NCBI GenBank assembly: GCA_027306605.1
Contig: DAHUZK010000023.1
Span: 1 to 64,000, forward strand
Length of the DNA: 64,000 nucleotides
DNA from: Acidimicrobiaceae bacterium
GTDB taxonomy: Bacteria; Actinomycetota; Acidimicrobiia; Acidimicrobiales; RAAP-2
Reading direction: 5' to 3'
The position numbers and the translations under genes are program-made. Below the pieces are notes generated by a model, which did not search any database, had not been told where the DNA came from, and was given only the letters and a program-made list of their open reading frames with translations. The first letter of the stretch is position 1. Every line of letters begins with the position of its first letter. Positions 1 to 64,000 of this stretch are shown here, in pieces.

Positions 1-2
1 TG

Positions 3-644
3 GGCGAGGTCGCGGTGCCGCGCGGCGACGTCGAGGTCGACGTCGACATGGAGAGCACCAACGACGGCTGCTACCTCTGGGGCGCGCTGGTCGCCGACCG
101 TCGCGCCGGCGAGCCGGACCCGCGCTACGTCGCCTTCGCCACCTGGGACCCCGACATCGAGGCGGGGGAGCTCATCGCCTTCAAGGACTTCTGGTCCTGG
201 CTCTCCGACGAGCGGGCGCGCGCCGTCGCCGACGGTGCCACCTTCCGGGCCTACTGCTACAGCAAGAGCGCCGAGCAGGCACAGCTCCACCGCCTGGCCG
301 ACCGCCTCGGCCTGCGCGACGAGGTGGACGAGTTCCTCGCCTCCGACGACTGGGTCGACCTGCTCGAGGTCGTGCGGGGCCAGCTGATCACCGGACGCAG
401 CAACGGCCTCAAGGAGACGGCGCCCCTGGCCGGCTTCTCCTGGCGCAGCGACGACGGCGGCGGCACGCTGGCCATGGTCAAGTACGACCAGGCGGTGGAC
501 GACGCGGACCTCACGGCACAGGCCGAGGCCCGGCGCTGGATCCTCGAGTACAACGAGGACGACGTGCGGGCGACCGCCGCCCTGCGCGGCTGGCTCGACG
601 GCCCGGCACGGGGCCTTCCTTCCATCGAGTCCGCCCACGGCTGA
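3..644 (+). CDS. C-terminal part of TM0106-like RecB-family/RNase H-like putative nuclease (truncated by window start)
   Basis: Open frame from the window edge; DVEVDVDMES...YLWGALV and EYNEDDVRATAALRGWL resemble the YprB/RNase H-like domain of RecB-like nucleases. Confidence 0.65.
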   Translation, partial: GEVAVPRGDVEVDVDMESTNDGCYLWGALVADRRAGEPDPRYVAFATWDPDIEAGELIAFKDFWSWLSDERARAVADGATFRAYCYSKSAEQAQLHRLADRLGLRDEVDEFLASDDWVDLLEVVRGQLITGRSNGLKETAPLAGFSWRSDDGGGTLAMVKYDQAVDDADLTAQAEARRWILEYNEDDVRATAALRGWLDGPARGLPSIESAHG

Positions 645-710
645 ACCGGAGCCGGCGGGTCGTCAGCCGGCGGGTCGTCAGCCGGCGGGCGCGGGTACGC
701 CCTCAGGCCG

Positions 711-1589
<879 letters not shown>

Positions 1590-1681
1590 GTTGGCACCTG
1601 CGGAAACGGCAGTCACCGTCGCCGTCACGGGGCGCAGATCGCCGAGGGAGGCGACCGCGGAGCCGCCGGAGGGAGCTGCGC

Positions 1682-1882
1682 TCAGGCGTTGGCGGTGGTC
1701 CGCTTGGAGGGCATGAGCAAGATGACGATCAGGGTGATCAGCGAGAAGAAGAAGCCGAGGATCACCCAGGCGACGGCATGGCGGCCCTTCCGTTTGGCGA
1801 TGTTGTAGATCCACACCATCACGAGGACCCAGACGATGAAGCCGACGATGCCCCCGAAGGTCACTCCCACGCTGGCTAACAC
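1682..1882 (-). CDS. Small two-TM membrane protein (66 aa)
   Basis: Two hydrophobic helices: GGIVGFIVWVLVMVWIYNIAKRKGR and AVAWVILGFFFSLITLIVILL. Confidence 0.6.
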   Translation of the reverse strand: MLASVGVTFGGIVGFIVWVLVMVWIYNIAKRKGRHAVAWVILGFFFSLITLIVILLMPSKRTTANA

Positions 1883-2039
1883 GGCTCCGTCCCGGCGTTT
1901 GCGTCGGTCCTGACGTAGCAGACGGTCATGTCGTCGCCCTCCCTCCGAAAGCCTGCGCCAGGCGGTGGAACTGGTGCCGGCGCGCCCGGCGCGCTGTTGC
2001 TGGCGACACGAGTCTAGGCCCCGCGCCCAACCCCGGTTT

Positions 2040-3560
2040 TCAGAGGGCCAGGTGCTCCTGGATCTCGGGGTTCTGCATGTTCTCCCTGATGTGCTCCTGC
2101 TGCTCTTCTCGTGATTCGCTCGTCCGCAGGAGCAGCGGCGAGAGCACCAGCCCCAGGACGACGCAGCCGGCGGCGATCAGCAGCGCCAGCCGGTAGCCGT
2201 CGGCCAGCGCGCCCACCATGTCGTGCCCGGCCACGACGAGTGACTTGGACCGGTTGGCCGCGATGGTCCCCAGGGCGGCCAGGCCGACGGCGCCCGCCAG
2301 CTGCTGGGACACGTTCACGATGCCCGAGCCCAGGCCGGCGTCCTCGTTGGGGATCTCGGACATGCCGATCCGCAGCAGCGGCATGAACGACGCGCCGGCG
2401 CCGAGCCCCATCAGCAAGAAGGCGAAGAAGATGCGCGGGAAGTAGGCGGCGTGCGGGCCGGCCGAGGCGAACAGGAAGAGGCCACCGGCGGCGAGCACCA
2501 TGGCCGGGTACATCACCGCCTTGTCCCCGAAGCGGCCCACCAGCTTGGCCGTGATGCCGGCCGACATCCCCGCCATGGCCAGCGCCTGGGGCAGGAAGGC
2601 CAGGCCCGTCTTGACCGGGCTGTAGCCGAGCACGTGCTCGAAGTAGAGGGCGCCGATGAAGAAGGTCGAGAACATCCCGATGACGAGCAGGCCGCGCACC
2701 ACGGCCGAGCCGGTCAGCGTGCGCAGCCGCAAGATCCGCAGCGGCATGATCGGGCGCGCCAGCCGCGACTCGAGCACGAGGAACCCGACACCGAGCGCCA
2801 GGGCCAGGCCGAGGAGCCCGAGCGTGTGCGCCGAGCCCCAGCCGTAGGTCGACGCCGTGACGATGGCGTAGATCACCACCATCACCGACGCGGTCACGAG
2901 GACGGACCCGAACCAGTCGACGCCTTGTCTGATGCCGAGGCCGACGTTGTCCACCAGGAGGAAGGTGCCGGCGATCAGCGTGGCGACACCCACCGGCACG
3001 TTCACGAAGAAGATCCAGTGCCACGACAGCGCCTGTGTCAGCACGCCGCCGGCCAGGAGCCCGACCGAGCCGCCGCCGACCGCCACGAACACATAGGCGC
3101 TCATCGCCTTGGCCCGTTCGGCCGCGCTGGGGAACTCGGTCACGATGATGGCGACGATCACCGAGGACGAGAGCGCGCCACCGATGCCCTGGACGAAGCG
3201 CGAGGCCACCAGCAGGCTCTGGCTGTCGGCCGAGCCGCAGGTGACGGAGGCGAGTGTGAAGAGGGCGACGCCGGCGAGGAACACCTTCTTGCGCCCGACG
3301 AGGTCGCCCAGGCGCCCGGCCATCAGCAGGAAGCTGCCGAAGGAGATGAGGTAGGCGTCGACCACCCACGTCAGGCCGGACTGGGTGAAGTGGAGGCTCT
3401 TCTGGATGTCGGGGAGCGCCACGTTGACGATCGAGCCGTCCAGGGCGTTCATGAACATGGCCAGGCAGACGACGACGAGGGCGATCCAGCGCCGGCGGTC
3501 GGCGGCGGCGCCGGCCGCGGCCTCGTCCTCCGAGACCGTCACAGATGGGTTGATGGTCAT
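2040..3560 (-). CDS. MFS transporter, DHA2/EmrB-QacA-like drug efflux
   Basis: 14-TM-like pattern, LDGSIVNVALPDIQ and GRLGDLVGRKKVF motifs. Confidence 0.9.
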   Translation of the reverse strand: MTINPSVTVSEDEAAAGAAADRRRWIALVVVCLAMFMNALDGSIVNVALPDIQKSLHFTQSGLTWVVDAYLISFGSFLLMAGRLGDLVGRKKVFLAGVALFTLASVTCGSADSQSLLVASRFVQGIGGALSSSVIVAIIVTEFPSAAERAKAMSAYVFVAVGGGSVGLLAGGVLTQALSWHWIFFVNVPVGVATLIAGTFLLVDNVGLGIRQGVDWFGSVLVTASVMVVIYAIVTASTYGWGSAHTLGLLGLALALGVGFLVLESRLARPIMPLRILRLRTLTGSAVVRGLLVIGMFSTFFIGALYFEHVLGYSPVKTGLAFLPQALAMAGMSAGITAKLVGRFGDKAVMYPAMVLAAGGLFLFASAGPHAAYFPRIFFAFLLMGLGAGASFMPLLRIGMSEIPNEDAGLGSGIVNVSQQLAGAVGLAALGTIAANRSKSLVVAGHDMVGALADGYRLALLIAAGCVVLGLVLSPLLLRTSESREEQQEHIRENMQNPEIQEHLAL

Positions 3561-3583
3561 GACTTCGGGACTATCCTAGAGGC

Positions 3584-4042
3584 GTGATCGATCCGGCCGT
3601 ACCGGGGAAGCCGCCGGCCCGCCCCGCCACGGGGACCATCGTCCTGCTGACCCGGCTGGCCCGGGCCGTCTACCTGCACAGCTCGCTCGACCTGGTCGGG
3701 ATGAACCTGCGCAACATGGTCGTGCTCGCCTACCTGCGGGACCACCCCGGCGTGTCACAGCAGGCGATGACCGAGCATCTCTCCATGGACTCGAACACCG
3801 GGGTCCTCGTCCTCAACGATCTCGAGGATCTCGAATACGCCGAGCGGCGCCGGGACCCGTCGGACCGGCGGCGTCACATCGTCACCATCACCGACGCCGG
3901 CCTCGAAGCGCTCGAGCGGGCCGAGGCGGCCCAGGGCAGCATCGAGGACGAGATCCTCGGTGGGCTCAGCGCGGGCGAGCGGGCGCAGCTGCGTCGCCTG
4001 TTGGTCAAGGCGCTCGAGGACCACGATCCGCCGGGCGGCTGA
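3584..4042 (+). CDS. MarR-family transcriptional regulator
   Basis: wHTH with GVSQQAMTEHLSMDSNTGVLVLNDLEDLEYAERRRDPSDRRRHIVTIT; divergent from the MFS gene. Confidence 0.88.
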   Translation: MIDPAVPGKPPARPATGTIVLLTRLARAVYLHSSLDLVGMNLRNMVVLAYLRDHPGVSQQAMTEHLSMDSNTGVLVLNDLEDLEYAERRRDPSDRRRHIVTITDAGLEALERAEAAQGSIEDEILGGLSAGERAQLRRLLVKALEDHDPPGG

Positions 4043-4108
4043 GCGGGCTCGGGGCGGCTGAAGCGGCTCGGGGCGGCTGAGCCGGCGCGGGGCGGCTGAA
4101 GCGGCTAG
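4033..4108. repeat. 19-bp tandem repeat, 4 copies, across a convergent intergenic region
   Basis: gggcggctga starts at 4033, 4052, 4071 and 4090 (period exactly 19). Confidence 0.92.
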
Positions 4109-5016
4109 GACTTCGCCCGCTTCTCCATCTGGTGGTACTGGCTGACGTAGAGCTTGCCGATGAGCGTGTAGCCCGACGTCTTGGCGTGGATGTTGCCCTG
4201 GGCGCAGTACCAGGTGAGGGCGCACACGCTGGCCACCGGTACGGGGATGCGCCCGTAGGGTCTCGTCCTCACCGTCTGGGTCAGCGAGCCGTAGCCCCCC
4301 GTCGCCTTGGTGACGTCGACCAGCGCGCCCGACGACGACGCGTAGGCCTTGGACAGGGCGGGATTGATCAACGCCTTGAACGCCACCACCGACAGCTTGG
4401 CCAGGTCGACCGACGAGGCCGGCGGCGGGTTCTTGGGATACACGTAGCTCCCGAGGATCACGTCGGGGTAGGTGGACCCGATGAGCGGGACCTTGGGCCC
4501 GGCGGCGGCGCGGAGGTCGGCGGCCAGGGTCGTCACGTTGGTGGTGATGGTCTTGACCGCGTTGGTGACGCAGGAGATGGGGTTGGCCTGGGTGGCACAG
4601 GCGGTCACGTCGTTGCCGCCGATCGAGACGGTGATCAGTCCGATGTGTCCCCGGTGCGCGGTGATGAAGGCGTCGGCGGCGGCGATCTGGGTCGTGGTCG
4701 GGTAGGTCACGAGGCCCGTGGTGTGGGGGAGCACGTCGGGGCAGCCGATGGTGTGCAGGATCGACGTGGTCGTCGCTCCACCGCAGCCGAAGTTCACCAG
4801 CTTGAGGCCGGTGTGCCTCGCCACGTAGACGGTGTAGCCCGGAGTGGCGCCGCGCGAGGGCTGGTAGCCGACCGAGTAGGAGTCGCCGAGCGAGACGTAG
4901 TACGTCGGCTGGCGCTGCCGGGAGGCAGCCAGTGCCGTTCCCGGCACGCTGAGCACGCCGAGCGTGCCGACCAGCGCGAACGTGGCGCAGGCGAGAGGGA
5001 GCAACTTCTTCGTCAT
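4105..5016 (-). CDS. Secreted SGNH/GDSL-family hydrolase
   Basis: Signal peptide MTKKLLPLACATFALVGTLGVLS; YVSLGDSYSVG; SIGGNDVT. Confidence 0.85.
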   Translation of the reverse strand: MTKKLLPLACATFALVGTLGVLSVPGTALAASRQRQPTYYVSLGDSYSVGYQPSRGATPGYTVYVARHTGLKLVNFGCGGATTTSILHTIGCPDVLPHTTGLVTYPTTTQIAAADAFITAHRGHIGLITVSIGGNDVTACATQANPISCVTNAVKTITTNVTTLAADLRAAAGPKVPLIGSTYPDVILGSYVYPKNPPPASSVDLAKLSVVAFKALINPALSKAYASSSGALVDVTKATGGYGSLTQTVRTRPYGRIPVPVASVCALTWYCAQGNIHAKTSGYTLIGKLYVSQYHQMEKRAKS

Positions 5017-5083
5017 CGCACCATGTTGACTGGTTCGGCCCCGTTCGGGGCGGCGCCCCCCTGTCGAGACGCGGCCGGACGGG

Positions 5084-7780
5084 TCAGACGTCGGTCCGGT
5101 GCGATTGCACGAGCGGGTCGACCAATGGCTCCCGGGAGTCGCGCGCGGCCAGCAATGCTCGTGTCGTCGACGCGTCCTTTGGCCGGCCGAGCCGGTAACC
5201 CTGGGCCAGGGCGCACCCGAGGAGCCGGAGCCCCTCCTCGTGCGCCGGCTTCTCGACACCCTCGGCGATCGTGTCGTAGCCGAGCGTGCGGGCGAGCTGG
5301 ATGATGGCCGCCGCCATGCTGCGCCTGTCGCCCGGCGTGCCGAGGGCCTGGACGAAGGACTTGTCGATCTTGACGATGTCGATCTGGAGCCGGTCGAGGT
5401 GGGCCAGCGACGAGAAGCCGGTGCCGAAATCGTCGAGCGCGATGCGGATGCCCTGGCCGCGCAGCGCGGTCAGGTTCCGGATGGTGGTCTCGCTGTCGGT
5501 CAGGACCTCGCTCTCTGTGATCTCGAGGATCAGGGAGGCAGGATCGAACCCGGCGTCCGAGACCTCGGCCATGATGCGGTCGGCCAGGGTGGGGTCGAGC
5601 AGCTGGCCGGCGGAGAGATTGGTGCTCATCACGAGGCCACGGCCGGCGATGCCGTCGTCGATCCAGCGACGCGCCTGTTGGCAGGCGGAGCGCAGCACGA
5701 AGGAGTCGATCTCGCCGACGAGACCCATCTCCTCGGCGATGGATACGAAGAGGCGGGGGTCGACGAGACCCCCGCGGGGGTGGGACCAGCGCACCAGCGC
5801 CTCGAACCCGACCACCGCGTGGTGCTGGAGGTCGACGATCGGCTGATAGTGCGTGATCAGGTTCCCGCCAAGGATTGCCACCCGCAGCTCGTCCTCGAGC
5901 TCGACGCGGGCCAGGACGAGTTCGTGCATCTCGTCCCGGTAGACCTCGTAGCAGTTGCGGCCGTGCTCCTTGGCCTTGTACATCGCGATGTCCGCGTTGC
6001 GCAGCAGCTGCTCGCTGGTGATGCCGTCGACGTCGAAGGCCACGCCGACGCTGCCGGCCGAGGTGACGGGCTTGCCGGCGAGGAGGATGGGCTCCCGGAG
6101 GGATCCGAGGATCCGCTCGGCGACGCCGGTGATGTCCTCGCGGGACTGGATGTCCTCGATCAGCACCGCGAATTCGTCGCCGCCGAGGCGGGCCGCCGTG
6201 TCGAGGGGACGCAGGCAGTCGACGATCTGCGCCGCCACCCGCTTGAGGAGGCGGTCGCCCTCGCCGTGACCGAGGCTGTCGTTGACGATCTTGAAGTCGT
6301 CGAGGTCGATGAAGAGCACGGCGAGGTGGGTGCCCGTCTGCTCGATCCGGGCCAGCGCGTGCTCGAGGCGGTCCTGGAAGAGCGCCTTGTTGGCCAGCCC
6401 GGTCAGTGGATCGTGAAAGGCGCGGTACTCGAGCTCGTCCTCCAGGCGTATGCGGTCCGTGGCGTCACGGAAGCTCCAGACACGGCCGACGATCTCGCCC
6501 TCCACGCGTTGGGGCTTGGAGAAGAGCTCGACCACGCGGCCGTCCTTGAACTCGAGCGTGTCCGAGGTCTCGTGCGAGGGGTCCTCGAGGATGGCCCGCC
6601 AGGTGGCGAAGAAGGAGTCGGTGCTGACCAGCTGCTCGAGCACGAAGGCCAGCTTGATGGCCTCGTCGTCGACTGCCACGAGGTCCGGGGGGAACTGCCA
6701 GATCTCCGCGAAGCGGCCGTTGAAGCTCGTGATGTGCCCGTCGTTGTCGATGACCAGGATCCCGTCGGCCGTGGAGTCGAGCGTGGCGGTGAGGAGGGAG
6801 AGCGTCTCGCTGAGCTCGTGCTCGGCCGAGGCCTGCGCCGTGGCGTCGTGGGCCGACACGATGAAGCCCTCGACCGTGGGGTCGTCGAGCATGTCGACGA
6901 TGCTCAGCTCGAAGGGGATCGCCTCCGAGCCGTCGTGGCGCAGGAGGCCGATGCGCACGCCGACGGGGTGTGCCGAGGTGGCGTGGCGCGAGGCGGCGGT
7001 GAGGGCGGCAGCCAGCTTGCCGCGGTCGGGCCGGTCCACGATGTCGAGCAGGGGACGTTGCTCGAGGAGTTCGGGGTCGTAACCGAGGCAGCGGGTGATG
7101 GCGCCCGAGACCGATTCGAGCGTGCCGAGCGGCGACACCAGCATGATGATGGAGGCGGCATGGTGGACGAGGGTGCGAAAGCGCGCCTCGCGTCCGCTGG
7201 CCAGTTCGTAGCGACGGCGTTCGGTCAGGTCGCGCATGCAGATCAGCACGACGGGCTCGCCGAACCAATTGACGTTGGTCCCCACCACCTCGGTCAGCCG
7301 CCAGCCCTGGGTCGACTTCACCCGGAGCTCGATGGGCGTCCCGACCTCCTTGCCCTGCACGCTGGACAAGGAGCGGAACGCCAGCTCGTGGTCGTCGGGA
7401 TGCACGAGGGTGAGCCCGGACTGGCCCACTGCCTCGTCGATGTCCATGCCGAAGGTCCGCTCCGCCGAGCGGTTGCCCCAGACGATGTTGCCTTCGTGAT
7501 CGAGCAGCACGACGGGTTCGGGCAGGTGCAGGAAGGCATCGACGATGGAGGCGTCCATGTCGGATGCGGCCTGGTTCCCGGAATCGGACCCCGCCTGGTC
7601 CCCGGCGTCGGCAGCCTCCCCGGCCCCGGAACCGACATGGTCGTCTTCGGACGGCGCGGCGGGTTCAGAGCCCGCGTCGGTGCCCGGCTCGGTGGGCGCC
7701 GGGTCGCTCGACCTCCGCCACCACGCACCCCGGTGATACCTCGCATCACCCGACATGCGCCGCAGCAATTGATCTCGCAC
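5084..7780 (-). CDS. PAS-repeat GGDEF-EAL cyclic-di-GMP signalling protein
   Basis: RLGGDEFAVLIEDI and GFEALVRWSHP with several upstream PAS-like segments; alternative Met start near 7756. Confidence 0.93.
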   Translation of the reverse strand: MRDQLLRRMSGDARYHRGAWWRRSSDPAPTEPGTDAGSEPAAPSEDDHVGSGAGEAADAGDQAGSDSGNQAASDMDASIVDAFLHLPEPVVLLDHEGNIVWGNRSAERTFGMDIDEAVGQSGLTLVHPDDHELAFRSLSSVQGKEVGTPIELRVKSTQGWRLTEVVGTNVNWFGEPVVLICMRDLTERRRYELASGREARFRTLVHHAASIIMLVSPLGTLESVSGAITRCLGYDPELLEQRPLLDIVDRPDRGKLAAALTAASRHATSAHPVGVRIGLLRHDGSEAIPFELSIVDMLDDPTVEGFIVSAHDATAQASAEHELSETLSLLTATLDSTADGILVIDNDGHITSFNGRFAEIWQFPPDLVAVDDEAIKLAFVLEQLVSTDSFFATWRAILEDPSHETSDTLEFKDGRVVELFSKPQRVEGEIVGRVWSFRDATDRIRLEDELEYRAFHDPLTGLANKALFQDRLEHALARIEQTGTHLAVLFIDLDDFKIVNDSLGHGEGDRLLKRVAAQIVDCLRPLDTAARLGGDEFAVLIEDIQSREDITGVAERILGSLREPILLAGKPVTSAGSVGVAFDVDGITSEQLLRNADIAMYKAKEHGRNCYEVYRDEMHELVLARVELEDELRVAILGGNLITHYQPIVDLQHHAVVGFEALVRWSHPRGGLVDPRLFVSIAEEMGLVGEIDSFVLRSACQQARRWIDDGIAGRGLVMSTNLSAGQLLDPTLADRIMAEVSDAGFDPASLILEITESEVLTDSETTIRNLTALRGQGIRIALDDFGTGFSSLAHLDRLQIDIVKIDKSFVQALGTPGDRRSMAAAIIQLARTLGYDTIAEGVEKPAHEEGLRLLGCALAQGYRLGRPKDASTTRALLAARDSREPLVDPLVQSHRTDV

Positions 7781-7965
7781 CAGTGCGTCCCCTCTTGGCT
7801 CCGAACCTACGTAGGTGTCGGGTTGTTCCAGCCCCGGTGTTGGTTGCCATCCGGTTGCACGTCACCGGGGCGCGCGGCGAGACGTCGAAGCGCGCCGGCC
7901 ACGGGGTCCGGGCCTCGCCACCGCCGCCGGGGCTGGGCGTTCCCCCTGACCCGTATGCTTCGGCG

Positions 7966-8916
7966 ATGGTCTCGGAGCTCTTCGACCCCTCTGCGTGGAT
8001 GGTGGTGCCGGGCTTCGAATTCACCGACATCACCTATCACCGGGCAGTCGACCAGGGGACGGTGCGGATCGCCTTCAACCGCCCCGAGGTCCGCAACGCC
8101 TTCCGCCCCCACACCGTCGACGAGCTCCTGGTCGCGTTCGATCACGCCCACCAGTCCTCCGACGTCGGGTGCGTCCTGCTGACCGGGAACGGTCCCTCGC
8201 CCGTCGACGGGGTCTGGGCCTTCTGTTCCGGCGGCGACCAGCGCATCCGCGGCGCTGACGGTTACCGCTACGAGGAGTCGCCCGACGGGGGCACCCGCGT
8301 CCCCGGACCCGACACCCGACGCCAGGGGGCAGCCGATGCCGATGCCGCAGCGCGAGCGAGAATGGGGCGTCTCCACATCCTCGAGGTGCAGCGGCTGATC
8401 CGCTTCATGCCCAAGGTCGTCATCTGCGTGGTCCCCGGTTGGGCCGCCGGCGGCGGCCACAGTCTCTACGTCGTCTGCGACCTGGCGCTGGCCAGTGCCG
8501 AGCATGCCTGGTTCAAGCAGACGGACGCCGACGTGGCCAGCTTCGACGGGGGCTTCGGCTCTGCCTATCTGGCCCGCCAGATCGGCCAGAAGTTCGCCCG
8601 CGAGATCTTCTTCCTCGGGAACACCTATTCGGCCGATGACGCACATCGCATGGGCGCCGTCAACGCCGTGGTGCCCCATGCCCAGCTGGAGAAGGTGGCG
8701 CTCGAGTGGGGAGCCGTCATCAACCAGAAGAGCCCGACGGCCGTGCGGATGTTGAAATACGCCTTCAACCTGGTCGACGACGGTCTCGTGGGCCAGCAGC
8801 TCTTCGCCGGTGAGGCCACCCGCCTGGCGTACGGGACTCCCGAGGCGACCGAGGGACGCGACTCCTTCTTGGAGAAGCGAGCCCCGGACTGGTCACCGTT
8901 CCCCTGGCAGTACTGA
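7966..8916 (+). CDS. menB: 1,4-dihydroxy-2-naphthoyl-CoA synthase
   Basis: Crotonase fold with MenB-typical CSGGDQRIRG, GWAAGGGHSLYVVCDL, QTDADVASFDGGFGSAYLARQIG. Confidence 0.9.
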   Translation: MVSELFDPSAWMVVPGFEFTDITYHRAVDQGTVRIAFNRPEVRNAFRPHTVDELLVAFDHAHQSSDVGCVLLTGNGPSPVDGVWAFCSGGDQRIRGADGYRYEESPDGGTRVPGPDTRRQGAADADAAARARMGRLHILEVQRLIRFMPKVVICVVPGWAAGGGHSLYVVCDLALASAEHAWFKQTDADVASFDGGFGSAYLARQIGQKFAREIFFLGNTYSADDAHRMGAVNAVVPHAQLEKVALEWGAVINQKSPTAVRMLKYAFNLVDDGLVGQQLFAGEATRLAYGTPEATEGRDSFLEKRAPDWSPFPWQY

Positions 8917-10203
8917 GCCCTCGCTCCGGCCCAGCGTCCGCACGGCGCGCGTGCCGACCGGCGGTCCCTTCCGGTTGTGCTCGGGGCGTCCCGGCTGGAG
9001 CCGGCGGGCGTAGGCGCCGTACCGGGCGGCCAGCGGGGTGGCGGAGAGCCCGTGGAGCAGGACGCTCGAGGCGACAGTGAGCGTCACCGCGGCCAAGGCG
9101 ATCTCCGACGGCGACGAAGCCAGGGCGTCGACGGCGATGAGTCCGAAGACGATGGAGGCGAGCCCGCGCGGGCCGAACCAGCCGATGAAGGCGACCGTGG
9201 CACCGTCGAGCCCGGACCCGGCAAGCGAGAGCGCGACGGGAACCATGCGCACGACGGTCAGGGCCAGCACGGCGAAGACGACGTCGCGCCAGCCGACACC
9301 CTCCAGGCCCGGCACGAGCATGATGGCGCCGAAGGCGAACCAGACGAGGAGCGAAAACAGCGTCCCCGTCTGCTCGGTGAAGTGCAGCGCTCCCTGGTCG
9401 TTGTCGTGCTCCATCGTCCCGAAGGCCATGCCACCCACGAAGGCGGCCACGAAGCCGTTGGTCCCGGCCACGTCGGCGATCGCATAGGCGAAGAGGGCCA
9501 GCGCCAGGACGGTCAACGGCCGGATCCCCGCTGCGCTCCAGCCGTGGCGCCGCGACGAGCCGACGAGCAGCCCCCCGACCAGGCCGACGCCGAGTCCCAG
9601 TGCCGCACCGCCGGCCAGCTCGATCGCCGCGCTCGTGAGATGCGTGCCGTTCACTGCCTCGGCCGTGACGGCACCGGCGATGAAGACGTTGACGAACGGC
9701 GTCGCGATGCCGTCGTTCAGTCCACTCTCGACGTTGAGGACGCGTCGGACGTTGGTGGGCACCCTTTCGTCCTGCATGATCGAGGCGCCGAGCGCGGCGT
9801 CGGTCGGGGCCACCACGGCACCGACCGTGGCGGCGACCCAGAGTCCGCCACCGGGGAAGAGCGCGGCAGCGAGGCCGAAGCCGGCCGCGATCGTGAGAGG
9901 CAGGCCGAGTCCGAGAAGGCGCACCGGGATGGCGGCGTCGCGACGGAGGGCGCGCACGTTCACCCGGCAGGCGTCGGAGAAGAGGACGATGGCCAGCGTG
10001 ACCTCCGCCATGGCGCGGATGGTCGTCGAGTGCAGATCGAAGTGCACGAAGCCGGTGGGTCCGTGCGTGACGAGGACCCCGAGGACCACGAAGGCGATCG
10101 GGGCCGAGACGTCCCAGCGCTCCAGGCGGGCCGAGACGAGTCCCCAGAGGAGCACGCAGGCCGAGACCACCGCGAGGGCGACGATGCCGAGGTCGTGATT
10201 CAT
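8893..10203 (-). CDS. CPA1-type cation:proton antiporter
   Basis: Polytopic protein; VGAVVAPTDAALGASI and RVLNVESGLNDGIATPFVNVF; converges on and overlaps menB by 24 bp. Confidence 0.87.
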   Translation of the reverse strand: MNHDLGIVALAVVSACVLLWGLVSARLERWDVSAPIAFVVLGVLVTHGPTGFVHFDLHSTTIRAMAEVTLAIVLFSDACRVNVRALRRDAAIPVRLLGLGLPLTIAAGFGLAAALFPGGGLWVAATVGAVVAPTDAALGASIMQDERVPTNVRRVLNVESGLNDGIATPFVNVFIAGAVTAEAVNGTHLTSAAIELAGGAALGLGVGLVGGLLVGSSRRHGWSAAGIRPLTVLALALFAYAIADVAGTNGFVAAFVGGMAFGTMEHDNDQGALHFTEQTGTLFSLLVWFAFGAIMLVPGLEGVGWRDVVFAVLALTVVRMVPVALSLAGSGLDGATVAFIGWFGPRGLASIVFGLIAVDALASSPSEIALAAVTLTVASSVLLHGLSATPLAARYGAYARRLQPGRPEHNRKGPPVGTRAVRTLGRSEGSVLPGER

Positions 10204-10356
10204 GGTCGGGATGCGCTCCGGGTTGCCGGGAACTGCCTATCACAGCATCCATCCAGGTGAACAGGCTAGAAAGGGCGGAGCAGGTTCTCGCTGTCTCGCA
10301 CCGTCCGGAGCGGATCGGCGTGCCCTGAGCGACGTCCACAAACCCAAGGAGCACTC

Positions 10357-10758
10357 ATGCTTGCCGCGAGCTATCCGGTTCTCGATGCCTTCCTGACGAT
10401 GTTGTACTTCTTCCTCTTCATCATCTGGATCTGGCTGCTGATCATGGTCTTCATGGACATCTTCCGCAGCCACGACATGGGCGGCTGGGCCAAGGCGCTG
10501 TGGGTGATCTTCATCGTCATCCTTCCCTTCCTCGGCGTCCTGGTGTACCTGATCGCCCGGGGCGGCAAGATGCACGAGCGTCAGGCGGCCGACGCCGCCC
10601 GGCAGCAGAAGGCCTTCAACGAGTACGTGCGACAGGCCGCCGGCACGCCGGGTGCCGACACCGCTTCCCAGCTGTCCCAGCTGGCCGACTTGAAGGCCAA
10701 GGGTGTCCTGACCGAGCAAGAGTTCGAGGCCCAGAAGGCCAAGATCCTCGCCAGCTAG
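10357..10758 (+). CDS. PLDc_N-like two-TM plus C-terminal SHOCT protein (copy A)
   Basis: FLFIIWIWLLIMVFMDIFR...GGWAKALWVIFIVILPFLGVLVYLIARG and C-terminal QLADLKAKGVLTEQEFEAQKAKIL. Confidence 0.85.
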   Translation: MLAASYPVLDAFLTMLYFFLFIIWIWLLIMVFMDIFRSHDMGGWAKALWVIFIVILPFLGVLVYLIARGGKMHERQAADAARQQKAFNEYVRQAAGTPGADTASQLSQLADLKAKGVLTEQEFEAQKAKILAS

Positions 10759-10789
10759 GCCAGGTCTGCGTCGGAGGCGCGCACACGCG

Positions 10790-11980
10790 GTGGCGGCGGC
10801 GCAGGACGAGCCCGACGAGCGTGATCGGGACATCGACGATCCGCGGCGGAGCGGGTCGGAGCACGGTGGGGCTGCCGGCCGCCGCGGCGACGAGGTGCTG
10901 TCGGACCGCTTCGCCTCGCGGATCGAGCAGGACGTCGAGTCGCCCCTGCCGTGGCGCGCCATCGCCAAGAACTCGATCCTCGTCCTGGTGGCGGGCATCA
11001 CCATCTATCTGCTGTTCCCCAGCCTGACCGAGGTCTTCAGCTCGTTCCCCAAGCTGACCGACCTCGATCTCATCTGGTTCGGCTTCGCGCTGGTCCTGCA
11101 GGTGGCCCACTTCACGTGCACCATCGCCTTGCAGCGCATTGCGCTGCGCACCAAGGCATGGTTCTCGGTCGCGACGTCGCAGTTGGCGGGGAACGCGATC
11201 AGTCTCATCGTGCCGGGGGGTGCCGCGTTCGGGGCCGCGACGCAGTTCCGCATGCTCGCCGCCTCCGGGAACGATGCCGCGACGGCGGTGGCGGGCCTGA
11301 CGGCGTTCTCGCTCCTGGGCATCGGGGGGCTGCTGGCCCTCCCCGTCTTCGTGTTGCCGGCCATCCTGGCCGGCACGCCGATCGACAGCGGTCTCGAGCA
11401 CGCCGCCCTCCTGGGCATCGTGGCCTTCGTGCTCTTCGCCGGTTTCGGAGCGGCCGTGCTGCTCCTGGACAAGCCCATCCGCTGGACCGGCCATGCCGTG
11501 CAGTCGGTGCGCAACAGGCTGCTGCGCAAGCGCAAGCCGGTGACGGGACTGTCCGATCGCTTGGTCTACGAGCGCAACCGGATCCGTACGGTGCTGGGTC
11601 GGCAGTGGAAGGGAGCCGTGCTGCTGAGCAGCGGACGGCTCGCCTTCGACTACGGGACCCTGCTGGCGACCATCCGCGCCACGGGGGACCGCCCGAACCC
11701 GTCCCTCGTTCTCCTGGCCTACGCCGTCTCCGGGCTGCTGGCGCTGATCCCGATCACGCCGGGCGGGTTGGGGATCGTGGAGGCGGGCCTGAGCGCCCTG
11801 CTGATCCTGGCCGGCGTGCCCGGCGGCGACGCCGTCGTCGCCACGCTGGCGTATCGGGTCATCTCCTACTGGCTGCCCATCTTGGTGGGCCCCTTTGCCT
11901 ACCTCGCCTTCCGGCTGCGCTACGGACCGCCCGGGCACGATGCGACCGGGCCGGGAGGCTCGGCCCTGGCCACCGGGTGA
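10790..11980 (+). CDS. UPF0104 / lysylphosphatidylglycerol synthase TM-region (flippase-like) membrane protein
   Basis: Polytopic; PITPGGLGIVEAGLSALLILAGVP motif. Confidence 0.83.
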   Translation: MAAAQDEPDERDRDIDDPRRSGSEHGGAAGRRGDEVLSDRFASRIEQDVESPLPWRAIAKNSILVLVAGITIYLLFPSLTEVFSSFPKLTDLDLIWFGFALVLQVAHFTCTIALQRIALRTKAWFSVATSQLAGNAISLIVPGGAAFGAATQFRMLAASGNDAATAVAGLTAFSLLGIGGLLALPVFVLPAILAGTPIDSGLEHAALLGIVAFVLFAGFGAAVLLLDKPIRWTGHAVQSVRNRLLRKRKPVTGLSDRLVYERNRIRTVLGRQWKGAVLLSSGRLAFDYGTLLATIRATGDRPNPSLVLLAYAVSGLLALIPITPGGLGIVEAGLSALLILAGVPGGDAVVATLAYRVISYWLPILVGPFAYLAFRLRYGPPGHDATGPGGSALATG

Positions 11981-12207
11981 TGGACGGTGGCCGCCCGCTG
12001 GCGACGGTGGACGGTGGCGGCCCGGTGGCAGAGCGCCGGAACGCATCAAGGCCCGTGCCGGGTGCGTCGAAGGGTCGAGCGGGGCGCCGGACTTGGCGAG
12101 GGCGTCACGTCGAAGTCCTGGGCGGCGGCGCGCGGCGCGCGGCGCGGCTATCGTCCCTGCGACCCGTTGCCTCGGCGGAGCCCACACCATGCGAATCCCG
12201 GACCGTG

Positions 12208-13713
12208 ATGTTTGAGGGGACATGGGCGTCGGTGCGCACCCACCAGGTGCCGGTCTGGTTCGACGACGCCAAGTTGGGAGTGTTCATCCATTGGGGGCCC
12301 TACTCGGTCCCGGGCTGGGCACCGCGCGTACCGGACATCCAACGACTGCTCATCGACGACGGGCCCAGGCGGATGCTGAGGGAGAACCCGTACGCCGAGT
12401 GGTACCTCAACACGATGCAGATCAAGGGAAGCCCGACCCAGCTGCACCATGCCGTGGTCTACGGGCAGGACTATCCCTACGACAACTTCGCCAGGACCTT
12501 CAGCGAGGCCTCGGCGGGGGCCGACCTCGAGGCAATCGCCGAGGCGTGCCGGTCGGCCGGGGCGCGCTACGTCGTGCTCACGACGAAGCACCACGACGGC
12601 TTCGCGCTGTGGCCGTCGGCCATCGCCCATCCCGTCAAGGGCAGGTACCACGCCGCGCGTGACCTCGTCGGCGAGCTGAGCGAAGCGGTCCGGGCCCGCC
12701 GGATGCGTATGGGCCTCTACTACTCGGGCGGCTACGACTGGCCCTACAACGGCGCAGTCCTCCAGCGTGCCGCTGACGCCATCCTGGCCGTTCCGGAAGG
12801 CGAGCACTACGTGCGCTACGTCACGGCACACGTCCGCGAGCTCATCGACCGCTACCAGCCCTCGGTGTTGTGGAACGACATCGGGTGGCCGCTCGACGGG
12901 AACCTGGCAGAACTGTTCGCGCACTACTACAACACCGTCGAGGATGGGGTCATCAATGACCGGTGGCGCGAACCCTTGGCGCGCAACACGGTCGTGGACG
13001 GGTTCGTGCGCGCCTCGGGGGCTGTGCTGCAGGCGCTGTGGCGCTTCATTCCCGAGCGTCACAAGCACCTCACCTTCGCCACGCCGAAGCACTGTGACTT
13101 CCGGACGCCGGAGTACGAGGTGCCGCGGGAGGCCTCGACGGACAAGTGGGAGCTGGCCCGGGGCGTGGGCCACTCCTTCGGAGCGAACCGTGACGAGCAG
13201 CCCGAGGACATGATCCGCGGGACAGAGCTGATCCAGATGTTCTGCGACGTCGTGGCGAAGAACGGCAATCTGCTGATCGGCATCGGTCCGCGACCCGACG
13301 GAACCATCCCGGACCAGCAGTTGGCGCCCTTGCGCGCACTCGGCTCGTGGCTGGAGGTGAACGGTGAGGCCATCGACGGCAGCCGGCCCTGGGTGGTGAG
13401 CGAGTCGCGGACCCTCGAGGGCACGGGGTTGCGCTTCACCACGAGCGGGGAGGGACTCTACGCACTTCTCATGGGCATGCCCTCGGGACGCCGGATGACG
13501 CTGCGCGCCGTCGACGGGTCCCGTGTCGAACGCGTGCGCCTGGTCGGGGTGCCCGATGCCTCGCTCGAATGGGGAGCCGACGACAGCGGTTCTCTCACCG
13601 TCGTCCTCCCGGAGCGTCTGCCCCTCTCTCCGGTGACCACGCTCGATCTCGGGCGGGGCGTGCGGGCCCTCCTCGGGACCCCGGAAGCATCAAAGTCGTC
13701 GCGCCGAGCCTGA
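12208..13713 (+). CDS. Alpha-L-fucosidase (GH29-like)
   Basis: WFDDAKLGVFIHWGPYSVPGWA, YVVLTTKHHDGFALWPS, GLYYSGGYDW, WNDIGWP, NGNLLIGIGPRPDG; start at ATG 12208 rather than the track's 10951. Confidence 0.9.
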   Translation: MFEGTWASVRTHQVPVWFDDAKLGVFIHWGPYSVPGWAPRVPDIQRLLIDDGPRRMLRENPYAEWYLNTMQIKGSPTQLHHAVVYGQDYPYDNFARTFSEASAGADLEAIAEACRSAGARYVVLTTKHHDGFALWPSAIAHPVKGRYHAARDLVGELSEAVRARRMRMGLYYSGGYDWPYNGAVLQRAADAILAVPEGEHYVRYVTAHVRELIDRYQPSVLWNDIGWPLDGNLAELFAHYYNTVEDGVINDRWREPLARNTVVDGFVRASGAVLQALWRFIPERHKHLTFATPKHCDFRTPEYEVPREASTDKWELARGVGHSFGANRDEQPEDMIRGTELIQMFCDVVAKNGNLLIGIGPRPDGTIPDQQLAPLRALGSWLEVNGEAIDGSRPWVVSESRTLEGTGLRFTTSGEGLYALLMGMPSGRRMTLRAVDGSRVERVRLVGVPDASLEWGADDSGSLTVVLPERLPLSPVTTLDLGRGVRALLGTPEASKSSRRA

Positions 13714-13751
13714 GGTCGAGCACGGTTCGTGCCGCCACGGCGGGTGCGGGC

Positions 13752-14150
13752 TCAGCCGGTCAGCACGAGCTGGGTCTGTGTCACCTTCGCCACCAGCCGG
13801 CCAGCGGCGTCGCGGACCTCCGTCTCGACGACGACGACGGTGCGCCCGACGTGCAGCGGCCGGGACACGGCCTCGACCGAGCCTTCGCGGACGCCGCGCA
13901 AGAAGTTCGTCTTCGACTCGACGGTGGTCGTGCCCTGCGCTTCGGCCGGCAGGTTGAGGAAGGCACAGGCACCTCCCGTGCTGTCGGCGAGAGCCATCAC
14001 CGCACCGCCGTGCAAGAGACCGTTGACTGTGCAGAGACCTGGGGCCCAGTCGAGCCGAGCCCGCACCTCTTCCTTCGTGTACCTGGAGAAGGTCGCGCCG
14101 AGCGTTCTCGTCAGCGGCATGAGCTCGAGCAGCTGCTCGGGGTCGGGCAC
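13752..14150 (-). CDS. PaaI-type hotdog thioesterase
   Basis: GLLHGGAVMALADSTGGACAF and C-terminal hotdog beta pattern. Confidence 0.82.
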   Translation of the reverse strand: MPDPEQLLELMPLTRTLGATFSRYTKEEVRARLDWAPGLCTVNGLLHGGAVMALADSTGGACAFLNLPAEAQGTTTVESKTNFLRGVREGSVEAVSRPLHVGRTVVVVETEVRDAAGRLVAKVTQTQLVLTG

Positions 14151-14516
14151 GGGTGCAGGCTAGTGACCATTGGCCCTAGTGCCACTCTCGCAGGGTCTGC
14201 ATGATCTTGAACAGGACGAGCGGCTGCCGGCGCTGCAGTTCGCCGAAAACAGATCCGGCCTGAAGCCTCCCGGCGAGCGTCGTTTCGTTTGCGGCAGGGG
14301 TCCCGAGCCCCCGGCGGCCCCTCGTCCTCTTTTGCCGGCCGTGTTCTCCGCTTTTGCCCGCCGCCGTGTTCTCCGCCGGGACGGCGCACGAAGCTGGGCT
14401 GCCCGCAGCACCGGCTCACGGCGAGCGGGGCAACCGCATCCCGCGTCAACGGCCGTGACAAGCTACCGTCTGCCCTCTCGTTGAATCTGCCCGCTCGTTC
14501 AGGTGGTGGAGTCCGC

Positions 14517-15185
14517 ATGCTGATTCAGCTGTTCGTCATCGGTCTCGTGGTGACGCTCGAGCCGATTCCGCTCACGGCCATGATCCTCCTGCTTGCCGCC
14601 GAAGGAGGGTTGCTCAAGGGCCTCGGTTACGTCCTCGGCTGGATGGTCACGCTTGTCGGCATCGTGGCGGCGACGGTGGCGCTCACCGGCGGCAAGCCAC
14701 TCATCCCCCACAGCAACCCTTCGACCGCCGCGTTGAGCGTCAAGTTGGCGGCTGGCGCCATCCTCGTCTTCATCGGATACCGGCGGCGGGGCCGGGGCCG
14801 GCCGTCGTCGAGCACGGCGACGCCCAAGAAGGAGCCGCGTTGGATGAGCGGCATCAACCGCATCAACCCGCTGGCGGCTGCCGGGCTCGCCTTTCTCCTC
14901 CAGCCCTGGGTCATGGTGGCCGCCGGCGTCTCGACCATCACCGAGGCCAAGCTCTCCAGCCCCCTCGAGTACTTCGCCGTCTTTGCCTTCTGCCTCTTGT
15001 GCTCGGCGAGCTACCTCGTGATGGAGACCTACGCCGCGCTGCGCCCGGCCGAGGTCCAGACTTCGTTGCAAGCGCTCCTCGGCTGGATCACGCGCCACCG
15101 CGACGAGGCCATCGTGTTCCTCTCGGTCGCCCTGGGTCTGTACCTGATGGCCGTGAGCATCTACGGACTGGTGAGCGGCACGTAG
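14517..15185 (+). CDS. GAP-family (LysE-like) membrane protein
   Basis: MLIQLFVIGLVVTLEPIPLTAMILLLA... six-TM pattern; start at ATG 14517. Confidence 0.7.
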   Translation: MLIQLFVIGLVVTLEPIPLTAMILLLAAEGGLLKGLGYVLGWMVTLVGIVAATVALTGGKPLIPHSNPSTAALSVKLAAGAILVFIGYRRRGRGRPSSSTATPKKEPRWMSGINRINPLAAAGLAFLLQPWVMVAAGVSTITEAKLSSPLEYFAVFAFCLLCSASYLVMETYAALRPAEVQTSLQALLGWITRHRDEAIVFLSVALGLYLMAVSIYGLVSGT

Positions 15186-15319
15186 GCGAGCGAACGTCGG
15201 CCCTGGGAACGGGCCGAGAGGTCGATCCCGCACTGCCAAACGATCGTTGGGTGACCCGTGCCGAACGAGGAACCGTCGAGGGGCGCAGGCCCCATTTTCC
15301 CTCGGAAGGGTCGCTCACT

Positions 15320-15550
15320 ATGGTTGCGCCCAGCCGGGGAAGACGCAGGAGCGTGGCGATGCAGAACCACCACCCGAAGATCGCACAGCGGTCCGACCGC
15401 ATGTGGGTTGTGGAGTGCCCGCAGTGCCGGAACGACCCGAGCTCGGCACTTCCGATCGGCATCGGGATGCCCCTGCGCGACCGCGAGACGGCGGAGCGGC
15501 TTCGCGAGAACCACGCGACGCGACAGGTGCGGCGGGCGGTCGCGTCCTAG
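15320..15550 (+). CDS. Small hypothetical protein with a single CPQC motif
   Basis: MVAPSRGRRRSVAMQNHHPKIAQRSDRMWVVECPQC...; alternative start 15359. Confidence 0.5.
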   Translation: MVAPSRGRRRSVAMQNHHPKIAQRSDRMWVVECPQCRNDPSSALPIGIGMPLRDRETAERLRENHATRQVRRAVAS

Positions 15551-15586
15551 GGTGGAAACACGGGCGATGGCAGACCCGGACAGACG

Positions 15587-15976
15587 GTGACCGGGCCCGC
15601 CGGCATCGTCACGAAGGTCAGCCCGCGCTCGGTCGCCGAGACGGTCACCGCGCTCGAGGCGATCCTGGGCGACAGGGGGCTGAAGGTCTTCGCCGTCATC
15701 GACCAGCGGGAAGCGGCACGCGCCGTGGGCCTCGACCTGAGAGAGACGACCCTGGTGATCTTCGGCAACCCGGCCGCCGGGACCGGCATCATGGACGCCA
15801 TCCCCCTGGTGGCGCTCGACCTCCCGCTCAAGGTCCTCGTGTGGGGGGACGAGGACGGCACCAAGGTGAGCTACACGGCGCCGGCCGCGTTGGCGGCGCG
15901 CTACGGGTTGGCGCCCGAGCAGGCGGCCGTCTTCGAGGGTCTCGAAGGGCTGACCGACGCCCTCGTCGCCGAGTGA
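15587..15976 (+). CDS. DUF302-domain protein
   Basis: GLKVFAVIDQREAARAVGLDLRETTLVIFGNPAAGTGIMDAIPLVALDLPLKVLVWGDEDG is typical of DUF302. Confidence 0.88.
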   Translation: MTGPAGIVTKVSPRSVAETVTALEAILGDRGLKVFAVIDQREAARAVGLDLRETTLVIFGNPAAGTGIMDAIPLVALDLPLKVLVWGDEDGTKVSYTAPAALAARYGLAPEQAAVFEGLEGLTDALVAE

Positions 15977-16100
15977 CCCCGCACCGCGCGGCAGCCTTGA
16001 CGGCGCCCGTCCCGGCAACTGGCTGAGGCCGAGGTCCTGTGACAGTCTGGGTGACACCACGTCACAACGGTTCGAGCGCCTGTCAGGGGAACCACGCCAA

Positions 16101-17009
16101 GTGTCCACCAGCACCTTTCCCTACTCGACCGTGGAGCTCGACCGGTTCCGTCAGGTCCAGCGCCTGGCGTACGACATCGCGATGGAGGTCGAGTCCCGGC
16201 TCTGGGACGGGATGACCGAGGCCGACGCCTGCGATCTCGTCCTGGCGACCCAGGACCGCCACGGCGTCCGCCAGGTCTTCCACGAGCCCTACGTCTGGTT
16301 CGGTGGGCGCACGCTGCTCGAATCCGGATGGGCCCGCCATCGGGGCAGCGCGCGCGGCCCGGCGGCGGCGCGGGTCGGTCCGCCTCCGCCGTTCGCCGCC
16401 ACGGAGGCCAAGCTGGCCGAGGGCACGCCGGTGATCATCGACCTCGGTCCGGTGGCCGACGGCATCCCCGCCGACGTCGGCTACTCGTGCGTCTTCGGGG
16501 CCAACCCGTTGTTCGACGACCTCGACCGGGCCCTGCCGCGCATCCGGGCGTTTCTGCTCGAGGGCGTACAGGCCGGCGAGACCATGCTCTCGCTCTACCG
16601 CGAGCTCGACTTCCTCCTGGCCCAGCGCGGGTGGCGCAACTGCCACGAGCACTACCCGGACCGGGCGCTCGGGCACCTCGTCTTCCCACTGGACCGTGAT
16701 CCCGACCGGCCCTCCCCGCTGCCCGGCTACGGCGCCGCTGCCGCCGAGGGGCTGCTTGCGGCGGGGGTGACCGCTCTCGACGACGGCACGGCCTACCCGG
16801 TGTGGAACGACACCTCGTTCAGCGACTTCAAGGCCTCGCCCGGCGTGTGGGCGGTCGAACCGCACGTCGGACGTGACGGGGTGGGGGTGAAATTCGAGGA
16901 GCTGCTGGTTGTCACCGAGGACGACGCCTTCTGGCTCGACGAACAGCTGCCGCACGCCCGGCGCTGGGCCTCGGCGGGGTACAGCTTCGAGGCGCTGCGG
17001 AGGGCGTGA
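16101..17009 (+). CDS. M24-family (Xaa-Pro peptidase-like) metallohydrolase
   Basis: TPVIIDLGPVADGIPADVGYSCVFG; HEHYPDRALGH; WAVEPHVG. Confidence 0.75.
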   Translation: MSTSTFPYSTVELDRFRQVQRLAYDIAMEVESRLWDGMTEADACDLVLATQDRHGVRQVFHEPYVWFGGRTLLESGWARHRGSARGPAAARVGPPPPFAATEAKLAEGTPVIIDLGPVADGIPADVGYSCVFGANPLFDDLDRALPRIRAFLLEGVQAGETMLSLYRELDFLLAQRGWRNCHEHYPDRALGHLVFPLDRDPDRPSPLPGYGAAAAEGLLAAGVTALDDGTAYPVWNDTSFSDFKASPGVWAVEPHVGRDGVGVKFEELLVVTEDDAFWLDEQLPHARRWASAGYSFEALRRA

Positions 17010-17629
17010 TGCCGACACGGACGCGCTCCCGCACCCGCACCGTGGCGCAGCAGCGGCGTGCGGCCACCGAGCAGGCGATCCTCGATGCCACCGAGGCCCT
17101 GCTCGAACAGCGACGCTTCCGCGACCTGACCGTGGAGGACGTCATGGATGTGGCCGGTCTCGGTCGTACGGCCTTCTACCGCTACTTCCCCGACCTCGAG
17201 AGCGTCATGCTGCGTCATATGGCGGGCATCGCCGAGGAGCTCGACGCCGCCGCGGCCGACTGGCTGGCGGCGGACGACCCTGACGCGCAGCTGGTCGAAT
17301 CGGGACGGCGTATCGCCCGCGTGTACCGTGATCACGGCCGGCTGATGCAGGCCTTTTCCGACGCGGCCGGCGCCGGACCCGACGTGCACGATGCCTGGCG
17401 GGCCGTCCTCGACGGCCTTGTCGAGCCGGGGGTGGCGCATCTCGACGCGTTGATCGCGGCCGACCGGGCCCAGTGCGACCGGCCTGGCGAGACGATCCGT
17501 GCCCTGTCGGCGCTGATCGATCGCTACCTCCTCGACGTCTATGGGGGGAGCGCCGGCGTCGACATTGAGGAGCCGGTCGCCGTGCTCGTGCAGATCTGGC
17601 GGCGGACGCTGCGCTTGACGGGCTCCTGA
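17009..17629 (+). CDS. TetR-family regulator
   Basis: N-terminal HTH RAATEQAILDATEALLEQRRFRDLTVEDVMDVAGLGRTAFYRYFPD; overlaps the M24 stop. Confidence 0.88.
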   Translation: MPTRTRSRTRTVAQQRRAATEQAILDATEALLEQRRFRDLTVEDVMDVAGLGRTAFYRYFPDLESVMLRHMAGIAEELDAAAADWLAADDPDAQLVESGRRIARVYRDHGRLMQAFSDAAGAGPDVHDAWRAVLDGLVEPGVAHLDALIAADRAQCDRPGETIRALSALIDRYLLDVYGGSAGVDIEEPVAVLVQIWRRTLRLTGS

Positions 17630-17635
17630 CCCTGC

Positions 17636-18754
17636 TCAACCCGCCTGGCCCGCGGCCGTCTCGTCCGCTGCCGTCTCGCCCGTGGTCGGTGGGTGCTGTG
17701 GTGAGCCGATGAGCTTGGCCGAGAACTTCACCGCCTTGACCGCGCTCGTCACGCCGGTCTGCAGGGCGGCTCCGACGACGATGAAGACGATGCCGAGCCA
17801 GAAGAGGTAGCGCCAGCCGAGCATCAAGATGCCGAAGCGACCCAGCATGTAGGGCGGCGAGCAGACGATTGCACCCATGGCACCGCCGACAACCGTGGCC
17901 GCCAGCTTGTCGCGCCTGTTCCTGGTCGTCTTCTCGATGCCGACGATGCGGGCCGGCACGGCGAGGTAGCAGAGCATCATGATGCCGACGACGATGCTCT
18001 GGCTGAGGACGAAAGGCCAATGACCCCAGCGCGTCACGATGAGCGTGGAGTACGAGAGCGCCAGCCCGACCGACACGCCCCACACGAGGATGGTGCCCAG
18101 GTGCTGGTTGGCCTTGGTGAAAGCGGGTCGGATGCGCGGCTCACCCGGCTCGGAGATGGCGAAGGCGAAGACCCCGTTGAGGTAGAAGCTGGCGGCGGTG
18201 AGCGCCGTGACGGCGAGCACGGCTGGGATGAGGAGTGGACCTCGGATGATGTTGAACTGGCGGTGGTGCAGGACGTGGATCTTGATGTCGAGCATGGCGA
18301 CCCAGATCCACATGGCGGGGACGATCTGGACCAGGGTCAGGCGCCAGTTGGTGATGAGGAGCTTCAGCCCCTGGAACAGCATGAGGAACGCACCCACGAT
18401 GAGCCCGAGCGGGGCGAGCCAGCGGTGACGCCGGCTCAGGTCGAGGACGGCCCGCTCGACCGCGTCGTCGTCGCTGCGCCGGATGGCTTCGATCAGACGC
18501 AGGATGGCCGCCCCGATGCGCTCGCGTCGGGTGCGTCGCCCGTCCGGCTTCACCGGCCCGACCTGGGAGGCTGGCCCAACCTGGGAGGCTGCAGGCGATG
18601 GTGTGGGCGCTGAGGTGGGCGCGGTGGACGTGGTGGACGTGGTGGACGTGGGAGTGCCGGAGCCGCATGCCGTGCTCCGATCGTCGTCGTTCACCGTGGC
18701 CATCGTTCCTCGCGTCCTGTCGCCGACCTTCATTGTGACGCCGTCCATGGTCAC
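17636..18754 (-). CDS. Polytopic membrane protein of unknown function
   Basis: Several TM segments after a disordered Ser/Thr/Pro N-terminus; probable start MATVNDDD at 18703. Confidence 0.65.
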   Translation of the reverse strand: MTMDGVTMKVGDRTRGTMATVNDDDRSTACGSGTPTSTTSTTSTAPTSAPTPSPAASQVGPASQVGPVKPDGRRTRRERIGAAILRLIEAIRRSDDDAVERAVLDLSRRHRWLAPLGLIVGAFLMLFQGLKLLITNWRLTLVQIVPAMWIWVAMLDIKIHVLHHRQFNIIRGPLLIPAVLAVTALTAASFYLNGVFAFAISEPGEPRIRPAFTKANQHLGTILVWGVSVGLALSYSTLIVTRWGHWPFVLSQSIVVGIMMLCYLAVPARIVGIEKTTRNRRDKLAATVVGGAMGAIVCSPPYMLGRFGILMLGWRYLFWLGIVFIVVGAALQTGVTSAVKAVKFSAKLIGSPQHPPTTGETAADETAAGQAG

Positions 18755-18879
18755 CCCGTCGACCGGGACCCCGAAGACGCCATCTCGATCGGCGCCGCGG
18801 CCGGTGCCGTCGCTGCATAGCCTTCAGCGGGGGCAAGGAGGCGACACCGCATGCCAGTGAGAAGTCGGAGGAGTCGGCC

Positions 18880-20343
18880 ATGACGGTTGAAGAGCAGATC
18901 AGGCTGGCGGACACGCCCGTCCCGCGGGCCGTGCACCACCTGAGCGACGAGGAGAGCAAGGCCAAGGGGAAGGCGGCGCGGTCGTCGGTGCCACGTGTCA
19001 GCCAGGGCTGGTACGAGACCGCGGCCGACCGGCCCGATCCGGTGGCCCTGCTCGAGGACCAGGCGCGGACTCGGGTCGCCGAGCTGGTGCCCATCCGCTA
19101 CGGCCGCATGTTGGTCTCGCCCTTCACGTTCTTCCGGGGCGCCGCCCTGATCATGGCGTCCGACCTGTCGACCACCCCGCGGTCGGGGCTCACCGCCCAG
19201 ATCTGCGGTGACGCGCACCTCTCCAACTTCGGCGTGTTCGGTACACCAGAACGCCAGCTCGTGTTCGACTGCAACGACTTCGACGAGACGCTGCCCGGCC
19301 CGTGGGAATGGGACATCAAGCGCCTGGCCGCCAGCCTGGTCGTGGCGGCACGCCAGCGCGGGTTCGACAAAGACGTGCGGGCCGAAGCCGTCCGCAGCCT
19401 GGGTCGCGTGTACCGCGATGCCATGCGGCTCATGGCGATGCTGAACAACTTGGAGGTCTGGTACAGCCGCATCGAGGTCGAGACCATCGTCGACGCGCTG
19501 CGGCGCGATGCGGTTGCGACGCGTTCGAAGGCGGGGCAGCACATGGCCGCCACCGCGACCAAGCTCGTCACCAAGGCCCACACCAAGGACTCCATGAAGG
19601 CACTCGACAAGCTGACCTACGTCGTCGATGGCGAGCGTCGCATCGTCAGTGATCCACCGCTTATCGTGCCGGTGGAGGAGCTCTATCCCGAGGCCGAATC
19701 GGAGCGCCTTGTCAGCCTGTTCCACGACGTTGTCCGTCTGTACCGCCAGAGTCTGCCCACCGACCGACGTCATTTGCTCGAACAGTTCACCGTGAGCCAG
19801 ATGGCCCGCAAGGTCGTGGGCGTCGGCAGCGTCGGCACCCGTGCCTGGGTCCTGTTGCTCCACGGGCCGCGTCACGACGACGTCCTGTTCCTCCAGGCCA
19901 AGGAAGCCGAGGCATCCGTGCTGGAACGGTTCTTGAAGAAGAGCGCCTATGAGAACCACGGCGCACGGGTCGTGGCGGGTCAGCGCCTGATGCAGGCTGC
20001 GAGCGACATCTTCTTGGGCTGGCAGCGTGCCCACGGGGTTGACGGCGTTCCGCGGGATTTCTACATCCGCCAGCTCCAGGACTGGAAGGGTTCGGTCGAC
20101 CCGGATTCCGCCATTCCGGAGGGGATGAAGACCTACGCCGAACTGTGCGGCCACAGCCTGGCCCGGGCCCACGCCCGCTCGGGCGACCGGATCGCCATGG
20201 CGGCCTATCTGGGCTCGAAGCCGACGTTCGACAAGGCGCTGGTGCGCTTCGCCGAGACCTACGCCGACCAGAACGAGCGGGACTACGAGGCGTTCGTCAA
20301 GGCCTGCAAGAGCGGGCGGCTCCACGCCGAGGAAGGCGTCTGA
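18880..20343 (+). CDS. DUF2252-family protein
   Basis: FTFFRGAALIMASDL, ICGDAHLSNFGVFGTPERQLVFDCNDFDETLPGPWEWDIKRLAASL, CGHSLARAHARSGD. Confidence 0.92.
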   Translation: MTVEEQIRLADTPVPRAVHHLSDEESKAKGKAARSSVPRVSQGWYETAADRPDPVALLEDQARTRVAELVPIRYGRMLVSPFTFFRGAALIMASDLSTTPRSGLTAQICGDAHLSNFGVFGTPERQLVFDCNDFDETLPGPWEWDIKRLAASLVVAARQRGFDKDVRAEAVRSLGRVYRDAMRLMAMLNNLEVWYSRIEVETIVDALRRDAVATRSKAGQHMAATATKLVTKAHTKDSMKALDKLTYVVDGERRIVSDPPLIVPVEELYPEAESERLVSLFHDVVRLYRQSLPTDRRHLLEQFTVSQMARKVVGVGSVGTRAWVLLLHGPRHDDVLFLQAKEAEASVLERFLKKSAYENHGARVVAGQRLMQAASDIFLGWQRAHGVDGVPRDFYIRQLQDWKGSVDPDSAIPEGMKTYAELCGHSLARAHARSGDRIAMAAYLGSKPTFDKALVRFAETYADQNERDYEAFVKACKSGRLHAEEGV

Positions 20344-20501
20344 GGCGGGCCGCCCGGAGCTGCCCGGAGCCGCCCGGCGCCAACGGGCCGGAATCTTTCG
20401 CGGTTCTCCGATTCGGAAAGGGAGCTCGGGTTCGGGCAGAATAGGGGTTGAACGCCAGAGAGGCGTGCCCCGAGCGACGTCCACAAACCCAAGGAGCACT
20501 C

Positions 20502-20903
20502 ATGCTTGCCGCGAGCTACCCGGTTCTCGATGCCTTCCTGACGATGTTGTACTTCTTCCTCTTCATCATCTGGATCTGGCTGCTGATCACGGTCTTCATA
20601 GACATCTTCCGCAGCCGCGACATCGGTGGCTGGGCCAAGGCGCTGTGGGTGATCTTCGTGATCATCCTGCCTTTCTTGGGTGTGTTCGTGTACCTGATCG
20701 CCCGGGGCGGCAAGATGCACGAGCGGGCAGCGCAGGACGCGGCCCAGCAGCAGAAGGCCTTCGACGAGTACGTGCGCCAGGCCGCCGGCACGCCGGGTTC
20801 CGACAGCGCATCGCAGTTGGCCAAGTTGGCCGACCTCAAGGCCCAGGGCGTACTGACCGACGCAGAGTTCGAGGACCAGAAGGCCAAGATTCTGAGCAGC
20901 TAG
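20502..20903 (+). CDS. PLDc_N-like two-TM plus SHOCT protein (copy B)
   Basis: Same length (133 aa) as copy A at 10357-10758, near-identical 5' half; C-terminal SHOCT. Confidence 0.85.
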   Translation: MLAASYPVLDAFLTMLYFFLFIIWIWLLITVFIDIFRSRDIGGWAKALWVIFVIILPFLGVFVYLIARGGKMHERAAQDAAQQQKAFDEYVRQAAGTPGSDSASQLAKLADLKAQGVLTDAEFEDQKAKILSS

Positions 20904-20994
20904 CCCGTCGAGTCGATCGAGTCCGAGTCCGTCGCCCGACGCAGACGGACACGGACACAGTAGGTACGAAAGAGGACGAGGAGAGGAGGCCGAG

Positions 20995-21423
20995 ATGTCG
21001 ATGGGACCCGTGAGCTATACGGTGATCGCGTTTCCGGGCAACCAGTTCAATGGCAGTGTTGCGCCGGAAGTGGCGAAACTGATCGAGAGCGGACTGGTCC
21101 GGATCCTCGATCTGGTCTTCGTCGCCAAGGACGAGCAGGGCGATACCGTCAGCATCGAGTTCGATCAGTTGGACGAGCTGGCCGGCTTCGACGACCTCGA
21201 GGGCGAGGTCGGGGGCCTGGTGAACATGGAAGACCTCGAGCACGTGGCATCCGACCTGCCCGAGGGCAATTCGGCGTTGGTCATCGTCTGGGAGGACGTC
21301 TGGGCCCGGCCGCTGGCCGACGCAGTGCGCGAATCGGGCGGTGTCGTCCTCGACTCGGCGCGGATCCCGGCTCCGCTGGTCGAAGTCGCGCTCGATGAGC
21401 TGGCCCGGGCCGCTGCGAGCTGA
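20995..21423 (+). CDS. DUF6325-like protein
   Basis: MGPVSYTVIAFPGNQFNGSVAPEVAKLIESGLVRILDLVFVAKDEQGD and LVIVWEDVWARPLADAVRESGGVVL. Confidence 0.78.
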   Translation: MSMGPVSYTVIAFPGNQFNGSVAPEVAKLIESGLVRILDLVFVAKDEQGDTVSIEFDQLDELAGFDDLEGEVGGLVNMEDLEHVASDLPEGNSALVIVWEDVWARPLADAVRESGGVVLDSARIPAPLVEVALDELARAAAS

Positions 21424-21501
21424 GCCTCCGGCCGAGCGGAACTCACCGAGACCGACGAGCACTGATCGACAAGAGAGCTCACCGAGAAAGGAAGGACGAC
21501 C

Positions 21502-21798
21502 ATGCCCTTGATGCGACGCCCCGTCCTGCGAACGGTCGGACGCACGGCGGTCATCGCCGGCACCGCTTCCGCCGTGGCGGGCCGTGTGAACCGCCGCCAG
21601 CAGAACAAATGGGCCCAGCAGGATCAGCAGCAGGAGACGCAGCAGGCACCATCCGCCGCGCCTCCTGCCGCGCCGGCGGCTGACTCCGACGAGCTGATCA
21701 ACAAGCTCAAGGAGCTGGCCAACCTCAAGGAGCAGGGCATCTTGACCGAGGCCGAGTTCGCCGACCAGAAGGCCAAGATCCTGGCCCAGATGTCCTGA
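21502..21798 (+). CDS. SHOCT-domain protein
   Basis: C-terminal LINKLKELANLKEQGILTEAEFADQKAKIL; N-terminal hydrophobic segment. Confidence 0.8.
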   Translation: MPLMRRPVLRTVGRTAVIAGTASAVAGRVNRRQQNKWAQQDQQQETQQAPSAAPPAAPAADSDELINKLKELANLKEQGILTEAEFADQKAKILAQMS

Positions 21799-22023
21799 TC
21801 GGCACGCCAGCTCCGTTGCGCCCCCGTTCTGGAGGGCCACCCCGTCTTTTCGCCGGACTCGTACCGGCGAGGGGGCCTTCGGCGTCCGCCGAGCCGCATC
21901 GAGCTGCGTCGAGATCCGTCTGAGCCGAATGCCCTGATGGGACGTGTCTCGTCCGGGTGTATACGCCGCCGGCGGGGTTTGTCGTTTGCGCCGGTATCCG
22001 ACCCGGCGCCCCACCTGTGTCCG

Positions 22024-22058
22024 GCTGTATACGCGCGTCCCGGTGCCGCGTATACAGC
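22024..22058. promoter_or_regulatory. Perfect 12-bp inverted repeat containing TGTATACGC motifs
   Basis: GCTGTATACGCG (22024-22035) - 11 nt - CGCGTATACAGC (22047-22058). Confidence 0.6.
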
Positions 22059-22311
22059 TGCGGACAATACGGACGGCTCGCCGAATACACCGAGAACCGA
22101 CTCGCCCCTCGGTGCGGGTCCAAATGGCAAACGGGGGTTGAAAAGCCGAGGCTCTGGCACTTCGCCTGACCGCGGGCTGTCGACGCCTGACCTCGAGTTG
22201 TCGGCGTGACCCAGGATGGCCCCAGGCTGGCCCCAGGGCGGCCTGTGGGGCACCGATCGGGGTTTCGGCGGGAGATTTCACGGGTACTTGCCCCAAAAGG
22301 AGGGCTGCGCC

Positions 22312-22557
22312 ATGCACGTCAACGGGCATCGATTCCTCAGTTCGGCGAACAGGCGGGCGCGGCGGGCGAGGAGAACCACAGGAAGGATCCTGGTTTCCGC
22401 CCTCGGCTTCGGAGTGGCCTATTACCTCGACACGGAGAACGGCGAGGTGCGCCGCCAGCGCCTCTTCCGGTCGCTGCGGCGTTCCGCACATCGACTCGAC
22501 TCCGCGTTGACGTCCGGAGCCGAGGACCCGCCGCCTGCTCTCTCCGCGGCCCGGTAG
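22312..22557 (+). CDS. Small basic protein with a short hydrophobic helix
   Basis: AAAAGGAGG SD-like sequence upstream of ATG 22312; RILVSALGFGVAYYLDTENGEVRRQRLFRSLRR. Confidence 0.55.
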   Translation: MHVNGHRFLSSANRRARRARRTTGRILVSALGFGVAYYLDTENGEVRRQRLFRSLRRSAHRLDSALTSGAEDPPPALSAAR

Positions 22558-22769
22558 ATCCTCGACCCATCGAGTGATCCGAGTCCGCCTGGTCTCGGGT
22601 CCATCTCCGGATGGCGTGACCGAGCCCTTTTTGCTGGTCAGGTGTGTTGCTCGGTCCTGAGACCGCGAGGCCTCATTGGCAGGCCCGGCCAGTATCGTGA
22701 TCCCGATGTGGTCGGACGTATGCGGGACGCGGCTCGACCCAGGCGTCCTCTGCTCATGCTCGTTCGCTC

Positions 22770-25394
22770 GTGCTTGAGCAGGGCGGACACGATGTGAGTA
22801 CCGGTACCGCCGACCCGACCCAGAGCGCAGCCGGCGCCCCCCAGACCATGTCCCCGCCGACGGCTCTCGGGGATCGGGGACGCTCGGAGTGGTGGTGGCT
22901 ACCCGGACTGATCACGGCCGTGACCATCGTCAGCGTCATCGTCGTCACGCTGTCCCAGCTCCACCCGAGCCTGCTGCTCACCAACACGACGACCACTGGC
23001 GGGGACACGGGCGCGCACATCGCGATGCCCAAGTTCCTCGAGACGCTCCTGACCCATGGCCATGTGACCGGCTGGGACCCCGGCTGGTACGACGGTTTTC
23101 CCGTTTACACCTTCTACTTCACGCTGCCGGACCTCTTCATCGCCATCGCGGGTTGGATCGTCCCGTACGGCGTGGCTTTCAAGCTGGGCACGATCCTCGG
23201 TTCGGTTCTTCTCCCGATCTGCGCCTGGGCCTGCGGCCGCCTGTTCCGCCTGCGTCCTCCTATCCCTGCGTTGCTCGCCGCAGCAACGCTGCCGTTCCTG
23301 TTCGATTACACATTCACCATCTACGGCGGGAACCTGTTCTCGACCTTGGCGGGGGAATACTCGTTCTCGTTCAGCCTGTCTCTCGCCATCCTCTTCCTCG
23401 GTCTCTTCGCGTACGCAGTGCGGGAGGGGCGCTACAGAGGTTGGGCGGCAGTGGTGCTGGCGGCTTGCACCCTGTCGCACATCGTGCCTGCTTGGTACGC
23501 CCTCGGCGGTGCAGTGATCTTGACGGTCATCGAGTTGTTGCCGAAGCGCTGGCGCATCACCGATGGCAGCGCTCTCTTGTGGCGCAATAACGAGCCCCGA
23601 GCGGCGGTTCCATGGACCCGCACCCTGTGGTGGGCCGTGTCCACCGTGGGCGTCGGTCTCCTGCTCTCCGGTTTCTGGCTTGTGCCATTCGGGCTCGATC
23701 ATGCCTACACGACGTCCATGGGGTACACGAACGTCGAGGGCTGGGCGCAGTACTTCCGAGAGGCGGATGCCTGGGCGCTGGTCGTGGCAGGCATCGGGGT
23801 GCCGCTAGCGATTTACCTGCGTAGCCGCTTCGGCATCACCCTGGTTCTGCTCGGTGTGGCTTCTGCGATCGCCACGGCGACCGATCCTCAGGGGAGCCTC
23901 TACAACGTCCGGCTCTTGCCGCTGTGGTTCATCTCCGTATACCTGATGGCAGCCTGGACATTTGGGGCACTGTGCATCGTTGTCGCGGAGGCCTGGCGGC
24001 GGCGCGGGGTCGCGGCCCTCGAACCGGTGACACCAATGCGATCACGAGGGATGCAGACCGAAGCCTGGGCTCGGACCGGTGAGGACAGCACGGTTCGGGA
24101 CACTGGGTCGGTAGCCGAGGGGTGGACACCGAAGAACGCCCCGTCCAGACGGGCACGAAGGGTCCGTCCGGTGCCGGCTGGCCCCTGGGCACCCGCCGCG
24201 GTCGGCGGTGCCATCCTCGGACTGCTGGCGGTGATGGCGATCGTTGTGCCCCCCTTCGTCGTTCCCGCTTCGGCCCTCCCCGTCACCTACGGGCCGAACG
24301 AGGTGACCAACTGGTCGCACTTCAATTACGTCGGGTACCAGGGCCAGGCGTCATGGAACGAGTACCACTCGATCATGCAGACGATGCAGTCGGTTGGCAA
24401 GAGATACGGCTGTGGGCGTGCCATGTGGGAGTACAGCTCGAGCGAGAACCGCTTCGGCACGCCCGAGGCGCTCATGCTCCTGCCCTACTGGACGAACGGG
24501 TGCATCGATTCCATGGAAGGTCTCCTCTTCGAGTCCTCCACCACGACGCCCTACCACTTCATCAACCAGGCCGAGCTCTCCCTTGCACCTTCCGAGCCCG
24601 AGGTGGGCCTGCCCTATGGTCCGCTCGACGTCTCCCTCGGAGTGCAACACCTGCAGCTTCTCGGCGTGCGGTACTTCATGGCCGAGACGCCCGAGGTCGA
24701 GCAGCAGGCCGCCGCCGATCCGGCCTTGAAGCTGATCGCGCAGACCGGCCCGTGGGCCTCGGACTACAGCGGGTCCCCGACCAAGACGACATGGGACATC
24801 TATCTGGTCAAGAACTCTCCGCTCGTCACGCCCCTGGCCAATGACCCGGTCGTGCTCTCGGGGGTCAACCCGGCGCCGTCCGGTTGGTTGGCGCCGTCAC
24901 TCGCCTGGTACGACAACCCCTCCCGCTGGAACGTTGAGCTGGCCCAGGACGGTCCGCCCTCGTGGCCGCGTACCTCGGTGTCGCACATCAAGACGACGGT
25001 GAAACACGTGGGCACGACACGTGTCACCGGTGTCGTCCAGACCAATTCGAGCGTGCACTTCCGCGTGTCACGAGTGGGGACCCCCGTGCTCGTCAAGGTT
25101 TCCTACTTCCCCAACTGGCACGCCAGCGGGGCCGAGGGTCCCTACCGGGTCACGCCGAACCTGATGGTGGTGGTCCCGACGAGCCATGAGGTCACGCTCT
25201 CCTACGGCAGCTCGCCCGCCGACACGCTCGGCCTGCTGGCCACTCTGCTCGGCCTGGTCGGCCTGATCGCCCTCTTCGTGGTGCCCGCGCTGCGGCGCAG
25301 GTGGTTCTCGGCCCGAAGCGGTCGAACCCGGCTGCCCTCGACCGAGTCGGGCCACGGGTCGGCGCCGGGGCTGGCGCCGCCGCCTGCTTCCTAG
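22770..25394 (+). CDS. Large polytopic membrane protein, 6-pyruvoyl-tetrahydropterin synthase-related / GT-C-like
   Basis: GGDTGAHIAMPKFLETLLTHGHVTGWDPGWYDGFPVYTFYFTLPDL, many TMs, periplasmic C-terminal domain; GTG at 22794 is an alternative start. Confidence 0.7.
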   Translation: MLEQGGHDVSTGTADPTQSAAGAPQTMSPPTALGDRGRSEWWWLPGLITAVTIVSVIVVTLSQLHPSLLLTNTTTTGGDTGAHIAMPKFLETLLTHGHVTGWDPGWYDGFPVYTFYFTLPDLFIAIAGWIVPYGVAFKLGTILGSVLLPICAWACGRLFRLRPPIPALLAAATLPFLFDYTFTIYGGNLFSTLAGEYSFSFSLSLAILFLGLFAYAVREGRYRGWAAVVLAACTLSHIVPAWYALGGAVILTVIELLPKRWRITDGSALLWRNNEPRAAVPWTRTLWWAVSTVGVGLLLSGFWLVPFGLDHAYTTSMGYTNVEGWAQYFREADAWALVVAGIGVPLAIYLRSRFGITLVLLGVASAIATATDPQGSLYNVRLLPLWFISVYLMAAWTFGALCIVVAEAWRRRGVAALEPVTPMRSRGMQTEAWARTGEDSTVRDTGSVAEGWTPKNAPSRRARRVRPVPAGPWAPAAVGGAILGLLAVMAIVVPPFVVPASALPVTYGPNEVTNWSHFNYVGYQGQASWNEYHSIMQTMQSVGKRYGCGRAMWEYSSSENRFGTPEALMLLPYWTNGCIDSMEGLLFESSTTTPYHFINQAELSLAPSEPEVGLPYGPLDVSLGVQHLQLLGVRYFMAETPEVEQQAAADPALKLIAQTGPWASDYSGSPTKTTWDIYLVKNSPLVTPLANDPVVLSGVNPAPSGWLAPSLAWYDNPSRWNVELAQDGPPSWPRTSVSHIKTTVKHVGTTRVTGVVQTNSSVHFRVSRVGTPVLVKVSYFPNWHASGAEGPYRVTPNLMVVVPTSHEVTLSYGSSPADTLGLLATLLGLVGLIALFVVPALRRRWFSARSGRTRLPSTESGHGSAPGLAPPPAS

Positions 25395-25434
25395 GCAGCC
25401 AGCACCGCGTCGTCCCTGGGCAATCAGTTGCTCA

Positions 25435-25467
25435 AGACAAACGGGACAGAAAGTGTCTAAAGTGTCC
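25435..25467. promoter_or_regulatory. Candidate TetR operator: four half-sites AGACA/GGACA/TGTCT/TGTCC
   Basis: Half-sites at 25435, 25444, 25454 and 25463 (spacing 9-10-9), just upstream of the TetR start. Confidence 0.55.
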
Positions 25468-25472
25468 ACCCG

Positions 25473-26087
25473 GTGACGGCGACGCTCCAGGCGGCGCCCC
25501 CGTCGGGGGTCGGGGCAGCAGGCCCGCTCTCCGCGCGGTCGTTCAGTCCCACCGAGGAGCGAATCCTCGTCGCCGCACTTGGTCTCGTCGGCCGGCGCGG
25601 CGTGCGTCGGCTCGGCATGCAGGAGATCGCCGAGGCCGCCGGCGTCTCGCGCGGGACCCTGTACCGCTATTTCCCGAGCAAGGACCACGTGGTGGCCGGT
25701 GCCGCCGACTATGACGCGGTGCGCTTCAGCAACGGGCTCGACGCCGTGCTGGCCACGAAGGAGCGACCCGAGGAGCGCATAGCGGCGTTCATGGCGTACG
25801 CCTTCGACTTCATCGCGTCACACCCGTGCCGCCCGCTCTTCGAGACCGAATCCGGCTTCGTCATGAGCTACTTGCTCGACAACCTCCCGGCCTTGCGGAC
25901 CGAGCTCGTGATCCGTCTGGGTGACGCCCTCGGCCGCGTACCGGCCGTGGCCGCCGGAGATCTCGAGCGCGACCAGGTCGTTGACGTCATTGTGCGCCTC
26001 TTCGCATCGAGCTGGATCATCCCCGAGTCAGATGGCATGTCGCTCGTGAAGTCCGTCAACCGCATTCTTCAGATCACATCGGAGTAA
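25473..26087 (+). CDS. TetR-family regulator
   Basis: ERILVAALGLVGRRGVRRLGMQEIAEAAGVSRGTLYRYFPSKDHV. Confidence 0.9.
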   Translation: MTATLQAAPPSGVGAAGPLSARSFSPTEERILVAALGLVGRRGVRRLGMQEIAEAAGVSRGTLYRYFPSKDHVVAGAADYDAVRFSNGLDAVLATKERPEERIAAFMAYAFDFIASHPCRPLFETESGFVMSYLLDNLPALRTELVIRLGDALGRVPAVAAGDLERDQVVDVIVRLFASSWIIPESDGMSLVKSVNRILQITSE

Positions 26088-26099
26088 GGGAGTAGTCAC

Positions 26100-27353
26100 A
26101 TGTCAGAGACCTTGGAGAACACTGAGGCCGAGGCCGCCGAGCAGGACGGCTACGGTTCCGGGGCGATGGCGGCCATGGGCCCGGAGATGGCCGCGGATCC
26201 GCAGCCGGTCTGGAAGGCGCTCCGCGACGAGACGCCGGTGCTGCCCATCGACGACCTGCCGATGGGCGGTCGTGGAGTCCTCCTCACTCGCAAGGAGGAC
26301 ATCATGGAGGCCCTCCGGCATCCCGAGATCTATTCGTCCAACATGGACGCGGTCGATCTCAAGAACAAGCGGCCGATGATCCCTCTGCAGATCGACCCGC
26401 CCGAGCACAAGAAGTTCCGCAAGCTGCTCGACCCGATCTTCGCCCCGCGCAAGATGCAGGCCATGGACGACGAGGTGGCGACGCTCGTCAACCGCCTGAT
26501 CGACCGGTTCATCGACGACGGCCAGGTGGATTTCGCCAAGCAGTTCTCCATCCCCTTCCCTTCGGAGGTCTTCCTCACGCTGCTCGGCCTTCCCCTCGAG
26601 GAGCTCGAGACCTTCCTCACCATGAAGGACGGCATCATCCGTCCCGACCATGTCACCGGGAGGCGCTACGGCACCAAGACCGCCAGCGAGTACCAGCAGA
26701 AGATCGCGGATTCGGTCTACGACTACTTCGACCACGTCCTCGACGAGCGCGAGGTGGAGCGTCGCGACGACCTGCTGTCGCACTTCCTCGATGCCGAGGT
26801 GGACGGCGACCGGCTGACCCGCGAGGACATTCTCGACATCTGCTTCCTGTTCCTCATCGCGGGCCTCGACACCGTCACGGCGACGCTCGATTGCATGTTC
26901 GCCTTCCTGGCGCGGCACCCTGAGCACCGGCGCCAACTTGTAGAGGACCCGTCGCTCATCCCCAACGCCGTCGAGGAGCTCCTGCGCTGGGAGACTCCGG
27001 TCATGGGCATCGCCCGTGTCGCCGTGGCCGAGTCCGAAATCAGCGGCTGCCCGGTGCACCCGGGTGACCAGGTGATGGTGATGATCGGTTCGGCCAACAC
27101 CGACGAAGCCGAGTTTCCCGACGGTGACGTCGTTCGTTTCGACCGCGACGTCAACCCCCACATCGCCTTCGGTGGTGGCATCCACCGCTGCCTGGGCTCG
27201 CACCTGGCCCGCCTCGAGCTGCGGGTGGCATTGCGCGAGTGGCACAAGCGGATCCCCGATTACGAGATCGAACCGGGACACACGCTCACCTACACGCCGG
27301 GCATTCGCTCCATCGACCACTTCCCGATGCGTTTCACGGCGTCGCCGGCCTAG
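26100..27353 (+). CDS. Cytochrome P450
   Basis: Heme-binding FGGGIHRCLGSHLARLEL, I-helix LIAGLDTVTATL, ExxR-like NAVEELLRWETPV. Confidence 0.95.
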   Translation: MSETLENTEAEAAEQDGYGSGAMAAMGPEMAADPQPVWKALRDETPVLPIDDLPMGGRGVLLTRKEDIMEALRHPEIYSSNMDAVDLKNKRPMIPLQIDPPEHKKFRKLLDPIFAPRKMQAMDDEVATLVNRLIDRFIDDGQVDFAKQFSIPFPSEVFLTLLGLPLEELETFLTMKDGIIRPDHVTGRRYGTKTASEYQQKIADSVYDYFDHVLDEREVERRDDLLSHFLDAEVDGDRLTREDILDICFLFLIAGLDTVTATLDCMFAFLARHPEHRRQLVEDPSLIPNAVEELLRWETPVMGIARVAVAESEISGCPVHPGDQVMVMIGSANTDEAEFPDGDVVRFDRDVNPHIAFGGGIHRCLGSHLARLELRVALREWHKRIPDYEIEPGHTLTYTPGIRSIDHFPMRFTASPA

Positions 27354-27397
27354 CCGTCGCCACCGAGCCGGTATCGCCGGCGAGACCGGTCGCCGCC

Positions 27398-28108
27398 TCA
27401 GTACAGCGGTGACCACGCCGCACTGCGCAGCAGCCGGCTCTCCCAGCGGTCTCGTACCTTCAGCGCGTCGTGCAGCCATGTCCCCGGCGCCGAGGCCTCC
27501 GGTGGCAGATCGTGGGAGAACATCCACATGACCGCCTTCGGGTTGACCACGCGCTGCCAGAGAATGACCTCGGTCGTCTGGTGCGTACCGAAGACGGGCT
27601 GGAAGGCGGCCTCGAGCTCGATCATGCCCGTGCCCTCCTCCTTCTGGCTGCTCAACGTGTGGTCGTAGAGCGTGCCGGCCTTGTCGAGATAGGCCTGCAG
27701 GCCACCAGCGAACGGCCAGGCCGTGTCCTCCATGAAGAGGGAATTCTTGTGTGACCGCGCGTCGGTCGGCACCGAAGTGAGGTCGATGTCCTGCAGCGGT
27801 GACCACGGAACCGGTTGGATCACCTTGGCCACCGTCGAGTGCCGCATGGCGTCGACCTTGGCCGACCATGGCGCCAGGTCGCCGCCCCGTACGCGCTCGG
27901 CCAACTCGGCCCAGGCGGTCGCGTCGCGACACCCTGTGATGGAGACAACCGTGTAGGCCTGCCCGGTGCCGTGGGCCAGCCGCAGGTACCAGAGCAGGCG
28001 CGAACCGTCCGACTTCGCCAGCGCCGGCAGGTACTCGTCGCGGAAGGCCTCGTCGAAGGCATCCTCCTCGGCGCCGGCGACCTGGTGGACCTGGTGAAGC
28101 AGCAACAC
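27398..28108 (-). CDS. Hypothetical protein, possibly a dimeric alpha/beta-barrel (NIPSNAP/EthD-like) repeat
   Basis: GTG start at 28108 (VLLLHQVHQV...); two ferredoxin-like halves suggested by pattern only. Confidence 0.5.
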   Translation of the reverse strand: MLLLHQVHQVAGAEEDAFDEAFRDEYLPALAKSDGSRLLWYLRLAHGTGQAYTVVSITGCRDATAWAELAERVRGGDLAPWSAKVDAMRHSTVAKVIQPVPWSPLQDIDLTSVPTDARSHKNSLFMEDTAWPFAGGLQAYLDKAGTLYDHTLSSQKEEGTGMIELEAAFQPVFGTHQTTEVILWQRVVNPKAVMWMFSHDLPPEASAPGTWLHDALKVRDRWESRLLRSAAWSPLY

Positions 28109-28152
28109 GGTGTTGACCCCCTGTAGTCGTGCGTCCTCGCCGTGGCGGCGTC

Positions 28153-28926
28153 TCAGCGAGTGGTGGCTATTCCCCCGTCGACCGGGATGACGGCGCCGGT
28201 CAGGTACGCCCCGGCCCGCGACGAGAGGTAGATGGCGGCGCCCGCCATGTCGTCGGGCCGGCCGATGCGCTTGAGCGGTGCGCTGGCGACGATCTGCTCG
28301 CCGAAGGCCTCGAGGGTGGCCGCCATCATCTTGGACTCGAATGGGCCGGGCGCGATGGCGTTCACCGTGATCTCCGGGGCCAGGCGCTTGGCCAGGTGTC
28401 GTGTCAGCTGGTGCACCGCCGCCTTGGAGGAGGAGTAGGAGTAGGTCTCCAGCGTCGGCACAGCGATCCCATCGATCGAACCGATGTTGATCACCCGTGC
28501 CGGTGTTTCGACGGTGCCCGCTGCCCGCAGTAGCGGCACGAGGAATTTGGTCAGGTGGAACACGCCTTTGACATTCAACGCCAGCACACGTTCGAAGGCC
28601 GCCTCGTCGAATTCCTCGAGTGGTGCGCCCCAGGTCGCGCCGGCGTTGTTCACCAAGATGTCCAGTGAGTCCTCCCGCCCCGCCATCTCCTCGGCGAGAC
28701 GCCGGCACTCGGCCTCGGTGGACAGGTCGGCGGGGATGGCCACACACGACCCCTTCTTGGAGAGCTCGGCGGCGACCTCCTCGCACACCTGCGCCTTACG
28801 CGACGAGATGTAGACCCGAGCACCGGCATCCACGAAACCCTCGGCGATCATTCTGCCGATGCCACGGCTCCCGCCGGTGACGAGGGCGGTCTTCCCTGCG
28901 ATATCGAAGAGGTCGGAGGACGTCAT
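28153..28926 (-). CDS. Short-chain dehydrogenase/reductase
   Basis: ALVTGGSRGIGRMIAEGF, NNAGATWG, YSSSKAAVHQ. Confidence 0.93.
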   Translation of the reverse strand: MTSSDLFDIAGKTALVTGGSRGIGRMIAEGFVDAGARVYISSRKAQVCEEVAAELSKKGSCVAIPADLSTEAECRRLAEEMAGREDSLDILVNNAGATWGAPLEEFDEAAFERVLALNVKGVFHLTKFLVPLLRAAGTVETPARVINIGSIDGIAVPTLETYSYSSSKAAVHQLTRHLAKRLAPEITVNAIAPGPFESKMMAATLEAFGEQIVASAPLKRIGRPDDMAGAAIYLSSRAGAYLTGAVIPVDGGIATTR

Positions 28927-28948
28927 CGGGCCATTCTGCCCGCCGGCT

Positions 28949-30127
28949 TCATGAGGTGGCCAATGCCAATGCGCTGCGCGCGAGCACGCTGGCGCCCACA
29001 CGGAGCGACTCGTCCTCGACCCGGAAGGTCGGGCTGTGGTGCATGCTGCCCGAACCGTCGGCGGGGGCGCCTCCGACGAAGAAGTAGCAGCCGGGCAGGT
29101 GGCGCAGGAACTCGCTCACATCGTCGCTCGGGGTGGCGGGCGGCATCCGCAAGACGTGGTCGGGACCGAGCACCACACTGGCCTCGGCCTCGACGATCGC
29201 CGTGGCCTCGGCGTCGTTCACCACGGCCCGGGTGTGTTCGGGCACCTCAAGCTCGACATGGACGCCCTGCTCGTCACCGATCCGGTCGCAGAGGTCCTGC
29301 AGGCGCACGAGCGCCTCTTCGTGCTGGTTCTCGGTGAAGGTGCGTAGCGTGCCCGTCACCCGCGCCGTGGTCGGCACCACGTTGACGGCGGTACCGGCGT
29401 GGACGGTCCCGGCGGTGCACACGCAGTCCACCTCCTCGTAGCGCAGCCCGGCGGCGACCTCGCCTAGCCGGCCCACCAGCGCAGCCGCGGCCCGGATGAC
29501 GTCACCCTGCGCCGAAGGTTGGGCACCGTGCCCACCCGGCCCGCTCAACGTGATGCGCAGCGAGTTCGCCTCGGACATGGCGATGCCAGACCGCAGGGCG
29601 ACATAGCCGAGGGGAGCCTGCGAGGTCACGTGGAACCCGACCAGACGGGCGCCTTCCATGACGCTCAGCGCGCCGCCCTCGAGCATCCGCTTCGCCCCGC
29701 ACAGCGCCTCCTCGGCCGGTTGGAAGAGGAAGATGTACCTTCCAGGGAGTTCCTCGCGTCGTGAGGCCAGCAGCGACGCCGCGCCGAGCATGGACGCCAC
29801 GTGCACGTCGTGGCCGCAGGCATGCATCACCCCTTCGACCTCGGAGTGCACCGGGCGCGCTTGGTCCTCTTGGACCGGCAACCCGTCGATGTCGCCCCTG
29901 AGCACCACGCTGTGCCCGGGCCTGCCTCCGTCGAAGGCGAAGATGCCGCCGGTCTTGGTGGTGCGCAGCACCTCGGGCACCCCGAGTGAGGCCATGTGCG
30001 AGCGGATCATCGCCGTCGTCTCGTGCTCCGCGAAGGCCAGTTCGGGGTGGCGGTGCAGAGTGCGGCGCTTGTCCACCATGTCGTCGAAGACGACGTCGGC
30101 CGGTGACGCTCCGAACAGCTCGCTCAC
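28949..30127 (-). CDS. M20-family amidohydrolase
   Basis: RRTLHRHPELAFAEHETT, MHACGHDVHVASMLGAA, FLFQPAEEALCGAKRML. Confidence 0.92.
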   Translation of the reverse strand: MSELFGASPADVVFDDMVDKRRTLHRHPELAFAEHETTAMIRSHMASLGVPEVLRTTKTGGIFAFDGGRPGHSVVLRGDIDGLPVQEDQARPVHSEVEGVMHACGHDVHVASMLGAASLLASRREELPGRYIFLFQPAEEALCGAKRMLEGGALSVMEGARLVGFHVTSQAPLGYVALRSGIAMSEANSLRITLSGPGGHGAQPSAQGDVIRAAAALVGRLGEVAAGLRYEEVDCVCTAGTVHAGTAVNVVPTTARVTGTLRTFTENQHEEALVRLQDLCDRIGDEQGVHVELEVPEHTRAVVNDAEATAIVEAEASVVLGPDHVLRMPPATPSDDVSEFLRHLPGCYFFVGGAPADGSGSMHHSPTFRVEDESLRVGASVLARSALALATS

Positions 30128-30137
30128 GACGGAGGGC

Positions 30138-31409
30138 TCAGCGGCTCAGCAGGTCACGGGCGATGTGCGTCACCTGTATCTCGTCGGTCCCGGCGTAGAT
30201 CTGGAAGACCTTGGCGTCGCGCGCCAGCTGCTCCACCCGGAACTCGGACATGTAGCCGTTGCCTCCGAAGAGCTGCACCGCCTCCATGGCCACCTCGGAG
30301 GCGGCTTGGGCCGAGTAGAGCTTCATGGCCGACGCCTCGGCCAGGGTCAGGCTCTTGCCGGCGGCCGCCATCTCGACGTGACGGAAGACGAGGTTCTCGA
30401 CGTTGAGCCGGGCGATCTCCATCTTCGCCAGCTTCAGTTGGATCAGCTGGAACTCCGAGATCGGACGTTCCCAGAGCATGCGGTCTTTGGCGTACTGGAT
30501 CGAAAGCTTGAGGCACTCCTCGATAAGACCCAGCGACATCGCGGCTACCCCCGCCCTCTCGGTGACGAAGTTGCCCTTGGCGCTCTCGCGGCCCTCGTTG
30601 CCGCCCGGCTTGCCCTCGGACTCGCCGAGGAGCCGGTCTTTTGCGACGCGCACGTCGGACAGGAACAGCTCACCGGTCGGGGAGGAGTGCAGGCCCATTT
30701 TGCGGAAGGGCTTCGACTGCTCGAGCCCTGGCATGCCCGAGTCGAGGATGAAGGTGAGGACGGGCCGCTGGCGCAGCGGCGTGTCGCTCCCGTCGTCGAG
30801 CTTGGCGTAGAAGACGATGGTGTCGGCGTAGGGGCCGTTCGTGATGAACGTCTTGTTGCCGTTGAGGACGTACTCGTCACCGTCGCGCACGGCGGTCGAC
30901 TTCATGCCGCCCAACGCGTCCGAGCCGGAGTCGGGCTCGGTGATGGCCCACGCGCCGACCTTGTCGAGCGTCATGAGATCGAGTCCCCAGCGCTCCATCT
31001 GCGCCGGCGTGCCGCTCTTCATGATCGTGCCGCCGGCCAGCCCGGTGCTCACCCCGAGAGCGGTGACGATGCCCGGGCAGTAGTGGCACAGCTCGATGAT
31101 CGGGATGAGGGTCATGGCCGCGTTGGACCCGCCCTCGGCTCTCTCCGCGGCCTTGCCCGCGGCCTTGCCCGAGGTCTTGCCCGAGGCCCCGGCGCTCGAT
31201 TCCGATCCTGCCGCCTTGCGCTCGATGGCGCGCTTGGCCGAGTCACGAGCCAGGGCGTCGAGTCCGAACGTCTGGTACAGCTTGCGGATCACCTCGTAGG
31301 GAGGTGTCTCGCCGTGCTCGAGCTCCTCGACGTTCGGCTTGACCTCTTCCTCGACGAAGCGCCGTACGGCGTCGCGGATTGCCAGCTGCTCCTCGGACCA
31401 CTCGAACAT
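30138..31409 (-). CDS. Acyl-CoA dehydrogenase
   Basis: GAWAITEPDSGSDALGGMKSTA, YAKDRMLWERPISEFQLIQLKLA, QLFGGNGYMSEFRVEQLARDAKVFQIYAGTDEIQ. Confidence 0.93.
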   Translation of the reverse strand: MFEWSEEQLAIRDAVRRFVEEEVKPNVEELEHGETPPYEVIRKLYQTFGLDALARDSAKRAIERKAAGSESSAGASGKTSGKAAGKAAERAEGGSNAAMTLIPIIELCHYCPGIVTALGVSTGLAGGTIMKSGTPAQMERWGLDLMTLDKVGAWAITEPDSGSDALGGMKSTAVRDGDEYVLNGNKTFITNGPYADTIVFYAKLDDGSDTPLRQRPVLTFILDSGMPGLEQSKPFRKMGLHSSPTGELFLSDVRVAKDRLLGESEGKPGGNEGRESAKGNFVTERAGVAAMSLGLIEECLKLSIQYAKDRMLWERPISEFQLIQLKLAKMEIARLNVENLVFRHVEMAAAGKSLTLAEASAMKLYSAQAASEVAMEAVQLFGGNGYMSEFRVEQLARDAKVFQIYAGTDEIQVTHIARDLLSR

Positions 31410-31469
31410 GTCGTACCTCCCTGGCTGTCTGCGCTCTGGGCGCCGGCGGTCGGCTGCCTGCGGGACTGT

Positions 31470-32039
31470 CTAGGCGTCTGCGATGCGCCGCAGCGTGTTG
31501 CGGTCGGTGTGGATGACCTCCTCCGCTACCTTGGCGTGCTTGATCACCGTCGTCTCCGAATAGGTGAACTCGTCGTCGACGCTCGTGTCGATCGTTACCT
31601 CGTAGCTCACCGATTGGGCGTTCTTGTCGAGCCAGTTGTTGGCCAGGATCCCGTAGGTCTGGCTGCCCACCCGCGCCGCGAGGGTGAACTTCGTGGCGTC
31701 GGCCGCCACCACCCCACCGGCCACCACGGCCGAACCGCGTGGGATGAGGAAGCACCGCACGACCTCGCTGTCGCGGACGTCCCACATCCAGTAGCCGACC
31801 TCGGTGTGGAAGGGGTTCTCCTCGTCGCGGCGCCAGGCGGCCATGCGGTAGTCGAGCCCGTAGAGCACCTGCGGGCCGTTCTCCACCGGACCGAAGGGCT
31901 TGAAGTCCACGTGCTCGCGGAAGGGAGTCAGGCCGATCTTGCCGGTCTCGTTGGCATAGGCGACGTCCTCGCCCTTCTCGCCCTCCCAGATGCCCGCCAG
32001 GCGGGCCAGTGGTCCCCACTCGGGTCCAGCGCTCAACAT
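31470..32039 (-). CDS. Nitrobindin-like / FABP-like heme-binding beta-barrel protein
   Basis: LARLAGIWEGEKGED... and FHTEVGYWMWDVRDSEVVRCFLIPRG. Confidence 0.75.
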   Translation of the reverse strand: MLSAGPEWGPLARLAGIWEGEKGEDVAYANETGKIGLTPFREHVDFKPFGPVENGPQVLYGLDYRMAAWRRDEENPFHTEVGYWMWDVRDSEVVRCFLIPRGSAVVAGGVVAADATKFTLAARVGSQTYGILANNWLDKNAQSVSYEVTIDTSVDDEFTYSETTVIKHAKVAEEVIHTDRNTLRRIADA

Positions 32040-32185
32040 TCCTCCTCAGGTGTCCCGGGAATCAGGTGTCGGCTCGCAGTGCGCGTCCGGCGGCGCCGGC
32101 CGGCCCGGCGACCGGAGGCCACCTTAGCGAGATGTCGCCACTCCCAGGTCTTGTCCGGTCGACTGCGGAGTGGCGAGCCCTACGC

Positions 32186-33088
32186 TTAGCGGCCGGATCC
32201 CTCCGCATGGCGCTGCGTGCGGTTCACGATGATCCGAGCGAGCACCAAGAGGATGAGCACGATCACCATCAGGATGAGCGCGGCATCGAAGGCGAGGTAG
32301 TGCGCCTCGTTGGAGGGGTAGTCCCAGAACGTCCACACGGGGTAGGTCAGGTAGCCGATCGGCTGGTGGAAGAGCTGTGCCTTGGGCGTGCCCGTGTACC
32401 AGCCGGCCGTGTAGAGCAGCGGGGCCGTCTCTCCGGCGCTGATGGCGAGCGCGATGAGGAGGCTGGTCACGATGCCCGGGAGGGCCGACTTCAGCACCAC
32501 CTTGCGCAGGCCGTACCCGTTGGGCATGCCGAGCGCCTGCGCCCCCTCCCGGTATGCCGTCGGCACCTGCCGGACCGCCGTCTCCGTCCCTCGGGCGATG
32601 TAGGGGATCACCATGACCGAGAGCACGAGGAGCGCGGCCAGGAGCGAGAAGCCCCAGTGCAGGCCCACCACCAGCGCGAGGTAGCCCACCAGTCCGAGCG
32701 CGATGGAAGGGACGCCCGAGAGCACCTCGGTGGCGCTGCGCAGGAGCCCCCCACGCTCCTTCCCCTTGCGGTTGACCCCGGCCAGCTCGGCCAGGAACAC
32801 GCCCCCGAGCACCCCGAGGGTGCCGGCGATGAGCAGGACGCCCCCCATGAGCACGAGGGTCCCCAAAATGGCGTTCTTCAGGCCTCCGGTGGCTCCCTCG
32901 GTGTTGGTGGTGAGCACGGACCACTGCCAGTGTGGGACCGCCCTGACGATGATGTCGACGATCACCCAGGTGACCGGGACGACGATGATCAACAGGGCCA
33001 GCATCGGGCCGATCCGGGAGAAGGCGATGTTCGCGATCGTCCTCCGGCGTGTGCTGGGATAGGCCGCGCTCGTGGTCGCGCCGTCCAT
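32186..33088 (-). CDS. pstA: Phosphate ABC transporter permease PstA
   Basis: EVLSGVPSIALGLVGYLALV and YREGAQALGMPNGYGLRKVVLKSALPGIVT. Confidence 0.92.
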   Translation of the reverse strand: MDGATTSAAYPSTRRRTIANIAFSRIGPMLALLIIVVPVTWVIVDIIVRAVPHWQWSVLTTNTEGATGGLKNAILGTLVLMGGVLLIAGTLGVLGGVFLAELAGVNRKGKERGGLLRSATEVLSGVPSIALGLVGYLALVVGLHWGFSLLAALLVLSVMVIPYIARGTETAVRQVPTAYREGAQALGMPNGYGLRKVVLKSALPGIVTSLLIALAISAGETAPLLYTAGWYTGTPKAQLFHQPIGYLTYPVWTFWDYPSNEAHYLAFDAALILMVIVLILLVLARIIVNRTQRHAEGSGR

Positions 33089-34173
33089 CAGAGACCGACT
33101 CCGAGTGGTGCCGCATTGCGCCCGGTCCGGCGGACGATGAGTCGCGCGATGAAGTTGACCACGAGGAGCACCACGACGAGGACGATGGCCAGCTCGGCCA
33201 GCGTCTTCACCTCGAACCCGGTGCCGTCGTTGAAGGCGGAGTCGAGCTGGGTCACGAGGGTCGCCGCGATGGTGCCCATCGTCCCGTAGACGTTGGGCGT
33301 GATGGTGTTGAGCAAGGAACCCGAGATCATGGCGACGGCGATGGTCTCGCCCAGCGCCCTTCCCAGCCCGAGGACGGTGGCCCCGATGATCCCCGAGCGC
33401 ACCCAGGGGATCGTGATCTTGCGCCCCACCTCCCAGTCGGTCATGCCGAGCGCCTCACCGCCCTCTTTGGGGAGGGGGGGCACCGTGGCGAAGAGATTTC
33501 GAGTCGTGGCCGTGATGATCGGCACGATCATCAGCGACAGGACGATCCCAGAGGTGAGCAACCCTTCCCCGTGACCGACCGGGTTGCGGAAGTACCGCAG
33601 CACGGGCACGTCGGGCATGTGGTCGGCGATGATCGGGTAGACGTGGTTCGCCAACAGCGGTCCCAGCGTGAGGGCTCCCCACAACCCGATGAGCACGCTG
33701 GGCACCCCGGCCAGGATCTCAATGGCGTAGCGCAGGGTCTCGGCCACGATGCGGGGCAGCCGCTCGGTGAGCGCGAACGCGGCGCCGATGGAGATCGGCA
33801 ACGCGATCACGAGGGCGATGAGCGAAGACTGCAAGGTACCGACGATCACGGGCCAGGCGCCGTAGGACGCGCCGAGTGGATGCGCCACGCCGTGCGTGTA
33901 GACGGTGGCGCCGTAGGCGTTCCCGACGTTCCACGACGAGCGCGTGAGGAAACCTGGTCCGTTCACCTTGGCTGCCGGCCACGCCTTCACGGCGAGGACG
34001 GCGACGATGAGGATCAGGGCGATCAGGGGGACGAAGGCGGCGATCCGGCCGCCCCACGCCCAGATGTGATGCTCGTTCGTCCGCAGCCGTCTCCGGACCC
34101 GCAGGACGAGCGGGTCCGGAGACGGCTGCGCCGCCACGGGTCTCCCCGTGGCGGCGTCACCGACAGCCGTCAC
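33088..34173 (-). CDS. pstC: Phosphate ABC transporter permease PstC
   Basis: EILAGVPSVLIGLWGALTLGPLL, EGGEALGMTDWEVGRKITIPWVRSGIIGATVLGLGRALGETIAV. Confidence 0.93.
   Translation of the reverse strand: MTAVGDAATGRPVAAQPSPDPLVLRVRRRLRTNEHHIWAWGGRIAAFVPLIALILIVAVLAVKAWPAAKVNGPGFLTRSSWNVGNAYGATVYTHGVAHPLGASYGAWPVIVGTLQSSLIALVIALPISIGAAFALTERLPRIVAETLRYAIEILAGVPSVLIGLWGALTLGPLLANHVYPIIADHMPDVPVLRYFRNPVGHGEGLLTSGIVLSLMIVPIITATTRNLFATVPPLPKEGGEALGMTDWEVGRKITIPWVRSGIIGATVLGLGRALGETIAVAMISGSLLNTITPNVYGTMGTIAATLVTQLDSAFNDGTGFEVKTLAELAIVLVVVLLVVNFIARLIVRRTGRNAAPLGVGL
34082..34156 (-). promoter_or_regulatory. Two adjacent strong hairpins at the pstS/pstC junction (within the annotated pstC 5' end)
   Basis: 21-bp perfect arms 34082-34102/34110-34130; 12-bp perfect arms 34129-34140/34145-34156. 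Confidence 0.75.
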
Positions 34174-35295
34174 CTATTGGATCTGCTTGATCTGGTTGAG
34201 CGACTGGTTCAGCAGCTTGGGCGGGAGAGGCTGGAAGCTCACCTGGCTCAGGTACTGGCTGCTGTTGCCGTCGTTCTTGTTGATGGCCCACTCGAGGATC
34301 GAGCGGATCGCTTTGGCGGTCGAGGCGCTCGACTGGTGCGTGTTCACGATGGCGTACTCGTAGTTGATGATCGGGTAGCCGTTCTTGACCGGGCCGTAGA
34401 TCAGAGAGATCGTCCCGCTCGGCGGGGTCTTCTTGAGGAAGTACGCCGCCTCTGCTGCCACGTTCTGCTTCGTCGGCAGGACGAAGTTGCCCTTGCCGTT
34501 CTGCAGGGCACCGTAGAAGAGCCCGTCACCGAGCAGCTGGGACAGGTAGCTGATGCCGACGTACGCGATGCAGCCCACGGTGGCCTTGCAGCCCGAGACC
34601 ATGCCGCCGTTGCCCTGCTCGGCGAGGCCGCCGGGGGTGCTCGGCCACTGGACGGACGTCCCGTAGCTCACCTTGGTGCCCCATCCCGAGGGGTCGGCCT
34701 TGGAGAGGTACTGGGTGAAGATGAAGGTGTCACCGCTGCCGTCGGAGCGGTGGAGCGCCACGATCGGGATGTCCGGGAGGTTGACCCCCTTGTTGTCCGC
34801 CGCGATGGCCGGGTCGTTCCACTTGGTGATCTTGCCCTGGTAGATGGCCGAGAGCACCTTGCCGCTCAGGTTGAGGTGCGCCGTGACGCCGGGGAGGTGG
34901 TAGGCGATGACCTGCACCGAGATGGCCAGCGGGATGTTCTTCAAGGTCGGGTGCGCCTGGACGTCGGACGGGGAGAGGTAGGCGTCGGACGATCCGATGT
35001 CGACCGTGCCGTTGGAGGCATCGGAGATCCCGGTACCCGATCCGGTGCCCGCCGTGGTCAGCGACACCTGGGAGTACTTGGCCGTGTAGGCCGGCTCCCA
35101 GATGTTCCAGAGCGGGTAGAGCAGGGTGCTGCCCGTTTCCGAGAGCGACGCGGTCGGCGGCGTCTCCACCCCGCTCTTGGGGATCTTGACGCTGGCGCCG
35201 GCAGACGTCGCCGCGAGCAGCGAGCTACCGACGGCCATCGTGCCGACGGCCATGAGCAGCGCGAGGAGCCGCGCGGCACCGGAATGACGTTTCAC
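34174..35295 (-). CDS. pstS: Phosphate ABC transporter substrate-binding protein PstS
   Basis: SETGSTLLYPLWNIWEPAYTAKYSQVSLTTAGTGSGTGISDASNGTVDIGSSDAYL. Confidence 0.94.
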   Translation of the reverse strand: MKRHSGAARLLALLMAVGTMAVGSSLLAATSAGASVKIPKSGVETPPTASLSETGSTLLYPLWNIWEPAYTAKYSQVSLTTAGTGSGTGISDASNGTVDIGSSDAYLSPSDVQAHPTLKNIPLAISVQVIAYHLPGVTAHLNLSGKVLSAIYQGKITKWNDPAIAADNKGVNLPDIPIVALHRSDGSGDTFIFTQYLSKADPSGWGTKVSYGTSVQWPSTPGGLAEQGNGGMVSGCKATVGCIAYVGISYLSQLLGDGLFYGALQNGKGNFVLPTKQNVAAEAAYFLKKTPPSGTISLIYGPVKNGYPIINYEYAIVNTHQSSASTAKAIRSILEWAINKNDGNSSQYLSQVSFQPLPPKLLNQSLNQIKQIQ

Positions 35296-35429
35296 AGGGT
35301 TCTCCTTGGAGGTGGTTCGTGGTGTCCGCAGCTGTCACTCTGCGGTTGACATGTGTGAGACGACACGCATGTGCCGACGCGGGTGATCGGAACACGAAGT
35401 GCGCTTCGCACGGCGGTGACCATAACGAC

Positions 35430-35462
35430 GAGAGGTAAACGCTCCGTGACGCAGCGACGAAC
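35430..35462 (-). promoter_or_regulatory. Candidate PHO box upstream of pstS
   Basis: Minus-strand 11-mers GTTCGTCGCTG-CGTCACGGAGC-GTTTACCTCTC, resembling actinobacterial PhoP 11-nt direct repeats. Confidence 0.5.
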
Positions 35463-35736
35463 TCTTGAAGAAATGTAGGCCAAGTCGAAATCGTTTGGTC
35501 ACGACGTCGCAGCATTCACGCGACGGACGCGCCGAGGTCACGCGTAACCGCCTTTCGCACGTCGAGAACCGGGGAGCAGCGCCGCGTCGCGCGATTGGGT
35601 GCTCGTGCACACCACCCGGCGCGACGGTCAGGACGCGACGGTCAGGTCACTGTGCATTTCGGCACCGGGGACTGCTCCGCTCCGCGTCGTGTGCCGACCG
35701 CGTCGTGTGCCGACCGCGCCATGTGCCGGCGCGGCG

Positions 35737-36618
35737 CTAGCCCATGCGGCCGGTGACGTAACGCTCCGTGTCGGCGTGCTGGGGGTTCGAGAAGATCTGC
35801 TTGGTCGGTCCGTACTCGACCAACTTGCCCTGGTAGAAGAACATGGTGCTGTGCGACACCCGCCTGGCCTGACCGAGATTGTGGGTCACGACGATGAGCG
35901 TCAGTGCCGGTGCCATGGTCTTGAGCAGGGCCTCGATGGATTCGGTCGTGATCGGATCGAGTGACGACGTCGGCTCGTCCAGCAGGAGCACTTCGGGGCC
36001 CACCGCCAAGGCCCGGGCCAGGCACAGCAGCTGCTGCTGTCCACCCGAGAGGCGGAACGGTGAATCGCCGAGACGGTCCTTCACAGCGTCCCACAGCCCG
36101 ACCTCGCTCAGGCGCTGTTCTGCCACGACGTCGAGCTGCTTGCCCTTGGCGATCCGGTGGGCCTTGACTCCCGCCACCACGTTGTCCCGGATCGACATGG
36201 GGAAGGGGTTCGGGCGCTGGAACAGCATCCCGACACGCCGGCGCAACGCCAGAAGGTCGACGTCCGACGCCCAGAGGCTGGAGCCTTCGAGTGTGACGTC
36301 TCCGGTCCTTTGGAAACCCGGGACCCGGTCGTTCATCCTGTTCAACGTGCGCAGAAAGGTCGACTTCCCAGATCCGGTCGGCCCGATGAGCGCGGTGATG
36401 GACCCGCGTCGCAGCGAGACGTTGATGTCGGACAGGACGGTCCGGCCCGAGAAGCCGAGCGCGAGGTCGACAGCCTCCATCACGTGCTCAGGTCGGGCCG
36501 CGTCCGGGTCGAGCGACTTGAGTGCTTCGTCGATTCCGGATCGCATGTCCGCCGTCACGAGGTTGGTGCGAAAGTGGTTGGTCGTCTTGCTTTCGGCCAC
36601 TGAATGGAACGTAGCCAC
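35737..36618 (-). CDS. pstB: Phosphate ABC transporter ATP-binding protein PstB
   Basis: Walker A GPTGSGKST, LNRMNDRVPGF, RVGMLFQRPNPFPMSIRDNV, LSGGQQQLLCLARAL; true start may be Met at 36546. Confidence 0.92.
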   Translation of the reverse strand: MATFHSVAESKTTNHFRTNLVTADMRSGIDEALKSLDPDAARPEHVMEAVDLALGFSGRTVLSDINVSLRRGSITALIGPTGSGKSTFLRTLNRMNDRVPGFQRTGDVTLEGSSLWASDVDLLALRRRVGMLFQRPNPFPMSIRDNVVAGVKAHRIAKGKQLDVVAEQRLSEVGLWDAVKDRLGDSPFRLSGGQQQLLCLARALAVGPEVLLLDEPTSSLDPITTESIEALLKTMAPALTLIVVTHNLGQARRVSHSTMFFYQGKLVEYGPTKQIFSNPQHADTERYVTGRMG

Positions 36619-36673
36619 GCAAGGTGAACGCCCGGCTACAGGAATGCGACTTGAGGGTAAACAGTTGCCGAAC
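36619..36673 (-). promoter_or_regulatory. Candidate PHO box array upstream of pstB
   Basis: Minus-strand 11-nt phase: GTTCGGCAACT, GTTTACCCTCA, (22 nt), GTTCACCTTGC. Confidence 0.55.
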
Positions 36674-36724
36674 GCCTGGCCTGCCGCGTCCTCGACTTGT
36701 GCAGTTGCGGCGGATCCGGTTCGG

Positions 36725-36796
36725 TCTGTACCCGTCCCATTATCTGTACCCGTCCCATTTAATTGGGTCTGCTGGTTGAATTGGGTCTGCTGGGGA
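36725..36796. repeat. AABB tandem repeat with 18-bp period
   Basis: tctgtacccgtcccatt[a/t] twice, then aattgggtctgctgg(ttg/gga) twice. Confidence 0.85.
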
Positions 36797-36810
36797 TCCA
36801 GATCAGAGGA

Positions 36811-37677
36811 TCAGTTGCTGACGAGGCCAGCGGTTTCGTCCAGGTGGGCGGATGCCGCTCGGTGCGCCGCGGCGATCGCCATGACGATGCCGGGCGCCCA
36901 GGCGATGATGGCCAGGTCGGCCAGAGCGACCGGGATGGAAAGGGCCAGGGCGGCGCCCGAGGAGAAGAGCGCACAGACGGCGACGGCGAAGCCGAGGAGT
37001 TGTGTCACGAGCCAGGCGACCCACCAGTGCAGGACCCGGGCCCGGTGCGCGTCGCCCGCCGGGAGGCAGTCCCGTACCGCCGTGTAGGGGATCCACCAGC
37101 ACACCACCGGCACGAACCATGAGCCGACACCCCAGGCCGGGGAGGCCTGCGACGGGATCCCCAACGCCCGGCCCGCCGAGGCGGCTCGGTGCTGCCAGAC
37201 CAGCGCGATGATCGCCGCTGCCACGAAAGCGACGTTGATCAGCACGTTGGCGGGGGTCAGGGCGCTCGGTCCGTGGTAAGGGGGCGGCGTCCTTCCCAGC
37301 TGGGCATCGTGGTAGTCCACACGGAGCTGATGTCCGACGGCGAGCCAGGCGTCCGCATTGAGGCGGTTGATGATGAGGGTGGCGATCGAGCAGGCCGCGG
37401 GGACCGCCACGGCCACGCGGGCCACGATCGCTGAGCGCAGTTCGGCCTGGACCAGATCATGTGTGGTGTGCGCGTGCAGCCGATCGGAGGCGACCGCCCA
37501 TGGCGCGACCTGGGATGGGGGCCCTTGCGGCGGTGGCGCCGACGCCCACGGCGGCGGCTGCGGCAACACGGTGGCGTCGGTCCATGCGTACCCGTCCCAC
37601 CATCGCTTCCCCGGGCCACCGGCCGGATCGGGGTACCAGCCCGGCGGGGCTCCCGGGTAGCCGCTCTCCTCGCTCAT
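36811..37677 (-). CDS. DUF2510 + DUF4328-like membrane protein
   Basis: N-terminal APPGWYPDPAGGPGKRWWDGYAWT (DUF2510) followed by several TMs. Confidence 0.8.
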   Translation of the reverse strand: MSEESGYPGAPPGWYPDPAGGPGKRWWDGYAWTDATVLPQPPPWASAPPPQGPPSQVAPWAVASDRLHAHTTHDLVQAELRSAIVARVAVAVPAACSIATLIINRLNADAWLAVGHQLRVDYHDAQLGRTPPPYHGPSALTPANVLINVAFVAAAIIALVWQHRAASAGRALGIPSQASPAWGVGSWFVPVVCWWIPYTAVRDCLPAGDAHRARVLHWWVAWLVTQLLGFAVAVCALFSSGAALALSIPVALADLAIIAWAPGIVMAIAAAHRAASAHLDETAGLVSN

Positions 37678-37762
37678 GGTCCCATCCTGCCAGGAGCTCC
37701 GAGGCAACCTGGGCGCGAAGCCCAGCGAGGAAGAGGGCAGGTCGCCGGCCGGGGCGCCCGGT

Positions 37763-38626
37763 TCACGCGAGGAGCACGGGGGCCATCTCCGCCAGCGCCG
37801 CGATGTGGTCGTCCGCGGTCTCGAGGTCGGCGTGCATCGTGATCAGGGAGAGGTGGCTTGCGCCCGCTTCGCGCCATTTCCTCGCGTGTGCCGCGATCGT
37901 GTCGTGGTCGCGGGTGGCATATTCGATGCGACCTTCGAACTGGAAGCCGCTCAGATCACGTCCGACCTCTGCCGCCCCCTCGCGGATGAGGTCGAGGGCA
38001 TTCTCGAGCCCGCCACCGGGGCGGACGTGTGGGAACCAGCCGTCGGCCAATCGGCCGACCCGGCGCAGCGCCGCCGGTGCGAAGGCGCCGATCCAGACCG
38101 GAATCGGGCGCTGCGCCGGCAAGGGGGCGATGCCCGCCGCCGTGATGTGGTGGAAGCGTCCCTCGGTGGTCACGCTCTCGCTGGTCCACAGGCTCCGCAG
38201 CACGGCAACCTGCTCCTCGAGGATCGCTGCCCGGTTCTCGAAGGGAATGCCGAGAGCGTCGTACTCGACCCTGTTCCACCCGATGCCGAGCCCGAGCCGA
38301 AAGCGCCCTTGGCACAGCAGGTCCACCTCGGCCGCCTGCTTGGCCAGCAGCGCCGTCTGGCGCTGGGGTCCGATGAGGATCGAGGTGGCGAAGCCCAGAC
38401 TCGTGCAGGCGGCCAGATAGGCGAACATGGTCAGCGGTTCGCGGAACGGGTGATGGATGGTGTACGGGCCTCCGAGATCACCGTGCACGTCGGTGTCGGC
38501 ACCGAGCACGTGGTCGTAGGCCGCGAGATGCGTGTACCCGAGGTCGTCGACGGCCTGTCCGATGGCACGCACCGCGCCAGGGTCGTAGCCGACCTCGGTC
38601 TGGGGGAAGACCACACCGATGTCCAT
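37763..38626 (-). CDS. F420-dependent LLM-class oxidoreductase
   Basis: Luciferase-like fold: YDHVLGAD, RFRLGLGIGWNRVEYDALG, start ATG 38626. Confidence 0.87.
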   Translation of the reverse strand: MDIGVVFPQTEVGYDPGAVRAIGQAVDDLGYTHLAAYDHVLGADTDVHGDLGGPYTIHHPFREPLTMFAYLAACTSLGFATSILIGPQRQTALLAKQAAEVDLLCQGRFRLGLGIGWNRVEYDALGIPFENRAAILEEQVAVLRSLWTSESVTTEGRFHHITAAGIAPLPAQRPIPVWIGAFAPAALRRVGRLADGWFPHVRPGGGLENALDLIREGAAEVGRDLSGFQFEGRIEYATRDHDTIAAHARKWREAGASHLSLITMHADLETADDHIAALAEMAPVLLA

Positions 38627-38708
38627 CGTCGCAGTCTGCCTCGTCGGCGAGCACCGGTGTCGATCGCGTCGGGTCGCGACCGGGTCCGCACCGGTAGCGT
38701 GCCGGGCC

Positions 38709-39638
38709 ATGAAGCTCCGCATCTTCGTCGAACCCCAGCAGGGCGCTTCCTACGATCAGTTGCTCGCCGTCGCGCAGCGAGCCGAGGCGGACGGTTTCGA
38801 CGCCTTCTTCCGGTCGGACCACTTCCTCACCATGGGCGGTGACGGGCGTCCCGGGCCCACCGAGGCCTGGGTGACGCTGGGCGGGATCGCCCGGGAGACC
38901 GAGCGGATCAGGCTCGGGACGCTCGTCACGTCCTCGACCTTCCGCTCGCCCGGACTGCTCGCCATCGAGGTGGCCCAGGTCGACGCCATGAGCGGCGGGC
39001 GGGTCGAGCTCGGGCTGGGGGCGGGGTGGTACGAGGCAGAGCACGCGGCCTACGCCTTTCCCTTCCCGCCCCTGGGCGAGCGCTTCGATCGCTTGGAGGA
39101 GCAGTTCGCCGTCCTGACCGGGCTCTGGAGGACGCCGCTCGGTCAGACCTTCGACTTCGACGGCCGGCACTACCGCCTGAAGGACAGCCCGGCGTTGCCC
39201 AAACCGGTGCAGCAGCCGCACCCGCCCCTGATCGTCGGGGGTGGTGGCGTCAAGCGGACGCCCCGGCTCGCCGCCACCTACGCGGCGGAGTTCAACCTGC
39301 CGTTCTCGTCGGTCCAGGCGACCGGGGAGCAGTACGACCGGGTGCGGGCCGCCTGCGAGGCCCGCGGCCGTGATCCGCAGACGCTGCGGCTCTCTGCGGC
39401 CCAGGTGGTCTGCTGCGGTGCCAGCGAGAAGGAGGTGCAGCGGCGTGCCGCCAACATCGGGCGTCAAGCCGACGAGCTGCGGGAGCATGGAGCCGCAGGC
39501 GGCCCGGACGAGGTCGTGGCGCGGATCGAGGCCTTCGCGGCGATCGGCGCCGAGACCGTCTACCTGCAGGTGCTCGATCTGGCCGACCTCGAGCACCTCG
39601 ATCTCATCGCGGCCGAGGTGATGCCCCGCGTCGCCTGA
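38709..39638 (+). CDS. F420-dependent LLM-class oxidoreductase
   Basis: DAFFRSDHFLTM, GGRVELGLGAGWYEAEHAAYAFPFP, PPLIVGGGG. Confidence 0.88.
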   Translation: MKLRIFVEPQQGASYDQLLAVAQRAEADGFDAFFRSDHFLTMGGDGRPGPTEAWVTLGGIARETERIRLGTLVTSSTFRSPGLLAIEVAQVDAMSGGRVELGLGAGWYEAEHAAYAFPFPPLGERFDRLEEQFAVLTGLWRTPLGQTFDFDGRHYRLKDSPALPKPVQQPHPPLIVGGGGVKRTPRLAATYAAEFNLPFSSVQATGEQYDRVRAACEARGRDPQTLRLSAAQVVCCGASEKEVQRRAANIGRQADELREHGAAGGPDEVVARIEAFAAIGAETVYLQVLDLADLEHLDLIAAEVMPRVA

Positions 39639-39663
39639 GTCCGACGGACAGGGGCCCGGTCGC

Positions 39664-41268
39664 TCACCGCGTGCTGGGGGGCGTGTTGGTGCAGCCGGTG
39701 CAGGGACCCATACCGTTGAACCAGGCGGGGATGCTCGGGGAGTCGGTGGGCGGGTTCGTCGGCAGGAGGACCGGTGCTCGCGGTGACTGGTTGAAGTCGA
39801 AGTCGTTGACCATGTTGCCGAGGATCTTGACGTCCTCGCGCACCGTTGGCCGGGGGTCGGGGCGCTTGTCCGTCTTGGGATTCAGCCGGGAGCCGCCCAG
39901 GAAGTCGTCCTCGATGAACTTGAGGTATGCGTCGCTGCTCAGCGTCTGGTGGTCGATGAAGCCGTGCTTGGCATAGGGCGAGATCACCATCGCCGGCACC
40001 CGGAGGCCATAGCCGTTCTGGTCGACCGCCGGGGGCACCACGTGGTCGTAGAAACCGCCCCAGTCGTCCCACTGCAAGAAGATGGCGGTGGACTTCCAGT
40101 CGGGGCTCTTCATGGCGGCGTTGACGACGGCCGTGACGTAGGCCTGACCCTGGTGCACGCTGCCGGGCGGGTGCTCGCTGTTGGCCTGCGAGGGCGTCAC
40201 CCACATCACGGCGGGGAGCGTCCCCCTCTTGGCCGAAGCGAAGTAGTCGTTGAGCGGCTGGATGTTGCGCACCTGGTGGTCCTTCTGCACGTCCTCGAAG
40301 ATCGGGAGCGGGTTCCAGATCCCGGGTGTCAGGTAGTTCTGCGCGACCGGTGGGCAGGCCACGGCGGCGTCGTTGGCGCAGTCGGGCTGGTTCCCGGTCT
40401 GGACGTAGTAGGCCCACGGGACGTGGTGGTTGTAGAGGAGCCAGGTGATGTCGGTCCAGGCGTTGGTGACGTCGGCTGTCCCGGTGCTGATGGCCTGGTC
40501 CACGTATCGCTGCATCTGCACCGGCGTGTAGGGCCCGCGGATCTCGTTCGTGCAGCTCGACGGGTTCGGGTTCGAGCAGATGGCTGACCAGCCCGACACC
40601 AGGTACAGGTGGTCGGGAAGGGACCAGGACCGCACGGGCTCGAACATGTGGTCGTCGAGGGTGAAGTCCTTGGCGTAGGTCCAGTAATTGGGGATCTCGG
40701 CCGCCGTGTGGTAGCCCATCACGTCCGGCGTCGCGGAGTTCGCGCACTGCGGGTTGTTGACGGTGCTGGTGTTCGCCCCGCAGCCCTTCTTGGCCCCCGT
40801 GGCGGCGGCCACGAAGCCGTCCATCTTCCCTCCGTTGACGTCCCGGCGCGCCGACACCACGTTGTGAGGCCCGCCTCCGTTGACGTCGGCGGTGTCGTGA
40901 TAGGGCATCTGGCATCCCCCGCTCGGGACGGTCGCGCAGACGGTCGGCACGCCGCCGCGCATCGGGATGCCGTCGGCGCCGGGAAACGTCCCGAAGTAGC
41001 TGTCGAAGGAACGGTTCTCCTGCTCGATGATGATGACGTGCTTGATCTTGTGGATCCCTGCCGGCACGACGTAGTGACCGGTGGCGCCGCCCGCGACCCG
41101 TTCCTGCGCTGCCGGCGGGGCGGAGCTCCCACACGCGCCGAGCGTGCCGGCGAGGACGACCATGCCGGCCGTCGCGCCGAGGACACGGACGGCCCGCCTC
41201 CGGAGTGGGCGACGGGGTGATCTCCACGGCAACCGCCACAGCCTTAGCATCCGGGCAGTATTCGGCAC
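39664..41268 (-). CDS. Phospholipase C / acid phosphatase-family phosphoesterase, probable lipoprotein
   Basis: IKHVIIIEQENRSFDSYFGTFPGADG; FLQWDDWGGFYDHVVPP; LGAC lipobox-like site. Confidence 0.88.
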   Translation of the reverse strand: MPNTARMLRLWRLPWRSPRRPLRRRAVRVLGATAGMVVLAGTLGACGSSAPPAAQERVAGGATGHYVVPAGIHKIKHVIIIEQENRSFDSYFGTFPGADGIPMRGGVPTVCATVPSGGCQMPYHDTADVNGGGPHNVVSARRDVNGGKMDGFVAAATGAKKGCGANTSTVNNPQCANSATPDVMGYHTAAEIPNYWTYAKDFTLDDHMFEPVRSWSLPDHLYLVSGWSAICSNPNPSSCTNEIRGPYTPVQMQRYVDQAISTGTADVTNAWTDITWLLYNHHVPWAYYVQTGNQPDCANDAAVACPPVAQNYLTPGIWNPLPIFEDVQKDHQVRNIQPLNDYFASAKRGTLPAVMWVTPSQANSEHPPGSVHQGQAYVTAVVNAAMKSPDWKSTAIFLQWDDWGGFYDHVVPPAVDQNGYGLRVPAMVISPYAKHGFIDHQTLSSDAYLKFIEDDFLGGSRLNPKTDKRPDPRPTVREDVKILGNMVNDFDFNQSPRAPVLLPTNPPTDSPSIPAWFNGMGPCTGCTNTPPSTR

Positions 41269-41279
41269 CGGGCAGAAGA

Positions 41280-41296
41280 CGTCAACCAGGTTGACG
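41280..41296. promoter_or_regulatory. 17-bp perfect palindrome CGTCAACCAGGTTGACG
   Basis: 8-bp arms around a single central base, 12 bp from the phosphoesterase start. Confidence 0.5.
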
Positions 41297-41390
41297 AACT
41301 CATAACAGGATCCTGATCGGACGCGGGATCATCCCGAGGTCCGTCGTGCCCGGGCCGGCCTGCCCGCGCCCTCGGTACGCTGGGCGGTAC

Positions 41391-41440
41391 GGACGGTGCA
41401 GCCGGACGAGCACCCGGACGGTGCAGCCGGACCAGCACCC
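41391..41440. repeat. 25-bp tandem repeat, 2 copies (1 mismatch)
   Basis: ggacggtgcagccggac[g/c]agcaccc repeated. Confidence 0.9.
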
Positions 41441-41471
41441 GGACCACAGGGACCGAAGAGCGGAGGGCGAC

Positions 41472-43244
41472 ATGACCATCACCAGCCGAGGGGCGGTGGG
41501 CCCGACCAGCGAGCGGCAGGAGACGGCAGTGGGGGCCGGCGCTGCAGCGGTCTCTCCGCTCGACACGACCGCGCTCGATGCGGACGTCACCCTCGTGGCC
41601 GACCACGCGCCAGGTTGGGCCAAGACCGGTGCCGCCGCCCGCGCCGACCTGCTGCAGCAGGTCCTCACCGCGACGACGGAGGCGGAGCAGGACTGGCTGG
41701 CCGCGGCGTGTGAGGCCAAGGGCCTGGAACCGGGGTCGACGGAGGCCGCAGAAGAGCTCTCCAGTGGCATCGGGACGTTCGTCCGGATGGCGCGGCTGCT
41801 GCGCGACGCGCTGCGTGACATCGCCAAGGACGGCAAGCCGGCCATCCCCGGGCCCATCCGCGAGGCGGGTGACGGGCGTCTCCGGGTCCAGGTGGTTCCC
41901 GGCGGGGCCTTCGACCGCGTGACCTTCGCCCAGACCACCGCAGAGATCTGGATGCAGCCGGGCGTCACCAGGGAATCGCTCGTCGTCGGGCAGGCCGCGG
42001 CCTACGACGACCCGGCCGCACATGCCGGCACCGCCCTCGTCCTCGCCGCAGGGAACGTCGCGGCGCTCGGCCCGCGCGACGTCCTCTCCAAGCTCTTCGT
42101 CGAGGGCAAGGTCGTGGTCATGAAGGCCAATCCCGTCAACGACTACCTGGTACCCCACTGGTCCCGCGCCCTCGCTCCGCTCATCGACGCCGGCGTGTTG
42201 CGGATCGTGGCCGGTGGTGCGGCGGTCGGCCAGTACCTGACGGGCCATGCGCGCATCGACGAGGTGCACATCACCGGCTCGGACAAGACCTACGACGCCG
42301 TCGTCTTCGGCACGGGTCCTGAGGGGGCGCGACGCAAGGCTGCCGACGAGCCGCTGCTCGACAAGCGCGTCACGGCCGAGCTCGGCAATGTCTCGCCGGT
42401 GATCATCGTGCCCGGCACGTGGTCGATCCCCGAGTTGCGTTACCAGGCTGAGCACGTGGCCACCATGTTGGTGAACAATGCGGGATTCAATTGCATCTCG
42501 GCGCGCGTGGTGATCACGCACGCCGCCTGGCCGCAGCGCGACGCGTTCCTCGGCGCCTTGACGCAGACCCTGGCCGGAATCCGGACGCGGCGGGCCTACT
42601 ATCCCGGTGCCGCCGAACGCCGGGACGCCTTCGTCGCCGCCCACCCCGAGGCCGAGGAGTTCGGACGAGGTCCGGCGGACGCCCTGCCCTGGACCGTGAT
42701 ACCGGGGGTGCCACCGGGGCGCACCGACGACATCTGCTTCAATGTCGAGTCCTTCTGCGGGGAGGTGGCCGAGACGGCGCTCGCCGCCCCGTCGCCGGCG
42801 GCGTTCGTCGATGCCGCCACCGCCTTCTGCAACGACGTCTTGTGGGGCACGCTCGGCGCGACGATCATCGTCAGCCCCGCGTCGGCCAAGGACCAGGAGG
42901 TCGGCGCAGCCGTGGAGCGCGCCATAGCGGACCTTCGCTACGGCTCCATCGGTGTCAATCTCTGGCACGGCGTCTCGTTCGCTCTGGGGGTGACGACCTG
43001 GGGCGCTTACCCTGGCCACACCCGGACCGATATCCAGTCGGGGACGGGTGTGGTGGGCAATTCGCTCATGTTCGACCGGCCGCAGAAGTCCGTCGTGCAT
43101 GGCCCCTTCCGCGCGCGACCGAAGCCACCGTGGTTCGCCACCGCATCGGGCTCCTACGAGGTCATGCGGCGCTTCATCGCGTTCGAGGCCGAACCCTCCG
43201 CGGCGAAGATTCCCGGTCTGCTCCTCTCGGCGATGCGCTCCTGA
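41472..43244 (+). CDS. Aldehyde dehydrogenase-superfamily protein
   Basis: AELGNVSPVIIVPG and catalytic Cys context NNAGFNCISARVV. Confidence 0.82.
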   Translation: MTITSRGAVGPTSERQETAVGAGAAAVSPLDTTALDADVTLVADHAPGWAKTGAAARADLLQQVLTATTEAEQDWLAAACEAKGLEPGSTEAAEELSSGIGTFVRMARLLRDALRDIAKDGKPAIPGPIREAGDGRLRVQVVPGGAFDRVTFAQTTAEIWMQPGVTRESLVVGQAAAYDDPAAHAGTALVLAAGNVAALGPRDVLSKLFVEGKVVVMKANPVNDYLVPHWSRALAPLIDAGVLRIVAGGAAVGQYLTGHARIDEVHITGSDKTYDAVVFGTGPEGARRKAADEPLLDKRVTAELGNVSPVIIVPGTWSIPELRYQAEHVATMLVNNAGFNCISARVVITHAAWPQRDAFLGALTQTLAGIRTRRAYYPGAAERRDAFVAAHPEAEEFGRGPADALPWTVIPGVPPGRTDDICFNVESFCGEVAETALAAPSPAAFVDAATAFCNDVLWGTLGATIIVSPASAKDQEVGAAVERAIADLRYGSIGVNLWHGVSFALGVTTWGAYPGHTRTDIQSGTGVVGNSLMFDRPQKSVVHGPFRARPKPPWFATASGSYEVMRRFIAFEAEPSAAKIPGLLLSAMRS

Positions 43245-43271
43245 GGGCGCTCGGGCGACGAACCGGGAGCG

Positions 43272-43309
43272 CGCCCGGAGGGTCAGGGGGCGCCCGGAGG
43301 GTCAGGGGG
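43272..43309. repeat. 19-bp perfect tandem repeat, 2 copies, at the end of the BNR gene
   Basis: cgcccggagggtcaggggg x2. Confidence 0.9.
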
Positions 43310-44519
43310 CGCCGGCGCGGTGTGCCGGCTTGAGCAGGGTGATCCGGGCGACCGTGTCACCCCCGACGGCGACGCAGCGGGTCGTGGTCGGGCAGGACAG
43401 CGCGGCCAGGGTGATCGGCACGTAGGCCCTGCTCGAACTCTCGAACGTCTGCCCTCCGTTCACGCTCTGGGCGATCGCACCCGTTGCGATAGCGGGGGTG
43501 CCGGACCACTTCGTTCCGACAATGGCGCACTGTTGGGTGGACGGGCAGGCGATCCCGTAGATGTCGTCCACGGCCGCGGGGCTGGTCGCAGCAGCGGTCC
43601 AGGTACGGCCGCCGTCGGTACTGGCGAGCAGCTCGCCCTTGGCGGGCACGACGTCGCTCACGGTGGTGCTGGTGGTTCCCGCGGCGAGGCAGGACGCGGG
43701 GGAGGAACAGGCGACGCTCTGGAGCAAACCGATCCCCGCCGGCGTCGAGGCCTGAGCCCACGTCTGCCCACCGTCGGTACTGAGCGCGATCGTCCCGACG
43801 CCATGGCCGTCGCCGGTCGGGATGTAGCCGGGCACCAGGCAGGTGCTGGCGACGCACGTCAGGTCGTTGCCGGCGACGAAGGAGGGCGGCAGGTTCCCTT
43901 CTTGCTGCCAGCTCTGACCGAAATCCGTGCTGTGCGCCGACCAGCTCACGGTGCCCTGACTGACGATGGCAGAGCAGTCGGAGCGGCTGGAGCAGGACAC
44001 CGACGTCACTGCGAGCGCGCTGGGCGGTGCGATGCCCGGCGCCCAAGTCGCCCCGCCGTCACTCGTCAACTCGATGATCCCGCTGCCGGGAACCGATGCG
44101 CCCGTCGTGCCAACCGCCATGCACTGCGTCAACGTCGGGCACGAGATGCCGGAGAGTTGCGGGCTCGAACCTCCGGCCACGTGCTGGGCCTGCCACGTCG
44201 TGCCGCCGTTCTTGGTCGCGACGATCACAGTGGCGCCGCCCGCCGGCGCGGCGTTGGGACCGGCGACCCCGACCGCCCAGCACCGCTGCGCACCGGCACA
44301 CGACACGGCGCCGAGCTGTCCGGTACCCGCGGGGGCCGGTTGGCCGACGGCCAGGGGCGTTCCCCTGGGCTCACCGAGGACGTGCGTGGTCGGCGTCGTG
44401 CTGGCGCGTCCGGCCAGGGAACAGCCGGCAGCGGTGAGCGCTACCGCGGCCAGGAGGAGAGGCAGGCCGACGCCGCGTGGCCTGACGCGCCGGGATCGAG
44501 GCACGGAGGAGGAGGGCAC
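43302..44519 (-). CDS. Secreted lipoprotein with BNR/Asp-box-like beta-propeller repeats and Cys pairs
   Basis: Lipobox-like LTAAGC; repeated [DN]GGxTW and seven C-x(4-5)-C motifs. Confidence 0.7.
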   Translation of the reverse strand: MPSSSVPRSRRVRPRGVGLPLLLAAVALTAAGCSLAGRASTTPTTHVLGEPRGTPLAVGQPAPAGTGQLGAVSCAGAQRCWAVGVAGPNAAPAGGATVIVATKNGGTTWQAQHVAGGSSPQLSGISCPTLTQCMAVGTTGASVPGSGIIELTSDGGATWAPGIAPPSALAVTSVSCSSRSDCSAIVSQGTVSWSAHSTDFGQSWQQEGNLPPSFVAGNDLTCVASTCLVPGYIPTGDGHGVGTIALSTDGGQTWAQASTPAGIGLLQSVACSSPASCLAAGTTSTTVSDVVPAKGELLASTDGGRTWTAAATSPAAVDDIYGIACPSTQQCAIVGTKWSGTPAIATGAIAQSVNGGQTFESSSRAYVPITLAALSCPTTTRCVAVGGDTVARITLLKPAHRAGAP

Positions 44520-44580
44520 GGCAGCACGACAATAGCGGTGAGGGCCATATTTTCGGTGTCACCGTTGGGTACCCTCGGCG

Positions 44581-45777
44581 GTGGTGGATTGGGTGGACCT
44601 CCTGATAATCGGGCTCATGCTGCTCGCGGCGGTCCACGGCCTCCGGCTCGGAGCGCTGGTGCAGATCCTGACCTTCGCCGGGTTCTTCCTCGGGCTGCTG
44701 CTCGGCACGCTGGTCATCGTGCCGCTGTTCAGGACGGGTCGGGGTCACCCCGAGGATCTCGCCCGCTCGATCCTCGTCGTCTCCCTGGTCATGCTCACGG
44801 CGTTCCTTCTCGGGTATGCCGGACGGGTCCTGGGGACCTGGAGCACCATCACGATTCGCCGACATCATCTCGGGAGTGTCGACGCGGTCCTGGGCGTCGG
44901 AGTCGCCGTGGTGGCGGTGCTGCTGTCGGTCTGGCTGGTCGCCGCGCTGATCTCCTCGCCGAACAGCCGCTTCACATCGCTCGACGCGGCGGTGGCGCGG
45001 TCCGACATCCTCCATTCGATCGACCGCGTGCTCCCTCAGGCGCCGTCCGTCTTCAACGACCTGCAGACGTTTTTGAACAACCAGGGCTTCCCGCAGGTGT
45101 TCTCCACGCTGACCCCGCCTTCGACCCCGTCCGTCTCGACGCCGGGCAATGCAGTGACGCGCGCCCTGGCCGACCCCGCCGTCTTCTCGACGGTGAAGGT
45201 ACTGGGCACCGCCTGCAACACCGTGCAGGAGGGATCGGCCTTCGTCGTGGGGCCCGGTCTCGTTGCCACGAACGCGCACGTCGTCGCCGGGGAGAGCAAC
45301 GGCAGCACACAGGTGTACGTGGGGAACAGCGCCTACGGCGCCACGACGGTCTATTTCGACCCTTCCTTCGACCTAGCCGTCCTGCGCACCGACGCACCGC
45401 TGGGTCCAGCGCTGACGATCAGCCCCGACCTCGTGAACCGCGGGACCCAGGGTGCCATCCTCGGGTACCCCGAAGACGGCCCGCTCTCCGTCGGCCCTGC
45501 CGGTGTCAACGAGGAGATCACCGCCGTCGGGAAGGACATCTACAACAACGGCTCCGTGACCCGAGGTGTCTACGCACTCGCCGCCAACGTGCTGCCGGGA
45601 AACTCGGGTGGGCCCCTGATGGGTCCGGGAGGCCAGGTCATCGGCGTGGTGTTCAGCCGTTCCACCGTGTATCCCGATGTGGGCTACGCCCTCACGTCAC
45701 CGGGGGTCCTCTCTCGTGTTCAGCAGGCGTCGCGGCACCACGGCGCCGTGAGCACCGGTCCCTGCATCGCTGGCTGA
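44581..45777 (+). CDS. MarP-like CvpA + trypsin-like serine protease
   Basis: N-terminal four-TM CvpA-like region; catalytic TNAHVVAG, FDLAVLR, PGNSGGPL. Confidence 0.88.
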   Translation: MVDWVDLLIIGLMLLAAVHGLRLGALVQILTFAGFFLGLLLGTLVIVPLFRTGRGHPEDLARSILVVSLVMLTAFLLGYAGRVLGTWSTITIRRHHLGSVDAVLGVGVAVVAVLLSVWLVAALISSPNSRFTSLDAAVARSDILHSIDRVLPQAPSVFNDLQTFLNNQGFPQVFSTLTPPSTPSVSTPGNAVTRALADPAVFSTVKVLGTACNTVQEGSAFVVGPGLVATNAHVVAGESNGSTQVYVGNSAYGATTVYFDPSFDLAVLRTDAPLGPALTISPDLVNRGTQGAILGYPEDGPLSVGPAGVNEEITAVGKDIYNNGSVTRGVYALAANVLPGNSGGPLMGPGGQVIGVVFSRSTVYPDVGYALTSPGVLSRVQQASRHHGAVSTGPCIAG

Positions 45778-45818
45778 TGCGGCAAGCCGGTCCCTGCATC
45801 GCGAGCTGATGCGGCAAG
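45755..45818. repeat. 32-bp tandem repeat, 2 copies (30/32 identical)
   Basis: ccggtccctgcatcgc[tg/ga]gctgatgcggcaag; spans the protease stop codon. Confidence 0.92.
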
Positions 45819-45827
45819 AATGACTCC

Positions 45828-47738
45828 ATGAGCCAGCACATCGAGGACTACGGAATCATCGGCGACCTGCACACTGCGGCCCTGGTGGGCCTGGACGGAT
45901 CGGTCGATTGGCTCTGCCTGCCGCACTTCGACTCGGCGTCGTGTTTCTCGCGGCTTCTCGGGGACGAGTCGCACGGATTCTGGAGGCTGGCGCCGGCCGG
46001 CGGCAAGAAGGCGATCCTGGCGACGCGCCGTTGGTACCGACCCGATTCGCTCGTCCTCGAGACCGAGTACGACACGGCGACGGGCACCGTCCGCATCACG
46101 GACTGCATGCCGGTTCGGGACAACCTTCCCCATCTGGTGCGCACGGTCGAGGGCGTGAGCGGGACCGTGGACATGCGCATGGACCTGGTGGTGCGCTTCG
46201 ACTACGGAGAGATCGTCCCGTGGGTCACCTCGCACGACGGTCTGACCCGGCTGACCGCAGGTCCGGACTCCGTCGCGCTGTGGCACCACGTGCAGACCCG
46301 GGGCAAGGACATGCGAACGGTGGCCGACTTCACGGTCACCGAGCGGGAGAGGTACCCGTTCACCCTGGTCTGGTATCCCTCGCACGAGGATCCGCCGCCA
46401 CCGCTCGACAGCTACTACGCGGTCCACCTCACGGAGGCCTTCTGGAGCGAGTGGGCGGCGCAGTGCACCTATGAGGGCCCCTATCGCGACGCAGTCGTCC
46501 GATCGCTCATCACGCTGAAGGCACTCACCTACGAGCCGACCGGAGGGATCGTGGCCGCGGCCACCACGTCGCTCCCCGAAGCCCTGGGGGGGAACCGCAA
46601 CTGGGATTACCGGTTCTGCTGGTTGCGTGACGCGACCTTGACCCTCGAGTCGCTGATGCGCGGCGGCTACTTCAATGAAGCGATGGCCTGGCGCGACTGG
46701 CTGCTGCGGGCGGTGGCCGGCGACGTGGCGGACCTGCAGATCATGTATGGAGCCGCCGGTGAACGCCGGCTCGACGAGTGGGAGGCGACGTGGTTGCCGG
46801 GCTACGAGAAATCATCGCCCGTGCGCATCGGCAACGCGGCGTCACAGCAGTACCAGCTCGATGTCTACGGCGAAGTCATGTCCGCGCTGCACTCCTCCGC
46901 GCACGCCGAGGGTATGCACAGCGAGGCGGCCTGGGGCCTGCAGGTGGAGCTGATCAAGTTCATCGAGAAGGGATGGCTCGAACCCGACGACGGAATCTGG
47001 GAGGTGCGCGGCCCGCGCCGGCACTTCACCCACTCCAAGATCATGGCCTGGGTCGCCGTCGACCGCGCCGTGCGCACCCTCGAGGACTGGCCGGAACTGA
47101 GCGGGCCGCGCAAGGAGTGGGGAAAGCTGCGAGACGAGATCTTCACCGAGGTCTGCGAAAAGGGTTACAACGAGAAGGTCGGCGCCTTTACCCAGTACTA
47201 CGGCTCCGACGAGCTCGATGCCAGCGTCCTCATGATCCCGCTCGTCGGGTTCCTGCCGGCGACCGACGCACGCGTGGTCAGCACGGTGGAGGCTATCCAG
47301 CGAGAGCTGATGGATCACGGATTCGTCCTCCGCTATCGGACGAAACAGGACGGGGCCGTCGACGGACTGACGGGTCGGGAGGGCGCGTTCTTGGCCTGTT
47401 CGTTCTGGCTGGTGGACTGCCTGCACATGATCGGTCGCGAGGAGGAGGCCGTCGAGATCTTCGAGCGGCTGATCGCGCTGCGCAACGACCTCGGGCTGCT
47501 CTCGGAGGAATACGATCCGTTGGCGGGGAGGATGGTGGGCAACTTCCCCCAGGCCTTCTCCCATGTGTCCCTCATCAACTCTGCTTTTCGGCTCAGCGGA
47601 AGCGATCCATTGGCACCCATGTACGCGGAGAAGGTGCTGAAACTGGACAGGTCGAGCAACATCGCCTCGGTCCTGCAGCGGATGAAGAAGGTCGGACGCG
47701 TCACCTCGGCCCGGCGCCGGGCCGGTGCGGTTCGCTGA
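45828..47738 (+). CDS. GH15-family glucoamylase/trehalase-like glycoside hydrolase
   Basis: IEDYGIIGDLHTAALVGLDGSVDWLCLPHFDSASCF; NRNWDYRFCWLRDATLTL; EEYDP. Confidence 0.93.
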   Translation: MSQHIEDYGIIGDLHTAALVGLDGSVDWLCLPHFDSASCFSRLLGDESHGFWRLAPAGGKKAILATRRWYRPDSLVLETEYDTATGTVRITDCMPVRDNLPHLVRTVEGVSGTVDMRMDLVVRFDYGEIVPWVTSHDGLTRLTAGPDSVALWHHVQTRGKDMRTVADFTVTERERYPFTLVWYPSHEDPPPPLDSYYAVHLTEAFWSEWAAQCTYEGPYRDAVVRSLITLKALTYEPTGGIVAAATTSLPEALGGNRNWDYRFCWLRDATLTLESLMRGGYFNEAMAWRDWLLRAVAGDVADLQIMYGAAGERRLDEWEATWLPGYEKSSPVRIGNAASQQYQLDVYGEVMSALHSSAHAEGMHSEAAWGLQVELIKFIEKGWLEPDDGIWEVRGPRRHFTHSKIMAWVAVDRAVRTLEDWPELSGPRKEWGKLRDEIFTEVCEKGYNEKVGAFTQYYGSDELDASVLMIPLVGFLPATDARVVSTVEAIQRELMDHGFVLRYRTKQDGAVDGLTGREGAFLACSFWLVDCLHMIGREEEAVEIFERLIALRNDLGLLSEEYDPLAGRMVGNFPQAFSHVSLINSAFRLSGSDPLAPMYAEKVLKLDRSSNIASVLQRMKKVGRVTSARRRAGAVR

Positions 47739-47796
47739 CGCCTAGCCTGCAGGGTGCGGCTCGCGTCGACTGGCGCCTCCGATCGAGCGGAGCAGC

Positions 47797-47865
47797 GCAC
47801 GAGCAGCAGTGGAGAAAGAGCACGAGCAGCAGTGGAGAAAGAGCACGAGCAGAAGTGGAGGACAG
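47797..47865. repeat. 23-bp tandem repeat, about 3 copies
   Basis: gcacgagcagcagtggagaaaga at 47797, 47820 and a degenerate copy at 47843. Confidence 0.88.
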
Positions 47866-47866
47866 C

Positions 47867-47919
47867 ATGAGCAGTGAAGTCGTGAAGCCGGTTCGAGCAT
47901 GAAGGCGGTTCGGGCATGA
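47867..47919 (+). other. Two overlapping mini-ORFs (MSSEVVKPVRA*, MKAVRA*) coupled by ATGA to the downstream dehydrogenase
   Basis: ATG 47867 to TGA 47902; ATG 47899 to TGA 47919; dehydrogenase ATG 47916. Confidence 0.5.
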
Positions 47920-48965
47920 AGGCGGTCACCGTGGTCCCGCTGCAGCAGGGTTCGGCGGCGCTCTCGGACGTCCCCGAGCCGCCGGAGTCGGACGGACCCG
48001 TGCTGGTGGAGACGCTCGCCGTCGGAGTCTGTGGCACGGACATCGAGATCGTGACCGGTCAGTACGGATGGGCGCCACCGGGGAAGGAACGGCTCGTGCT
48101 CGGTCACGAGTCCCTGGGCCGCGTGCTCGAGGCGCCGGCCGGCGGGGCGCTGGCCAAGGGGGACCTCGTCGTCGGTATCGTGCGCCGTCCCGACCCGGTG
48201 CCGTGCCCGAACTGTGCGGTGCTCGAGTGGGACTTCTGTCGCAACGGCCTCTATACCGAGCGCGGTATCAAGGAACACGACGGCTACTGCTCCGAGCGCT
48301 ACCGCATCACGCCAGACTTCGCCGTGAAGGTGGACTCGAAGCTGGGCGTGCTCGGTGTCCTGCTGGAACCGACCAGCGTCGTGGCCAAGGCCTGGGAAGA
48401 GGTGGAGCGTGTCGGATCGCGTGCCCATTGGGAGCCCAAGACCGTCCTCGTGACCGGCGCCGGACCCATTGGCTTGTTGGCCGCGCTCATGGGCGTGCAG
48501 CGCGGGCTGGACGTGCACGTCATCGACCAGGTGACCGAGGGCGTCAAGCCGGAATTGGTGGGCGACCTCGGAGCGTCGTACCACACCGGTTCCATCGCCG
48601 AGGCCTGTCCCGATCCCGATGTGATCATCGAGTGCACGGGCGTGCCTTCGTTGGTCTTCGATGCCATGTCGACCGTCGGGAACGGCGGCGTCGTCTGTCT
48701 GACCGGTGTCTCCTCCGGCGGCCACTCGATCAGCGTCGACGAGGGTCTGCTGAACCGGAACATGGTGCTCGACAACGTCGCCGTCGTCGGCTCGGTCAAC
48801 GCCAACCGGCGCCACTACGAGGCAGCCGCGGACGCGCTGGCAAAGGCGGAGCGGCCCTGGCTCGAGCGCCTGCTGACGCGCCGCGTGCCGATCGACCAGT
48901 GGGACCAGGCACTGCAGCGCAAGCCGGACGACGTCAAGGTCGTGATCGAGGTCAACGCGCCATGA
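47916..48965 (+). CDS. Glucose 1-dehydrogenase-like zinc MDR dehydrogenase
   Basis: GVCGTDIEIVTGQYG, LVLGHESLGRV, VLVTGAGPIGLLAA, GVSSGG. Confidence 0.87.
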   Translation: MKAVTVVPLQQGSAALSDVPEPPESDGPVLVETLAVGVCGTDIEIVTGQYGWAPPGKERLVLGHESLGRVLEAPAGGALAKGDLVVGIVRRPDPVPCPNCAVLEWDFCRNGLYTERGIKEHDGYCSERYRITPDFAVKVDSKLGVLGVLLEPTSVVAKAWEEVERVGSRAHWEPKTVLVTGAGPIGLLAALMGVQRGLDVHVIDQVTEGVKPELVGDLGASYHTGSIAEACPDPDVIIECTGVPSLVFDAMSTVGNGGVVCLTGVSSGGHSISVDEGLLNRNMVLDNVAVVGSVNANRRHYEAAADALAKAERPWLERLLTRRVPIDQWDQALQRKPDDVKVVIEVNAP

Positions 48966-48975
48966 GGGCCCCCGA

Positions 48976-49995
48976 ATGAGCGGGAGGCACTCGCACGGCG
49001 GGCACGCTCACCGCCATGCCGACGCCGGCCTGCACGTGCACGACCCCGAGAGTGGCGAGGCACTGCCGGCGGTGCCCCCGCCGCGCCGCATCGCGACCGG
49101 GGTGCTCGAGATCGACACCATGCTCGGCGGCTGGGAGCGGGTGACCGCCGGTTATCTGATCGAGGGTCCGGCGCCGGTCCTCGTCGAGACCGGAAGCCAG
49201 ACGTCGGTTCCGGTGCTCCTGGCCGCGCTGGGCCAGATCGGGGTCGGGCCCTCAGAGCTCGCCGGCGTCGCGGTCACCCACATCCACCTCGACCACGCCG
49301 GCGGCGTGGGCGACGTCGCCCGTGCCTTTCCGTCGGCCACCGTCTACGTGCACGAGAGGGGGGCGCGGCACTTGGCCGACCCGACGAAGCTGGTCACCTC
49401 GGCGGCCCGCGTCTACGGTCCGCTGCTCGACAGCCTCTACGGTCGCATCGACCCCACGCCGGCCGAGCGGCTGCACGTCCTCGAGGACGGCGAGGAGATC
49501 GAGGTGGGGCCCACCCGGGTCCTGGTGGCCATCGACTCGCCGGGTCACGCCAAGCACCACGTGGGGCTCCACGACTCGCTGAGCGGCGTGCTCTTCGCCG
49601 GCGACGCCGTCGGGGTCAAGCTCCCCGACGGCGGGGTGCTGCGGCCCTCGACCCCGCCGCCGGACTTCGACCTGTCCCAGGCGCTGGACTCGCTGTCGAA
49701 GTTCGCCGCCCGTCGACCGTCGGGCATCGCCCTGGCTCACTACGGCCTGCTGGAGGAACCCGAGGCGCTGTTGGCCGAAGCCGACGAGACCCTGCGGCAG
49801 TGGGCCGAGACGGCGGAGAAGGCCTACCGCGAGGGCGCCGATATCGCGGATGCCCTGGCGGCACGCTTCGACCCCCTGCTCGGCGACATCGACGCGGCGC
49901 ACAAGGAGAAGCTCGACATCATGAACGGCGTGCACTCCAATGCCGCCGGCTTTCGTCGCTGGCTCGAAGGGCGCGACCCGGCGACGTCGTCCTGA
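48976..49995 (+). CDS. MBL-fold metallohydrolase with His-rich N-terminus
   Basis: THIHLDHAGGVGD; MSGRHSHGGHAHRHADAGLHVHD; FAGDAVGV. Confidence 0.88.
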   Translation: MSGRHSHGGHAHRHADAGLHVHDPESGEALPAVPPPRRIATGVLEIDTMLGGWERVTAGYLIEGPAPVLVETGSQTSVPVLLAALGQIGVGPSELAGVAVTHIHLDHAGGVGDVARAFPSATVYVHERGARHLADPTKLVTSAARVYGPLLDSLYGRIDPTPAERLHVLEDGEEIEVGPTRVLVAIDSPGHAKHHVGLHDSLSGVLFAGDAVGVKLPDGGVLRPSTPPPDFDLSQALDSLSKFAARRPSGIALAHYGLLEEPEALLAEADETLRQWAETAEKAYREGADIADALAARFDPLLGDIDAAHKEKLDIMNGVHSNAAGFRRWLEGRDPATSS

Positions 49996-50020
49996 TAGGT
50001 GGTCCTGAGAGCTGGGCCGG

Positions 50021-50293
50021 TCAGACGACGAGCTGGGCCCGGAGCTCCTCCTGGCGGACCTCGAAGTCGTCCAGCGAAATGCGGCCCTCGGCCAGGTCTT
50101 CATGGAGCGCGGCGAACTGCTCGAGCAGTTGGGTCTGGTCCACCTGGTCGGCCGCCGGGGCCTTGGCCGCCTGCTCGCTGGCCGCAGCCTTGTCCTCGCG
50201 ACGCGAGAGGCGGTCGTCCATCTTCGCCTTGGCGCGCTCCTTCTTGGCCTGGTCGCGCTGCAGCTTTCCGAATGTCGAACGTGCGCGTGCCAC
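50021..50293 (-). CDS. Small charged protein with SHOCT-like C-terminal helix
   Basis: Lys/Arg-rich coiled region and LLEQFAALHEDLAEGRISLDDFEVRQEELRAQL. Confidence 0.55.
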   Translation of the reverse strand: MARARSTFGKLQRDQAKKERAKAKMDDRLSRREDKAAASEQAAKAPAADQVDQTQLLEQFAALHEDLAEGRISLDDFEVRQEELRAQLVV

Positions 50294-50405
50294 CGTTCAC
50301 TCCTTTCCGGCCGCCGGGGGGGACGGCCAGCTGCGTTCGGCAAGGCGTCCGCCCTGCCGCTGTTCTTCCGCATTCGCCCATGCGGCGGGCCTCTTCGGCC
50401 CCGCG

Positions 50406-50491
50406 CGGAGGAGGTGGGATTTGAACCCACGGTACCCAGAAGGCACAACGGTTTTCGAGACCGTCCGATTCGGCCGCTCTCGCACTCCTCC
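50406..50491 (-). tRNA. tRNA-Ser (anticodon CGA)
   Basis: 7-bp acceptor GGAGGAG/CTCCTCC, GGTTCAAATCC T-loop, anticodon CGA in ggtctCGAaaacc, long variable arm. Confidence 0.93.
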
Positions 50492-50572
50492 AAAGGAGAT
50501 GCTACTCGCTCTGACCTGGTCCGAAGGCTCGGGGAAGGCGGCTCTCGGGTGGAGCCGCCGCGAAGCGGGAGG

Positions 50573-51007
50573 TCAGCCGCCCCTCTTCACGGCGAAGAAG
50601 TCCGAGAGGATCGCGCCGCACGCCGCGGCGGCAACCCCCGCCGTGACGTCGATCTCGTGGTTCAGCCGGGGGTCGGCGCACAGGTTGTAGAGGGTCCCGC
50701 ACGCGCCCGCCCGGGGATCGCTCGCCCCGTAGACGAGCCGGTCCACCCGGGCCGCCACCAGAGCGCCTGCACACATCGGGCAGGGCTCGAGGGTCACGAC
50801 CACGGTGGCGCCGGTCAAGCGCCAGCCACCGACCGCTGCGGCGGCGTCGCGCAGCGCCAGCATCTCGGCGTGAGCCGTGGGGTCGCCCGTGCGCTCGCGC
50901 TCGTTGTGCCGTGCTGCGGTGATCGCACCCCCGATCAGGACCACCGCCCCCACGGGAACCTCGCCTTCGGCCGCGGCCGCACGGGCTTGGTCCAGGGCGG
51001 CCGCCAT
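50573..51007 (-). CDS. tadA: tRNA adenosine(34) deaminase / nucleoside deaminase
   Basis: HAEMLALRDA and TLEPCPMCAGAL zinc motifs. Confidence 0.88.
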   Translation of the reverse strand: MAAALDQARAAAAEGEVPVGAVVLIGGAITAARHNERERTGDPTAHAEMLALRDAAAAVGGWRLTGATVVVTLEPCPMCAGALVAARVDRLVYGASDPRAGACGTLYNLCADPRLNHEIDVTAGVAAAACGAILSDFFAVKRGG

Positions 51008-51171
51008 GGCGTCCGCGTCAGCATCGGAGACAGGGCCGGGTTGGGAGGCGGTAGGGCCGGGGTCGGAGACGCTGGGGCCGGGGTCGGAGACGGTGGGATC
51101 GGAGATGGGCCCCAGTATGGGAGCCCGCCGCCGTCTCGCGGTAGTCCGGTCCGCTTTTCCGCGCTGGGTCG

Positions 51172-52752
51172 TCAGGGTGCGGCCGTCGTGAGGGCGTGCT
51201 GGAGCGCGCCCAGCGTCTCCTCCAGCTGGGTCGAGCGCGCGAGAAAGCTCGTGATGAAGGCTCCGAGCTGTATCGGCGCCAGGCCGTTGATGGTCTGGAG
51301 GAAGGCGATGTCCGAACGGACCTGGGTCTCCGCGGAACGGGCGGCGGCCTGCGCCGGGGCAGGCACCCTGACCCCGGCGGCAAGCGTGTCATAGAGGTGG
51401 AGCGAGTCGACGTAGGGATTGATCATCGTCGCCACGCGCGGTGGCGTCGGGAAGAGGGCAAGGTTGGTCAGCCCGGACTGGACACCACTCGAAGCGGACT
51501 GTACGTCGGTGATCGCCGATTCGAGTCGTGCCACCTGCGCCGGCGATGCGCTCGTCGGCGCACGAGGGGGCGCGGGGGAAGACCCGCCGGACTGGGTATG
51601 CCCGAAGTGCAGGACGACCGCGCCCAGTACCACGAGGAAGAACAGACACGCCAGCAGCACGAGCCGCCGCTGATCGGATGCTTTCTTCCCGAGACGGATG
51701 CGTCCCGCCTCTGAGGGATCCTCTGCCCCGGCGCCGTCTCGAGCATCGAAGCCCGTCGTGGCCGTCGCGGCCGTCGCGGCCGTGGTCGAGGGGAAGGCTT
51801 CTGGCGCAGAGTCTCCCCAGACGTCCTGGTACTCGAGAGACGCCGGGATCGCCGCGGACACGTCCCGCTCGACGTGTGAGGGCCGGTCCTCGATCTCGTC
51901 CTCGGGCTGCTTCGCGGTCTGGTCGCCGGTCTCGTCATCGAACCAGGACTCGGCTTCCTCGAGCACTCCGGGATCTTCGAATTCGGCGTGGAGGGGAATC
52001 CACTCCGCCCCCACCTCCGCCTCCTCCTCTGCGTCCGCCCCTTGCATGAGCGCTTCTTCTGCCTCCGCCTCTCGCAGGAGCGCTTCGTCGAGCTCATCGT
52101 CACGGTCACTGGCGCTGTCGAGGTGTCGGAGGACGTCCTCTCGGAGGATGTCGCCGACGTCTTCCTCGTCGTGCGTGACAGACGGATCGTCGGCGACAGT
52201 GAGCCACTCCTCAGGTAGTGACTCGGTCGCCCCATCGTCCTCCTCGAGCGCACCGCGAAGCAAGGCCTCTTCGAGACGCGCGAATGCAGTGGCGGCGTTC
52301 TCGCCCTCGTCGCCGCCGTCGGTGCTCAGGGCGGCTCCTGCCGCGCCCGGCGCCTCCGGCGCGCCCGGTGCGCCTGGTGCGCCCGGTGCGTGGTCCGCAT
52401 CGAGGCCCAGACCTTCGGCGTGACGCAGGGCACGTTGTGTCATTCGGTCGAGCACCGCATCGACCTGCGCCGACCTGGCTTCCTCCTCGGCGTCGCGGGT
52501 GTCCGCCTCGAACACGTCCCAGCGCAGTTCGAGATCCTCGGTCGCACCATCAGAGTCGCCCAACACGAAATCCTCGAACCCACCGCCGGGCCCGGCTTCG
52601 TCCTCCTCGTGGTCGGGAACGAATCGGTCCCAATCCAGGTCGGCTTCGTCGGTCAGGTCTCCGGTCGGGTCTCCGGTCGGGTCTCCGACCAGGTCTCCGG
52701 TCGGGTCTCCGACCAGGCGATCGGCCAGGTCGATCCTCGGTTCATCGGTCAC
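51172..52752 (-). CDS. Single-pass membrane protein with a long, very acidic cytoplasmic-side region; unknown family
   Basis: GTG start at 52752 (VTDEPRIDLADRL); Asp/Glu-rich N-terminal region, TM LVLLACLFFLVVLGAVVLHF, helical C-terminal domain. Confidence 0.7.
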   Translation of the reverse strand: MTDEPRIDLADRLVGDPTGDLVGDPTGDPTGDLTDEADLDWDRFVPDHEEDEAGPGGGFEDFVLGDSDGATEDLELRWDVFEADTRDAEEEARSAQVDAVLDRMTQRALRHAEGLGLDADHAPGAPGAPGAPEAPGAAGAALSTDGGDEGENAATAFARLEEALLRGALEEDDGATESLPEEWLTVADDPSVTHDEEDVGDILREDVLRHLDSASDRDDELDEALLREAEAEEALMQGADAEEEAEVGAEWIPLHAEFEDPGVLEEAESWFDDETGDQTAKQPEDEIEDRPSHVERDVSAAIPASLEYQDVWGDSAPEAFPSTTAATAATATTGFDARDGAGAEDPSEAGRIRLGKKASDQRRLVLLACLFFLVVLGAVVLHFGHTQSGGSSPAPPRAPTSASPAQVARLESAITDVQSASSGVQSGLTNLALFPTPPRVATMINPYVDSLHLYDTLAAGVRVPAPAQAAARSAETQVRSDIAFLQTINGLAPIQLGAFITSFLARSTQLEETLGALQHALTTAAP

Positions 52753-52871
52753 GGCCCGGGCGCGGCCGGCCGTGAGGGGGCCCACACCGAACTCGTCGGG
52801 CAGGGCGCCATGCGTCGGATCCACGCACCCCTCTCGGCTGCGAACGGACCCGAATTGAGGATTCTCCCTGG

Positions 52872-52956
52872 CGGAGGAGGTGGGATTTGAACCCACGGTT
52901 GGTTGCCCAACACACGATTTCCAGTCGTGCCGATTCGGCCGCTCTCGCACTCCTCC
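52872..52956 (-). tRNA. tRNA-Ser (anticodon GGA)
   Basis: Same acceptor/T-arm as the CGA tRNA; anticodon in cacgactGGAaatcgtg; long variable arm. Confidence 0.93.
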
Positions 52957-53264
52957 CGAACTGCAGCCAGGTCAGGCTAACAATCCGAGTGCGCCGGTCC
53001 CGTCAGGATCGGGTCGGAACGGGCGACGTGGGCGCGGCAGGTGCGGCTGTCGCCTCCGCGCGAATTGTCGTTCCCGAGATCATCGGACTTCGAGAGAACG
53101 GAACGAACTCAACCACGTCGCCCCGGGGGGTCGCCGGTCTGCGCGTCCCGATGACGGGGCCACCCCTGCCCGAATTTGCGAGACCATTGCGTAAAGCAGC
53201 AGACATCGAGCGCCGAAGGAGCTTGAAGAAGAGAAAAGGACCGGATTCGTGTACGGGGGTGGGG

Positions 53265-53762
53265 GTGTTCCGGCGGATTCTTGTGGCGATTGACAGCTCG
53301 GAGGCCGCGCAGAGCGCGTTCCTCTTCGTCACCGAGTGGGCACGTTCCTTCGACGCCAAGGTGTGGTTCATCCAACTCGCGGCGGAGTCTCACGACCGCC
53401 ATGGTTGCGTGGTCACCGATTTCGCACGTGGGGGCCGACGGATGGCCAACAGCTTCGCCATAAGCGGCGCCACGCGCGGCGCGCGCACCCGCCAGCTCGT
53501 GAACACCATTGCGGACGCGGCCACCACGTACCGTGCGGACTTGCTCGTCGTGGGCTTCGACCGCGACCGCATGAGCCAGGGATCCATGTCGGGCAGCCTG
53601 AGGGACCAGCTGTACGAGGCGACGAACATCCCGGTGCTGGTCGCTCCCAGGCGCAAGGCCGCGCGGCCCGTCGAGACCCGGGTGCCGCCGCCTGCCATCG
53701 CTCTCGGCCCGGGGCCGGCGGTAGCGATCCCGCGTGCCAGGAAGAAGCTGGCTCATGTTTGA
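53265..53762 (+). CDS. Universal stress protein-family protein
   Basis: FRRILVAIDSSEAAQSAFLFVTEWA; ADLLVVGFDRDRMSQGSMSGSLRDQLYEATNIPVLVA. Confidence 0.75.
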   Translation: MFRRILVAIDSSEAAQSAFLFVTEWARSFDAKVWFIQLAAESHDRHGCVVTDFARGGRRMANSFAISGATRGARTRQLVNTIADAATTYRADLLVVGFDRDRMSQGSMSGSLRDQLYEATNIPVLVAPRRKAARPVETRVPPPAIALGPGPAVAIPRARKKLAHV

Positions 53763-54162
53763 CCAAGTGGTGGCGGCCGCCACCGACCCGGACGGCACGA
53801 CGCGGGCGGTCAGCCGCGCCATCGAGCTGGCCCGGGTCTCGGGCGGGACAGTGCACGTCGTCGCGGCGGTCAGGCGCCGGCGTCACCTCTCGGTCGTCGA
53901 GGATCGGCGTGCCGCCGACCCTGGCCTCGATCCCGACGCGGCTCTCCTCCGTCGCCTCGAGGCGATGGCCGCCCGCGACTCCGTGCCGATCCGACTCCAT
54001 CCCCTGCGGTCCGAGCCGGCGGAAGCCATCACCGCCGTGGCCGAACAGGAACGCGCCGACCTCATCGTGGTCGGCTCCAAGGCCGAGCGACGCTCGCGGC
54101 ATCTCTCCGATGTCTCGAAGGCCGTCATGGACCGTGCCGGCTGTGCCGTGATGGTCGTCTGA
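53755..54162 (+). CDS. Universal stress protein-family protein
   Basis: FDQVVAAATDPDGTTRAVSRAIELA; ERADLIVVGSKAERRSRHLSDVSKAVMDRAGCAVMVV. Confidence 0.8.
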   Translation: MFDQVVAAATDPDGTTRAVSRAIELARVSGGTVHVVAAVRRRRHLSVVEDRRAADPGLDPDAALLRRLEAMAARDSVPIRLHPLRSEPAEAITAVAEQERADLIVVGSKAERRSRHLSDVSKAVMDRAGCAVMVV

Positions 54163-54470
54163 GCCTTCGCGCGCGTCTCTACACACACCTGTACACACCT
54201 CTCCGAAGGCACTCGGCCGGCCCGACGAGCGGCGCGGGCACCGCCGGCACCGTGGGCGGCGCAAAAGGCGCAAGGGGCGCACGGGGCCACAAGGGGCGTA
54301 AGTGACGCCAGCCCGGTGAGCCCCGAGAGCCCAGGGGGAAGGCGCGGAGCTCGGGCATGGAGGGCACCCCGGGGGCCGAGACGGGGCCGAGCGGGCGGGG
54401 AGCATCCCGGGCCGGGCGGTGGCCGGCGAGCGACGGATCCGGGGTGAGGCACTAGCCTGGCGTCCAGTCG

Positions 54471-54602
54471 CCCGGTGTTGGGTGCGGCGGCCGGGTCCTG
54501 CGCAACGGCCGCTCGTGAATCGAGTCAGGGTCGGAAGGCAGCAGCTCTCAGCGGGTATGGCCGGGTGCCGTAGCCAACCTGGCCGCCGCACCGAGCACCG
54601 GG
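54471..54602 (+). ncRNA. ffs: Bacterial signal recognition particle RNA (4.5S-like)
   Basis: Long hairpin: cccggtgttgggtgcggcggccgggt pairs with aacctggccgccgcaccgagcaccggg; apical gtcagggtcGGAAggcagcagc; directly upstream of dnaX. Confidence 0.9.
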
Positions 54603-54697
54603 CCGACACGTCGAGCGAATCCCTGTCTTCTGGGTCCGGAGGTACCGGGTCCGGCGGCGGGTCGGGGTGTCCGAGCACATGGGTAGGCTCGGCCGAC

Positions 54698-56596
54698 ATG
54701 GCCGACGCACCCTTCGTCTCGCTCTACCGCCGGTTCCGGCCCGGGCGTTTCGACGAGATCAGAGGTCAGGACCACGTGGTGCGCGCCCTGCGCAGCGCGG
54801 TGCGCGACGACCGCGTCTCGCACGCCTACCTCTTCAGCGGGCCCCGGGGCACCGGCAAGACGTCGTCGGCCCGCATCCTGGCCAAGGCGCTCAACTGCGA
54901 GGCGCCCGTCGAGGGCGAACCGTGCGGGACCTGCACCTCGTGCGTCGAGATCACGCAGGGCAGTTCCCTCAACGTCCACGAGCTCGACGCGGCGTCGAAC
55001 AACGGGGTCGACGCCATGCGGGACCTCGTCGCCCATGCCGGCCTCGGCACGCCGGGACGCTGGAAGGTGTACATCGTCGACGAGGTGCACATGCTGTCGA
55101 CCGCGGCGGCCAACGCGCTGTTGAAGACCCTGGAGGAGCCTCCCAGCCACGTCGTCTTCGTGCTGGCCACGACCGACCCCCAGAAGGTGCCACCCACCAT
55201 TCGCAGCCGGACGCAGCATCTCGAGTTCCGCCTGCTGGGGGCCGAGGTCCTGCACGGGCTGCTCGAATCGGTCAACGCCGACGCCGGGCTCGGGCTCGAG
55301 GAACCGGCGCTCGAGGCGGCGGTCCGGCGGGGCCGCGGCTCGGCCCGCGACGCCCTGTCCGCACTCGACCAGGTCGTCGCGTCCGGTTCGGCCGACGCGG
55401 CCCGACCCGAGCTGGCCGAAGTCGTCGACGCCCTGGCCGACGGCGACCTGCCGCGCGTGCTCGTCGCGCTGAGCTCGCTCGTCGCCGGGGGGTGGGGACC
55501 CCAGCAGCTGGCGACGGAGCTGATCGACGAGCTGCGGCAGGTGTTCCTGGCCGCGCTGGCGCCCGAGCTCTGCGCCGTGTCGGGCACCTCGCTCGAGCGC
55601 TACACCGCGCTGGCCGAGACGATGGGCCTGCCGCGCGCCGTGCGTAGCATGGAGATCCTCGGCCACGCACTGGTGGACATGCGCGAGGCACCCGACGCGC
55701 AGGTGGTCCTCGAGATCGCCGTGGTGCGGGCGGTGCGGCCGGATCTCGATTCGGGCCTCGAGGCCCTGTCGGAACGCGTGAGCGTGCTCGAGCGGTCGTT
55801 GGCGGGTGCAGCGGCCTTCCCTCGTCCCGGCGCCGACCGAGCGGAAGGCGCGGTCCCGCCACCGCCGGCTCCGTCACCGACGCCGGCCGGGCCGGCGGCC
55901 TCGCCGCCGACCCCCGTCGGATCGCGGCCCTCCCTCGGTGCCATCCAGCGCAGCAAGCGTGGCGGCCCGGCCCCGGCCGGGCCGGACACGAACACCGGCC
56001 CGGCCGCGGCCCGGGCCAAGCCCGAGCCTGCTGCCGAGACCTCGGCGAACCCTGCTGCCGAGACCTCGGCAGCACCGGTCGCCGCCTCGGGTGACGGCGC
56101 GGCGGCCGAAAGGGTCGTCGACCGCGACAGCCTGACCGAGGCGTGGGGCGACGGGATCCTGCAGTCGCTCCCGGCCCGGGCCAAGGCGCGCTTCGCCAGC
56201 GGACGTTTCGTGGCAGTCGACGAGCAGGGTGCCCACTTCGCGTTGCCCAACGCGGCGCACCGCGATCAGTGCGCCGAGCAGCTGCCGCTCGTCGAGACCG
56301 CGCTGGCGGCGCACTTCGGGAGGCCGGTGAGACTGGTCCTGGTCATCGACGAGGTGGCGGCGCCGGCCCCGCGCACCGGGACGGCGGCGGCGGGACCGCC
56401 ACCGTCCGTCGGGGACCCGGCCGGGCGCGGCCGCACCACGGCCCGCGACGAGGTCCCCCCTGCTCCGGACCCACCGGACGACGACGTGGACCCGGCCGAG
56501 TTCGCCAGCGGTGAGACGGACGGCGACGACCACGCCAGCGAGGCGCAGGCCCGCCTCCTCCAAGCCTTCCCGGGGGCGAGCGAGGTCCTCGGCTAG
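54698..56596 (+). CDS. dnaX: DNA polymerase III subunits gamma/tau
   Basis: VSLYRRFRPGRFDEIRGQDHVVRAL, GPRGTGKTSSARILAKALNC, four-Cys zinc motif, LLKTLEEPPSHVVFVLATT. Confidence 0.96.
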   Translation: MADAPFVSLYRRFRPGRFDEIRGQDHVVRALRSAVRDDRVSHAYLFSGPRGTGKTSSARILAKALNCEAPVEGEPCGTCTSCVEITQGSSLNVHELDAASNNGVDAMRDLVAHAGLGTPGRWKVYIVDEVHMLSTAAANALLKTLEEPPSHVVFVLATTDPQKVPPTIRSRTQHLEFRLLGAEVLHGLLESVNADAGLGLEEPALEAAVRRGRGSARDALSALDQVVASGSADAARPELAEVVDALADGDLPRVLVALSSLVAGGWGPQQLATELIDELRQVFLAALAPELCAVSGTSLERYTALAETMGLPRAVRSMEILGHALVDMREAPDAQVVLEIAVVRAVRPDLDSGLEALSERVSVLERSLAGAAAFPRPGADRAEGAVPPPPAPSPTPAGPAASPPTPVGSRPSLGAIQRSKRGGPAPAGPDTNTGPAAARAKPEPAAETSANPAAETSAAPVAASGDGAAAERVVDRDSLTEAWGDGILQSLPARAKARFASGRFVAVDEQGAHFALPNAAHRDQCAEQLPLVETALAAHFGRPVRLVLVIDEVAAPAPRTGTAAAGPPPSVGDPAGRGRTTARDEVPPAPDPPDDDVDPAEFASGETDGDDHASEAQARLLQAFPGASEVLG

Positions 56597-58326
<1,730 letters not shown>

Positions 58327-58342
58327 GCCGGCGGCCGGTCGG

Positions 58343-59107
58343 TCAGTCCGGTCCGGCGGATCCGGGTTCGGGTCCGCCCACGACGAGCGTCGCCATGCGG
58401 CGCGCCAGGTTGACGGCGTGGTCCCCGAAACGCTCGTAGAAGCGCGCCACCATCGCCAGCTCGATCGCCACCGGCAGGGGCATGGTGCCGGCGACCAGCT
58501 CCGCCGTGAGGGTGACGTGGAGGTCGTCGAGCTCGTCGTCGAGGTCGTCGATCACGGTGGCGGCGTCGGCCCCGCGCTCGGCGAAGGCGTCCGCCGTCTC
58601 CCGCCAGATGGTCGTCGCCACCTCGCCCATGCGTTCGACCAGGCCCCTGCTGCGGGCGGACATCTCGGCGCCGAGCCCACGAGCGGCCCGGCGCGCGATG
58701 TGCTCGGCCAGATCACCGTTGCGCTCGAGGTCCGGCAGCATGCGCAGGATCGCCACGTACTCGCGCCGCTCGTCGGCGGTGGTCTCCCCGTGGACGAGCT
58801 GACCCTGCACCGTCGTCGAGATCTGACCGATGAGGCGGTCGACCACGTCGTCGCGCTTGACCAGCTCCTTCGCGGCCTCGCGGTCGCCCGCCAGCAAGGC
58901 GTGGGTGGCACCGGCGATGCCCTCGCCGACCAGAGCGAAGACCTGTGCGAAGAGCCAGTCGATCTCGTGGGGCTCGGGCATCGTGCGCGGCCACAGCGGC
59001 TGCTCGACGGGGAGCGGCCGGACCTCGGAGGACGCCGGTGCGTCCCCACGGGTCGGCACGGGTGCGCTGGACTTCGTGCTCCCGAGCTTGAACGGCATCC
59101 CGGTCAC
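58343..59107 (-). CDS. phoU: PhoU-like phosphate regulatory protein
   Basis: Two PhoU helical repeats, DLERNGDLAEHIARRA and FYERFGDHAVNLARRM. Confidence 0.9.
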   Translation of the reverse strand: MTGMPFKLGSTKSSAPVPTRGDAPASSEVRPLPVEQPLWPRTMPEPHEIDWLFAQVFALVGEGIAGATHALLAGDREAAKELVKRDDVVDRLIGQISTTVQGQLVHGETTADERREYVAILRMLPDLERNGDLAEHIARRAARGLGAEMSARSRGLVERMGEVATTIWRETADAFAERGADAATVIDDLDDELDDLHVTLTAELVAGTMPLPVAIELAMVARFYERFGDHAVNLARRMATLVVGGPEPGSAGPD

Positions 59108-59212
59108 GCTATCGGCAATCCCCCTGCGTGACGACCGGGATCCCCGGCACGCAACGGTGCAGGCGACGCAGCATCACCCATCGCTGTCACAGCCCACCGT
59201 TACCGTGCATCC

Positions 59213-60676
59213 ATGCTCATCGGAATGGTCGTCGGGCTGGCGGCGGGCTTGGCGATCGGCGTTGCATGGCAGCTCTGGCGCACGTCGCGCGTCACCGCCG
59301 CGGCCCGGCTCGCCGAGAGCCGGCTGGCGGATGCACGGACGGCCGCGGCCGAGCAGGCGGCGGCGCTGCGCGCGGCGACCGAAGCGGCCGCGGCAGCCGA
59401 GACGGCACGGGCGGTGGCCGAGTCCGAGCGTGAGCAGTGGCGCCGGCTCGAGGTGGAGGTGGCGCAGCGAGCCGAGGAGGAGCGCGCCCGGCTGGCCGGC
59501 ACGTTCGCCGAACTGTCGGCCCGAGCGCTGGCCCAGAACAGCGAGCAGTTCCTCGCGTTGGCCGACACCAAGCTGCACGACGCGCAGCGGGCGTCGCAGG
59601 GCGACCTGGCCCGGCGCCAAGAAGCCATCGCCGACCTGCTGCACCCGCTGAGCGACATGCTGGCCCGCTACGAGCGCGGCCTCCAGCAGATGGAGCTCGA
59701 ACGCAAGGGTGCCTACGCCACGCTGAACGAGCGGGTCGCCGCGCTGCATCTGGGCCACGAGCAGCTGCAGAAGGAGACCAGGAACCTCGTGACGGCGCTG
59801 CGCTCACCCCACACGCGGGGGCGCTGGGGCGAGATGACCCTGCGCAACGCCGTGGAAGCCGCCGGCATGATCGAGCACTGCGACTTCGAGGAGCAGAAGA
59901 CGAGAGCCACCGAGGACGGCGCCCTGCGACCCGACATGGTCGTGCACCTGCCGGGCGGGGGCGAGGTGGTCATCGACGCCAAGGTGCCCCTCGACGCCTT
60001 CCTCCAGGTGGCAGAGGCCGGTGACGAGGAGACCCGCAAGGCGCTGCTGGGCCGGCACGCCCGCCAGCTGCGGACGCACGTCGAGCAGTTGGCCAAGAAG
60101 GAGTACTGGCGCCAGTTCCCACGGTCTCCCGAGTTCGTCGTCGCCTTCGTGCCGGGCGAACCGCTCCTCGCCGCAGCCTGCGAGGCGGATCCGTCCCTCC
60201 AGGACTACGCCATCTCCAGGCGCATCGTGCTGGCGACACCGAACACTCTGGTCGCCGCGTTGCGGACGATCGCGCTCTCGTGGAAGCAGGAGACACTGGC
60301 CGACAACGCGCGGCAGGTGCAACAGCTCGGTGCCGAGCTCTACGAGCGCCTGCGCACCATGACCGGGCACATGCAGACGCTCCAGCGCAGCCTGACGTCG
60401 AGCGTGGAGGCCTACAACAAGGCGGTCGGATCGCTCGAGACGCGCGTCCTCGTCTCGGCGCGCAAGTTCCCCGACCTCGGCGTGGTCGGCGGCGAGAGCC
60501 CCGGCATCGCGGAGCTCTCCACCATCGACGCGGCACCACGCCACCTCCAGGCGGTCGACTTCGTGGGTGAGCCGCCGGCATTCGCCGGCGAAGGAGCGGA
60601 GGGGGAGCCGACGCTCCTCGCACTCCCGGCCGACGGCGGAACCGGCGCCGGCGCCGGCACGGGCACCTCCGGCTGA
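59213..60676 (+). CDS. rmuC: DNA recombination protein RmuC
   Basis: N-terminal TM and coiled-coil, GRWGEMTLRNAVEAAGM, RPDMVVHLPGGGEVVIDAKVPLDAFL. Confidence 0.94.
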   Translation: MLIGMVVGLAAGLAIGVAWQLWRTSRVTAAARLAESRLADARTAAAEQAAALRAATEAAAAAETARAVAESEREQWRRLEVEVAQRAEEERARLAGTFAELSARALAQNSEQFLALADTKLHDAQRASQGDLARRQEAIADLLHPLSDMLARYERGLQQMELERKGAYATLNERVAALHLGHEQLQKETRNLVTALRSPHTRGRWGEMTLRNAVEAAGMIEHCDFEEQKTRATEDGALRPDMVVHLPGGGEVVIDAKVPLDAFLQVAEAGDEETRKALLGRHARQLRTHVEQLAKKEYWRQFPRSPEFVVAFVPGEPLLAAACEADPSLQDYAISRRIVLATPNTLVAALRTIALSWKQETLADNARQVQQLGAELYERLRTMTGHMQTLQRSLTSSVEAYNKAVGSLETRVLVSARKFPDLGVVGGESPGIAELSTIDAAPRHLQAVDFVGEPPAFAGEGAEGEPTLLALPADGGTGAGAGTGTSG

Positions 60677-60729
60677 CCGCGTCGCTCCCGCACGCCGGGG
60701 CGGAAGCAGCGGCGGCGTACTCTGCCCCG

Positions 60730-63700
60730 GTGCTCCATGTGCACCGCTCCGACCGTGCCGACGACCTCGTCGCCATGTTGGGTGACCTCCTGGCGGAGCC
60801 ACTGGACGACCCGATGACGACCGAGGTGGTGTCGGTGCCGACCCAGGGCATCGAGCGCTGGCTGGCGCAACGCCTTGCCGGCCGGCTCGGTACGAGCGCG
60901 GGCCGGGGCGACGGCATCTGCGCCAACGTCGCCTTCCCCTTCCCCGGCGGCGTGGTCGCCGGCGCGCTGGCCGCCGCGTCCGGACTCGACCCCGCCGCCG
61001 ACCCCTGGCTGCCGGAGCGATCGGTGTGGCCCCTGCTCGAGGTGGTCGACGCGCACTTCGACGAGCCGTGGCTGGCGCCACTGGCCCAGCACATCGCGCA
61101 CGCGGAGCCGGCGCCGGGCTCCAAGCACTTCTCGACCATCCGGCACATGGCGGACCTCTTCGACCGCTACGCCGTGCACCGCCCCGACATGGTCCGGCGT
61201 TGGGCGGCGGGGGAGCAGGCCGAGGACGATCCGCGCTGGCAGGTCGAGCTCTGGCGCCTCCTGCGGGCCCGCATCGGACGGCCGAGCCCGGCAGAGCGGC
61301 TGCACGAGGCGTGCCGGCGCCTGCGCCACGAGCCCGAGCTCCTCGACCTCCCACCCCGCCTCTCGATGTTCGGGCTGACCCGGCTGGCCGCCAGCTCTCT
61401 CGAGGTGCTGGAGGCGATGGCCGCCGGACGGGAGGTGCACCTCTTCCTGCTGCACCCCTCGCCCGTGCTGTGGCGCCGACTGGAGCCCGACGTCGACGCG
61501 TCCTCGCGCTTCGTGCTGCGCCGGGAGGACCCCACGGCCGCCTGCGCCCGCAACCCCCTCCTGTCGTCGTGGGGCCGCGACGCCCGTGAGATGCAACTCG
61601 TCCTCGGCGCGGCCGTCCCCCACGGCGGGGAGCCCGCGGGCGAGCGGCCAGAGGAGGCACCGAGCCTGCTGCGCCGCCTCCAGGACGACATCCGGCTCGA
61701 CCGCCTTCCGGCGGGCACGGGCAGCGGCCGCGACGAGGCGCGGCCGCTCCTCGACCCCGACGACGACAGCCTGCGCGTCCACGCGTGCCACGGGCGGGGG
61801 CGGCAGGTCGAGGTGCTGCGCGACGCCATCTTGCACCTGCTCGAAGCGGATCCCTCGCTCGAGCCGCGCGACGTCATCGTCCTGTGCCCCGACATCGAGA
61901 AGTTCGCCCCACTCGTCCAGGCCACCTTCGGAGGGGGGGATCGACGGGAGGACTCGGCCGACCCCACCCGCAGCCTCGAGATACGCCTGGCCGACCGGTC
62001 GCTGCGCCAGACGAACCCCGTCATGGGGGTCCTGGCGGAGGTGCTCGAGCTAGCCGCGGCGAGGATCACCGCCACCGAGGTCCTGGACCTGGCGGGACGG
62101 GACCCGGTCCGCCGCCGCTTCCGCTTCAGCGACGACGACCTCCTCCGGCTCGAGGAGTGGGTCGACGGCGCCTTCGTCCGCTGGGGCTTCGACGCCGCTC
62201 ACCGCCGGGCCTTCCACCTGGCCGATGTGGGCTCCAACACCTGGGAGTCCGGGCTGGACCGGATCCTGCTCGGTGTCGCCATGGCCGAGGAGCACCAGCG
62301 CCTGTTCGGCGGCACGCTGCCGCTCGACGACGTCGACATCGGTGACATCGACCTGGCGGGGAGGATGACCGAGTTCGTGCACCGCCTGCAGGCGGCACTG
62401 GACGCGCTGGCGGGCACGGCGACGGTCGAAGGGTGGGCGGCGATCCTGTCCTCGGTCTCGGACTCCCTCACGGCGACGAGCCCGCGGGACGCCTGGCAGC
62501 GAGCGCAGCTCACCGGGTTGCTCGACGAGCTCGTGGCCGAGGCGGGCACGGAGCCGGGCGACGCCAACGGAGTGGCGCTCAGCTGCGACGACATCCGCTC
62601 CATCGTGGCGGAGCGCCTGAAGGGAAGGCCGACGCGAGCGAACTTCCGCACCGGCCATCTCACCGTCTGCACCCTGGTGCCGATGCGCTCCATCCCGCAC
62701 CGGGTCGTGTGCCTGCTCGGCCTGGACGACGGCAGCTTCCCACGCCACGTCGAGAAGGACGGCGACGACCTCACGGCGCGCGCACCGCGGGTCGGAGACC
62801 GTGACCCGCGCAGCGAGGACCGCCAGTTGCTGCTCGACGCGCTGCTGGCCGCCCGCCAGCACCTCGTCATCACCTACACGGGCCGGGACGAGCGGTCGAA
62901 CCTGCACCGCCCTCCGGCCGTGCCGGTCGGCGAGCTGCTCGACGTCGTCGATCACACGGTGCGCGTCGAGAGCGGGCGCGCCCGCGACGCCGTCGTGGTC
63001 TCCCATCCTCTCCAGCCCTTCGATCCGAAGAACTTCGTGCAGGGCCAACTGGTGGCGGGGAGCCCGTGGAGCTTCGACCGGCTGCACCTCGACGGGGCGC
63101 GGGCCGCGCACACCTCCCGGCGGGCGGCACCGGTCTTCCTCGGCCACACCCTGGCGCCGATCGAGCCCGGCCGGATCGGTCTGGACGACCTCGACCGCTT
63201 CCTGCGCCATCCGGTGCGGGCCTTCCTGCGCGAGCGCCTCGGGATCTCGCTGCGCGACAGGACCCGGGAGCTCGAGGACGCCATCCCCATCGAGCTCGAC
63301 GGCCTCGAGAAATGGCAGGTGGCCGAGCGCATGCTCCAGGCCCAGCTGGCGGGAGCGAGCCAGGAGGCATGCCTCGAGGCCGAACTGGCCCGGGGCGCGC
63401 TCCCGCCCGGCCAACTCTCGGGTCCCCTGCTGGGCGAGATCTCCGCCGCCCTCGACGAGCTCGTGCGCCTCGGACGGGTGGAGACCGAGCCGGCCTCGCA
63501 CGAGATCCGGGTCGAGCTCTCGGGCGGCTGGAGCGTCGAGGGCACGGTGACCGGTGTGCGGGGCGACGTCCTGCACGCGGTCACCTATTCGCGGCTCGGC
63601 CCGGCGGCGCGCCTGGTGGCCTGGCTGCGGCTGCTGGCCCTGAGCGCCACCGAGCCCGAGCGGGCCTTCGAGGCCTGCACCATCGGGCGGGGACGAACGC

Positions 63701-64000
63701 GGCGCGCCAAGGTCGCAGTGGCCCGCCTGGGCGCGCTGGGTCCCGACCCCTCCGCCCGGCGCCGGAGCGCACTCCGGCACCTGGACGACCTGGTCGACCT
63801 CTACCGACGCGGCATGCGTGAGCCGCTCCCGCTCCCGTGCCGGACGGCCGCCGCCTGGGCCGAGGCGGTGGCGCTCGACAGGGACCCCGCCGGGGCGGCC
63901 CGCGAGTGGACCTCGGGCTACGACTTCGACAAGGAGGACAAGGAGCCCGAACACCTGCTCGTCCTGCGCGGCCGGCTGACCTTCGACGAGATGCTGGCAC
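60730..64000 (+). CDS. recC: Exodeoxyribonuclease V gamma subunit RecC (truncated by window end; missing from the ORF track)
   Basis: Open frame-1 reading from GTG 60730 to the window edge: VPTQGIERWLAQRLAG, GICANVAFPFPGG, FGLTRLAASSLEVL, LRVHACHGRGRQVEVLRDAIL, VCLLGLDDGSFPR. Confidence 0.93.
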   Translation, partial: MLHVHRSDRADDLVAMLGDLLAEPLDDPMTTEVVSVPTQGIERWLAQRLAGRLGTSAGRGDGICANVAFPFPGGVVAGALAAASGLDPAADPWLPERSVWPLLEVVDAHFDEPWLAPLAQHIAHAEPAPGSKHFSTIRHMADLFDRYAVHRPDMVRRWAAGEQAEDDPRWQVELWRLLRARIGRPSPAERLHEACRRLRHEPELLDLPPRLSMFGLTRLAASSLEVLEAMAAGREVHLFLLHPSPVLWRRLEPDVDASSRFVLRREDPTAACARNPLLSSWGRDAREMQLVLGAAVPHGGEPAGERPEEAPSLLRRLQDDIRLDRLPAGTGSGRDEARPLLDPDDDSLRVHACHGRGRQVEVLRDAILHLLEADPSLEPRDVIVLCPDIEKFAPLVQATFGGGDRREDSADPTRSLEIRLADRSLRQTNPVMGVLAEVLELAAARITATEVLDLAGRDPVRRRFRFSDDDLLRLEEWVDGAFVRWGFDAAHRRAFHLADVGSNTWESGLDRILLGVAMAEEHQRLFGGTLPLDDVDIGDIDLAGRMTEFVHRLQAALDALAGTATVEGWAAILSSVSDSLTATSPRDAWQRAQLTGLLDELVAEAGTEPGDANGVALSCDDIRSIVAERLKGRPTRANFRTGHLTVCTLVPMRSIPHRVVCLLGLDDGSFPRHVEKDGDDLTARAPRVGDRDPRSEDRQLLLDALLAARQHLVITYTGRDERSNLHRPPAVPVGELLDVVDHTVRVESGRARDAVVVSHPLQPFDPKNFVQGQLVAGSPWSFDRLHLDGARAAHTSRRAAPVFLGHTLAPIEPGRIGLDDLDRFLRHPVRAFLRERLGISLRDRTRELEDAIPIELDGLEKWQVAERMLQAQLAGASQEACLEAELARGALPPGQLSGPLLGEISAALDELVRLGRVETEPASHEIRVELSGGWSVEGTVTGVRGDVLHAVTYSRLGPAARLVAWLRLLALSATEPERAFEACTIGRGRTRRAKVAVARLGALGPDPSARRRSALRHLDDLVDLYRRGMREPLPLPCRTAAAWAEAVALDRDPAGAAREWTSGYDFDKEDKEPEHLLVLRGRLTFDEMLA

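What the first reader, a model, noticed from the sequence alone, without database searches (positions are those of the whole stretch)
34082..34156. Two back-to-back near-perfect hairpins exactly at the pstS/pstC junction
Read directly: CGCAGCCGTCTCCGGACCCGC-aggacga-GCGGGTCCGGAGACGGCTGCG (21-bp perfect arms, 7-nt loop), followed by CGCCGCCACGGG-tctc-CCCGTGGCGGCG (12-bp perfect arms, 4-nt loop). They fall in the first ~30 codons of annotated pstC, whose GTG directly abuts the pstS stop. Inference: an intra-operonic RNA element (partial terminator or processing/stabiliser) that lets pstS be expressed far above pstCA, encoded inside coding sequence or implying a later pstC start.
Basis: partly seen in the sequence, partly recalled or inferred. 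Interest (0 to 1): 0.78.

Follow-up and report, generated by a model that had tools for sequence, protein, structure and literature searches.

The report
Conserved RNA hairpin inside pstC start
Just after the gene for the phosphate-binding protein PstS, and inside the start of the next gene pstC, the RNA folds into very strong hairpins that related bacteria keep by matched mutations; they most likely protect the pstS message so that more binding protein than channel protein is made, a known trick seen here in an unusually clear form.

Summary
The 21-bp hairpin is the strongest in 464 kb of the genome. A hairpin of different sequence sits at the same place, a median of 51 nt after the pstS stop, in most relatives. 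It is the best of about nine compared windows in 58 of 60 close, 39 of 55 intermediate and 13 of 18 distant pst junctions. Stem pairs change together: covariation score 0.742 against 0.231 +/- 0.024 shuffled, and at most 0.183 with partners slid. Third codon positions in the arms are about 4.5 times more conserved than in the pstC body. So the RNA structure is under selection. In the family it is truly inside pstC: the frame is kept, and no in-frame start lies between the window's main hairpin and the first transmembrane segment. In other families it lies before pstC. No U-tract follows. Best explanation: a 3'-exonuclease barrier that stabilises pstS mRNA upstream of a poorly initiated pstC; a leaky U-less terminator is the main rival. 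Same kind as the E. coli/B. subtilis/S. lividans pstS-pstC palindromes and the coding-embedded protective hairpins of E. coli. No RNA data exist here.

The parts
34082..34130 (-). Hairpin B: 21-bp perfect stem (20 bp when hairpin A also forms), 7-nt loop; codons 15-31 of pstC, +44 to +92 after the pstS stop
34129..34156 (-). Hairpin A: 12-bp perfect stem (11 bp when B forms), 4-nt loop; codons 6-15 of pstC; shared, 15-21 bp long, with the second pst operon of the genome and sister species
34174..35295 (-). pstS, phosphate-binding protein; preceded by a Shine-Dalgarno-like AAGGAG
33088..34173 (-). pstC, phosphate permease; GTG directly abuts the pstS TAG, no Shine-Dalgarno-like motif before it; its first codons encode both hairpins
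32186..33088 (-). pstA, second permease of the operon

Best explanation
The hairpins are an RNA element that acts on the 3' end of the pstS message and happens to be translated as the start of pstC. Shown by sequence: RNA-level selection on the stem, a fixed place just beyond reach of a ribosome that stops on pstS, translation of the element within pstC in this family, and no U-tract. Inferred: pstSCA is made as one transcript; most ribosomes leave at the pstS stop, because pstC has only an abutting start codon without its own Shine-Dalgarno; the poorly translated pstCA part is cut and eaten from its 3' end; the exonuclease stops at the hairpin; a stable pstS message remains, so much more binding protein than permease is made. 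Ribosomes that re-initiate on pstC unfold the hairpin and protect the full message for a time.
For: Junction hairpin score median 43 against a mean of 19.7 in gene bodies, best of all windows in 58/60 close, 39/55 intermediate, 13/18 distant relatives. Covariation 0.742 against 0.231 +/- 0.024 shuffled and <= 0.183 slid; 14 of 16 pairs changed on both sides. On the PstC tree, stem pairs 4-17 co-change 77 times against 22.6 for wrongly matched columns. Third codon positions in the arms differ in 6.8% against 30.3% in the pstC body, p = 1e-9. The hairpin is inside pstC in 52 and before pstC in 14 classified cases, with at least five switches on the tree, while its place after pstS stays the same (5th-95th percentile +12 to +87): the fixed partner is pstS. 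TTTT within 12 nt: 1 of 59 close cases. Stems mostly 14-17 bp. pstS has AAGGAG; pstC abuts or nearly abuts the stop and only 11 of 58 have an SD-like motif. Precedents: a 1.1-kb pstS transcript is most abundant in S. lividans, with a -60 kcal/mol stem-loop (PMC2605767); coding-embedded U-less hairpins protect binding-protein messages in E. coli (PMC5927463).
Against: No RNA or protein measurement from this organism or order. U-less hairpins may also terminate transcription in GC-rich actinobacteria (PMC8269248). About 40% of intermediate and more than half of distant relatives lack a hairpin of score >= 34 at the junction, so the element is not indispensable.
Confidence: 0.6

Rival explanations
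1. A leaky, U-less ('I-shaped') intrinsic terminator: the strong hairpin makes a fraction of RNA polymerases stop after pstS.
For: Stem strength; S. lividans authors propose a terminator at this junction (PMC2605767); in S. clavuligerus many structured transcript ends lack a U-tract and may be I-shaped terminators (PMC8269248).
Against: No U-tract in 58 of 59 close relatives; in the family the element sits inside a translated gene; I-shaped termination is itself poorly established (own knowledge).
Confidence: 0.25
2. An RNase III site: the double-stranded stem is cut and so separates pstS from pstCA.
For: The window stem is 21 bp and perfect; RNase III acts on pho-regulon RNA in Streptomyces (PMC12096830).
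Against: Stems in relatives are mostly 14-17 bp, short of two helical turns; cutting the stem would remove the 3' protection.
Confidence: 0.06
3. A brake on pstC translation: the hairpin slows or drops ribosomes early in pstC, lowering PstC without acting on pstS RNA.
For: It covers codons 6-31 of pstC in the window.
Against: In at least 14 relatives the hairpin is before pstC and not translated, yet lies in the same place relative to pstS.
Confidence: 0.06
4. A chance or assembly product, or a DNA-level palindrome (protein binding site or cruciform).
For: Perfect inverted repeats can be made by template switching or chimeric assembly (own knowledge).
Against: Independent genomes have unlike sequences that keep pairing; the arms share almost no common motif as a binding site would.
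Confidence: 0.03

Closest known systems
pstS-pstC intergenic palindromes of E. coli, B. subtilis and Streptomyces lividans
   Same: Same junction of the same operon, strong stem-loop shortly after the pstS stop; in S. lividans the pstS transcript is the most abundant (PMC2605767).
   Different: There the element is intergenic; here and across the family it is encoded inside pstC, which starts at or very near the pstS stop.
Coding-embedded protective hairpins of differentially decaying E. coli operons (Dar and Sorek 2018, PMC5927463)
   Same: Stable hairpin without U-tract, often within coding sequence, downstream of the stabilised gene; ABC binding-protein genes are typical; wobble positions over the structure are conserved.
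   Different: Known there from measured decay and 3' ends; here from covariation in an unrelated phylum. Here wobble letters also co-vary across the stem.
malE-malF intercistronic stabiliser (malEFG operon)
   Same: The binding-protein part of the message stays stable while the permease part decays (described in PMC5927463).
   Different: Intergenic repeated REP elements in E. coli (own knowledge); the window element is not a repeat in its genome.
HS-U-lack / I-shaped transcript ends of Streptomyces clavuligerus (PMC8269248)
   Same: GC-rich hairpins without U-tract in a GC-rich actinobacterium.
   Different: That study looked at intergenic ends and left out 342 ends inside ORFs; mechanism left open.

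Membership tests
pstS-pstC junction stem-loop (E. coli/B. subtilis/S. lividans type) | Strong stem-loop directly after the pstS stop in a pst operon | tested here: met
pstS-pstC junction stem-loop (E. coli/B. subtilis/S. lividans type) | Located in the intergenic region | tested here: not met
   No intergenic region: pstC GTG abuts the pstS stop and the hairpins are in its frame; intergenic in at least 14 relatives
pstS-pstC junction stem-loop (E. coli/B. subtilis/S. lividans type) | pstS transcript more abundant than pstCA | not testable with these tools
   needs RNA-seq or Northern blot
Protective hairpin of differential operon decay | Hairpin significantly more stable than background, downstream of the gene to be protected | tested here: met
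Protective hairpin of differential operon decay | No U-tract after the stem | tested here: met
Protective hairpin of differential operon decay | Evolutionary conservation, with wobble positions constrained when in coding sequence | tested here: met
Protective hairpin of differential operon decay | Stable 3' ends at the hairpin and different half-lives on its two sides | not testable with these tools
   needs Term-seq and a rifampicin decay series
Intrinsic (rho-independent) terminator | GC-rich hairpin followed by a U-tract | tested here: not met
   window continues GACGAACGAGCA; TTTT in 1 of 59 close relatives; none at this site in the consensus scan
Rfam families | Score over the gathering threshold of a curated family | tested here: not met
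   only isrG at 14 bits, E 0.13, threshold 100

The most novel reading that the evidence does not exclude
A translation-read switch: because the element lies inside pstC, each ribosome that re-initiates at the abutting pstC start melts the barrier, so the pstS:pstCA ratio is set by re-initiation efficiency and could respond to growth state; the family has written a protein N-terminus and an mRNA-stability element into the same bases and keeps both by wobble-wobble co-variation.
Probability: 0.25. Interest if true: 0.6.

Novelty: new member of a known kind. Interest (0 to 1): 0.45.

Why it matters
Binding proteins of ABC transporters are usually needed in excess over the permease, and how one operon gives unequal amounts is a general question. 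Here an order-wide set of natural variants shows, from sequence alone, that a coding-embedded hairpin is kept at one junction by matched mutations while its letters turn over. It moves between coding and intergenic sequence while keeping its place after pstS, which says which gene it serves. If the mechanism holds, it extends what was measured in E. coli to another phylum, and it is a clean case of one stretch of bases under both protein and RNA constraint.

Tried and rejected
Dispersed repeat or REP: a whole-genome search finds no further full copy; apart from matches to its own arms, only short partial matches remain, among them the paralogous pst operon. Known RNA family: none. Later pstC start: no in-frame start after hairpin B. 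One universal codon register as a rule: 52 of 57 close coding cases pair wobble with wobble, but the intermediate set mostly uses another register and the window hairpin B a third, so the register is inherited, not required. The same feature at other permease genes of this genome: a rough look found nothing clearly comparable, but gene boundaries were not modelled. Named relatives by genome contigs: only four close loci, titled as Acidimicrobiaceae (two), Actinobacteria and Actinomycetes MAGs. Some substitution counts used pairs with unequal spacing and are superseded. A first MAFFT alignment misplaced one row and was replaced.

Full report
Observation. Both hairpins are present exactly as described. 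They share two bases, so the folded RNA has 20 + 11 pairs; the segment folds 9 standard deviations below shuffles. The genes are pstS (34174-35295), pstC (33088-34173) and pstA (32186-33088) on the minus strand. In 464 kb of the same genome no hairpin scores higher than the 21-bp one, and the sequence is not a repeat. The genome is an Acidimicrobiaceae-like actinobacterial MAG, judging by its nearest named relatives.

Conservation. I collected pstS-pstC junctions from the same family and order; 133 had both genes placed. Each junction was compared with windows of the same length in the pstS and pstC bodies. The best hairpin of the locus is at the junction in 58 of 60 close, 39 of 55 intermediate and 13 of 18 distant loci; median score 43 in the close set against a mean of 19.7 in gene bodies. 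The second pst operon of the genome has one too.

Selection on pairing. Sequences of the stems are largely unlike one another, but pairing stays. On 22 aligned stems with 16 pairs, 95.7% of cells pair, 14 pairs show changes on both sides, and the covariation score is 0.742 against 0.231 +/- 0.024 in shuffles and at most 0.183 when partners are slid. On a PstC tree, true partners (pairs 4-17) change on the same branch 77 times against 22.6 for wrong partners. Eleven close pairs of genomes show 6.8% third-position differences in the arms, 23.8% in the rest of the N-terminal region and 30.3% in the pstC body. The shuffle control does not keep relatedness; the slid control and the tree count do. 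Stems were picked as the best hairpin of each junction, which favours the unslid register for the share of cells paired, but not the matched changes counted on the tree between relatives.

Coding status. In all 59 close cases with a hairpin the pstC frame is open through it. In the window the only in-frame starts before the first transmembrane segment are at +1 (abutting the stop) and +37; both are upstream of hairpin B, and the second lies in the 3' arm of hairpin A. Distances from hairpin centre to that segment differ (49 to 124 nt) yet are equal modulo 3 in 39 of 40, while distances from the pstS stop are not: insertions and deletions keep the pstC frame. The window's hairpin B is the one exception in register. 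Third positions vary more than second ones in the N-terminal region outside the arms (p = 4e-5). In the aligned set four Arg codons (CGN CGN ... CGN CGN) keep letters 1 and 2 nearly invariant, while the wobble letters of columns 18 and 36 occur as four different Watson-Crick pairs: protein and RNA are both constrained. In other lineages of the order a stop codon in the pstC frame, or the absence of an upstream start, places the hairpin before pstC; the state changed at least five times on the tree, though 38 of 104 cases could be read either way. The hairpin keeps its place relative to pstS (median start +51). It therefore most likely serves pstS, and pstC has grown over it, or shrunk off it, several times.

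Window details. Hairpin A (AATGxPVAA in the protein) is shared with sister species, where it is 15-21 bp long; hairpin B is weak in those sisters and perfect here. The window thus has two strong hairpins in tandem where sisters have one.

Mechanism. No U-tract follows in 58 of 59 close cases. Stems are mostly 14-17 bp. pstS has a Shine-Dalgarno-like AAGGAG; pstC usually starts on or near the pstS stop without one. This is the layout of a 3' barrier after a strongly translated gene followed by a weakly translated one, as measured in E. coli, where such hairpins are often inside coding regions, lack U-tracts and stabilise binding-protein genes (PMC5927463). For the same junction, S. lividans makes mostly a 1.1-kb pstS transcript; its authors propose a terminator or processing, and cite E. 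coli and B. subtilis palindromes that protect pstS RNA (PMC2605767). U-less hairpins may also terminate in actinobacteria (PMC8269248), so termination stays open at about 0.25.

Verdict. Real, conserved RNA element under selection; the mechanism is inferred. It is a new member of a known kind with an instructive dual-coding layout; the later-start idea is rejected.

Noticed in passing
window 35737-36618 (-): pstB lies upstream of pstS, separated from it by about 440 bases, instead of following pstA; what follows pstA (ORF 31470-32039) does not look like a pst gene.
   Followed up: no
L031 (G000:C45:22000-30833): The genome has a second pstS-pstC-pstA operon, PstC 77% identical, with its own longer hairpin A (20 bp scored) inside pstC.
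   Followed up: partly
G000:C19:32223-32256, C62:90070-90103, C67:32481-32514: Three copies of a similar long GC-rich hairpin (GCGACCCCGGTCCG...CGGGCCGGGGTCGC) in the genome; possibly a small repeat family or similar terminators.
   Followed up: partly
L211, L216, L218, L220, L222 (phylum sample): Strong hairpins directly after the gene upstream of pstC also occur elsewhere in the phylum, while many members of the sample, often with short gaps, have none.
   Followed up: partly
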